Source of the DNA: Monilinia fructicola | Lineage: Eukaryota; Ascomycota; Leotiomycetes; Helotiales; Sclerotiniaceae | Length of the DNA: 64,000 nucleotides | NCBI GenBank assembly: GCA_008692225.1 | Contig: VICG01000013.1 | Coordinates: 1,488,001 to 1,552,000, forward strand | Reading direction: 5' to 3' | In this document: one piece after another, positions 1-64,000 of the stretch | How the letters are laid out: every line of letters starts with the position of its first letter | Position numbering within the stretch: the first letter of the stretch is position 1 | The notes under the pieces: model-generated | What the model was told of the DNA's origin: nothing | What the model saw: only the letters and a program-made list of their open reading frames with translations | Database searches by the model: none | Position numbers and translations under genes: made by a program

Positions 1-12
1 GACGAAGCTGAA

Positions 13-1370
13 ATGAAAGAGGACAAACAGCCGGAGATGGGGCGCCTTCTGCATAACATGGTGTCAGGAAAGCGGTCGATGCATGTCTTCGATTTCATGG
101 ACGATCTGGAACAAGAATGCATATATGAAAGCTCTGAAGGAAAGAGAATTTCCGTTAAAGGGAGAATGCTTAGTGCTTGTTTGGCCCATTTCTTGTCAAA
201 TTTGGGTCTAATTGGGATCGCCACGTACGAAGTGTGGAAGGACTGGGCTGAGCAGATAGGTGCAGCACCGAAAGACGAAAAGAACATGATCCCTAAAAAG
301 GATTTGAAGATGGAGGAAACAGCTGTTGCAACAGATAGGATTCTATCTGTTTTCAAGGATAGACTTTGTGAATTAGGATCTCTTGCGGATAACAAATTCA
401 GCTATCCGATAGATGCCAAGCGGTCAGAGGAAAGTGCCAGGAGTCTGCGTAACGCCGAGCAAGCCCTTGACGAGTTTTGGCAATACGTCGACAAAATAAT
501 GTTGAACAACGGTTTCTCGGGATTTTTGAAGGTTTCGGGTATGGATATAGGGTTTTGGAGTAAGTCTACCTGCTACTTTCTCATGAAAATATCTAAACAG
601 TCGTTTTAGGAACACCAGAATGGCAAGCTCCAAATATAACTACCCACGAGTCGAGGGTCACTATGCCCGCAAGAGTTGTTTCGGCCAACAATTTGAGTGC
701 CAAACCATCAGAAATCTTCGCCAAGGACACCCCATACGTCATTTTGATTAGTGAGAGAGCGATGAAAGTATTTGTAGAGATTTTTCGAGCGACTCCATCA
801 AGCACAGATAAGAAGAAAAGAATCCATTTCAAGGAATTTATTGATGCGATGGGGGAGGCAGGATTTGCAGCCATAAAGCACCATATGTCGATGTGGCATT
901 TCCAACCGGAGGGAGTTCCCCTGTGGGCCGATCCGGCCTTGGCTCATGGGATTATGGTAAATGCGCCATGGCCGGACCAGAGAATCTCAACAAAATACGC
1001 GTATCAACTAGGCCAGAGACTCCATAGGCACTACTCGTGGACCATAGAGACGTTCACAGCGAATTGCAACCTGAATACTCATTGGGTTGCACGATTTGAC
1101 GCTGTAGAGTATTTGCAGGGAGAATCGGTTGCAGCAACACAAGCGCAACCAAGAGTATCGTTTTCAGAAGTAGTTCTAAGAAACAGACAGGTAGAAAAGT
1201 TCCAGGAACAGGAAAGAGAGTACTGCAATGAGAGAAAAGAGAGACATCCAATCTGGATCGGGGATGTTTGCTGCAGTGAGATGATTGGATTTCGAACAGC
1301 AGAGAAAGGTGTTGGACAAAGAAGCGAACCGAAGAAGAAATACCCAATTTTGTTTGGAAATTGGGCATAG
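13..1370 (+). CDS. Fungal orphan-family protein, DUF6604-type C-terminus, possibly 5'-truncated
   Basis: Two exons (13-559 and 610-1370) joined by a 50-nt intron with a GTAAGT donor and TTTTAG acceptor. Splicing restores one frame of 435 codons. The frame is already open from base 1 (DEAE before the ATG), so the true start may lie outside the window. The second half holds a segment beginning FKEFIDAMGEAGF, then a MWHFQPEG stretch, and then a GQRLHRHYSW segment. This order resembles the C-terminal tail I recall from fungal proteins carrying DUF6604, but that is memory of a pattern and not a search. The last 80 residues are charged, with clustered Glu/Arg (possible coiled coil). No catalytic motif, signal peptide or membrane segment is visible. 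Function unknown. The splice junction is well supported; the family assignment is tentative. Confidence 0.65.
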
Positions 1371-4300
1371 CAAGTAGTACTTATGAGCGATAATGAAATA
1401 GATTCACAGTGTATCATGCCATTAATGCTTGAATATAGATGTGACAATGAGATGGCTTCCCAGGCTTAGACACTTTATAGCATCCCCCAATGCTTGAATC
1501 CAGGTACAGCAATTGAATGGTATCTCGGACTTATGAGTCTTATCATAGCACTCCCCAATCTCTCAGTCCGAATGTAGCGATTACATAGTCTCCTAAGATT
1601 GGAAGGTTGATGAGACTACCCATTTTCTAAGCCTGAAGCCAAGGATAAATAGGATGGCGTCAAATACCCGAACAAATGAAAGTTTTCAATATCTGGTCTT
1701 GAACTTAGTTCTCAGGGTGGATGTACCCCTTCCCAAGAATGTGAGCAACTCAGGCCTTGATTTTGGAAGATGCATCGCAGTGCCCACGGTTTGGTCGAGA
1801 CATACCATGAATCCATGGCTTAACAGATAATGAGAGATTAAATGCCATTCCGATAATGCAGATCCATCTTGGTTACCTCCAAAACACTTGATGGTCCACC
1901 CAGAGAAACAAATAATCAATAAACACCGTCCGTTACTTGGATGGTCCTCATTTTCCATAGCGGAAGCTAATTTCATTGTATTCGTAGGCTCTCAATCGCT
2001 AAGCCATGAACTAGTCAGGGGTATTATTGCCCACCACATTCAAGCTCGGATTAGGTACGAGATATGCACAGAGGAACTCCATGACTGACCACCACTGATG
2101 CCTTCTTGCATGTTAGTATCCAGTGACGAAGTTGAAATTGATGAGGTTGCCTCAATCTTGCAACAGTCTCTGCTTTCGTTTGGACAGGTGAGGGGTTGTA
2201 CAATTTTTTGAATGAAATGATTTCTGCGCCAAAGATACCAGTCCAAAAGTCGATCAAATAACCCAATGATGGAAGATGACCTCCTTGATCATCTTCGTTA
2301 ATTTTGGTGGCCTTTGGGTCAAGATATCTGGTCAAAAAGGCTGTACGATCAAGGGCAGCGGTCTCTCACTCGCTATATCCGCTCAAACATGTTTCCAGTT
2401 ATCCGTCACTGCTGTGCCGGGCCACGGGCTGGTGCCGTTTTGACCATCTTCGAATGCTACCTAGCATCTCCCAAACTCTTGTTACATCGATTCTACCTAT
2501 TCCAGATGTGATGTCGGAGATACACAAACTTTCGCCATGTACGTTCCTCCAGTAGTTGATGACGACGGGCTAGTGGTCGTTGCGTTTGAGGTCAGTTGTC
2601 AGAAGAATGCTAGAGTGGGGTTTGTCCTGGCTGGTGGACAATGGCACCTGTCTTGGGAGTGGAGCTGAGGACCTTTCGGCCGGGTAGCACCGCCGATGTA
2701 CACGATACTCTTTTGCTGAGTTTTTGGGGTCTATGGTAGCGATGGAGCTACTTCGACACGGCAGGGGCAGCAAGAATAATTGTGCAGAGAGTTATATAGG
2801 GCGTGGAGGAGTTTTGAGGCTCGGGAGGCCAGTGAGGTTTCATGGACTCCAATTGGCCATGATCAGGTTCAGGGAGGCTTCTGTAAGGGTTGGTGAGGTT
2901 CGAAAGCTTGAGGAAAGGGTTGGAGAAAGCCTACACGTTATAGTTATCTATAGATCGACCATAAGTATTATGCTCAATCTATAAATGAGCATTCGAATTA
3001 ATGCAACGAGACTCCACAACTAGACCACCCAATGGTAGAAGGAACATCTTTTATGAGGTTGTGCATGAAAAGAGGCTTCTTCAAGGACAAAAACACCCAG
3101 AAACAGGGAGTGATAAGACGTTGATGTGTAGTAAGAGATTTGCGGGCAGGATAAATGTTCGAACGTCGTAAAGACCTAATCGAGGAGATGAAGTATCAGA
3201 GGGCTTCAGGTGTGTACGCGGTAGGGTCGATCTAATGGTCGCGAGGATATGTTGATGTCAAACGGAGAAGAAATTCGAGCGGTTTGAGGAGCGACAAGAA
3301 CATGCAAATGCAATGGAGAACCAACAGAGGACTGACAAGAAGCGGAGCTTTTAACAAGGAGGTTTGCCTTTTTTGAGGAACTTGTTGAAGAGTCGGGAGC
3401 ATTGAAATTATTCTAAAGCGGTACCGTCCATAATAATCGGCCTTGTCGCGGACGTGTGTCAATTATACGTGCCGATTGAAGAAGTAGGAAGAACGAGAGG
3501 AGGTCAAGGAGAATACTTCGCGGTCGTGGAGCGTCTATTAGATCTTCGTAAGTATCCAAAAGCCTTCGAAGACAGTAGATGGCCAGTATCAATATAGCCA
3601 GTCCTAATATTTGTAAGGATCCGATGAATGTAAAAGATTCGAAGGGCTCATAGGAGCAAGTGGGGTAGCTTTGGCTGTCAAATATGAGCCGTTATAGGGC
3701 CTCGGAGGGTAAAAGCTGCCAGAAAAGAGGTAGGGAGGGGCGAGATTATTGGAGAAGCCTCAGAGAAACATTTTGAGGAGTCCTTGAGGGTTGAAAGCTT
3801 CCAGAATCAAATCAGGCGCGGGAGACATAGTTGTGACATATGTAAATTGTCTGCTGAGGGATGAGGACGGTAAGAGCTGCCAGAGATGGAGTAGAATGGT
3901 GGTAATTCATTCGAGAACCTTGGAAGTCTTAGAAAACCCTTTTGAAAGAGATTTGAGAGGTCTGAAGGCTTTGAGGGTCGAATTGGTCGCGGGATATATA
4001 GTTGAAGCTGTTGTAGAAAAGCCGTTGAAGCGTGCAAGGGCAGAGTGGAGGGTAGAAAAAGCGTACTTGAGTAGATCGATCGCAGAAAGTGCGTAGAGGA
4101 GGGGCAGGAAAGTTTAAAGATGTTCAAAAGCGGGGCGGGGCAAGTTGTTGTGCTTGGTCTGGCTGGTGGGCCCGATTCTATGGTCCGACGCGGGGTAATA
4201 TCCATGTGACTGTCGCCAAACCGCGTAGATTCGAAGGCTGCGGAGGATTTGTAGGTCTTAGGATTTGCAGGGCATCGGGCGCAATAAACCGGAGATCCGC

Positions 4301-6014
4301 CACTTGTAAAGTTGTAAAATCCAGCTGCAGACATCAGGATCAAGTCTGCAATGCTGTCTATAGGGGCAACAATGGGCCTCGAGAGCTGAAGGGATGGTGA
4401 TATTGGCTGGGTGCGTCGAGGAGAAGCTGCTGAAAGAGAGTTTGAAGAGAATAGATCGATACTCACTCGCATTTTGGCTTTGACTTGCGATGGATTCATC
4501 GGTATGGAGTTGAAGCATGATATAAATCAGACCTAAAGTTTGCGGGTGTCGAGATATTTGTGAAGCGGGCTGAGTGTATAGCATTGGACGGACTGGAAGC
4601 AATTAACTTGATTTTAGCTCCAGCTTGAAGCTTTTTGGAGCCAAGAAAGTCGATCGGGATGACTGGAATTCCAGAAAGGGGTGTGACTGGCCTTGGATGC
4701 TATATTTGACAGTCTTGATTCTGCTGAATCCAGTTCCAGCGCCATTGCTAGCATGTGGTGATTATAAAGGGAAAGAAACGATATGTGTTTCGAATTCGAA
4801 ATGTTTTGGAGGAGAAATCCAATCAGGATAACGGGTGAGTGCCGTAAAACGAGGTAACTGACCTACGATGTAATGTTCAACAGATTCGCATCATTCTAGA
4901 AGCCAGTGCAGAGCCATTGGAAGAGCGTGGTCGCGTTGGAAGAGTTGTGGGTGGGCTGAAGGAGGATGGCATCGTATGTGCGCAGATATTCAAGCTGTTT
5001 CGCAACAAATTGGGTCAAAATGAAGGGGTGTAGAACGATTGAAAATTTGATGTTACAAGTCTGTTCAATTGGAGCTCAACTGCTATGCTTTGGTTTCAAT
5101 CTATTCAACGACTCAAAGGTCCCATACAAAGTCATTAGGGGATCCATGGATCACCAAGAATTACTTATCAGGCTCTGGTTCTATGGGCGTGGGAAAAGTC
5201 ACACCCAACATTGAAGCCTAATTAGAACAGTTCTCGTTCTATGTTCAACGACTCTCTAGGTAGAACGACTAGGTAGTTAGTTCTACTTTCTGATCAAACT
5301 CTCCTCACATAAGATTCTGCATATAATATGAAGCAGAAAGCCAGTTTTCCTTTATTTAAGTCGAGTTCCATCCATCCATCCTTCATTTTATTGATATTAA
5401 TTAAAGTGTAATTATACTTGTACCAATAGAACTATTTTATATCGGCCAGTTTTCCCGCCCCCCGGAGAGTCAGACAGTTAGACTGTCAGCCTTGTCTCGA
5501 ATGTGGTCATGGTTTATGGTGGTGACCGGATGAAACCAGATGGTATGTGATGGCAACCAGAGAGACTGACTAATCTGGCTACCGTAGTTGACTGGACTGA
5601 AGCACAGGTTTTCATGGCTGTACTAAGCTCGGACCATCAATATCACGTGTACGGCCAAAAGTCATCCCTTCATTCATTCGTTCATTCATTTATCATCAAG
5701 AACTTCTTGACTTCTAGAATCTCATGGACAAACATACCATACCCAGTACTACTCAAGGACCCTTGCACTACGATAGCTTCACTCCTAAGTTGAATGTCTA
5801 AAAGAAAGACTAAATTGAAAATATACAACCGAATCATTTCAGATTATATGTCACTCAAGCCTTGCACAGTGCTTTGACATCTTCATTCAAACACCTTCAT
5901 CTTCATATATATTAACTAATAAGCCTTGCTTCTATTAGCAAAGCTATGGATATGAAGAAATACAGACTGTCTCGTCTCCTGTATTTTTCCTAATCTTTCT
6001 TAGCATGATATAAC
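1371..6014. other. Gene-poor spacer
   Basis: No reading frame here has supporting splice signals or a recognisable domain. Open frames of 60-230 codons occur on both strands but look incidental, the longest being on the minus strand over the purine-rich part at 3.8-4.5 kb. A 68-codon plus-strand frame at 4625-4831 has a hydrophobic segment and several cysteines, and a possible GTGAGT donor follows it, but nothing confirms it. The sequence between 1.4 and 3.2 kb shows nothing I can name. Confidence 0.5.
3690..4010. repeat. Degenerate tandem repeat, about 75-90 bp period
   Basis: Four related purine-rich blocks recur near 3708, 3785, 3865 and 3955. Each carries a variant of GAGGGTAAAAGCTGCCAGA followed by a G/A-rich tail. 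The first and third blocks are the most alike. The second and fourth share a GCGGGAGAYATAGTTG-like ending (GGCGCGGGAGACATAGTTG versus GTCGCGGGATATATAGTTG). Units have drifted and the spacing varies, so this is an old array. Confidence 0.45.
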
Positions 6015-6155
6015 AAGAAGAAGAGGAGGAAGAGGAGGAAGAAGAAGAGGAGGAAGAGGAAGAAGAGGAGGAGGAGGAGGAGGAAGAAGAGGAGGAGGAG
6101 GAGGAAGAAGAAGAAGAAGAGGAGGGGGAGGAAGAAGGAGAAGAGGAAGGAAAGA
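6015..6155. repeat. 141-bp uninterrupted polypurine tract (GGA/GAA)n
   Basis: Every base from 6015 to 6155 on the plus strand is A or G, made of mixed AGG and AAG units. Such a mirror-like homopurine tract can adopt triplex or slipped structures. It gives long spurious Leu/Phe-rich and Glu-rich frames. No gene flanks it closely. Confidence 0.95.
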
Positions 6156-7789
6156 TTTAAAGTGCAGAAAGACAATGCCTAAAAAAATTCAGGTATTCAA
6201 TGCTAGAAAATATGCTTGGCTAGCTGTCCCCGGAAATCATAAGAAAGGCCAGTCCAATGCCACAGCTAGTGAAGTCGAAGCAGCAATACGATCACGGGGG
6301 ACCAAAATATCGATCAATATTGGAAATGGAGCAATTTGGCTCATTGCCTTTCACACTTCTATCTTATCATCTCGATTGTAGACACGGGCAATACGAAAAC
6401 TTCTTCCGAATATGCAGTGATATGTCACAAGAGCATTTGCATGGAAGTTCAATGTTATAATGTGTGGTTGCTTGAGATTTACATCCCAAGTGACGAGCTG
6501 TTTGGATAGGGATCTTCAATTCCCAATAGTTCCCGTTCAACAACTGCTCTCTAATTTCACTTTTGCTCCCTGCCTCACTAGGGTCGTTTGGAGAATAAAA
6601 TGCAAGTGCTATCAAATTGTCTCAACGAAGATGGTCAAAGTAAGAGTTCTGCAGCCATTCAAGTTATTGAATCCATTCAAGCCATGAAAGCCATGAAAGT
6701 TCTCCCCCTCCACTGTTTCGGATTCTGTCCATCTATTAAAGAATGATATTAGCAGTGACCATGGGAAGTAGCAAGTCTAGAAAGATATTTCAAGAGGCTC
6801 AATTAGCCAAAGCCAGCAAATCCACCTACATGTTTCATGAAACTTTGCTTTGCAACTGTTCTTCCTGTCTACACTTGCGCCAGCCTCATCTCTATTCTCA
6901 TCTCCACCATCCTTCCTCCCATCTTGTATGATTGGGGGAGTGTTGGAGAACAGCATGCCTCGACCGTGACAAAACCTGAATAGAGATGCCACAATTCTAT
7001 ACTGAAAGCTTCACAGCATATGACTACACGAAGATAGCAATATGTTTCTCGTCATTTGCCTTTATAGCCTGTTTCATACCCCCGGCTTTGTTCCAAGTAT
7101 TGGTTACATCGGACTGGAATGGCTTAATGAATCATCTAGAGCCATCTCCTAAACTGGCGCGGCGGTGTCTCTATTCCAAGACTGAGGTCAGCAGTCACAC
7201 TCCAAACATGATCAAGCGGATGGTGCATCATCATAACATTACCTGCTTAGGCTGAGACCAATTATGGGGGAGGAAATTCGGGAGAACTTGGCATAGGTTT
7301 GAGAGGCTTGCTTGTAGTTAAGACATCGGAACCAGTGGACCTATTAGAGGTATAATCGTGGATATATTTATCACCCTGATTACAGCTCTCCATATCCTCA
7401 TCGTTACTCTCATCTCAGGCGTAGGTATAGAAAGTCTTTTCGTGTCTTGATTCTCTCCGCGTTGTCCACGTCTTCATCTGTTACACCATCAATCGCCTTT
7501 TAATAGGAATAGCCACCTATCTCTATGAAGATCTGCGCGCTCAGCTTCATCGACAACAAGTAGCTCTAGTTTAAGAACCTTCAAAGATGTCACAGAATTC
7601 TTGTGCTCCTTGCAAGATAGTAGTAGTATCCTCATTCTTGGATGGACGAGTTCGTGTATTGTATCTGTAGCCTATCATAGTGAAGGTTTCTGTCACTTCG
7701 TTGATATACTCAAGGTGTACATGATGAATTGGAGTTGGGTATTATGATAAAAATGTGGAAACTGTTAGTCCACACTTCTAGTATGATTC
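6156..7789. other. Spacer without recognisable gene
   Basis: Only short frames (60-90 codons) on both strands, none linked by splice signals to a neighbour and none with a domain I recognise. Base composition is balanced and there is no long repeat. Confidence 0.5.
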
Positions 7790-8700
7790 TACAACATTTT
7801 GCAAACAGTTGAAAATCGCGCTAGCGAATGTTGGTCAACGAAGCTCATCAAGCCAAGAGTGGTTTTTCCTTTGGCAGAACTCCTCCAGGGCTTGCTTCAG
7901 ATGTGCTTGGAGTGGTGGCAGCATTGTGCTTCGCAAACTCCGAAGCATCCAGCCCTGATTGATGTTGAGGGGTATGGTCTCCAGGAGTGCCCGGCGAGAT
8001 ATGCAGGGAGCTCTGCTAATTATTTGGGCCGATAACTGCTTTATTTTGTTGTAGTACTCATACGCGCATCGTCCTGCAGCGCACGACTGTTAGTAAAGCA
8101 GTCTTGACCCGTATTCGAATGATAATCTTGCTTGTTTTGTTTTCCTTCGGCGGAGGTGTTGGCTCGAGCCTTTGATTCGGGAAAGGCTGGGAAGGAGATT
8201 GGTGGTCATACAAAGTCTTCTTTATGTCCAACTCCCAAATACTTCCGAACCTCTCTACTACCACATGTCGGCCTGTCTCGGAGATCTTCGCTAGGAACAT
8301 ACAGTTCGAACTATTTTGTAGTTGCAAAGCCATTCTTCTATCAAGTAGGACTTGGCAGTTCGTTCCACGTGTTTGGAGTAGTTATCTTGGCTCCTGTCTA
8401 GCTCTTCAAGATATCAACTCTATCTTTGCGTTTTTCAAACTCTTGCCTTGCCTTTTCTAATGCCGGGCTTAATTTCAGGTTGCTCTCGTCAAACTTTGAA
8501 TGTGCTTGTTTTGATGAGTACTCCCAAGATGACAAACTCTTTGACTAAAAGCTGTCAGCTGCCAGTGATCTTGGATCGAATATCATTTTAATCGAGTACA
8601 TGACTGAACGAAAGAAAGAACTCATACGTACTCTGGTTTCACTAACCAAACTTTAGAGCCTTGTAAAGCTCCTCTTGATATGCGTGGATGTCCTGCAGCA
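7790..8700 (-). pseudogene. Possible decayed coiled-coil gene
   Basis: Reading the minus strand from about 8630 down to 8398, one frame runs roughly 80 codons with a single TAG. It ends in a strongly helical stretch (for example LEKARQEFEKRKDRVDILKS). Another frame then picks up with SQDNYSKHVERTAKSYLIEE over about 8390-8300. Further down, near 7950-7840, two frames again look protein-like, one of them a Ser/Thr/Pro-rich piece and one helical (LPPLQAHLKQALEEFCQRK). Frame switches and scattered stops suggest a decayed gene rather than a live one. I cannot name the family. A chance origin is possible. Confidence 0.28.
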
Positions 8701-10379
8701 CCATCATATCGGATTCCAATATCTGAAATATATTCCAGTGCTGATCATGGTTTATGGCTTTTTAAATGATAAGGAGGATGACCATTCGTCGCAAGATATC
8801 GCCCTTAAAGTTAGTAGCGCTGTCGCGCCATTGTTAGCGCTACTAGCTCTCAACGTGATTTATCCCAATAAACATATAAATCAACCTACAAATAAGTTTC
8901 TAAAAAGGTCAATAGAGGAAAGGGCTTCATGGTTGTCATGTTAGCAGGGTACCCAGCTAGTTATAGAGCGTTGTTTTAATGTATAGCTTACAAAATCATT
9001 TTTGTGGGAAGTTTTCCTTATAAGAAAGGTTCAGTTGCGAGTCAAAATGGGAGCTAGTGAGAAAGGAGCTAGTCTATATCTGTATATAAAATGACTCCTG
9101 AAAACATCTCTTTGATTTCTGTGCTTTGAAAATTCTCAAACACCTGCGATAAGTAAAACTGACCTGTTTTGCCCTTTCAAATATTTTTGTGCAACTCAAG
9201 CATGCACAGTCCTGCAGAGTACCTCCTATTTAGCCGAGCCGACTTATCCCAGTCTCAACTATGTTTTTGTTTGAACTACTTTATTTATTATTGTTTGCAG
9301 GACATCAAACTCCTCACTCCCTTGGTACCTGCGCAATTCTTGAATCTGTCATCGATATTCTGGAAAAAGGTATGTTTGTTAACCTTGTGGTAATTGAGTA
9401 CCATGAGTCACGATGCTGAACAAGATCATTGGTAGTATACTATCTATCTTCCTCCAGTCTTAATGATTGATTTCACAACCCATGGAAAGGTTAAATATTC
9501 TGGTAACAGAAGTTTAATCCATTTAATTTCAATTGCAGAAGAGGCATGACAATTATGACAGACAGATTCAGATGGTGCCTAGTCTTCCAAGGTTAGCCAT
9601 AGTATGTTTCTTATCCTTTCCTTTCCTTTCCTTTCCTTACCATATGGTATGGAATGTTCCGTTGCTTCCAAGCTAACAAATTTAGAACCGCCTCTTCACT
9701 TATTTAAACAGCACATTCCATTTTCAACTTGAGAAGAAACTCTACAACTATACATCAAGCAACAATCTCACGTTGAAGAATTCTTCCCAGCACAATACGA
9801 TAACCTCCCATTAATACATCCTTTTTACAAAGAATTTTCTTATTCGCGCCTTCACTCATTACCAATCTTACTTTTACTTCTCACAAATATTTAATAAAGT
9901 AAGTAAATAACGATATTTATATAGAATCAATTCCCTCATCAACAAGTACAGCATCGTAACAATAATTCTTCATCAGGTTCAAAGTCCATCGCTGACCAGA
10001 AGCGTCCTGGATCTATGGGACTAGATGGCAGTGGTTATATTCAGAGAACTACTATATAGCAGTGGCCAAGCGGAGGCAGGCAACGGCCACTCAGCTTACT
10101 TGCAAGAGCTCCATCTGCAAGTGTTGCTCAGTTCGCCCAGTCAGATGGCTCGATCTTGCTCCTTTGAGCAGTGTTAGTGGCCAACATGGTGATCCCCTCT
10201 GGGCTCAATATAGATTTCAGGTTGGCGATAGTCTGAAGTATGGTCAAGGTTTTTCTGCTGCCGCCACCGGCTATCAACTACAAGGACCGGCCATTTTTCT
10301 CGACGCGTCAATGGTAGTGACAGCTAGAGACTGTTCTTGGCATATGATCATCTGGTGCTGAGTCCACCGTGTCTTGGTG
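8701..10379. other. AT-rich spacer with a short TTTCC repeat
   Basis: No supported gene. A run of about four and a half CTTTC units sits at 9615-9637. The stretch 9480-9960 is visibly AT-rich. Frames near 8675-8944 and 9169-9393 are short and lack domains. Confidence 0.5.
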
Positions 10380-11359
10380 GTTCGATCTTGTGCTTTGGCC
10401 CAAGGTCGGTGGTCAACGATTGGACTGACGCATTTGACTTGGCCTCGAGACGTCTGGATATTTCTTCCTTCAAGCAACATCGGATCGATCTAAACCTTCC
10501 ACTCTAGCTCTCCACCGCTTCGATCCTTGAAGAAGATTCCTCAGATTATCGATTTGTAAGTAACTTTACCCTCGCTCTAGCGGCATCTTTTGAACTCCAC
10601 TAGCTTTGGACAAATGAATAATTACTTACGCTGAAATAGTTCATCGAGTCCAAGCGAAAGTATTGCCAATACGAGACGCGCTCATGTCACCTCTGCATAG
10701 AGATAAAGTTCTTGGCAATCTTCATGAAGTTCCTCGACGCCAGCCTCATACCCCTCTCAAGAACTTTATACATACAGATAAATGGCCAGTCAATCAAAAC
10801 TCTGAATGCTCCAAAGAGGGCGTTTCAAGTCCAATGCCAAGTGTATAACACCAAGGGTCATTTACTTGCCGTCTAGCTGGATGTCAAACTTGGCTTGCAT
10901 CGACTCTAATTCACCCCTACTCTGGAAGATTCAGATGATTCTAAAAATCTTTACTCCATCGAGCATACTCCAACAGCAGATGTTGCGAAACCATTGCCCA
11001 AACTAGCAACGCAAGATGGGCTTGAAGAGTTTTAATTTTCAACGTCACTCATACTACACCTACACTGTAATGATTATGGAATTGAGCGATACGTCAAAGG
11101 AGAGGATCCAGCTCGTCGATTAATCCGCCACGCCACTTTATCGACAGGACTCGGAAGGATCAGTCATTGTTCCCGAGCCTCGCCATCCTTTTTCAAAGCC
11201 AGCATGGTCCGCGCAAGCGAAAGTAGCTATGTGGAAGACGATAAATCTGCCTCTCAAGTCTGGTACTCTTACTCCATTTCTGGCGACGAGAAAGCTCGCA
11301 TGCGGCTTCCAAAGCCTGGAACGATGCGCAGTCTTACCGCCGCGCAAGCTTCCTGTTAG
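10380..11359 (+). pseudogene. Degenerate two-exon gene relic with TAA/TAG breaks
   Basis: A single frame can be followed from about 10380 across a well-formed 84-nt intron (GTAAGT donor at 10556, ATAG acceptor ending 10639) to a stop at 11357. The frame is exactly preserved across the intron (..SSDYRF joined to FIESKRKYCQYE..). Downstream it stays open for long runs, including about 105 codons ending just before 11357 with WYSYSISGDEKARMRLPKP. It is broken by TAG at 10503, TAG at 10874, TAA at 10907 and TAA at 11033. The 10874 and 10907 stops could fall in a second intron, but the others cannot easily. All breaks are of the CAG-to-TAG or CAA-to-TAA type. No family recognised. Confidence 0.35.
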
Positions 11360-12560
11360 TCCTAGGAAGAACTACTTCCCAGATTACGAAGGCGGCGATG
11401 GTTGCGCTCCGGCGTGAGATGGCATCCTGGCAGCAATGCTCCTAGGACCTCTGGAGGTTCTAGCACCGCACGGCTCCTGTGAGCTTACCCGACCTTGCTC
11501 GATCCCCGGCGGTGACTCCAAAATATGAGTTCCGAGAGGCACTCCTCATCCTCGGGCATGGAGCGCAGGGTGAAGATGGTGCGTGGCGCGGCCTACAAGC
11601 CGTTGAGGACCTTCGCCTCCATGGCTGATGGCCTCAACGGCCGCTCGGCGACGGCATGCGTCGCGCTAAAACGCGGGGCGCGGATCCGAAGAAGCGGATC
11701 GAAGGTTGCTACCAATACCTCATGCTTGAATGGAATGGAATGGATATTCCAAGGGAAGTCAAATTCCTTTGGTTGTTGGGGGCGTCGATCTTGACACCTT
11801 GAATTATACCATTCATGTGACGGGCAATTTCAAACGCGGCTGGAGGCAATGCTTTGACTGAAGACCCCTCCAGTCCTCCGTGCGCTCGCTCAAGAGAGTT
11901 TCTCACTCCATCCTTCCAAATCCATCCTTCACAAAGTTCTGGGAATGATATGACAGCCATCGGTATAACACCCGATAAAGTCGAGACGGTCCACCCACCA
12001 CCTTGGAATGCGGAGCGCATGGAAGATTCAACGGGGATACCGCTCCTGTGCGAGTCACAAACCTCGCGACTCTACTGCCGAAGGGACCCGAATGAGCGAC
12101 CCGGATCCCATCTCTGAAGAATGTCCGAAATGCAGGGCTCGCTCACGGTGGCAAGACCTGGTCCCAGTTGGCCTCGGCCACCAACCGGTCATTCGACGCC
12201 GCCATTCTGGAAGCGCGAGGCTCCTCCTCCTCAACTCTGGTACTCTTACCGTTCCCCAGAGGCCCGCTCAGAGATGGCCAGTCGTAAGCACACGGGCCTT
12301 CTTTTTGATATGCTTGGTATCCAGGACCTGGCTGCGGTGACGCTGAGAGGGATTGCCCTCACAGATTTCGCGACGATTACTCTCTTCCGAACCCAAATTG
12401 AGGCCACGAAGCTCTAGCTCCAACGATGGATGCTCCTCCTGCGAAGCCCGAGACAGGGGGTTGGTTGCACGCGTCTCGATTCTGGAAAAGTGGTCGGGCG
12501 CGATTATCATGCTACAGGACCCATATGACATCTCTCCCCGTGGATAAAACTTAGCCTTAC
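11360..12560 (+). pseudogene. GC-rich coding-like remnant, continuation of the relic upstream
   Basis: This block is clearly more GC-rich than its flanks and has overlapping long frames on both strands, but none runs through. One plus-strand frame from about 11518 reads 36 codons, hits TGA, and then continues about 58 codons (PKKRIEGCYQYLMLEWNGMD lies in it). Another covers 12121-12417. A 14-base word, TCTGGTACTCTTAC, occurs near 11259 and again near 12237, each time after similar sequence, which hints at an old internal duplication. Not recognised. It may be a decayed gene or a captured fragment. Confidence 0.25.
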
Positions 12561-13535
12561 AACGCAAAATCGTCTTCCTTCAAATATTTGCATATGGCTT
12601 CTGATTTCCTGCGGCCAATTTGCCTGGTATGTGATGTGCAATTGAAGATGATCTGCTTTCGATGTAAGTCTCAGCTATTTTCTCTCTATCGTTGAAGGGA
12701 GTCTGGCTGTGACATTCCACCATCAGACGAACACCATACTTTGGTAATTGGGGAGGTGATCGGAAAACTACATCAACGATACCTACATAGACGAAAAGCT
12801 ACGAAAGTATTTCAACCCCCCTCTCATGCTCACACCAAACTTTCTAAAAGCCTCTCTACATCCAAAACTATCCATATCACCACCACCCCCCGTCCATGCC
12901 ATCAATTCGCCATATATACAATACAATACGATACAATACAACACCCCATCCTTTCAAACCGCTGCGCCAACCTCCTCCAGCGCCCAACCCCGCGCTAAGA
13001 TCCCACCCATCTGCGCATATTTGAGCACGATTTCCACGCACCAAGCGAACATTGCACCACCTGCATGGTAAACAAAGAGACACACACACAGCGCGCCTCT
13101 CACCCCATTGGCCACTTTCCACCCGCCAAGCAACACACCAGCCTCATCCATTCCCATTGGTCCCCTAAGCGGACTCCTACAGGGCCAAGAGGGGAGGCTG
13201 CACATGCGCACGTTTTCTATGGCCGGCGGACGTGTGAGATGCTGCGGGCGCGGTTTGCTGTTCAGTGAATGGAGGGAGTGGCGTGGAGGATTTTGAAGGG
13301 TTGTGAGAAAAGCACGGGGCCGACTGGGGATGAGCAAGTTACGAGGGAATTAGTTGGGACCCCTGCATGGCGGGGTTGTGGATATGGGAAAAAGGAGCCA
13401 TCGCATCGCCTTCATAAACAACGTCGATCTTCCTTAACCCGAACTTGCGCAGGTGTTTCGCGAAAGAAAAAAAAGGTCCAGCTCTTGTAATAAGCCTGGG
13501 AGATCATCCGTACTATCGCAAATAGTTGATTCAAA
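12561..13535. other. Intergenic region upstream of the copper-protein gene
   Basis: C/A-rich sequence with no supported gene. It includes a pyrimidine-purine alternating TATACAATACAATACGATACAATAC patch near 12913-12940 and a GC-rich section at 13000-13380. It probably contains the promoter and 5' leader of the gene starting at 13536. Confidence 0.45.
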
Positions 13536-14498
13536 ATGACGAGTCTTGATATCTTCCTCCTTCTCGCGTTCCTCTCCTCCCTCGTTTCCGCCCACTTCTC
13601 GCTCCAGTATCCCCCTGCGCGCGGTGACTCCTTTCTTCCGCCTGCTTCTCAGTGGGTTTATCCATGTATGTCATGTTATGTTATGTTACTCATTCCACTC
13701 CCATCCTCACCAATCAATCACTAACTCCCGGTCCCCAGGCGCAAACATCAACACCACCGAAAATCGCACCGCCTACCCCACCGACTCCTTCGCCATCGGC
13801 GTTGAGCTCCACCACAACTGGACATACATGTTCGTAAACCTCGGTATGATCCCTCTGGACTATTTCTCCTCATCCCCCATCTCCCCACATGCATACCTGA
13901 CACCCCTCCCAGGTCTCGGCACCAACGGCTCTTCCAATCTCAACATATCCCTAACCCCCTCCCCCCTCAATGTCACAGGGAAGGGATCCCTCTGTCTGAA
14001 GGAACTCGATATACCCGCCGATCTCAGAGTGGAAAACGGCCTGAACGCCACGATCCAAGTTGTTACCGTCGGAGAGAGCGGCAGTGCTCTTTACAACGTA
14101 AAGTCCCATCTCTACCAACCCAACCCCCTGTCCTAATAATTCCTTCCACCCCTCTCCTTCTTTCCCCCCCTCTCCATCTCCCCGCCCTTGCTCCCAGAAA
14201 TCAGACCAAGCGACCAAGGTTGAAAACTAACCTTCCCCCAAAGTGCGCAGATATAACCTTTTCAACCAACACCACCGCTCTCAACATCAGCGCCCCCGAC
14301 TCTGAAAATTGCCCCAACACGGACGCTATCAGGGTCGAGGAACTTACGACTGCTACCGCCACTTCCAGCACTACCAATACAACATCTAGCGCTTCTGCCT
14401 CCAGCTCTTCGAGCGGAGAAAGGCGCGCCAGGGCTTCTTTGAGTGCTGGAGTTATTCTACTAGGCGCTTTAGGAATTTCTAGTTTACTGATCGTTTGA
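13536..14498 (+). CDS. BIM1/X325-type GPI-anchored copper-binding protein
   Basis: Four exons (13536-13665, 13739-13843, 13913-14097, 14244-14498) give a 224-residue protein. Residues 1-19 are a signal peptide ending LVSA, and cleavage leaves His20 as the mature N-terminus in an HFSLQYPPARGD start. The BIM1-like family (LPMO-fold proteins that bind copper without polysaccharide activity) uses this N-terminal His to hold Cu(II). Matching family features follow: a PCANIN segment, an ELHHNW His pair, several Asn glycosylation sites, GLGTNGSSN, GKGSLCL and ALYNCADITF. The tail is Ser/Thr-rich, then a basic spot and a hydrophobic end, a typical GPI signal. Expected location is the cell surface. 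Intron 2 (69 nt) is a multiple of three and has no stop. The gene converges with the GST gene, whose stop lies 135 bp away. Confidence 0.85.
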
Positions 14499-14633
14499 TT
14501 GCTCAATCTCGAAAGAGAGGATGGGGATTTGCAGATTGGATAGGAGAGAAGATTACCCAGGGAGGTGATGAGTTTCGGAGGTATTTGAGCACGCAGCTCG
14601 GGAGATGGTATGACAGAATATAGTTGAAGCTAT

Positions 14634-15898
14634 TTATAGCAAAGCTTTCCACGCTCTATTTTCCATCTTCTTCAATCCCAAGAAATCAACGACTTGTCCC
14701 AGATGATCTACGCCCCAGAATCCCTCGGTTTTTCCAGACGAGTTGGTACACACCATCCACTAGCTGCTCGTCAGCACCCATCTATCCGTGCATTCATCGA
14801 AAAAATCTCACATCATTTTCAACAGTTGAAACGTGATGCATAAACTAGGATTTCTTGATAGCTGAGCCCGTTTATATACTTAATCCACGTGCAATAAAAA
14901 ATTCGCTTGAACATTTAGACAGCACTGAAAGTCTGACAGCTTTTCAACATCGAGATCGCTCTGGTGATGAGACGTACAAAAAAAAAGAAGAAAGTAAAAG
15001 GCACTTACTGGTAGTCCAAAGGCACCCTCCTGAATCGCCCTCCCATTATTCCTCCCGATCGCCTCTTTCCCCTTGCCCGGGATTTCCCTCAACACTATCC
15101 CCGCTTTCTCCTCTCCAATCACATCCCTCAATATCCCTTCCAATACCCCCGCAACTGTGATATCCTTCCCCTCAGCCCAATACAATTGATAAAAATTATC
15201 CAGAAGTTTACACAGCACTTCTTGTTCGGCCTTTTTCTCCGGGAACAAAAATGGCAATACACACAACGCACGTTGTATCTTCAATGTCGAATGAGGGAAG
15301 CCGACGGGGGTGGTCTTTGATATGGGGATATTGAAGAGAGAGGCCCAGCGGAGACGTTCCTGATTGATCCATTTATCTTTATCTGGGACACCGTCAGGGA
15401 TCAAGTTCATAACAGGGTTGGGAGTCGCCAAGCGCCAAAAGATTGTACAGGAGAAGACGAACTTTTAATGTTGATTGGGGGAATGCCTCCAACATCTTTC
15501 ATTATCCCGCCGAGAAAAACAGGCACATATTCGATATCGCATCTTGAAAACGTCGGATCGTTCTGGTGGAAGATGTGTGATTAGCATTTCCCGTTTCTGT
15601 GGAATTTCCCGGACCAAGAATGTATTGTTCTTATCCGTGCAGCTGACAGCTACTCTTGAGTAGGTCTGGAGGAGAGTAGCTTGTTGGCGTTCACAATTCA
15701 ACTCAAACTTTGAAGGTCACTGGACCAGACCGTCGATGCTGTTTTTATTTCTTTTGCTCAATCCTCATTCCCAAAGCCAAACAAAGCCCGAGGCAAACAC
15801 GCTCCAAACCAACCACTCACCCTAAAGATCCAATAAGCCTCATAAGCAAACGGACTAACGGTATCAACAAATAATGTGATCTTCGGTCTCCGCTCCAT
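14634..15898 (-). CDS. Glutathione S-transferase kappa / DsbA-type isomerase
   Basis: Exons on the minus strand are 15898-15821, 15562-15463, 15382-15009 and 14759-14634, giving 225 residues, the usual length for GST kappa. The frame is kept at every junction. The N-terminus reads KITLFVDTVSPFAYEAYW, with the TxSPF(A) motif whose Ser activates glutathione in this class. The segments CDIEYVPVFLGGIM, PPINIKNKDKWINQERLRWA, GRAIQEGAFGLPW and GFWGVDHLGQVVDFLGL are in the family order (thioredoxin fold with helical insertion). Likely mitochondrial or peroxisomal glutathione transferase or 2-hydroxychromene-2-carboxylate isomerase-like enzyme. Introns 1 and 3 are long for this genome (258 and 249 nt). 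An upstream in-frame ATG at 15961 would add 21 residues. The chosen start at 15898 matches family length. Confidence 0.9.
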
Positions 15899-16532
15899 CT
15901 TATCCATTCTGTCGATTTCTTCTCTCTCTGGCCAGTTCCCTACTTCCCCCAATTCCTTCAATGATATCCAGTCCTCCTATCAAGAGGCAAGAATGATAAA
16001 AATCCAGCCTTTAAATGAGCATAGGACAAGTATTGAATCAAACTTGAAGGTTGTCGATGTCCAAGATGTAAGTTACCATCCCTCGCACTAAAATCCCACT
16101 ACCTCGGTTCTCGGGAATGCGGGGAAGGGATTGTCACGCTAACTCCTGTAGATCATTTCATCAAGATTCAACATCACAACAATTCTCTTTCTAACTTTTA
16201 CTACCCACATTGTAGTTTTTCACATAATCATATTAGAACAACTAAGCCATTGAGAACTGATAATCTTAATCATACTTCATAATTCATAATTCATTCTAGG
16301 TGGGGGTATCATAGTGTACTAATCTAGGGTAATCGCTCTGAAAATCTACTATCAATAATAATGCAAAAGCAACCTCAGGTCCATCTCGTAATCGAAAACT
16401 AATCTCTCCTTGCCATATTCGCGTTCTGAAGCACTTCAATAAACATCCCCATCATTGAAAGTATTTCACTTCCATGTCCAGACCAAACTCGCGAAAGAAT
16501 AGTAAGCTGCCGAAACCTATACCTTAACCACT
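15899..16532. other. Intergenic region between GST-kappa and DDHD genes
   Basis: No supported gene. The left part should hold the GST-kappa promoter and the right part the 3' UTR of the DDHD gene. A 70-codon minus-strand frame overlapping the DDHD stop region has no supporting features. Confidence 0.5.
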
Positions 16533-19500
16533 CTACATCTGACTCTTCTTTCTCGCTCTCATGTTTGGTAGGGTATTCATCTTGCCTGGCCTCCTCCCAA
16601 TCTCCACACACAAGAAACGGGTAAAATCCTTACTGTTCCAGTAACTGCTATGTGCAGACAACATATCAATATATTGATTGGCCAACATGCCCTGACGATT
16701 GCCCAAAATCCAATCTACCTGACCATTCTCATTCAACTGACAGAATTTCTTCTCTGCCATTTCCTCGGCAGTGAAATCATGAACTTCCATTTCCATTTGA
16801 GAAGGCATCTTGGTTATAGCAGCAGGTCTAGGCATTTCTCCAACAGAAATTTCTTCATTTTGTGACATACCAGCGGCAGATTTCATCGCGTAAGCGACAG
16901 CGGTCATGAAACTGCGTGAAGAGTCTGGCACTTCTGCTGGCTTGAGACATGCGCTGTATCGTGAATCTACACATGCATTCAAACGATACGCGATAGGATC
17001 GTTGCAATGTATGATATTGTAAATGTTATCTACTGCCAAGCAGCCGAATGTACCCGCATCACCGAAAACTTCTTTACCACTGCCATTCTCACATTCGCAA
17101 CCGGCCTTGAAAATACCCTTCCTGGGCACTAAAGCTTTGTTTTCAAGTAGAAGGAAGAAGGCACATGGACTTCCAGCAAGGAAGCAATTTGTCGTTCGAA
17201 ATTCGAAATGCTTCGTGTTGGGTCTCCATGAAAGCTCGGCTGGTAAGGCGGTGGGTTGCTTGCTCAAAACTTCGAGGGCCATCACGCTGCCAAGAGAGTG
17301 TGAAAGGAGGTGAACCCGACCATTTTTGTGGAAGCCTGGATTGTTCTTACACCAGAGTCGGTATATACGGTTAGCCTCGGCAATCAAAGCTGCAATCATC
17401 TTGTGTTTGTGCCCGGACATATAGTAGGGAATATCCAACATCACATCCGAGATGAGCTCCCGGACTCTTGGAATTGTTGGTTGTGTGATGTCATTGAGGG
17501 AGTAATCACAACCAACACGGTCCTTGTCTCCAGGCTTTCTTGGTCCGCCATCTTCAAAAGAAAGGTTCGCGCGCCAATTGACAGGGAGCACTGTAACGCC
17601 ACAAAATTCTTCTCGGAGCACCTTCCTTACATCGTCGTTAGTTAGTTCGCGCTTCATCTCGCACCGGAAGCTGTTGACTGCAAGAGTGAAGCTAAAGCTA
17701 TCCATACGCTCTGAAAGTTTCTGTCCAATGCCATGAACAACTAAACAAAGGTCAGAAACCTTTTCGGGTTCATCCTGTGTCTTGCATGCCGGGCATGCAT
17801 CCGAAATACCACAGTCAGAATTGCTATGCTTAGGAGGCTTTCCTTGTGGTTTCGCGATAGATGTTGATTTTTTGCAAGGATGAAGCTTGTTCCATGCCTT
17901 TCGATCAAAGCCACGAACGACAGCTACACCAACACATGCACCATTTTTGATCTTGGTAAGTGGTCTACGTCCATAATAAGCCGAAGGACAGAGACTGGGC
18001 TTCAGAATGAAAGCTTCCTCGCAATTCTTGTAGATGACTTGAGAATTCGGGTACTTCTTACTGATTGAAGTCGCTGCAGTTGGCTTTGCATCTGACTCTT
18101 CGACCTTGCCCTCTGCAGCAGCCTCGCCATAGAAGCAACGCGCAGCACAATAGGGATCTGTAGATAGCATATGTTCGGAAGCGTCGAGTGCTGAAGCCTT
18201 GGAATCTTTTTCGTTTGGCCAAAGACGATGAACAATTTTCTCTTCCCCTTCAGGGCCAACTTCTATGGCAGAATTGAGCTGATCATCCCATGTTTGTGAC
18301 CAGCATTCATTCGCCCTATAACCCTTCTCTAGCTGATTTGCAACAGCTGGCTCAACAGGGCACATAGTCTCTTTATAGAACCAAGTACCGTAGATGCAAG
18401 GGTATCGATCGTTAAGAGGCGACCAGTAAATTGGTTGCACTACCAAACACGGTAGCCTGACTGAATGTAGCCTGGAAGTTCCGACAGGCACATCAACTTG
18501 GCATTTAGTATGATCCTTGTGTTTGTAAGCTTTGCACCCTTCCACTTCCATATCCTCCGTGGAATCACGCTCGTGAGAATTTTGAGAATCAATGGCAGGT
18601 TCATTACCATGTGTTGGGTCACCCTGAGGGGCAGGGTTTTCACCACGAGCGGGTAGTTTCAGAAAAGGCTTCCCCGTTGTACCAGATCCCGCAGCTTGTC
18701 CACTTTTGGTGTACGCGTTGCCATTTCTAGCCACGGGTAAACTGGTTTCGGAATTCTGCAGGTGGGATTCGCAGATGCACTTGTCATTTGTAGCGTCTCC
18801 TTGGTCATGAATCGTGTGATCCGCCGACAAGTCTTCATCCGAGTCACTGTATAACTCATCCTCATGATCAGCCATGCCGTCTGCCTGTCGCCTGCCAAAT
18901 AATCTTCCCTTGTTTCTAGGCTTTTGGCTTGTCGTAGCTACCTTTTGTTCCACGCATGCATCGATCTCGGCCGGTCCAGAATGCTGGAACTGATTGTCAT
19001 TAGACTTTATTTTGTGTAGGTGTCTGTTCGCTCCATTAGAATGCTGGATCTGGTGGCGATGAGGATTTGAATCTTGTATCAGCGGTTTGGTGGATTGCCC
19101 AAACTGTCTATCGTGGAATGTAGACTTGTGCAGGGGTGTTCCACTAGAATTCTGGATATGGCGGGGATGCGAATTGGTCTTACGAGCCGAAGATTTGGCG
19201 GAGTGTTCCAATTGATTATTGTTAGACATCTGCTTGTGTGCGGACTGTCCAGAAGAATACTGAGATTGATTGTTGCTGTGAAAAGCCTCATGTACAGTAG
19301 CGCCAGAACATCTTTCTAACTCGGTACAGCACTCCGATCTGCCTTTGGAAGATGTCTTCAATGCATGCTTCTCTAGAATCTGGCCATCATCTTGTTTGGG
19401 TGGGTCGCAGCAGCTTCCAAATCTTGTTGGGGATTCGGGTTCAGGTTGATCTTGATAAGAAACATTGCCCTTACTCTCATCACAGCAGCTTGAGATAGAA

Positions 19501-21359
19501 TTTGCTTCCGTTTCTTTGGATGGATCAGGCTTGCTCTTATTGCAGCTGCCTGAAAATTCAGTTTCGGCCTCGGAATCCTTTCGCTTAGAAGAGCTATTGC
19601 CCTTACTCTTATCACAGCTACCCGAGAATATAGTTTCGGCTTGGGATTCTCTTCGCTTCAAAGAGCTGCTGTCCTTACTTTGCTCGCATCTGCCCAAGAA
19701 AATACTTTCGACTTCGGATAGTTGTCGCTGGAGGGAGCTGTCGCCTTTGTTTTCGTCACAACAACTTGGTATTCGTGAGGCTAGCGAAGCGATGCCATGT
19801 TTCTCCTCTTTATAATCGAATTCAGCACAGCAAGCATCTTCATCATCATGTCCATCATCGGACTCATCATTGTCTTCAGTCTTGTGGCGATGATTTTTGC
19901 AGAACGAGGCTGAACTTGGCTCCATCTGAGCTTTCAGTTGCTGGTCAAACCAAGCCTCTGTCTTCTCTATTTGATTGGTTTCATTTGGGTCATCAGTAGC
20001 AATTGCCTTTCCCTTGGTCTTCGACTTTCTTGTAGAAGGGTTCTTGTCCTTAGGTAGCTCAATAATAATATTTTCTGCAGGTTTGGAATCTCTTTCGGAT
20101 CTTTTCCTTTCGGATCTTCCTTTCTTACAATTGTGTGACCAATGCTTGGATCGCTTGAGCTGATCTGCCTCATCGTTCTGAAGTTCTTCTTCGGTGCACG
20201 AACACTCAGGCTTGGGATTGCCTTCTGGTTTGGTTTCCCTGTCGACCTTTTCTCTTTCGGATTTTACTCTCGTACAATTGTGCTCCCACTGCCTAGATAG
20301 CTTGTGCTGGTCGTCCTTATCTTGCTGAATTTCGTTCTCAGTGCACGAACACTCGGGCTGGAGATCATCCGGCTGACGTCCTTTGCAGTCTCCTCTTTTA
20401 GGCTTTCCCGGGTGAAGTGGCTCGGTAGGTAAACTATATCCCGATTGAGGTTCCTCAAATGTTCCGACTTCACAAGCTGAGTCTTCTGGCGGATTGTTAC
20501 ACGAACACGCAGGTTCAGGATCTTCCTCTAATTTGGATTCCCTTGCAGACCTTCCTCTTTCGGATTTTCCCTTTCTGCGATTGTGCTCCCAATGTTTGGA
20601 ATGCTTTATTTGATCAGGTTTATCTTCCTGGGTGTCCTCCTTGGACTTGGGATTGATGATTGGCACTGCGGAGGTGGGTTTGTCTTTGGTCTGTTGATGT
20701 AATATATGGGGTTGGTAGGTTTGAGTTTCAGTCCCCACATTTTGGGAAGCTTTGGGGCAAGATGCACACGTGCATGTTCCTGTCTTCTTCCTACACCACA
20801 GATGACTTCCTTTGCAGGGACAGCCAATCATTTCTAATGCAGATTTCGCCCCTTTTCCACCTACGACGTGTTCCTGGTGGTAACTTGCAGTCCCAGAATT
20901 GGTTGGCTGTTGGTGAGTTGTCGATCCAGTCGTTGGTTGATATGTTTCTGGATTTGCTATGGTAGGCTTCAATGATTCTTTGAAGTCTTTGGCCTCCTGT
21001 CGAGTCTTGGGCTTCAAGCCAATAACAAGCTTCTTGTCTACGGTCGGCTCGATGCCTGATTTGGGTCTAGATGTACGATTATGGCTTTTGCGGTCCCTCT
21101 TCGAACCCATTCGCAACCATGCCTCCAGAAGCGCCTTGTTATCGCACTTTTGAAAAGGTCGAGGAGGGTACTTGATATTCTTGGAGTCGGCGGTTGGAGG
21201 TGCTCCTGCAGTGAGAGAATCATCGAGTGGAAGAGGGGAGCAATAGAAGAACTGTGCTCGCATTGGGGGCATCTCATCACACGGTTTGCGTACTTGCTCG
21301 CTGCTGCTGGGAGGTGCAAAGTCACACCCACGTCCCAAGGTATGAATAGGTAGAGACAT
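16533..21359 (-). CDS. DDHD-domain phospholipase (PA-PLA1-like) with giant Cys/His-rich insertion
   Basis: One uninterrupted exon of 1,608 codons. Residues 34-82 (QFFYCSPLPLDD, then PPRPFQKCDNKALLEAWL) are the conserved N-terminus of fungal DDHD proteins. Residues 957-1160 carry the pre-catalytic region (VPVGTSRLHSVRLP, QPIYWSPLND, GTWFYKETMCPVE). The alpha/beta-hydrolase core begins at VVHGIGQ (about 1207). The nucleophile is Ser1355 in SHSLGS, which matches the SHSLG/GHSLG variants of this family. The DDHD domain follows (about 1385-1590), with AVDNIYNIIHCNDPIAYR and LSAHSSYWNSKDFTRF. The family hydrolyses phosphatidic acid or related phospholipids on ER/Golgi membranes. Residues about 90-950 are not expected: they are low-complexity, Cys/His/charged, with three separate tandem-repeat families. 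The core is intact, so the enzyme is probably active. A paralogue of a normal-sized DDHD protein is possible. Confidence 0.88.
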   Translation of the reverse strand: MSLPIHTLGRGCDFAPPSSSEQVRKPCDEMPPMRAQFFYCSPLPLDDSLTAGAPPTADSKNIKYPPRPFQKCDNKALLEAWLRMGSKRDRKSHNRTSRPKSGIEPTVDKKLVIGLKPKTRQEAKDFKESLKPTIANPETYQPTTGSTTHQQPTNSGTASYHQEHVVGGKGAKSALEMIGCPCKGSHLWCRKKTGTCTCASCPKASQNVGTETQTYQPHILHQQTKDKPTSAVPIINPKSKEDTQEDKPDQIKHSKHWEHNRRKGKSERGRSARESKLEEDPEPACSCNNPPEDSACEVGTFEEPQSGYSLPTEPLHPGKPKRGDCKGRQPDDLQPECSCTENEIQQDKDDQHKLSRQWEHNCTRVKSEREKVDRETKPEGNPKPECSCTEEELQNDEADQLKRSKHWSHNCKKGRSERKRSERDSKPAENIIIELPKDKNPSTRKSKTKGKAIATDDPNETNQIEKTEAWFDQQLKAQMEPSSASFCKNHRHKTEDNDESDDGHDDEDACCAEFDYKEEKHGIASLASRIPSCCDENKGDSSLQRQLSEVESIFLGRCEQSKDSSSLKRRESQAETIFSGSCDKSKGNSSSKRKDSEAETEFSGSCNKSKPDPSKETEANSISSCCDESKGNVSYQDQPEPESPTRFGSCCDPPKQDDGQILEKHALKTSSKGRSECCTELERCSGATVHEAFHSNNQSQYSSGQSAHKQMSNNNQLEHSAKSSARKTNSHPRHIQNSSGTPLHKSTFHDRQFGQSTKPLIQDSNPHRHQIQHSNGANRHLHKIKSNDNQFQHSGPAEIDACVEQKVATTSQKPRNKGRLFGRRQADGMADHEDELYSDSDEDLSADHTIHDQGDATNDKCICESHLQNSETSLPVARNGNAYTKSGQAAGSGTTGKPFLKLPARGENPAPQGDPTHGNEPAIDSQNSHERDSTEDMEVEGCKAYKHKDHTKCQVDVPVGTSRLHSVRLPCLVVQPIYWSPLNDRYPCIYGTWFYKETMCPVEPAVANQLEKGYRANECWSQTWDDQLNSAIEVGPEGEEKIVHRLWPNEKDSKASALDASEHMLSTDPYCAARCFYGEAAAEGKVEESDAKPTAATSISKKYPNSQVIYKNCEEAFILKPSLCPSAYYGRRPLTKIKNGACVGVAVVRGFDRKAWNKLHPCKKSTSIAKPQGKPPKHSNSDCGISDACPACKTQDEPEKVSDLCLVVHGIGQKLSERMDSFSFTLAVNSFRCEMKRELTNDDVRKVLREEFCGVTVLPVNWRANLSFEDGGPRKPGDKDRVGCDYSLNDITQPTIPRVRELISDVMLDIPYYMSGHKHKMIAALIAEANRIYRLWCKNNPGFHKNGRVHLLSHSLGSVMALEVLSKQPTALPAELSWRPNTKHFEFRTTNCFLAGSPCAFFLLLENKALVPRKGIFKAGCECENGSGKEVFGDAGTFGCLAVDNIYNIIHCNDPIAYRLNACVDSRYSACLKPAEVPDSSRSFMTAVAYAMKSAAGMSQNEEISVGEMPRPAAITKMPSQMEMEVHDFTAEEMAEKKFCQLNENGQVDWILGNRQGMLANQYIDMLSAHSSYWNSKDFTRFLCVEIGRRPGKMNTLPNMRARKKSQM
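18969..19280 (-). repeat. Protein repeat family C in DDHD insertion (residues about 694-797)
   Basis: Five units of about 20 residues rich in Asn, Gln, His and Ser, with the pattern (N/D)xQ(x)(Q/E)(H/Y)S, then small residues and an HK or RK turn. It resembles prion-like low-complexity sequence and contrasts with the Cys-rich family B just before it. Confidence 0.7.
19404..19769 (-). repeat. Protein repeat family B in DDHD insertion (residues about 531-652)
   Basis: Five units of 23-31 residues, each with S(C/R)C(D/E/N) followed by (E/Q/K)SKG or NKG, a Ser run, and an acidic (S/E)AE(T/S)-(I/E)F segment before the next Cys. The first and fourth units carry a CC pair, the middle ones a single Cys. 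Hydrophilic and likely disordered apart from the Cys positions. Confidence 0.7.
20070..20627 (-). repeat. Protein repeat family A in DDHD insertion (residues about 245-430)
   Basis: Three copies of a unit of about 60-70 residues: a D(Q/H)-basic lead, then (K/R)(H/Q)W(E/S)HN, a Lys/Arg/Glu-rich helix and an (A/E)CSC end in the first two copies. The copies start at about residues 249, 350 and 399. They are preceded by a separate Cys-dense patch around residues 180-201 (GCPCKG, WCRK, CTCASC). The Cys-x-Cys ends and WxHN cores suggest metal binding, but this is inference. Confidence 0.7.
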
Positions 21360-22908
21360 GTTGTCTTGTACTGTCCAAAATTCAATAAGCGGTTTTCGCA
21401 GAGTACATGGAGGAACACTGGCGGACTTACTGTTATGAACGAAGTGATATTAGATTATTAGGAGGATTAAAGGAATAAACAATAGTCTGCGAACGTGATT
21501 GTCGTCAAGGAATCAGAAGCAGAGACTGTATAGTGATGCTGATGGCGGTGTAACAGATAATAAGGTGTAAAGAATGTCAAGGGAATGATACTGAAGATGG
21601 AGACGAAAGAGAACAGGAAGAGAGAAAAAGAGAAGCCATGAACAATCAAGATTGTCGCTGCCGACAGCAGGCAAGCGCGAAATAGGAAGGATGTACCTAC
21701 AGAACCTAGGCGTGTTTGTTTGGGGAGGGGCGTCGAGGCAACAGCGATCTAGATAGCTACCTAGGTAGGTATGTACAACAGACAATCTGCGAGAGATGAC
21801 GTCGGCTAGGTTAACCTTATGGTTTTGGCGCTTTGGGGATGGTGGATGGGGGAACAAAAACATCACATGCCAGTATTAGAACTAAGACAGTGAGAGAAAG
21901 TTTAAAACCTTGGAATACATGCAAGGGAAGAAATGTATCATCATTTATCTGTGAATAGCTTCAAATGTCGTGGAATCGTGATATCACGATATCATGGTAC
22001 CTAGGTATGTAGGTATGTAGGTATGTAGGTGTTGGATGAGAGTGATAAATCCAAAACCCTGTATGAAGTAAAGGAGGGAAATCCATGGATACGGTACGAA
22101 GGTAAATAATGAGAAAAGCGGTGCGTGAAGAAGGGTGGTGGTGTGATAACGTAAGCGACTATCATATAAACAAAAAAAAGAATTAATTATGAGTCTGGTG
22201 GTGGTGGTCCTGGTGGTCCTGCTGATAAGGCTACGCGAGGGCCAATACAGTAATACTTGGCTCAAGCCCACTCACGATAGACAAAAAGACCGCCTGGGCA
22301 GACAGCGTGAACGAACGTTTGCAACTTCATTGTACATTTCTTTTTATTCCTTCTACTCTACAAACATTTTGAAGCTTTCCTATTCCCTAAGGTCTCTCTC
22401 TCCCTGTTTACCAGTTGCGCACCCTTCTTCCATCATAAATTTAAGCCAGATCTCATTAATCCTCCTTGATTACACACATGTAGTTAAAATGTACAGTATG
22501 TACAGGATCAAGAGGCCGAGAGATGAACAGGTATCGTATTGCAGCAAATTGATCAAAAAGAAAAGAAAAAAAGAGCGGAAATATCGAAATAAAACTTGTA
22601 TCGCTAAATGAAACTTTGGTTCATTCCATATATGCAGAAACTAACCGTATACAATCGTGAAGCTCCATTTCCAGGGAGAATCATACTAGCTGAAGTGTTT
22701 CAGCTCATGTCGACCAATACCCCCCCCCTCCCGTAGGCTTTGGAAATAAATTCGAGATCGACATAGAACTATTGTCTGAATAATCTTGTGCTGCGCAACC
22801 AGGCAAGGTCGATAAAGCTGCGTATACTTCCATGTTATTCAACTAACGTGGAAATGACAATGGCACATATACACACCACGTGGAAGTGTCCAAATTGATA
22901 AGAGGGCC
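21360..22908. other. Intergenic region with TACCTAGGTA-type words
   Basis: No supported gene. Contains the presumed promoter of the DDHD gene, a T/C-rich coding strand leader, and two palindromic TACCTAGGTA patches (about 21760 and 22000), the second followed by TATGTAGG repeats to 22032. The 140-codon frame at 22189-22611 is Ser/Lys-rich and looks incidental. Confidence 0.5.
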
Positions 22909-25900
22909 TCAGTCAGCGTAGTGGTCGGGAACGAGCTTCATGCCTCCATAGGGATCATTGTGCAAGGCGCTTGACGAAGAATGTGGTTCCCACGGCTTCT
23001 CATGACCGCTTCGTGAAGCACGAGTAGTCTTCTCAACTTTGGCAATGCGAATCGCTTCGTTAATCGACAATCGAAGATGCTGAAGTCGTAGCATTATTTG
23101 TTCCGAACCACCAATGAGCTCTAGTATTTGCTCTACGTCAAATACGAGCTTCAAGAGAACAGTATCGGCATTACAGAATGTGCGAATAGACATGAGAGAT
23201 GCCACCTGCTTCCAATTGTAAAGCATAGATGAGATACGGACGTCGTCGCCTAGTCGATCACCGTGGAATCGAAAGTTGTACTGGTTGGCAGTAACGAGAT
23301 CGCGCTGAGTACCTTGGTCATACATGAATTCAACAACCGCAGGACGGCCCTTATTCTTCCATGCATCCACGGTCTTCTTGATACTATCGATAGACATGCG
23401 ACCTTGGCTAAACTGAACCATGAGAAAGGTATTGGCCGTGTGAACTACCATCAGTTCTAATTCAACCAAATATCTAGCTTGCTCATACGGGTTGATCGAG
23501 ATAGATAAAACGGATATTCTGTTTTTGTCGTTTTTCATGTCTGCCTTTTCGGTCTAATCAAGGTCAGTAAAAGAAACGGCACGATGGGGAGTATACACTT
23601 ACAAAGCCCTCGATTTTGCTTTTGATCTTTTCCATCATACCAGGCTTCTTAGGTTTATCTAGCTTTTGAACGGATTTGAAACTCTGAAGAGTGGGTAAAA
23701 CTTCACTTGGTGAGGATCCAAGCCAGCCATGCTCTCCGAACATCTTTTTCATTGGCGAACGCGATCTCTTTTTTGGAGAGATTGGAAGTTCTGGGCTTTC
23801 AAAGCTAGGCTCATCTTGCTCAGCTACATCAACCAAATTCTTTGTGGGAGATCGAGTCATTTGTCGGTTGATTGTGGCCGATGATGAGCTCGAATACGAC
23901 TCATTGCTGTAATTGGAATTTGTTTGCTTTCGATCCAGAGCATATTTTGCAGAGTGGCCTGGGCCATCAGCTAGCTCTTCATCGGATGAGTGCGAGGGCT
24001 GCTGGGTGCGATGATCATCAGATATTTTACGGACAGGAGAGCGTGAAGTTCGCGGGTAATCACGAACAGCTTGACGGACTGGTGAACTTGATGATTTTGG
24101 AATTTTCTCTCGGGACTCCTTGCGAACAGGAATTCGAGATGGTCCAAGAGTAGCAGCACGGCCACGGCGAGGTAGACTTTGACTCGGATAGGCTTCATTG
24201 GGGATGGGTGAGATAGAATCGACATCAGCATAATACGCTCGATGGTCGGGGCTAGGGGACTCTTTGCATGCGGCAAAGCGTAAGGGTGTTATACTTGGTG
24301 ATGTTCCACTACGTTGAAGGCCATAGCCATGACTTGAGTATTGAGGTGCAGTCAAAAAATCGCTTCTATTTGTTGCATGACCAACCGACCGCGAACTCTT
24401 GACATGGCCAAGACTTGGTGACGATGCAGGTCTAACATCATCGTAGTTATGCATAAAGTCGGTCATTCTGGTCTGGTGCAACTCGTCGACAACTAGTGGT
24501 GTATCCGGCTCGAAGGCATATGGATTTTTGAATTTCTCAGCGTTGCGACCATATGAAGAACTATTTGTGTTAGAATGTATCAGTATTGATTCATGATTTG
24601 GCTTACCTATTAGCAGACATTGTTGGTATCAGTTGCTGTTGTTGTAGAGGAGAATAAATAGATCCAGGAGTTCCAATCGGAATGAAATCGCCAAACAGAC
24701 CACCGGAACTGCCAGAGAGGTAGTATTCTTTGATGTCGGAGACAGTTGAACGTCCAATAGTCTCGGGGGTGTTTGATTGATTAGTTGACATTTGTGAGAC
24801 CTTTGTGTTGCTAGCGTTTGATATTGTCGAACCGTTGTGTTGGCTGTTTGACTGAAGGAAATCTGTTTTTTGGTCAGCTAAATAAGGTGTAGCCTGTTCA
24901 ATTGAACCTAAACACTCGCGTTTTGGAATCGAAGATGAACGAGGTGGGAAACGCGTCTGTTCGTTGTTGATGTTGTTGTTTTGGAGTGCTCCTTGCTTGA
25001 GTTGGACTTGACTTGGTTGCTTGCAGATATACAAAGGTTGCGGAGGGTCAATTGTTGGAGATTGTAGAGTAGGAAGACGACCTTGATTTAGTTCCATCAA
25101 AAATCTTTTCGCCGCTTCGCCAACATGATTTTCATCATAAGGTGAATTGTTATTGTGGTTATTGGGACTATGGTGGGCGTTTTTTTGTTTATTGTCTCGA
25201 GTCGCTTGTTTTGTTCTATTGTTTTGTTTTGGTGAACAATCATCCGTTGCACCGTCGAGAGCCATTATTCGTTCTCGGGTTGTTTCGGGTTCAATTACAG
25301 GTGCCAATATTTTGTTTGAGGATTCCAAGAAACTTGAAATGGTTAAGTGCTCATTCTGGAGGGGATGCTGGTCTGGATTCATTGGTGGTGTCAAACTCAG
25401 CCGATGTTCGGTTGTCGCGAGAATTGAATTTTGTTGGCTTCCCACCATATCAAAAGCGGTAGAGGATTCACCTTTTAGTGGAATATTTGAAATGTAAGAA
25501 CGTTCAAATAATCGAGCTGGTGGTTTACTATTTACTTTTCCAAGTGAATTTGAGAATTGTGACTTGGGTAGCTGAGGTACATTTACTTCAAAGATTTCGG
25601 AACTGGAACTTTCTTCCCTTCGAGTTTGCGGGGCCACTCGTGGAAAGCCTTTAAATTTGTTCAGCGGATCCAGGGAAGATGGCGGACTGTAGACCGTCGG
25701 TGATAGATGGGATACCTCGGATATCTCTGATTCTTCGAGTTCTGAGTACCCTGAAGATGGCTCACTCCATTTCACAATGTCCCCAACAGACTTGCGATAT
25801 TCATGTTTATAACGACATTCCCAGGACTTACATGTACCATCATAAGAATTGCGACCTTGATGTTCATGTTCACCCTTCATAAGGTTTTCCCCTGAGCTTT

Positions 25901-27795
25901 TCTTCTTCGAAATATTCTCTGTAGGACGCACATATACGGTAGGATACAATATTTCTTCCTCTTGGTCTTCAAAAAGGCTTGTACTATGGCTTTCCGAGAT
26001 CGAGAATCTGCCCGGCCCAAGTTGTTCAAAGCAGTCAGTTGTATGTGCATGATATGTGTTCTCAGCCTGGTGATTGTCTGTGATGTTGTAGCCGTCCTCA
26101 GATGTAAGATGAGTCAACTGTAGTACCTCGTCAATTCCTGAGGCAGAGTATGTATTGGAGACGTCGTTTTCCGTGCTTTCGATTAGTTCTGAGGGAGCCC
26201 ATTTATAATCAAGTCCACCGTCGAAGAAGTCGCTAGGACTGGCAGGAACACTATGGTATTTACTCAGGTAAAAGCGAAGGGGATTAAGTTCTGTCATGGT
26301 TAGATGAGAATTAGCACCAGTATTTGAGATGACTTACCAGGGCATCTCGTAGATTTATTATCCTTCGATTCGTATAGCCTATCGACAACATCATCAAAGG
26401 TTGGCTGACGAAGCCCTAGAAGATAATCTGGAGTTGGCTGTCCCCCTGGAATCAACTCGTTTTTCCTCGCAAAATTTGCATTTGGTATTGCACGGCCTGG
26501 TGGTAATGCCACGTTTTGTATGGTAGAAACCTTGCGAATTTTGTTCTGATCACCGACCTTCTGTGAAGCTTTGGACCTGCTAGGTACTCTATCGCTAAGA
26601 ATCTCTCCGTACTTTTCAACGTCTATCAGCTCCATTCGGGCTTCGGAAGGAACATTGATCGAATCTTCTCTGTTCTCTGAGAGAGCACTCATCACCCTGT
26701 GACTTAACTCCCTCTTTGCGTTATTCATGAAAGATCTGGTGGGAGTGGAATACTTCGAAGATGTCGCATGTGGTTCAGTTGGCTCTATTGCCGTCTCTGG
26801 TGGGATCGATTGCGCAGTGTCTGGTCGCGCACGCGCGCCTCCCCGGCCATATTCAGGATCCCACATTCCCTTGTGAAGCTCTGCCGGTGTTGGGCAATAC
26901 GCCAGGGTCGGCGGCTTTCCTCCCACTGAGACGAAGACACTATGCTCAATCTTCCAACTAGGTTGATGAGCAATCTTCGAGTTGCAAGATTCGCAATATG
27001 GTATACCACTTGGGCTTATCTGTGGCTCGACCAACTTTTTGCGCGCTTCCTCTTCCCTGTATTGGATAAGTGCCTTGGTAGGTACGACTGGCGCTTGTAT
27101 GGTAGTTGTATGGGGGGCATGGGGGTTTGTGAAGTCTTCCTGCAGGGCTGTTAGAGAGAAAAGGGGAACATAATCGCTTACAGGGACTTGCCTTTCTCCG
27201 AAGATGTTCGTGTTTCCATCTTTGAAAGACGGAAGGAGCGAATGGAGGCAGCTCTTCTACTTCAATGAGTTCTTCCAAAACACCCAAAGCTAGGTCAACA
27301 TTTTCATCTCCAAACCTCGCTTGTAATCGAGGATGTAGCATGCGCAATCCGTCTGTATAAGGGAAGTTTCGAGGCACTAGATAGTTGTAACATTAGGATC
27401 AAATAAAAAAGTGCACAACAAATGAACCACTGCTTGGCCCTCTGAAGGATTGCTCTAGTCCTGTTGAAAGCGAAACCCCAAACTTAAAATGTATATGAAA
27501 GTTCCAAATTCCAAATTATAAGACAAAAAAACTAGATTGCTTACCGTCCGAACAAAGTCTGACCAAATAGTTTCGACATTCTATAAATTGTCAATTGGTC
27601 CAAATAGGTCGGAATTGAAGGCATTCACTCACTATCTTCACCCCAACCTTCCCGAGAAAGATTGTGTACTCCTGACTGCTTGCGAGCATTCTCTATTTCT
27701 ACAGGAAGATGATAGTTGCCAAAGATTGGATGTATTGAATCTCCTTTATCTTGTCCCGATGGAGTATCAGCCTCGATAGAAGTGGTTTTCATCAT
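22909..27795 (-). CDS. Large conserved fungal protein of unknown function
   Basis: Seven exons on the minus strand: 27795-27633, 27580-27545, 27376-27182, 27147-26338, 26290-24607, 24560-23603, 23553-22909. All phases agree, giving 1,496 residues. Exon 2 is only 36 nt. The third intron as drawn is 34 nt, below the usual fungal minimum, so that junction is the weakest. The N-terminal 130 residues are compact and acidic (PYTDGLRMLHPRLQARFGD). Next comes a short CESCN segment. The middle (about 250-1280) is Ser/Asn/Gln-rich and probably disordered, with repeated SPVR/SPTK/SPMK sites that resemble proline-directed kinase targets. The last 210 residues form a folded-looking domain (VVEFMYDQGTQRDLVTANQ, FRFHGDRLGDD) whose pattern I know from other fungal hypothetical proteins without a name. 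No membrane segment or signal peptide. Function unknown. Confidence 0.7.
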
Positions 27796-27909
27796 CAAGA
27801 TGTGACAGGCAAGTGATGCCCAAGTGATTGATATATGATCTTATCTGGTACAAGGAGTTTTCTTTTTGACAGTGCAAAAGTATAGTAACAATCAATTATA
27901 AGGTAATAT

Positions 27910-27945
27910 GTGAACAACGTGAACAACGTGAACAACGTGAACAAT
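27910..27945. repeat. Short tandem repeat GTGAACAACn
   Basis: The word GTGAACAAC repeats three times in a row and decays into GTGAACAATATGAACC. Short, sitting in the upstream region of the unknown-function gene. Confidence 0.8.
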
Positions 27946-28720
27946 ATGAACCATGCGAACAGAGTAGCAGATGCTTCTGCTGTGATTATTGGAATAATTA
28001 TTCTCTCTACAATTCAAAGCAGTGAATTGAGTATGCTGAAAGAGATGAACCAAGCAATGGTAATGTCCTATTGTGGTTATTGATTAAAACAAGAAATTTG
28101 ATGCTCAAAACGAACAAAAAAGAGTATATGGAAGAAACAAATGGGAAAATTCTTCTAATAGAACCTCTCAAGTAGCACAGAGTAGTGTCTCTCAGTCTAT
28201 CATGCCAAGTATAAGGAGCAGTCAGAGGATTTGGTAATTTGTGAGAATTTCGACAGTGGGAAGAAGTGAGTTGGGTGGGAGGGCAAGAAGAAGTCGGCCG
28301 ATTATGATGATTGTTGCTATGGTTCCATCGACAAGACTGAGAATGGATGATTAAGCTACTTAGATTCTGACCCTTCAAGACTGGATACCCAGCACTGCCA
28401 CTTGTACTATATGGAAATTGAAGGTGAGAATAATAGATAGCATTTATTGAGTGAGTATCTCATCTGAACACTTCAGGATGAGGATATAAGAAATTCTACT
28501 TATTCCTATCGACGATGAAACGATCTGAGTGTCTCTTTCATCGTACGATATGTTGTGGAGTTCTGTTCCGAGTGAGGTAGTTGCAGCATTTGAGGAAGGT
28601 GCGATTCTCCTTCAACATATCAGTAGGATCATCAACCCTTCACAGGACGTTTCCCATCTGATGAATAACGATTGAGCAAAGACCAAGGATAAAGACAGAT
28701 GCTCCAACTACAAATACCTG

Positions 28721-28906
28721 CTTACCTACCTACCTGCCATCCTACTTACCTTCCTTCCTCCTTCCTCCCTACCTTCGTCCCTACCTTTCTACCTTTCTAC
28801 CTTCCTACTTACCTTCCTTCCTCCTCCCTCCCTACCTTCCTGCCTACCTTCCTACCATCCTACTTACTTCCCTTCCTCCTCCCTCCCTACCTTCCTCCCT
28901 ACCTAG
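28721..28906. repeat. Pyrimidine-rich CCTACC/CTTCC degenerate satellite
   Basis: About 185 bp of mixed CCTACC, CTTCC and CTACTTA units, nearly free of G on the plus strand. It translates into a spurious Leu/Pro/Tyr/Ser-rich frame. Confidence 0.85.
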
Positions 28907-30778
28907 ATAAGTCATTGGGAGCCTCAAGAAACCATTTACCAAACAAAGCACATCAAGAACTACTAGGCAATTAGGCTTGGAAAGTTTCTATGAGGGTTAT
29001 ATTTGACTTGGACAGGTTCACAGCACAACCTCACCCTACAGCATTTAACACTTATCTTCAGCTGAGTAGGTTTTAACAGTCACTCTGTGCCATTCTTGGA
29101 CCCAAATTACCGAAAACATTGAAGTTGGGGAGAAACTTATTATTAAGACTACTAGGTAGGTAATCCTATGTTTCTATGTTGAAACCATGTCTTCTCACAG
29201 TGGCTGAAGTTGAGCCTCAAATTCTACCTATGTGATATGTTGTTAATCTATATGTTTATTTAATGTTTGCAAATCAAGCGGATAGTTATGAAATTATACT
29301 TTTACACATCAATTGTGACCTTGGTTTGAAACTCTTCTGCAGAGGTATCGTGCTCAAGTAGTTATCATACATTGAAAACGTCTAGAGGATTTATGATGTC
29401 CCTTATGAATTTTCAAGAAGTGTATAAAACCCTCTGCAACACTGCAGTTGCAATTGAAAAACACGGGAGGTGCCTCAGATTTCTCAAGCGAGACTGAATG
29501 AGTATGAGTTTTGAAATCCAATCAGGGTAATCTAGGAGCTGTCTTCAAACATCTGTAGCGCCTATATGTTGGATTATGTTACTCAGATTAGATTTATTTA
29601 CCCTCAAGCTGTTGAGGTTAATGAAGAATCGTTTGCATTCTGGGGGTGAGGCACAGGATGACCGTGAACGGATTCATCGACTGTAGCTCAAGCAGAATTT
29701 AAGAGAACCTCCTGAGTAAAATCGAATGGCTCTTAATCACAGATGACTCTTGAACACGGGCGATGCTCAACCAAAGTCTTTGCATCCAGCCTGCGATCAG
29801 CTCAAGTTCCATGTGATAGATATACTTGGCTCATGCGATGACCTGCTACGATGATCAAATGGGCTTTGGTATAGTCCCAAAGCAAACACTCTACATCGGT
29901 CCCATGATGCTCTCTGAAACGACGGGTATGGCGGCTCTTAAGGATTCATGATTGTAGGAATGGACATAATCAAGATACTAGGTATGTCCAATGGTAGGTA
30001 GATTTTGATGGTTGATAGTTGTTGTTTTACTACTACCTACCTAGGTGCCTAGTAGGTCGTCAATACACCGAAACTTCCCCGAGCTGACCTAAGTATTTAC
30101 ATAAGCAAGCCAGGTCACTTGCTCGTACGGAGTACGTCCAAGGTTCCCTACCTACTAGGTCCTTATGACTGTCCGAGGTCTCCAGGGCTAGCTTATCACT
30201 CTGCTACAAGTAGTAATCCGATGGATCTTTCAATCTTTTCTATCCTTTCTATCTCTTCTATCTCTACGGTGACCCCTTCAGTCCGAATACATCATGGAGC
30301 CAAGCAAACTAAGACAGCCCCCACCTAACCAGTAGTCCACTTCTTCTCCAAGATCAAAATCAATTTATTTCTACCGATTCTTGAAGCCGATAGGAGTTGT
30401 AATTACTGACAGTCAATACAACAAAGATGATTGGTCTATTCTCCGCATTTACTCCATCCTTCCCCGCAATACTTGAAAGTCGAACTTGCCGTGAACTTTC
30501 CCGTCTACCACTTCTCACTCTTGAAACTCCTTTCTAGCTTTCCTGCCGCTCTTCGGGATTAGATTATGGTAGTCAATTGAGCTTTGAGAATGGATCAACG
30601 ACACCGAAGTAAGTGCCGTTAGAGACTTCCGACAATGACTTGCGGTTCGTGGCAATGTAAGATTTCTTATTAAAGTCTCCCAACTTCCCTTTTCCTTCTT
30701 TCCTAGATTCCCATAGCCGTTTCTTTCTTCTTGTCCTTCCGATTTGTTCAAATACCCCTCTTCTCTTTTGAACTCATC

Positions 30779-30806
30779 AAATATATAAATCTATAAATAT
30801 ATATTA
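30779..30806 (+). promoter_or_regulatory. AT-only TATA-like box upstream of flavoprotein gene
   Basis: A run of AT-only words (ATATATAAATCTATAAATAT) lies 25-50 nt before the ATG at 30830. It is close for a TATA box if the leader is short. It may instead be simply an AT-rich leader. Confidence 0.35.
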
Positions 30807-30829
30807 GTTTCACACTTCCAATCTTAACA

Positions 30830-32886
<2,057 letters not shown>

Positions 32887-33126
32887 GGTCGATTGCATGG
32901 GCATTCATTGTACGATTTGATGATGATGATGAAGGGTTTTAGAATGGAGTTGGGTTAAAGTGTCTCATGGTGCATTTATTGGAATATATACGAGGCAATT
33001 TAGACATGATGAATATAAGAATGGAATGAAATGAAAGGAACCGAGATTTTACGTCTACTGCCGCATTGAAATTATTTCTAACAATGTTGTTGTAATTGTT
33101 AATTGCTAACTATTAACGAATATACA

Positions 33127-33222
33127 ATATCAGTATCAGTATCAGGATTAGTATCAATATTAATATCACTATCAATATCAGTATCAGTATCAGGATTAGT
33201 ATCAATATCAATACCAATATAA
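33127..33222. repeat. TATCAG/TATCAA satellite with a duplicated 30-bp block
   Basis: Hexamer-like units TATCAG and TATCAA alternate over about 95 bp. A block beginning CAGTATCAGTATCAGGATTA occurs twice, near 33131 and 33179. Confidence 0.85.
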
Positions 33223-33309
33223 TAGGAGGTATCTACCTAGTAAGTATTAAGTATATACAGGTAAGTGTAACACAAACAGCCCTGGAGACCTTCCAATCCA
33301 ATCCTGGCT

Positions 33310-33355
33310 GGTTTTCTTTTTCCTTTTCCTTTTCCTTTTCCTTTTCTTCCTTTTG
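33310..33355. repeat. TTTTCC short tandem repeat
   Basis: Five consecutive CTTTTC units between 33316 and 33346, flanked by degenerate copies. Confidence 0.85.
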
Positions 33356-33726
33356 GGCTTGGCACCCATGGCATGTATCATCCAGTGAACGGAAAGCTTT
33401 GTCCCCCCCCCATATAACCTTAAATCGCCCATCCAACATACCTGTGGACCTGGCTAGTCTCTGGAGCATCTATCGGTTAAGAGAGCTCCAATTCTTCCAT
33501 TGTTCTTTCATCATTGATTTGTCGCAAACCTCATAGCCCATCCACATCACCACCCACATCAGCATCCAGAAACAACAAAAACAACAAAAACAACAACAAT
33601 AACAGCAACAACACATCAACAAACAACATCCATCAGGACTACTTTCACTCATCTGAAAGGTAACATAAACATACAAGTGTTTCTCAATGTTGGATAATCC
33701 CAGCAATACAAGAGCTTCTTCTCGCC

Positions 33727-35393
33727 ATGACCAGTTTTAAACGCAAAGCTAGTCAAGAATTATCTCGCAATTCGACAGAAGTTATTGAGGTATGTTCAAC
33801 AACTCAAAAAATGTTAGAGTAATATGCGGCTACCAGTAGCTAATGATTCTTCAAGTCGATTCATGGAGAAGAAATGTTGGAGACTATAAAAGACTGGTTT
33901 TGGGGCACTTTTGAATGGTTTCGCAGGAGGGGTGATTTATCGTATACCAACATGAGTTATAGTAATATTGATGGTGAGCGTTATCACCATATACGTCATA
34001 TCATTTACAAGTATCACTAAGTCTGATTTGAACAGTAGCCGCGGATGGGCATACTCAAAGGGCAGAAGCGAGAGAAAATGGGTCTAGTGCGATCAAGCGG
34101 CGAAGAAATAAATCGAAAAATAGCGCCCGCAGGAGAACTTCAAGTCAACACCGACAGAATACATCAACAAGCATGGATCAGACGAAGAGCCTTTCGGAAG
34201 AAGAATTGAGAGCGCGAGCTGATGCGCAATGGATTCCGCCAGCCTTTGGCACTCCTGCAAAATTGGTAGAAACAGAGGTCATTGTCATTTCAGACGATGA
34301 AGACGAAGTGGGACAAGAAAAGCAGAAATCGATAGCAGATTGTCTACGATCACCACGTTCGCCCAAAATTCCACCCATACGCCTCCAGCCGATGAGGCTA
34401 GAGAGACGCATATCTACGATCCAAGATGGGAGTTCTTTACCTGAGCGTCTGGCCAATCTATTAACTATAGATGATGATAATGCAGATGAAACCAAGCGTT
34501 CGCCATTTACTCTCTCCAAGCGAGCTCAAGAGAAAATAAAGAGGAATGCTGAGGCGCGAAAACTCAAGGAAAAGCAAGAAAAAATTCGAATTGCGAAGGA
34601 ACGCAGATTGACGCGACGAGATCCATCGGGCCGCTTAGTAAATCCTTTGGAAGAAAAATGGGAGGGTATCATAAGAGAAGCCTTGGATCGTGCTCGAAAG
34701 AATGGCAATCTGCCGATTACTGAATCGCAGGGTGGAACCCCACTACATTACAAAGATTTTGGAACACTACTTGGCAGAAGCTCGTGGCTGAATGATGAGA
34801 TTATCAACACCTATATTGAATGGGTGGTGGAGGCTGCAAACGAGTTCGCCAAAGCAGAGGCACAAGCTTTCGGCGAACCTGTTGGAAAAGTGCCCAAATT
34901 CATAGCGCACAACAGTTTCTTTTACGAGAACCTGGATAAAAAGGGACCAAGCAGCACACAGCGTCTGATGAACAGGAAGAAGGCCCCTGGAGCGTCTTTA
35001 CTTCAGGTTGACACTGTATTTGTTCCTATCTGCAGAGGTAGCCATTGGACTGTTGGGGTTGTACGACCTATGGCTAGAACTATTGAATACTTTGATAGTT
35101 TGCAAGGATCTTCACATACATTCATCAAGCTTATGCGGGGATGGCTGGAGTTCCAACTAGGCCCAGACTACAAGGAAGATGAATGGAAGACGCCAAATAC
35201 TGGTTGTACTGTACAGATGAATGGCTTTGACTGTGGAGTATTCGTCTGTACAAACGCTCTCTGTGTTGCTCTGGGCATCCATCCCGATTGTTATAGTGGA
35301 TCAGATATGGCGATGATGAGAAGGAATATTGCTGCCCTTCTCATTAACAAAGGCTTCCGAGGAGACTTTGCTTGGGGCCTGGGGGTTTTTTGA
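33727..35393 (+). CDS. Ulp1/SENP-family SUMO protease (peptidase C48)
   Basis: Three exons (33727-33789, 33856-33973, 34036-35393), all phases consistent, 512 residues. The C-terminal 230 residues are a complete C48 domain. It has the substrate-side motif LLGRSSWLNDEIINTYIEW, catalytic His397 (GSHWT), Asp414 (EYFDS), oxyanion Gln454 (TVQMNG) and nucleophile Cys460 (FDCGVFVC). The His-Asp spacing of 17 and Gln-Cys spacing of 6 match the yeast Ulp1 arrangement. The N-terminal half is basic and helical with an acidic patch IVISDDEDE, which resembles a SUMO-interacting motif (hydrophobic core followed by acids). Role: processing of SUMO precursor or removal of SUMO from targets, probably nuclear or nuclear-envelope. 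A shorter product starting at the ATG at 34173 would keep the whole protease domain. The WDR48 gene follows on the same strand. Confidence 0.9.
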
Positions 35394-36257
35394 AATGTGA
35401 CGTGTTTTTGGGACAGGAGTTTGGAGGAAACAAGGAACGATACCCATTCTGTGTTGTATAAGGCTGGCTAGCTGGTTGCTGGAAGGGTTGCAAATGCATT
35501 TATTTGGTAAATGGAGTCTTGGTCAAGGAAAGAAAAGCCGGGTTAACAAAGGTCATTGGATGAATGAGATTACTTGGAAGATAGACATAAATATATGTGA
35601 TTGATCAATATGGGTATGCCAAAGAGGGCATAATCTCAAAATTTAGATTCATCTGATGGAAGTCTGTCTACCTAGACTAGCAGGTCAAATGAATGGTAAG
35701 GGTTAGAAAATGAATTATCATCTACTTGTTCGGCTATATATTATAATTCGAAAGCTGTAAAGTATATACAATCACAATGTAAAAACCAAGATCAGACAGT
35801 ATTGATACTAGGTACCTAGATAGTATCATAATTTGTTTACGGTTAAGATGTCTTTCTGTTTTTACAATCATAATCACAACCTGGAATCACCCGACATTTT
35901 AATCCAATCCAATTCAATCCAATACAATCCAATATGTACCCCCGGCTAAAATGCTTACCCCCCACAAACTGCAGCTCATACTTCTAGAATCCCCACTAAA
36001 CTTAATACACCGAATCCCGCTTCTAACCTTGATCCTACATACATACATCCATCCATACATACACACACACACACACACACATACAGAGTACATACATACG
36101 TCTGCAAGTAGTTCGCTCCATCTTCTTTGCACTATAAACGAGTCTCTATCTTTATGAATATTTGCATAGAAGAGCCTTACAAATATTATACATAGAGAAG
36201 GAAGGCAAGATACATTGTTTCTCAGGCGAATGATAGGAGGAAACTCTTCAAGATAAG
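35394..36257. other. Intergenic region between SUMO protease and WDR48 genes
   Basis: No supported gene. Includes a repeated CAATC word (35902-35931), an (AC)10 run at 36061-36080 and a palindromic ACTAGGTACCTAGAT near 35808. It presumably carries the WDR48 promoter and 5' leader. Confidence 0.55.
36061..36080. repeat. (AC)10 microsatellite
   Basis: Twenty bases of perfect AC dinucleotide, next to (ATAC)n and CATC words, in the upstream region of the WDR48 gene. Confidence 0.9.
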
Positions 36258-39815
<3,558 letters not shown>

Positions 39816-40360
39816 TTGTGGGAAGAGAGAGGGCGAAAGATGGAAGGGAGGTAAGAAGAATTTTTGGTTATGGCTGGCTGGCTGGCGCGCTGGGAGGATA
39901 ACTTCTGAGTCTTGGGCCAGAAGTTGTGAGTTTTAGTATAGGAATGGAAGTGAATGAGGCTGGATGTATGAATGTTTGAGAATCTTGAGGGGGATCCTTT
40001 ATACAGAGAACTGAAACTTAGATTTCTGACGTCGTTCTTGGGCAGAAATAAAATTCCTACCATTTTTGTCTTCTGCCGTCGGGTATTGAATCTCTGGGTG
40101 CTTTTTTCTTTCGTCTTTCCATGTGTCTCGTTGATTTGTGAAATATGGGTTCATCTGGTGGTTCGGCCATTTTATCTATCATCGCCTCAATCAATTCCAA
40201 GACGGTTTTGGCAAGCATATTTTACTCCATCAAATCTCGATATCTTGATTAATGTCTACTCGGGTATGATAAATTACAACGATCCCTCTTTAGCTTTGAG
40301 TGAGGATTTATTATATAGAATCTGCGTTCGCGGAAGATGGCAATGGATTGATGATGATGA

Positions 40361-40532
40361 TGGATGGATGGATGGATGGATGGATGGATGGATGGATGGA
40401 TGGATGGATGGATGGATGGATGGATGGATGGATGGATGGATGGATGGATGGATGGATGGATGGATGGATGGATGGATGGATGGATGGATGGATGGATGGA
40501 TGGATGGATGGATGGATGGATGGATGGATGGA
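40361..40532. repeat. Perfect (TGGA)43 microsatellite
   Basis: 172 bp of uninterrupted TGGA, with GATGAT units just before it. Both strands are open through the repeat, giving spurious frames of Trp-Met-Asp-Gly (+) and Ile-His-Pro-Ser (-). It lies about 550 bp after the WDR48 stop codon. Confidence 0.98.
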
Positions 40533-42005
40533 ATAAAAGGAAGGGTCGGTGTTGTATTGTTCAGCTGTTTGTGAGGATGAAGTTGCAGTCGATCGATGTC
40601 GTGGTTGGTGTTGCGCTGAAGGGTTTGGATGGTGTGAAGATTGATTTGTCTTGGTTCTTGTGACCTTGGAATGGATTCTGGATACAAAGCGATAGATACG
40701 TGGTGGTCTGCATTTGGATTATTGCTGCAATGCGTGCTATGGCAATGGGAGGGATGATGGAGCAAATGCCAGCTTGTAGCCGGCGTCTTCAGGGGGGAGT
40801 TGGAGTTATTGCCCGACAATTTATGAGTTCCCTCGCTCACTGGCCCACTGGATTTATACATCCGGAAACCGGCGACTTTGCAATGGATGCGAAGAAGATT
40901 CACACTATCGAGACGAGGATTGTATCCGCAGTGCGATACTGCTGTCCATGCGCTTGGTGGGGAAGGTCCATCTGTCGCTTGATGTACAATCGTTGGATGG
41001 GTGAAGGGCTGGGAGTTGGACGCGGTACCTACCCGGCGGATCACTTTGGTCTGCAATGATGTGATGTTCAAGCTCACGTCGGCATCTATCTGCCCAGGAC
41101 GAGTATGGCGGCAAGGGAGCATGTGAAAGGGGTTGTTCTCTCGGGAGCTACGGCAGCTACGCTGTCGCGTAGGTGAGGGTAGTTCTTCTCGGTTATTGTT
41201 TTGCAGATATTGTGCAGGGCTGCTCTAGCTGAGCCACTCTATCTTCCACTCTGTTCCTTCCCCTGTCGATTTATCACGCTCGTCACCCCGTCGCTTAAAC
41301 CTCCCCTTCGACAGGCCCATTTCTTTCACCGTCTTTTTGCTCGCGCCGGCAATAATACACTGGCTCTCGTGTATTGAGATCAATGATTATCTTTAACCAT
41401 CCCAGCTTTCTCACTCGCCCGCTAATTCCTTGATAGACTTGAATAAAGCACTTTGGCATTATCACCGGGCTGCACGAGGGTTCCGTGTCCTTGTTCCGTA
41501 ATCCCAACTTCCTCGACGATACAGGGACCGAAATCAGCCGTGACGTCTAGCCTCCTCACGGACGCCATATAAACTGCAGTACCTTTGCTTGCGGGTCAAA
41601 GAACTCCAAAACCCCACCAACGCGACAGGAACACCATCCGCGATCTCCCCGACCGCGACCCTCGGTGTAGAAAGCGCGGCTGGCATCTCCCGCAACATCA
41701 ATCCGTCCGAGCATGCTCAATCCATCCCCCGACTCCTTCCTGCTTGATGGCGGCCTGCCTACATTCCCATATCCTGAAACGCACTTGGGTATTTCTTGTG
41801 CGCGCTCTGCTCGTTCCTGCTCATGGGTGCGTCGGCGGATTTCCTCCGTCTCTAGATTCGCTTCGTGGGATCTGGACAGTTGCGTGCGTGCCGGTTCCTT
41901 GAGGGGGGGTCGCTGGACTTCCGAACTTCCGTGGTTGGTCTCACTTGATGCTTCTTGATTATACACATAGATACAAAACGAGGAGAAGAAGAGAACTTTT
42001 GTCAA
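40533..42005. other. GC-richer spacer with coding-like fragments
   Basis: Two minus-strand frames stand out. One (41556-42005, 149 codons) is Glu/Arg-rich in the middle and ends in a GVLEFFDPQAKVLQFIW-like segment. The other is a 48-codon frame just below it starting at an ATG near 41569. A 119-codon plus-strand frame covers 40700-41059. None links by clear splice sites, and none has a family I know. They could be a short lineage-specific gene or remnants. Confidence 0.25.
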
Positions 42006-45000
42006 AGTCCGATCGACGCCCTTGTAAAGCTGTCTGGACTATTGACGGTTGAAATTGGGCTTAGGATCATATTGTGAAGAGCCATTCCTCTGGTTCTCCC
42101 CTAGCTTTAAACGGTTGAAGTCTACCTTGGTTACATGTGTAAGGGCGTGCTTTTGATCATAGTTCCAGCGTTGAGATTGGTTGAAGGTAGTCGTGGTTCA
42201 ACTCCTGAGATCATGTCTCTCTGATAATATGTCCCCTCTTTTTTATTGTTCAAGGTTGGTCTTGGTGTAGATTTTTAAGAGCATCGTGTTCAATTTACAC
42301 TCTGATTAGCTTTGTTGATTCCTTGTTGATCATTCAAACCTCGACGAGTTGGCTAGCCTACGGAGTAATTAGAGCGCCTTTCACCCCTCCAAAATGAATA
42401 CACGGTCAATCGAATTGTATATTAGCATATCACATCGTGTTGAATTTTTATTGAGAAATATTCTAGGTGGCAATAGTTGCTTGTAATCGATGAATCCAAG
42501 GTCCACGCACATGAAAACAGAGTCTATGATGGCGGCCACAAATTCGTTGGGTGAGACTTTCAATCCAGAGGTTGAGAAGTTGCAAGTCTTCTCCTGTCTT
42601 CAAAGACGAGTTTTTCAACGCCATCGAGGACTGATTTCCTCTCAGCTTGATCTCTAACATGCCAGGAAGCCTTGTGATCCCAAATTGCCTCCCAGCACGA
42701 ACGAAAACACAAATGGCTAAATTCAAGATTGTCTCTATAGTTTTACACGCATGGTTTTGATGAAATTAAGTTGAAGACGACGTTATCCCTTCATCAATCA
42801 ATGTCAGGGTAACATGATCTTCGCATTTGTAAATCTTCTCCCCACTCGGTTCGCTTGGCTCACAGCACGGCGACTTACATCTAGCTTCTACGTCCACAAG
42901 TTGAGAACACATGCTCATGAATCAGGACAAAAAAAAGAAAAGCTGGTAGCGTACGAGCAGCTCCACGCAAGTTTGTAGAAGCTCAGTCTATTCCCTCAAC
43001 TCCCTCCCCGAGCATCCTCGCTTTCGCTATCGCATTCTAGGCAACAGATCACGAGCCGGGGTAATTATCTCCAACTCCTGACATTGCATTACGACGACGA
43101 CAAAAAAGACTGACCGCAAGAAGACCAAAGTAATAAACTTCAAAAGAAATACCCATGGCCGAGCAAAAATCCGAGACCGGGCTTCTAAAAGCCAGTAAAT
43201 CCCGAGGCTCACACCAGAAACCAACGTATGCTTCCCCGCTATTCTACCCTATAGAAGTTTAGGAGAATACTTACTATGCAGCAAAGGACCCGAAACTTCT
43301 GCTGAAGGATGCAGAAGTCAGCGTAACACTCGTACCTCGCATTATTCCCTCGAGCCAAATTCACGGAAGCGAACATGACAAGTTTGTGAGTGATTGTGCT
43401 AGGAAGTGGGATGTGCTACTTTTAACTTCATAACATCCACATCAAGAATTGTTTTTTCACGCACAACTATCGTACAGCTCATGATTCTGGGTGCCTACCC
43501 GAAATGAAGGGGCTTGTGGTTCCTGCCTCCCAGGGCGTCTCACTGCCTATTTTCGGGCCAGGAGATTGCGGCAACATCCGAGTACCGATTGAGGCCACAA
43601 CACATTATGTTGCCGCTTTTTGATTGATACAGAAAAGCTTCAGTGATAGTCCGGGATGTTTCCGGTGCTTTCCCGGTGAACGATAGATAATCAAGATTCA
43701 TTGTTGGAAGCCTAGATATGAGCCAGCACGATACTCCATGCAGGAGACTGCGTTTCAATCACATGGGCATGCATCCATTCCGCTCTCGTTACGATTCGGG
43801 TGTCGTACAGATGTTATCTTCTATGATCTTGTAATCGGCGGATAGGGCCTTACCATGACTGGGCAGAATTGAAGCACTTCAGTGTTAGGTTCGCAGTAAT
43901 TGTATCGCACCATATGTGTTGATGCTACTCTTCTTGTCTTGTAGGTAGTATTGGGATAGTATTGGACGTGCGTATGAGGCGCCTCGGAGTTTTTCTCTTC
44001 CTTCTCCTCGCGACTATATCAACCTATCGAATAACCTCACCGGTGACATCGGTGACCCCAATGCAGTAGCTCTTGAGTCTGAAAAGTCTATCCCCAGCAA
44101 AGTGAAAGTGAATTAAATTACAGGGTACTTTGACATGGAGGATTGCAGGCCGGGGCACAATTTTTGATGTAAATTCTCAAAGTATATGTGAAGGGATGGA
44201 TGATAGGCCGCAGGCGCAAGGCCGTTGCAAGGCTTGAGATGGGGAAGCATGCAATCAATGGTGGCGAAAAGTCACTCGGGTTGTATGCACAGGAGGAATT
44301 AATTGCTGCAGGTCGCTTGATAAGAGATCCTTCGGGTGATGAACTCGAGATAATCGAGAAAGTTTTCGTTCAATCTGTTATTGGTCGTATAAAAAAATCT
44401 TCATGCACTCCTGGTGGCGTCAAATCACTGATAGAGCCACGTCTGCCACCAAGCAAATCATTTTAAGGCAAGAGCAACCTTCTATCGAGGGTAGCTCGCC
44501 CAAGGATTGTTACGCAACGTCTTTCTTTGATCCCTCATTGCGTCGAATCAAGTTCACATGACAGAATAGGCAATAAGCCGAGAATTTTGGTAATATTTGT
44601 CAGAGACAGTAATCTCCAAGGCCCGAATTAGGCTTGAAGCCCTGTCGATAATTCCAAGATGAGAACTGGCTGAAACTTTCCCAAGGGCAGATAATCCTCG
44701 GGGATTCAAGGAGGCCACAGTATCAAACTGAGCTCCTATTGGGCAACGCTTCTCTCGAAAGACGGAATTGGAAGGCCCCTTCTCGTCCAAACCAACTAAT
44801 CAGACATTCTTGAAAGGGAATCCTTTTGGGGCCAAATTTTTTTTGCAAAATGTAAATTTTCCATTGGTATTCGAACGCACCCAGGGGTCAAATATGGATG
44901 CACACCAACACTTACATATACGATTGAGGGTGCGAGAAAGTGTTCGACCCACTGCATGATGCCCAAAGGTCTTGTTTGACTTGCCGCGCTGCTTCACTTG

Positions 45001-48000
45001 GCAAGATATGTTAAGCGCTGAAGATGCGCAAGCACTAGAACAGCATGTGGTGCGGATACCACAGATTCTACTGTCATAATGTTTCCAGGCTGTGCCTCGC
45101 GGAACGGGACGATGCTGTGAAGTCTTTGGTGGAGGCAGTCTTAGAGTTCTACGCCCCTCTAATTGACCTTGTTCCGAAATTCAAAGACTCGTTGAAGAAT
45201 TCCAAAAGAGCTTCAACTCCGAAGATTATTTTTAGGAAAGCGTGGTGATTTGGTTGAAGGTTTTGGATATAGAGTTTATTGACAAGAATAGCTATCGTCC
45301 TATGATGAACAAGGGGAGATCTGCAGGTAGCCCATCCGTGAATGCACTACTACAGAGCTAAAGCAAGCCAAGGTGGACTTGATGATCGATGCTTGATGAC
45401 AACGAACTTGAAGAAGAAATTATTGAAGGAACCAATGATAAGTGAAAGATATGATAGGTGCAATGGGCATGATGGAGGCTGAATGAATATTGGTGGATTT
45501 TGGTGGCTTTCCACTCCCACCACCTTTGGAGGGCTGACCAGGTTCTTCACCTTGCAGCATAACCACAGCGTGTCACCCACGTTTTCTTAAACCGTGTTTT
45601 TAGTACTTTTTAGTGTACGAAGAGACCCAAGTAGATAAATGTATGACAGACAAATGTATGACAAGTAAATAAGAAAAAGAAATTGATTTTCTGGGGGCTA
45701 TGTCGAAACATGAAACGATCATCTGAAGACCTTTATGCCGCTTGCGCTGCCGCATTCTAACACTTGATCGTAAGTGGAAGATTGTGGTGTTCACGGGTAC
45801 TTGTTTGTGGAGAACACACACAGCATCAAGGGCTGTGTAAGGCTGGGAGATGATCATGCTGGGGGCCCGTAAGATGACAATGGGGCTGTTGGCTTGAATC
45901 ATGGATCATAGAATCTAGTCCACATTCTAGATTAGATGAGATGAGATGACATGAGATGGCAGTCAGCTTTGGCTACTGTAGCAGATTACTCCTCCGTATA
46001 GACATTGTTATTGTGCGAATCAGACAACTGCCGTTGGCTTGTAATCGTGTGGGACCTCTCGGACTCCCCACATACAACATCGCCGCTTACATGATCATTC
46101 GTAGATTGGACCAACAAGAAGTCATCCTGTGATAGTTTTCCAACATGCTAATAACATAGAATCGAAGCACTCAATGCATGGCAAGGATTAGATGACCAGT
46201 CAATGCGAGGGTAGGGTAAACCGTAAGGGGTCCACAATAGCAGAAAAAGGTGTGTATGTATGTATGTATACATGTATAATAATAGAAATGTAATGTGATA
46301 TCATGTAATAATGTGGTTGGAATGAGACGAAATCATGGGATGGGATATGGTTAAAGTAGCATTAGAACGGAGATAACTTCAATTTGAGTCGTGTTTGTCC
46401 GCTTAATAGCGTCGGGGAACAATTACTCCGGCATTTCAGTAAGACTTGTAAGAATCATGTACATCTTTACATATTTCACACATTTCAAGCATACACACCT
46501 GCTATTTCGAACAAATCATCAGGAGATATGACATGATATCAGGAACTGTGGGTGAAAAATAGCTTACCATTTCATGAGATTGCTTGCTAATACGTTCTTA
46601 TGAGGTTGGCCAAGACAATATTCCATGGATTCGGATTATTCGCATCCTGTTTTTGGCATTCGCTATGATACCAAATTTGTACACATAGATGCTGCAAGCT
46701 GCACACCGAAGTTGGGTATTTTTGCAGTATCTGACGGTACCTATCACAAGGGAGCTACCAAGAAGTACTGTATCCATCCGCAGGGACCTCGTATATCACT
46801 CCTGGAGCCTTTCACTACTCGGTGGCGAGGGGGAGGGGTGTTTGAGCAGAGAACATCGAGGTGACAGTCGCGAATAGAAGAATTAAGTTACATTCCTCTT
46901 ACCAAGCTATGTCCCTGATCCTCGTCCTCGTCCTCGTCATTCTCACTGTACGATCACGATTTGACCCTCATCCAAGATTCTATTGCCCTTGTTTTTTTAC
47001 ACTTGCCACTATCGATTGCGATATATCCCAGCATCCCTTTGAGATTCTCCACTATCGTCCAGAATATCATGGATGTTATTCCCAATGTTATTTCCAACTT
47101 TAAAAGGGAAAAACAAGCTCAGATAAGATTAACAAGAGGTACCAACGATCTCGTAAGGATATTCAAAGCGTCTATCGTAATATTAAACTCTACTAGGCGA
47201 GATGCTCTTAGTGGATATACGTAGCCGCCATTTAGAGGCGTATCACTGCCGTGCCATCCGTCGCGGGATCGATGGCTCCTCGGCTTATATAATCATGATT
47301 TCAGCCCTCATGCTCGTTTGTTTCAAAAGCCTCTGAAACTTTCGATCAATGATTGGGTGACACAAAAATGGCATTGTTCACAGTACTCGATGTACCATCC
47401 CATTTCAGTGCTGTGAATAAATGCAACCCCAGTCACCGAAGCGAAGTACGCGATCATCTTAACAAACAGGAACATTGGACAGCGTTGCCACGAGCATGAC
47501 AAGCAAGAGACGGGGTTAGAATGTAACGGATGCACATGCATCATGTATGCGTATTTTGGTAAACTCATGGGTCATGATTATGAATGACTTCGGTTCTTCC
47601 CTTGTGCATACATTTTGGAAGATCCCGGCTCAAATCTCATTTGCTGGTATTACTATTAGCCTCATATATTCAGGCGAAATTCCCGCCGGACCAACCCATT
47701 CTGTCTACATCGTCCCAATATGTCAAAGATTGGCATTGTCAGCTGGAATACATCATGCCGAGGGGCAGCAGTAGAACCAACATTTGATAATGCCTAACAA
47801 ATCGAAAGACAACACATACATCAATATCATGGGATGAGACGCGCGCGCGGTTAAGAGTCGGGTTCTACCTTGTCCGGAATACGCGCACCAGCCATCCACT
47901 CTATCTCAATCCGGGCCGGTTCTCATTGTGGGTTAACATTTGGGCCTTCCGAGAGGCAAGGGTATCTTATATATATTATGTATGCAGCCTATTTGAATTT

Positions 48001-50549
48001 TCAGCCTTCCGGCCAATAACCATCTTTCTCCCAACCAACAACTCGGTCTTCCAGCCAATAGACGGCCTATCCATCTCAGCGGTATTGATATTTAGATAGT
48101 AGATTTACAATCGATACCTTGCAAGCAGCCATCAAAGCCCAAAAAACGTATGATTACCACAAGGAGAAGGGGATGCACCCTGATTCCTCTTCTTACCTTC
48201 TCCATGCACTCTAGTCCCTTTCCAATAATTCCCCTTTAATACTTTGTTGCTACTTCCCCTATCTCATCAAGTCACACATACATACATCTACTTCCTACAT
48301 GCGGCAAGTACCTCTGTTCATCCCCGGCAGCTCACCCCTGTCACACTCGCTTAGCATACACTCTCCAACCCAGCCCGTCAACCCGGCACAATGTTCTCCC
48401 TTTCTTACACGCATCTTCATCCCTACCCTACCATTCATATATTCATGGCCTACTGTACCTATTCACATTCTTCCGGACCATTTCTTTGTAAGTCCAAACC
48501 CACTAGCCCCATCATATCAATCAGCATTACAGTAGTAGCCTCACCTCGTACCTGCCGCCTTAATCACATCCAAAGTGAAATTTGCCCAGCGGGCCTTCTA
48601 AGCAGCAGTGACCACCCTGCCATTAATTAAGCCTTGCGGAGCCAATCAGCTAATTTACATCCAATTTACATCCAATTTACATCGAATAAGTCCAAGCTTC
48701 TGACCAGCACCTCGATACAAGAATACAAATATTTCTCTCCCGTCATGTGAATGGAATTCCAAATTCGGGCTCGTCATCCCAATTGGGATTTCACGACGTG
48801 TCCAATGATATCTCGAGATTTCGAGACTCCATCACAATGTATCTATCTACCAATGGAAAATTCGAGATGCCGAAGTAGAAACTCCCAAATTTGCCATACA
48901 AATCCGGAAGAAATGAATAGAAAATATGCACGTTATGAGGGAACCCCCAAAAATTCGCAAAGGGCTGCTCGAGTTGATCAGGGTGTTCGGACAAGGCAGG
49001 CAGATAGATAATTTTGCAAATACTGAGTAATTCCATTCATTCGGGTATGAATTCATCCCATCTATTCTAGTCTGTGCAAACGGCATTGTATTCCCAGAAT
49101 TTTAATTCGTCAAGCATCAATATGAATGATCGACTCGCTTGTCAAGCGCCTTCCCCTTCACCGAATCTTTGCGTAACAAAAACAAATACAAGACGGGGTA
49201 GTGAAAATCTCTCTGTAGCGTACTAATATCGCATCATATAACTCAGCTTTGATTCATATATACGTCAAAGAAAGACAAATCAAAATTGAAAGATGTAGAT
49301 TTGATGAAGTCCAGAAATTCATGAATCCATTCCTATTCCAGTAACCCAAATCCATATTTACCAGCCTGCCGTCCAAAGTCATTTCTTTTCCGTCCATCGC
49401 TCATGCTCCCAAATGCTTGACCTTGTCCTTGCCCACAAAAGCCCGAGTCCAAGCCCAAGCCCGTTTTCTTCCACCCCACCCATCCATTCAAGCCCTTCCT
49501 TCCCAGTGCCGACCAACCGTTTGTGTGATGTTGTATCCCGCTGAAGGAGGGATTGAAGAGTGAACAAAAGGTATTCGTACGATGAAGGAAATATATATAA
49601 AACTAGACAAAAAGATAAAATAAAAGCAAAATGTATAACCCAAATGGCCAGAAGAGGAAATAGAAATAAAAAATCCAAACAATGAATCGATCGGTTGATC
49701 TCGATGCAAACTCCCAAACAAATCCCCAACAGTTTGTAAAAGTACATGTGATAATTGATATTCGGCGCGACCGAGGTTCGAATCCACTCGATCGGATTTT
49801 CGCAAAATCGCAAAGCAAGACGACTGAAAATCCAAACACAAAAAAGACACCGAGTACTATCGCAACGCAAGGCAACACAAACAATACATCAAGGTAAGAT
49901 TCCAGAAATATAGAAAGGAAAAAGAACAGTTGGATCGATGCAATGCAAGGCGGGCAGTCTCGCGTCCGCACTTCCCAATGGATGCGGGAACGAGCAGCCA
50001 GCATCATCTCTCAATCTCGCATTCGAATTCGTGCGGTCGTGCATTTATACATCCGATTGTGGAACCATCAGCGGCCCCCAATCTACCAAACTTTGACGTA
50101 TGTAGAAATGTGTTTTATGGATATGAGCCGGAAGCACATTTAGTGTAGTGGTGTGCATGCGTGACGGGTTGTGCGGTAATACGATACGATACCGACAACG
50201 CAGGTTCGTGCTGACATCTGACGGGTTTGTAGGGATGCGTATGCACGTCGGTTTTTTTCTGGAATAATTCATGAGTGATGAGATAATGACTGATGAACCC
50301 TGAACCGAAGCGCTGAATCATGGAACAATAGAATGCTTTTCGTATTGTGATATTTGCAACATCGTGTGTAATGAAAATGAAAATGATATGAAACAATCCT
50401 CGAACCCCTCGGAGATTTTTTATGCCCATGGTATACTTCTCGTCGCGATTACTCCCAAGTGTCCCCCCTCCCCGCACCAAAATAGTAGAGTAGCGAAATC
50501 GACTAGCCGCTCCACACAGGCTCTTGATTATGATGTTCAGCGCCCGTCG
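42006..50549. other. Gene-poor region, 8.5 kb
   Basis: No gene can be supported. Short protein-like frames with stops occur around 44188-45250 on the plus strand (a 92-codon piece with EELIAAGRLIRDPSGDELEI and a 67-codon helical piece) and around 46625-47224. They may be decayed genes. The right end (about 49400-50549) should include the 3' UTR of the zinc-finger gene; the hydrophobic 163-codon frame there looks incidental. A TACGGAGTA word occurs at 42359. No long repeat or transposon ends were found. Confidence 0.45.
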
Positions 50550-51843
50550 TTATATACTCATGTCTCTCGAGATACGGAGCCCCTGAAGAGAGACTGATGT
50601 GAGAGGACTGATCATAGCATCGTGAGCGTGAGTGGAGCCCCCGTTGTGTAGGGGCGGTGAATAATGGGAGTTTTGAAGGTAAGACGGATTTCGTCCCATC
50701 TGCTCCTGGTGAGGTGGGAGTACTAGCTTTAGTTGATTCAATGGATTGTTGTCTATAGCATAATTTTGAGGTCTGAAATCAACGGTTTCGATGTCGAATC
50801 GTTTCGAACAGCCATCCTCCATATGTCTATTGTAGTTATCAGTATGGGTGTGAGAGTAAGAATTTAGAATAGGGTAAAAGCGCACCTTCGAAGTGTATCT
50901 TTTCTTGCAAAGAACCTGCTGCAATAATCACATTTATGATTTCGTTGCTTCATATGAACACTTTGGTTGTGACGTTGAAGATCTGTCTTTCGGACAAATT
51001 TCTTGGTGCAGTTATCCACGGTACATGGAAATGGATACTCTCGATCCGCATCATGAGTTTCCATATGAGCCTTGTAATTGTAGCTACGGCCAAAGAGCTT
51101 CCCGCATCCTTTGACACGACACTGGAAGTTTGCATCTTCCTTGGTGGTGAGCTTTCGAGGCCCTCTGGTCCGTGCTACTACACTTGGACGACGAAGATCT
51201 TGTGAAAGCGATCTATCCTGACTCTCGGATCGTCTATCATAAGCTGGAATCTGTAGAGCAGAGAATGGTGGCAAGTCGGTGGAGGTGTATTCAACTTTTT
51301 GTGCCCATGGGGATTGATCGTAGTATGATGTTTCGAGGGTCCCTGGGTAGGTATTTGCTCCACTCACAAATGATGTGTGATTATGTGGGGGGAGCCTAAT
51401 GTGAAAGAATCGCCACTTGGAGCATATTCCGAATGGTCTTCCATTTTGATGCGTGGTGTGTAAGAAGGTATCGATCCAGATTGGGTAAATACTTCTGAAG
51501 GTGGAACGGAAGAGAGTGAAGAGCGATGAGAGGTATTGCTAGACGGGAGTGGAGAAGCTGGAAGAATGGGAATTTCGGCAGTTTGGGACGTAGTATATAT
51601 ATCAGTGGTGAAGGGAGCTGATACCGCTGGATTATAGGAGGCAAAAGGATCATACTCCGCGGAGAGGATGTTGGGCGTTGACATCGATGACCTAGGTATG
51701 TTACGGCTATCTGCCCAGGTGCTGATGGCTACAGAAGATGGGCCTCCTGACTCCGAGCTCGCATCCTGATGCTCCATTGCTGGAGGGGATCCCGACATGG
51801 AGCAAGAATAGAGTCCCAGGCCTTGAATAGAATCCGTCGACAT
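50550..51843 (-). CDS. C2H2 zinc-finger transcription factor, frame broken once by an apparent 1-base deletion
   Basis: Exon 1 spans 51843-50886 and exon 2 spans 50826-50550, joined by a 59-nt intron (GTGCGC donor, AATAG acceptor) that falls inside the third finger. Three fingers are present: CRVKGCGKLFGRSYNYKAH (C2H2), CTVDNCTKKFVRKTDLQRH (C2H2) and CDYCSRFFARKDTLRRHMED, ending GC (C2HC-like). The N-terminal region is Ser/Pro/Thr-rich with PRIKMEDHSEY. The two parts of exon 1 are in different frames, and the switch lies at a run of six G (six C on the coding strand) at 51387-51392. Seven bases there would join them and make the coding length an exact multiple of three (411 codons). No convincing intron explains the switch. 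It is either an assembly error or a real mutation. A regulator acting in the nucleus is expected, targets unknown. The frame also extends upstream of the ATG used here. Confidence 0.75.
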
Positions 51844-53655
51844 GTACCTTGAGTCACTTTGAGCCGGTGAAGGATATTCAAAAAGTGGCTGTTGAGTTGC
51901 CTGAGAATGAGAAAGGCGGCGTTGGGGAACGAGTGGATTGAGGGGTCAACTCCATGTTGTTTATAAGAAGTGAGAAGAAAGTTAAGGAGAAGTACAAATA
52001 TGATGGGAGGACAAGTAACTAATGTAATAGTTGGGGGCTAGAAGTGTGACTTGAGTGATGTCTGATGGCTGATGGCGTTGGGGACTGGTAGATCACGTCT
52101 TGGAGATGTGTAGTAAGATCCCAGAAATGTGATGTGATATTTCGTACAGAAACTGAGGCGATAACTGCAGAACGAGGACCTAGACGGTGGCGAAGATGAA
52201 CCTGAAGGAATCAGAAGTTGTATGGGTGATATCCAACAGGAGGAGAAGGTTGAAGATGGAGTATGAAAGCTACAAGAATAGCTGAACTTCGGACACTTGG
52301 AAGAGTGAAGGATGTAGAGTGGTAAATGAGTTGTATATTTCTTGTCCTTTCGAGGAAGAGAAAGGAAGGCCACGGGCATCTAAGTATTGCAAGGCAGATT
52401 TCAAGGGTTGTCTTTCTATTCAAATAAAGATATATAAACATAGTGAGTCTAATGGAATCCTGTTACTTACCAGGGTCGCGGCAGTCTAAGTTGGTAGCAT
52501 AACAGACGTAACAGGGGGTGAGCACCATGGGTATTCAAATCTGTGGAACCCTGTCATATAAGCCAACTGCAGGAGACGCACTGGTCGAGATCCGACCTAA
52601 AGGTAAATGCTACCCGTACCCAAGCAAGGATACAGTGTTGGTTCTCGTTTCTTATAATGGCAAGCAAGTAAATTGAATTAGGTTAAGAGTGGAGAGTAAG
52701 TAATATGGGGAAGAGGGAGTTGTATAGATCAGGTCAAATGTTAGTGTAACCAGAATGACTGTATTTTTTCGAGACTCTCATTTAGAAAAGCTGACCATCA
52801 GAAGCTGTAGCTGAATAGGTAAAGTGCATCTGATTGGATTAATATGATATTTTCCAACAGGTAATCTGCAAGATAGCGCTTCGATTTGCTATACTTGATG
52901 TTTTAGAGCAAACTTAGATAGTCTATTTGCTTTGGGGTCTTAAGGCAGGATACAAAATAGAAGGCTAAGCCTCGTCATTGCTGTCAGACACATCCGAGAT
53001 TGATTGGCGTCGGCACGATATTAGCATTCTTTCTAGACGATCTCGTAATTCGATCTCGTTCAAACTGCTGAGCCTGTCGACACAACTGGCGATATTCAAA
53101 TATTGGTATATTTTTGACCATTTGATGATGAGTTTCCAGTCCGCAAGGATTTCCAGTACGGCATCACACTTGAATCTAGATAATTCGCGAGTAACCCATA
53201 GACATCTAGGTAGGGGTCTCTGAGTCTCATCTTTATCCATGCCGAATATCCATACGAGGCACTTCGTGAGTCGGTCGTAGATATCCGGGATGTATGATGT
53301 ACCGGAACTTTGTCTAGAGCAGATAACATGGTTGCCCTGTTGAATAGCACGTTATAAGTGATCGCGACCTACCTTGTATACAAGCTAATACTTGAGCCCA
53401 GTATAGGATTCCGATATTGATCATACAAATGGACGAGTAGCCTTTGCTATTGACCTGATAATGTGATTAGCAGTTGAGGGACATAATCTTTTTTAGGGGT
53501 TAAACGTGTTGGATTACTGTACACTAGCAAACGCGCTGAAAAAAAAAGGTACTACTTGTTACACTTGATTAGTGGCCGTTTTAGTGTTTGAAAGCTTATG
53601 ATTTCTTTTATTTCCCCACTATCCCCTTCGCTTGCTTTTCGTTCAGAGTCCACTT

Positions 53656-53908
53656 AGAACTACTAGAACTACTAGAACTACTAGAATTACTAGAATTACT
53701 AGAACTACTAGGTACTAGGTAGATAGGTAGATAGGCAGGTAGATAGGCAGGTAGGTAGGTAGGTAGGTAGGTAGGTAGGTAGGTAGGTAGTAGTAGGTAG
53801 TAGGTAGTAGGTAGTAGGTAGTAGGTAGTAGGTAGTAGGTAGTAGTAGTAGGTAGTAGTGGCTAGCTAGGTAGGTAGGTACGGAGTAGGTGGTAGCTAGC
53901 TAGGTGGT
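53656..53908. repeat. Compound ACTAGA / TAGG / GTAGTAG microsatellite
   Basis: Begins with about six ACTAGAACT units, passes into TAGA/TAGG tetramers (eight perfect GTAG units around 53751-53780), then TAGTAGG heptamer-like units and GCTAGCTAGG. About 250 bp in all. Confidence 0.92.
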
Positions 53909-55509
53909 ATTGTTTTGACGCGCCAAAAAACTAATTTACCCGCAGTTCGGGAATTCATATCAGACAAGTCTTGCTTTTTTCGATCAATCGTTCAAGACTT
54001 CTCAAATCAAATATCAGATGATGATTGAAATGCTGCATCGCTCAGCCTCGAATAGATCAGTAGCGACGTACGAAGCTCACCGGTATAAGAAAAAACGGCT
54101 GTCAACACAGACCAGTAGGAAGAATGGCTCAGATAACAACAACTACCTGTGGACTATTAAGGGTTCAGGGCTGTACGGTACTCATGCCGCCAGAAAGTCC
54201 TCATATCAATCAGTGGGCTAAGAATATCTGAGTGGGCCAAATATTTTAGACCCGCATTGGATTCTGGTCAGATGTATGAAAATGGGAAAAATGATGGATG
54301 CAAATCTTACGGCATAAGAAAAATGCCTGATTAAATAGGTCGGTCGGTCTATCGATCCGGGTTATGGTCGATTAGTTTTTTTTACTTCTACTTGCTTGCT
54401 TTGGTTGTCATTCTTGGGCCCATCAAGTCGTCGTCAATATTGATATTTTCGTCATAAAATAGTCATAGATTCGGCTGCCTGCCTTGTGGGGGGATACACT
54501 CTATCTCTGCTATCTCTGTCATCCATGGATCTCTGCTACCTTTGTTCTCTCCCGTGTTAGCAAGATTTCAGAATATTAGACAGTACCAAGATTTGAAGCA
54601 GCATTAGATTTTCCATTTCTGGTTTAGCTGTAATCAAACTCATTGAAATATGAGGCCACTTGAGCCACTGGTGTTTTGTAGGTGACATGGTACCGGGCAT
54701 GACCCTTTATGGCTGTGTCTTTTGGCCTCCCACTCACACAGTCAAGGTACCCGTTGAAATGGGGGTTGAACAGCTCGTTTACGTTGACTTGTGGGTGTAG
54801 TTGATGTAGTTGATCAGTGCATGAGAAGGCTTAGACCGGTTTGGGCTGTACAACTATCAAAATATTATATCCCATCCGCTTTCGCACTCCTTCACTCCAT
54901 CATCTCCATTTGTAACGATTTGCAGATTGTTGTTGCATCACACAGCTAGCTCTTTGCCTATTTGCTCTCCTCCTGATCCCATTCATTTATGCGACAGAAT
55001 GATACATTTTCGTTCCCTTGGCTTCCCTTCCTCCCAAATACTTGGGTCCGTATGTTCGTATTTGTGATCCAGTTGGAAGTGCAAAATTTACAACCGAGTT
55101 CATAGGGCGAGCCAGCTGTTCCCGCTTTCTAGCCGGTCAATCTAATTATCAACCGTGCGAGTTTTTGGTCTAGACTAACAACAAGCATGTAGATCTTTTT
55201 GGGAGCGGATGGATACATATAACTTTAATGTTCGTACCTCACTTTATTAAAAAAAGGGCTGTTGATCCGATATACAAATATATAGTGGTTTTCCACTTAT
55301 TAGTAATAGTGATCAATTTCGACCCATATGTAAGAACTGGCCGGTAAGTGCCACATTCATAATGATCTAAAATCCAACATTTAGAAGCTCATTTCATCTG
55401 CTCACCGGCTCATCTAATTCCATTTGTGGAAATATCCCGATTCGACGTACCGCATGTAATAGATCGATGATGAATAACAAGCGAGTCAACATGACAGCAT
55501 CAAGAACCC

Positions 55510-55590
55510 TCACACACACTCTCACACTCACACACTCACACACTCACACACTCTCTCAGTCACTCTCACTCTCACTCTCACTCGCACTCT
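55510..55590. repeat. CACACT/CTCACT compound microsatellite
   Basis: CA and CT dinucleotides mixed as CACACACTCTCACACTCAC, changing to repeated CTCACT. The plus strand is almost free of G. Confidence 0.9.
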
Positions 55591-56503
55591 TTCGGGCATT
55601 GCAGTAAGTCGATCTCGTTTCAAACAACCACACACATCATCTTGTGGATAAGATAAAACGACAAGAAATTGTATCGGATGCCTGTGTTACCCGAAAATAA
55701 AGATGCACATCTACTCCGTATACTTTACCAATCTATTACTATACCCTAGCTGTCATGACTGGAATTTAACCCTTGTAGCATTCGATCCAAATAGATCTTA
55801 TAGGTTAAAAACGGCTTACAAGTTATAGCCGGATAGTTCTTTCCAGCGACAGCGCTTAGATCCCTGACGTTCTTCAAACCTGACCGACCAGAAAGCCAGA
55901 AAGCACAAAATATCATTTCATTAAATGATGGGGAAGATAAAAGAGGGAAACCAAGTTTTAGGTTCATCAGAGGTTGTGACTTGAATGTGGTCTTGAGAAG
56001 CGATGTTTCTCCTCCCTCTGGGTCGATTATCATGTCATGTATGTACAAAAGGTAATTGTACGTGAAAACCCCTCCTTGCTATGCATATTTCCTTGATTAG
56101 GAGTAATGAAAATATCCATCTATATTTATCAATGATGCATTTGAGTTTCGTCTATGATGTTCTATTCGAAGTGATCTCGGCCCTGGCGGCCGGTGAGTTC
56201 TTCGCGAAGTCGAGAATAGTAGACTCGAGATGATCAGATGCTTCTAACGATGATCCACCCCTCCCCACCGTTTACTCGATGACTCTTATTCCATTCTTCG
56301 ATAAGGTTACTGTGAAGTGTGAAGTGTGAAGTGTGAAATGTGAAATCTGCCTTCCTCAAGGCAGACTTCGCGTAAAAGTCAGCCTCTGAGCAATACTGTG
56401 TGCTCGAACATTATGTAAACGAGCCCCCATATCCCGGATAAGCAGGAAAATCATGCAGGAACTACGAGATAGAATCATCTAATCGTCATTTTCTACATAT
56501 AAC

Positions 56504-56584
56504 GATCAGCAGCATCAGCAGCAGCAGCAGCATCATCATCATCAGCAGCATCAGCATCATCGTCACCACCACCATCATCGTCAT
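56504..56584. repeat. CAG/CAT/CAC trinucleotide repeat
   Basis: About 80 bp of mixed CAG, CAT and CAC triplets with no interruption in triplet phase over most of its length. No gene frame is supported around it. Confidence 0.88.
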
Positions 56585-57521
56585 TACTTTTTCCCATTTC
56601 AAAACTCCATCTGGTGGTATTTCACCAAGACCATCCACGGTGGGGCTTCCATCCCCTTCCACCAACCCTGAAAATCCTCCCCTACAGTAAATGCAACATC
56701 ACATACATGATATGAACATCATCATCAACAATATGATATACTTTGACTAACCTCCGATTCTAAAAATGAACCTGCAACGAAAAAACCCCCATCCAATCAA
56801 ACCCACCCCGATCCAAAGATCCCCCATCTCATCACCCACACACAGAAGGATTCGAAACAACGACTCCAATGTTACTCTGTACCTACATATCACCACTTGT
56901 GCAGAAATCCAAGAATAACACCCACATCGCCCTAACGTTACAGAGAAAGAGATTTCCCGGATAACAGAGCCGAACCGAATATGACATCTGTCTGTCCATC
57001 TGAACAATCCAACGTGCCTCTCTGTGCGGTGAAACTCTTTTGGGGCCAACATAATCTTCACCCGACACCAAATGATCATCCAAAGCTAAACGAAAGGATT
57101 CACATTCTGCTGCAACCATTACCACAATACCCTCCCAGCCCATCGCCGCCACCAAGTCTTTCAAGTCCGCAATCCGCCATCTCCACTCTGCCCACCACAC
57201 CCATCCATCTACAGTTTGACCATCTGGGCATTCCTGTAAGGTACCGGACCTACATTCGTCCATGTGTGCCTTCTTGAAACGCGATCTGGTGTACAGATCC
57301 ATTTACGATGCGCTTCAATTCATCGCATTTCATTTCATTTATCTCATCCCATTTCATCTCATCTCATCTCATCCAATCTTACCTCAGCCACATCTCCTAT
57401 GGCATCCATGAATCCCTTGGACATGAAATAATCTGGGGACACACGGTTCTGGTCCTGGGTATGTGGATTCTGCTTGTAGGGATATAAATACATCTTTACA
57501 TACACACAGAGATACACTAGC

Positions 57522-57557
57522 ACAGACAGACAGACAGACAGATAGACAGACAGACAG
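57522..57557. repeat. (ACAG)n microsatellite
   Basis: Nine tetramer units of ACAG with one ATAG variant. Confidence 0.92.
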
Positions 57558-58063
57558 GCACGAAGGAATGAGTCTCCTGCCATATCCGTCAACAATTCAG
57601 ATTTCATGCAGCATAACCCATGCTAATCACCGAATCCTTCTCGGGCGAAAACACCCAAACAGATAATATACAGTCCAGCCAGGTACAGCCAGGTACAGCC
57701 TAGGTAAAGTTGGTTGTACGTCGCCACTGCACATATGGAGATTAATTACAATGTTCCTTTGCATTTAAAATTCAAGTCTCTACTGTATTTGGCCGGTAGA
57801 CAACATCTGCCATCGGGCATAAAGAAGGAATAGCATGGCATGAGAACTAATTGGGTTCTTAATGTTATTTGTCATTGATTGTTATGCTGTTTGTTATGCT
57901 CAATGGGATGAGACGGCTCGTAAGCTTGGTCAACGAGCCCTCCATGTACCGAAAACGACTAACCAGGAACACCTAACATGATGCCGAAAGCTTCACAAAG
58001 ACTAAAAGTAAGAGTAAACCGCTAAAATCGCCACAAAAACGCCTTCCAAGTATACACCCTCCT

Positions 58064-59549
58064 CTAAGGACGGTAGCTCACGTAGTTAACTTGCGGCTGT
58101 AGACTGTCTTCGCCTTCAAGAACACTGCTCGGTTGGTCAGATGTGTAGCTCAATACAAGGCTGTTACTTACGAATACTGCTTGACCAAAACTCCCTCTCC
58201 TCCAGTCTCCATGTCTATGCTATAAATGAAAAAGCCTCCATCACTTGTCACCACCATCACTTGGGGACTACTGCTACTCATTGCCACAACACTTTTCAGT
58301 GGACCAGTCCGAGGCGGAGCTCCAAGTCCTCCTTTTGGTAGTTTGATGAAAGCAAAATCACGCGCCGGTTCCCACATTTCGGTGACACCTTTCGGTAAGT
58401 ATCCTCCAACAACTCCGGCAACACTTTTACCCATCATTTGAGATGATCTCCTGATTATGCTCCCAAAAGTCCCGCTAGGCTTAGCTTTTTCGACTGGGAC
58501 ATCTGCCATTTCGCTACCAGGTGAAGTGCCAGTTGGAGGGGATCCATTGTCGCTGTCAAAACTCCGGGACCGTCTCCATTTATCTTTATCACTTGGAGAC
58601 CGTGGTGATTCCGGCATTCCCGTAACAGGCCCGCCAAGCCGGAATATATGGATCGTATCCGAATTTGAAGAGCAACAGAGCAGTGTAGAGCTCATATTGA
58701 ATGACAGACTGAAGATTGTTGATGGGTATGTGCCTCGTCGAAATTGGTAGAGTTTCTGGCCATCTGGTACTGAGAAGACTCTAATAATTGTTCCTGTTTC
58801 TGACGCTGTTGCCAGCAAAGTCCCATCATTGTTAAGTGCAATACACGATAGTGGCGCCCGATGTGCCTCAATCACGTTAACAGCCTTCAATGACTTTGCA
58901 TCGAATATCAGGACTTCTCCAGATGTCGGTGCAACATATGGTGAAAGGGGTGGTGCATGGGCAGGCCTCTTATCTCCCGTCTCTTCCCTGGGCTTTGGTA
59001 ATGGATATGCCAAATAACAGTTCTCGGATGAAGCAGATAGCGCGCATATGGCGTTAGGGTTCGCTGATGTAGAAATCGTGTACAGTAGGCCCATGTTCTG
59101 AATATCGTATAAATATATTTCCTCTTCTAACAACACGGCAAATCGTTTTCGATTCAGCCGTACTGCCAAAACGGCAGATGGGAATGTGAGTTCGCATATG
59201 ACCGTGCCTCTCTGTGTTGTAAAGAAACGTCAGTACATGCAATTCTCGGAGCGCCAAGTACAAATAATTGGGTCATTGATAACAATCCATACCTTGGTGT
59301 TCTGAATTACAATATGTCTGGGTGACTGCTTGATGGCCACCAATGACGTTGAGAAGAGCATCTCAATTATAGTTACATTCTCATTGTCCCCCGTAAATAT
59401 CTTCGAGAATGGTTCGGTATGGTATATTCGAAAGCCTTTGGCAGTTCCTGATAAAGAAGCACGCATTAGTAGATAGCGGTGCTGGATAAGATAGAATACC
59501 AACCAACTGCCAGGCAGCTGTAGTCCTGGTTGAAAGTAACATAATTCAT
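58064..59549 (-). CDS. atg18: Atg18-type PROPPIN autophagy protein
   Basis: Four exons on the minus strand: 59549-59504, 59447-59293, 59211-58172, 58124-58064. All phases agree, giving 433 residues. The N-terminus [20 protein letters not shown] is the signature start of filamentous-fungal Atg18. WD40 blades follow, including [29 protein letters not shown] (in part). The phosphoinositide-binding FRRG motif is at residues 224-227 ([11 protein letters not shown]). The loop between blades 6 and 7 is extended and Ser-rich ([20 protein letters not shown]). The C-terminus VLVKQYSVLEGED matches the family. Role: binds PI3P and PI(3,5)P2 on vacuole, endosome and phagophore membranes, working with Atg2 in autophagosome formation and in vacuole homeostasis. 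The first intron uses a GTTGGT donor, chosen because it alone keeps VGTAKG in frame. Divergent from the TYW4 gene. Confidence 0.94.
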
Positions 59550-60245
59550 GATTTCGAGTCAAGAAGCGTGAAAGCAATATGCGCAATAACAACTTCTCTA
59601 GGATGATGCAAGAACTGGGTGTGATGAACGGCAAGCTTCAAGGTTGATAGGCAGGTAGGTAGTCGCAAAGTCGTTGGGTCTTAGATTAAAATTGGTGCTT
59701 CTCTCCTCTTCTCTTGGTATTAATTTCTGAAGATCAACTTGACAGCAGAGCTGTAGCAATTGATATTCTTTTGTATGAACAGCACATTTGATTATGAATC
59801 AGAGGATCGGGAAGATTGAGTTCCTTGATCGATACTTGTACTTGTGTATAAGAAAGGAAGTGAATGGTTGACGCGGGGCTGATTCCCATCATTCTCTCCA
59901 AAGAGGAACTCAAGACCAGACAAGACAAGGCAAGACAAGGCACGGCAAGGAACGAAGAGACGAAGAGCTGCTGCTTCACCGCCTAAACCTCGGCAAGTCA
60001 AGTCAAGTCAAGTGAGGTCGGCCGCTAGACTAAGATCAACTAAAATGTGAACCTTGAAATGCTTTTATTACCTGCAGCTGGTGAGATATCAGAAAGAGAA
60101 AGAGATCAGAGAATTACGAGGCTTCCATATATTCTTGACAGTCTTCCTGGTTGCTTCTACCTACATATATACCAATCTGTCTATCTGCTCATCTACCCAT
60201 CTACCCATCTACCTTTTGTACTAGGTAAGTGAAACTTTTGCAGAG
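59550..60245. promoter_or_regulatory. Shared divergent promoter region of Atg18 and TYW4 genes
   Basis: About 700 bp between two start codons facing away from each other, with no gene inside. It contains a GACAAGGCAAGACAAGGCACGG repeat patch near 59921, a TCAAGTCAAGTCAAGTC repeat (59996-60012) and a CATCTACC repeat (60189-60213). Individual sites cannot be assigned by eye. Confidence 0.6.
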
Positions 60246-63200
60246 ATGGAAGTTCAAACACAAAATGGACCTCGTCCATCAAAGGTATCAAAGTCAAAAC
60301 CTTCGGCGCAGACTAAAGCTCAGAAGACAGATGACTCAATCATGGGTGTAAGTTTTTGTACTTGAAATAACCCCTCAGGTGGTAGATATTAATGTGAAAA
60401 TTAGACCAATAACAGCAGTATTGTTTCCAAGCGCAGTGTGGAACGTCTCTATTTTCCAAATGAGCCCCATTTCTTTCGTTATTTCGTCAAGAAACCCCTG
60501 AGAAGATCCCCCCTCATTAATCGTGGATATTGGCTGCGCATGAAGGCCATAGATCATGTGGTCAAACAATTCCTAGAGGAGAAATCGGAGAACCAAAAGG
60601 TTGTGATCAATCTAGGATGTGGATAGTGAGTCTGAAAGCTCGAATACTTGTATTGTTCACTGATGTTCCTCAAGTGATCCTCTTCCTTGGCAATGTATGA
60701 CTAGATATCCTACAGCTTCTCAAGATGTGAAATTCATCGATATCGACTATAAAGATTTGATGGTCAAGAAACAAACTGTAGTACGGAATACACCAGAGCT
60801 CAATTTCATGCTCACTAACCTAGATATTCAAGAAGGAGATGTATTACTCAGTAGCGATCAGTACTTGCAACTGGGATGTGACTTGCGAGATCTTAAACGG
60901 CTGGAAGAAATCATTTCGAAAGTTTTGGATATAATAAATTGTTCCTTTTTATTTACCGCAGAGGTCTCAATCACTTATATGCCTACTGAGTCAGCGGATG
61001 CATTGATACAATGGGCAAACAAACTTCCAGACGGTACAGCTTCCTTGTTTTCCTTGTTTGTTTCGTAGGACGTAAAACTAATTTCTCCCAGCTCGTTTCT
61101 GTCTCCTAGAACAACTACTTCCAGAGGGGATGACCCATCCATTTGCTCAAACCATGATGGCACACTTTGATAAGCTTGGTACGCCTTTAGGTGCCTGCAA
61201 AAAATATCCAACGGTGGCGGCTCAGGACACACGTTTTCGCTCTTTAGGATGGCCATCTGTATTAGTGCGCAATCTATGGGAGCTTTGGGGGGCCGAAGGC
61301 TTCCTAGATTCTAAAGAGAGGATCGCTTTAGACAGTATTGAACCTTTTGACGAGTGGGAAGAGTTCGCTCTATTTGGCTGTCATTATCTTCTACTCGTTG
61401 CAGATAATACCAGTGCGGCGCATCGTGAAGCGATCGAGGAGCGCTCAGAGCCAACTTTAAATGCCCTCGGAGCTAGCTGTTCTAAAAGCACCTATTCTGG
61501 ATATCCAAAAGTCCAAGGCCAGCGAAGATTTGCTGCCCCACTTTCCGTAAGAAATGGTACCAAGGCCCAAGACGTCATTGGCAACTTTTCTGGTATGGGT
61601 CTCAATACCCGTGTAAGTAGTTGTGATATTTACTCTACGGACGAACTTGGTTTCACTTTATTCGATTATCAAGGTTCTCAATCGTGGCCATCAAGTCGTA
61701 TGTGTCACACAATCACAGAAATTGGCGACAGTGGATCTTTACTGGTCGGTGGTCGAACGTCACCAGATAATGCTATGGCAGACTGTTGGTTGTATCATAA
61801 ATTGCTAAACACTTGGGAGCGAGTCGATGATCTTCCTCGGGCGAGGTACCGTCAATCAGCTGTGCATCTTGGTGATGGTTATGTGATGGTAGCTGGTGGG
61901 AAAAGTATGTCAAATGTTCTAGTAGATGACTTCATGATCTGGAGTCGACACATGGGATGGGTCAAATGCAATATAGACACAAAAGAACGACCATCCGCGT
62001 CGTTTGGCTCATCTCTTGTGGCCTTTCCTAAAACACATTCCGACAAGTTAGGGCCAAGATACGGAGTTATAGCTGGTGGTATCTCCGAAGATGGCCTGGT
62101 TCAGGAAGACATTTGGGACTGGGAAGTACGGGGTATAGCACAATATAAAGGGGATGTATGACTTCCCGCTAACCCAACTTTTCATTCTTCATAATTGACT
62201 CTCAGACAGCAACCTTCCATCACATTTAAACTCCGTAGTCTTGAATTAAAGGACCGAACAGGGGCGACTCCAGCTCGATTTGGTGCACAAACCCTGATGC
62301 ATCAAAGCAGTTTCATTGTGGTAGGTGGTATTGTGAGAGACATACTATTGCCTAGTTCAAATGAAATTTTCATTGGCAGTATAGAAAGCAGAAAAGATTC
62401 CACCCCAAAACTTCATTTCTCAAGCTTGCCAAGCAGTCTAGAACCACGACCTCTTCTTATTGGTACTTCTGTAGTCTCAAATGGTGATGATATCATCATT
62501 ATGGGTGGCTCAGCTGTGTGCTTCTCATTCGGGACATTCTGGAATAAGGGCTGTTATACTTTGACTACGGCCCATTCTGTTGGCTCAAAAGCTAGCAACC
62601 ATTCATCGTACGATACTTCGCTTGTGCCGTGGAAATTTATACAAAGCATTGACGCCGCTCCTGCTCTCAAGTCACTGCCTTTGACTCTTTCCAGCTCAAC
62701 GCCAGTGACTCCGAGCTTGATCAAAGTATCACGAGTGAAGCTTAACTCGTCTGTAGATTTCGATAAAATTCTCGATGCTGGCAAACCTGTCATCCTTGAA
62801 GGACTTGACATCGGTGTTTGCATTGAGAAATGGTCCCCCGAGTATCTCAAAGATAAAGTTGGTGCCGAGAGAGAAGTAAGTCGTTTCCCATGCTTGCTAT
62901 TATTCACTTCTAACTCCATTAGGTCGTTGTACATGAAGCATTATCAGAGCACATGAACTTCAGCTCAAAGAACTTTGCGTATGTAACAAAAAAATTTGGC
63001 GACTTTTTAGACGAGGCAGAAAAGGGGAGCAAGCTCTACCTACGTTCATTATCTGCAGAAAGGGCATCAGAGCTCCCTGCCGATATCGTAAAGGATTATC
63101 CTGCGGTTTCCGCAGACTTTCAACTACCTCCGGAGTTGGTATTCGTTAAAAATAACGCACATAGCTCTCCACTACGTATCTCTGGGCCAGTGAACATGTG

Positions 63201-63717
63201 GTTACATTATGATGTAAGTTTTTCAACTGTTATATCACAACACATAAGAAGCATGCTGATTATTCTATAGGTTATGGCAAACGTCCTCTGTCAAGTTAGG
63301 GGCTCTAAACGCCTTCTACTCTTCCCACCCTCTGATGTTAAATATTTTGATTTCGCCCCAGGTGCTTCAAGCTCAGGTATCAATGTCTTCGAAAGCCTTG
63401 GTGATCTTAGCCTCTCACATGCCCATCCACATGAAGTCTTACTTCAACCAGGTGATGTACTTTTCTTGCCTTCACTTTGGCTACATACGGCTTCACCCAC
63501 TTCTGGTATGAGCGTCGCTGTTAATGTCTTTTTTCGTAATCTCCGAAATGGATACGCCGCAGGAAAAGACGTGTATGGTAACCGAGACCTACAAGCATAT
63601 GAAAAAGGAAGGCAAGATATTGCAAAGATTGCCAGGTCTTTTGAAAGTCTACCCACAGACGTTCGAGGATTCTACTTGCAAAGACTGGCAGATGAATTCA
63701 AGCAAAAGATAACATAA
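60246..63717 (+). CDS. ppm2: tRNA wybutosine-synthesizing protein 4 (TYW4/Ppm2) with fused JmjC domain
   Basis: Seven exons: 60246-60347, 60405-60625, 60675-61033, 61092-62155, 62210-62875, 62923-63213, 63271-63717. All phases agree, giving 1,049 residues. Residues about 40-330 are a leucine carboxyl methyltransferase-type SAM domain ([31 protein letters not shown] at 103). A kelch-type beta-propeller follows (about 400-740; [31 protein letters not shown]). Residues about 780-1049 are a JmjC/cupin domain with HxD at His899/Asp901 (MWLHYD) and the distal His973 (LWLHTASP). Known role: methylation and methoxycarbonylation completing wybutosine at position 37 of tRNA-Phe. The JmjC part corresponds to TYW5, which hydroxylates wybutosine in animals. 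The predicted protein therefore combines two steps. Cytosolic. No break seen. Confidence 0.93.
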
Positions 63718-64000
63718 GCAGCAATGATCATTTGAATTTTCGTTGCAGATCTAACAGAGATACGGTGCGGACTAAGTATCAAAGATGATCTATCAAATTC
63801 AAATCATGGACGAGCTATTCGACTCCCTTGCTGGGATTAATTGATTGCCCCTGGAGTTTATCATAAGGAGACGTCCCGTGACATTTTGATGACGTGGAAC
63901 GAATGTTCAATCTTCTACTGCAAGCGCTCGTTAGGGAGTGTCAATATGCTTCAAAGAGAAGATGGGCAGCGCTCCATTTCCCTTGTCATCAATGGACTCG
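63718..64000. other. Downstream region of TYW4 gene to window end
   Basis: Presumed 3' UTR and spacer. No frame of note in the last 283 bases. Confidence 0.5.

Follow-up and report, generated by a model that had tools for sequence, protein, structure and literature searches.

What is the long, cysteine-rich, repeat-bearing arm of a DDHD phospholipase-like protein from Monilinia fructicola, and what might it do for the enzyme that carries it? The gene lies within a stretch of 64,000 nucleotides, referred to here as the window, and its frame is free of stops across all 1608 aa (16533-21359, minus strand). Six relatives (P0002-P0007) match the window protein at 58-73% identity with 100% query coverage, and it scores 103 bits against the Pfam DDHD model PF02862, above the curated cut-off of 28.3, and carries the DDHD domain fold, with the middle of the model (positions about 103-188) unmatched. 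Across 35 aligned rows, D1454, D1549 and H1570 are invariant and D1578 is almost so; we take these four to be the D, D, H and D positions for which DDHD domains are named. Ser1355 is likewise invariant in the 35 rows and sits in the motif S-H-S-L-G-S, with a serine where the first glycine is expected, the nucleophile motif of DDHD intracellular phospholipases A1 being given as Gly-X-Ser-X-Gly in an excerpt of the source (PMC9031518). To the first-pass annotation the hydrolase and DDHD parts looked intact, and this impression is supported. By its sequence, the gene encodes a DDHD phospholipase-like enzyme that belongs to a known family and is ordinary in it, with phospholipase activity predicted. 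A WWE-like region precedes the hydrolase, with E-values of 0.47 in the window protein and 0.00099 in P0016, both short of the cut-off. The catalytic half also contains nearly invariant cysteines (32 aligned rows) at residues 1068-1075 (DPYCAARC) and 1189-1192 (CPAC), a possible further metal site. Among family kin, DDHD1, DDHD2 and yeast YOR022C are set apart from the window protein by its subfamily N-terminal motif and its long arm with a cysteine patch and repeats, a distinction drawn from descriptions of the family.

The N-terminal motif FFYxSPLPxDDPL is strongly conserved throughout the subfamily, and residues 1-95 have a mean identity to the window protein of 0.83 in 12 Sclerotiniaceae-type proteins. 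This block had been read as a conserved DDHD N-terminus; the conservation is real, but it belongs to a fungal subfamily rather than to DDHD proteins at large. A second DDHD gene, which the first-pass annotation proposed looking for, is present in the genome and lacks such an arm, and the N-terminal block of the window protein finds no credible match in it (best E 0.11). Inspection by eye found no hydrophobic stretch at the N terminus of the window protein, and the arm is therefore probably in the reducing cytosol.

Comparison with relatives changes the picture of the arm as an insertion, which is how it had been described. Among 328 proteins found, 120 were listed (the window's included), and 117 of these, all but P0072, P0088 and P0101, could be anchored by both the N-terminal motif and the pre-catalytic block. 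In every anchored protein an arm lies in the same place, between these two blocks, with lengths of 136-1008 residues, so "insertion" is the wrong term. The window arm, Cys-rich and repeat-bearing, measures 842 residues (86-928). Arms span 574-1008 residues in 12 rows of Sclerotiniaceae type (P0001-P0012, called family rows below, of which four are assigned by their position inside the clade) and 411 and 428 residues in two Rutstroemiaceae, and the longest arm outside the Sclerotiniaceae-type rows among the 117 has 684 residues (P0100). A second search started from a Sordariomycete relative, of which the best 120 of 1238 proteins were used, enlarged the set to 234 proteins, of which 227 were anchored. 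Long variable arms are common in this fungal DDHD subfamily as sampled by sequence, and what is special about the window arm is its length and its Sclerotiniaceae repeats. The orthologues of Monilinia vaccinii-corymbosi (P0002), Ciborinia (P0006), Botrytis (P0008-P0010, P0012) and Sclerotinia borealis (P0011) share its arm, patch and first two repeat tiers, and differ from it in arm length and in the third tier.

Table 1. Features of the window gene and of the L009 frame; positions are those of the window unless a locus is named.
Feature	Residues	Position	Strand	Basis or remark
Whole gene		16533..21359	(-)	Single open frame, 1608 aa, DDHD phospholipase-like protein
N-terminal motif FFYxSPLPxDDPL...	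1-95	21075..21359	(-)	Kept in fungal subfamily
Cys patch, metallothionein-unit-like, predicted folded	176-204	20748..20834	(-)	Pattern, profile, model
WxHN/CSC unit 1 (tier 1)	241-288	20496..20639	(-)	Self-match, profile
WxHN/CSC unit 2 (tier 1)	336-384	20208..20354	(-)	Profile, predicted helix 341-375
WxHN/CSC unit 3 (tier 1)	385-428	20076..20207	(-)	Self-match, profile
Predicted helix around TEAWFDQQLKAQ	461-478	19926..19979	(-)	pLDDT block means 73, 74
SCCD and SC units (tier 2)	505-660	19380..19847	(-)	Self-match, profile, DNA repeat
ECCTELER	673-684	19308..19343	(-)	Compared with CCx[ED]L rows
Asn/Gln/His/Ser units (tier 3)	686-800	18960..19304	(-)	Little conserved
Island with DQGDATND and CxC pair	817-864	18768..18911	(-)	Conservation
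GTTGKPF island (GxxGxPF in wider set)	889-908	18636..18695	(-)	Conservation
WWE-like region	940-1011	18327..18542	(-)	Below cut-off in window protein
Alpha/beta-hydrolase and DDHD part	1200-1608	16536..17762	(-)	Ser1355 nucleophile in SHSLGS; D1454, D1549, H1570, D1578
L009 frame		L009:721-1641, around G000:C1:2739852-2740187	(+)	Open frame with metallothionein-unit tail

On sequence comparison, two layers of the arm can be told apart: old islands, comprising the motif at the N terminus, the CCx[ED]L di-cysteine motif, GTTGxPF and the cysteine patch at residues 180-201, and young repeats of Sclerotiniaceae type. The repeats are evident from the arm's internal self-match, which scores 266 at best where 20 shuffles reach no more than 90; tiers 1, 2 and 3 separately score 158, 188 and 84 against maxima of 88, 59 and 66 (60 shuffles each), and the catalytic part, at 31 against 58 in 20 shuffles, does not exceed its shuffles. 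Tier 2 contains a 72-bp tandem DNA repeat at 19530-19719. Profiles made from the window's own units, which may miss distant forms, count three WxHN/CSC units in the window arm, exactly as the first-pass annotation had it. Its five S-C-C-D/SKG units are real as repeats but number six, three SCCD and three 24-residue SC units, and its five Asn/Gln/His/Ser units are present, with a profile count of six, all weak. Searched over the 117 arms, WxHN units (1-3 per row) and 24-residue SC units (1-5 per row) each occur in 12/12 family rows and in 0/105 others, and SCCD units (2-3 per row) in 12/12 family rows, with a single further occurrence in Clarireedia. Five of the 12 family rows (P0001-P0004 and P0006) have the Asn/Gln/His/Ser unit.

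In a predicted model of residues 1-960, computed from 32 rows, the mean pLDDT is 45.8 and 794 residues fall under 50, so by prediction the arm is mostly disordered. The blocks of the cysteine patch form an ordered piece (pLDDT means 80, 89 and 73), as do helices at 71-84, 341-375 (up to 92) and 461-478, the last lying in a region, 457-480, with a mean identity of 0.64. The helix at 341-375, which includes Cys362, is not conserved, and since it outscores the patch, confidence alone proves little. A Foldseek search with the 1-960 model returned no match, which is uninformative because the model is mostly unfolded.

The patch itself is present as the first-pass annotation described it at residues 180-201. 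It has six cysteines and one histidine in the pattern C-x-C-x3-H-x2-C-x6-C-x-C-x2-C-P (180-202). The strict six-Cys pattern is found in 30 of 110 anchored Leotiomycete-ranked rows (P0001-P0113), every family row among them, and is missing from the 117 later rows, which are Sordariomycete where named; profile searches add eroded or weak patches in P0023, P0109, P0093 and P0030 (E 0.051 for P0030). The six cysteines are invariant in part because rows were chosen by them, and the histidine, which lies outside the search pattern, is present in 30/30 patch rows. On a tree built from 81 of the 227 rows, the patch label changes 10 times, 7 of these forced by well-supported branches, compared with 23.5 for shuffled labels; the patch has therefore been lost several times or gained several times. 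Because its strict form is absent from 80 of the 110 rows and from all 117 later ones, the enzyme has no need of it. Residues 161-220 have no Pfam match, and the only solved-structure row for the patch profile, Sarcospan, has an E-value of 0.2 and was taken as chance.

The patch resembles the repeat unit of fungal copper metallothioneins. An excerpt from the source (PMC4755600) gives the unit of the Tremella metallothionein TmMT as CXCX3CSCPPGXCXCAXCP, together with the spacing of the Neurospora protein. Against the Tremella pattern with serine as filler the patch profile scores 28.6 bits, a value that 0/300 full shuffles equal; random fillers give a mean of 23.3 (18.0-29.9), which 6/300 Cys-keeping shuffles reach, and the Neurospora metallothionein gives 17.8, equalled by 2/300 shuffles. 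Five other fungal metallothioneins do not rise above shuffles when compared with the patch profile (23 to 77 of 300). The DNA pattern for G-x-C-x-C-x-x-C-P occurs at 12 places in the genome and at 10 for a reversed control, which is no enrichment, and among ten of the 12 places inspected only L009, on contig C1, shares with the window a position in a long frame. This frame of 307 residues, which has no Pfam match, carries three tandem 7-Cys units as its tail. The relatives of that tail number 56, with 1-6 units each; 38 of them carry an RRM domain and one bears the name 'related to actin cytoskeleton protein (VIP1)' (hereafter VIP1-type tails), and all 146 units in the 56 proteins are spaced CxC-x6-CxC-x4-CxC-x2-C.

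The patch cysteines, at offsets 1, 3, 10, 17, 19 and 22, all fall on those of the 7-Cys unit (1, 3, 10, 12, 17, 19 and 22). Such a register arises in 5 of 4845 random placements of the four inner cysteines and in 4 of 560 placements of the three that the search pattern does not fix. Of the 30 patches, 27 have exactly the tail-unit spacing, P0032, P0034 and P0043 deviate from it by one residue, and the consensus of 125 distinct tail units equals the patches in length, coincides at 6 of 7 cysteines and agrees in PGKC and SCPK. The patch profile matches these 125 units (56 proteins) with a probability of 96.5 and a score of 35.1, part of the likeness having been selected for through the pattern by which L009 was found; 150 shuffles of the non-Cys columns give a mean of 20.9 and a maximum of 32.6, and shuffling all columns gives at most 19.1. 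Masking the G and P columns lowers the score to 27.0, a value that 1/150 shuffles attains. Against the L009 units themselves, the bias-corrected profile gives 15.3 bits for the middle unit and -3.5 and -5.2 for the others. The fungal 7-Cys copper-metallothionein unit thus shares with the patch a G-x-C-x-C-x-x-C-P-K ending and a six-Cys register, but it has three CxC pairs and a last cysteine, and the window patch, with six cysteines, is not a full unit. The fourth cysteine is missing from the window patch and from 29/30 patches. The exception is P0022 of Hyphodiscus hymeniophilus, in which residues 172-193, inside the DDHD arm, hold all seven cysteines at exact unit spacing; the full spacing is thus found in 1/30 patches, compared with 56/56 VIP1-type tails. 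The patch also differs from the 7-Cys unit in its invariant histidine, its single copy and its burial in a large enzyme, and its spacing differs from that of the Neurospora and Tremella units. Metallothioneins are small, Cys-dominated proteins, and 22 residues in a protein of 1608 do not make one. Common descent of the patch and the tail units is probable on this comparison, with convergence as the alternative. As for the earlier description of a possible metal-binding arm, the arm is thiol-rich and the metallothionein-unit register makes metal binding plausible.

Cysteine is also conserved elsewhere in the arm. Over the 12 family rows, mean identity to the window is 0.43 in the arm (96-928) and 0.84 in residues 929-1608. 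The 34 arm cysteines average 0.69, the highest of any residue type in the arm, ahead of W (0.62, 5 residues) and K (0.54), and with the patch left out the remaining 28 average 0.62, compared with 0.42 overall (p 0.00075 by permutation, 20,000 draws); these values are biased upward because alignment programs reward matched cysteines. In residues 960-1608 cysteine, at 0.85, is ordinary. Eight arm cysteines (296, 325, 337, 339, 362, 487, 684 and 802) are kept in 0 to 2 of 11 relatives, and the columns of Cys337, Cys339 and Cys362 in the second WxHN unit are filled in 2/11 other family rows. Histidine averages 0.33, under the arm's 0.43, so that of the label "Cys/His-rich" the cysteine part holds and the histidine part does not, the His/Asn/Gln tier being confined to 5/12 family members.

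Many of these cysteines are paired. Outside the patch the window arm has 5 CC pairs where 0.93 are expected, a number reached in 0/1000 shuffles; fewer than 50/1000 shuffles match the count in 10/12 family rows (exceptions P0005 and P0010), and the same holds for CxC in 8/12 (exceptions P0002, P0003, P0005 and P0006). The CxC pair at 861 and 863 is unchanged throughout the 11 other family rows. CC occurs in the arms of 116/117 anchored rows after P0113, 61/98 of P0013-P0113 and 12/12 family rows, and CCxx[LFMV] in 116/117, 45/98 and 9/12, respectively; across all 227 arms, 189 have at least one CC pair, set against 37.6 expected from their own composition. The Neurospora crassa orthologue (P0139) has the CC motif and lacks the patch. 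ECCTELER in the window arm probably derives from the older CCx[ED]L motif. In P0114-P0234 the motif takes the form PxCCxELxxD (for example at residue 162 of P0118) in 116/117 Sordariomycete-ranked arms, often followed by FC[AG] about 13 residues on. Several Leotiomycete-ranked rows, such as P0026 and P0043, have a GNPYNPNCDDxHH-like sequence upstream of the CC motif, and the resulting Cys-His-His-Cys-Cys grouping could be a second metal site.

Splicing and foreign origin were considered as accounts of the arm. A simple intron scan (40-200 nt, with limited donor and branch patterns) yielded one weak candidate of 195 nt, which keeps the frame, spans residues 197-261 and would take out two patch cysteines if removed; no GTA[A/T/C]GT donor lies within the arm. 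This candidate for a spliced-out insert is not decisive from sequence alone. A mobile-element origin was rejected, since at the protein level (E up to 0.1) and at the DNA level (E up to 0.001) the arm matches only itself in the 44.03-Mb genome, and its matches to BRCA2 and syntaxin, at E 0.0078 to 0.37, were put down to chance through composition. Some relatives (P0011, P0104 and P0107; P0130, P0133 and P0137) are annotated as fusions with a DSBA or PF01699 domain, DSBA in three of them, and these fusions may be gene-model errors. A link to a DSBA neighbour was set aside, as the genome's five DSBA matches lie on C2, C9, C10 and C14 and none on C13.

The reading that we consider best, at a confidence somewhat short of even, is a DDHD enzyme with an old, disordered arm bearing a metallothionein unit, lengthened in Sclerotiniaceae and coupled to metal or redox state. 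It is built on the open frame, the homology, the conservation, the cysteine register and the predicted local fold. The enzyme would probably be cytosolic and intracellular phospholipase A1-like, with an old, largely disordered N-terminal arm in which residues 180-201, as one degenerate metallothionein-type unit, most likely fold around Cu(I) or Zn(II), and which bears further paired cysteines (CxC and CC). Tandem duplication of Cys-bearing segments would have lengthened the arm in Sclerotiniaceae. Its thiols could bind Cu(I) or Zn(II) in the reducing cytosol, and metal loading or thiol oxidation could then alter its compactness or its partners and, through these, the site or the strength of the phospholipase's action on membranes. 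We infer the binding, the choice of metal, the location and the coupling to lipase activity; on that footing the arm most likely serves as a disordered tether, rich in thiols, that responds to metal or redox state. That a metallothionein unit was captured early in Leotiomycetes, loads Cu(I) and switches the membrane action of the DDHD enzyme seems unlikely to us, and would fit P0022, which still has all seven cysteines, and the extra Cys repeats that surround the unit in Sclerotiniaceae.

The arm might instead be a loosely constrained, disordered spacer grown by replication slippage, its repeats functionless and its cysteine conservation a product of alignment and descent. The length range of 574 to 1008 residues within 12 family rows, the presence of tier 3 in only five of them, the visible 72-bp tandem repeat, an arm identity of 0.43 beside 0.84 for the enzyme part and the 8 of 34 arm cysteines kept in at most 2/11 relatives are all as such a spacer would have them. 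We nevertheless think it somewhat unlikely, as cysteine tops the arm's residue types in conservation, the patch holds its histidine together with its cysteines across distant rows, and tiers 1 and 2 are present in all 12 family rows. For the patch alone, a structural zinc knuckle that binds protein or lipid and has come to resemble metallothionein units by convergence would account for the gained invariant histidine and the missing cysteine, a combination more usual in zinc sites, and for the predicted local fold. The lack of a Pfam match and the lone Sarcospan row speak against it, as do the register, the PG and SCPK letters common to the units and the 7-Cys version in P0022, and we hold it to be distinctly unlikely. 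Highly doubtful, in our judgement, is that the cysteine pairs are S-acylation sites anchoring the enzyme to membranes: CC doublets exceed shuffles in 10/12 family arms, the CCx[ED]L-type motif of 116/117 Sordariomycete-ranked rows has partly hydrophobic flanks, and DDHD2 is mostly recovered in the membrane fraction according to an excerpt of the source (PMC9031518), but the window doublets lie in polar, often acidic surroundings, and acylation leaves unexplained both the CxC patch and the resemblance of that patch to metallothionein units.

Among the literature matches listed, no paper describes the arm, a DDHD protein that contains a metallothionein unit, or tails of this kind on VIP1 proteins; relative to those matches, the metallothionein-like unit within a DDHD enzyme and the Sclerotiniaceae Cys repeats appear from their sequences to be new. 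The arm is a clean case of a disordered stretch that drifts in length while many of its cysteines are held, and the metallothionein tail on an RNA-binding-type protein may merit its own study. If the preferred reading of a metal- or redox-coupled arm is true, metallothionein-type units would be modules on unrelated proteins, a phospholipase arm and RRM/VIP1-type tails, beyond their role as free-standing buffers. Copper is used in agriculture as an antifungal, as an excerpt of the source states (PMC6981102), and the same reading would provide a testable link between copper and phospholipid turnover; were the unit captured as proposed, metal status and lipid turnover would be joined in one protein.
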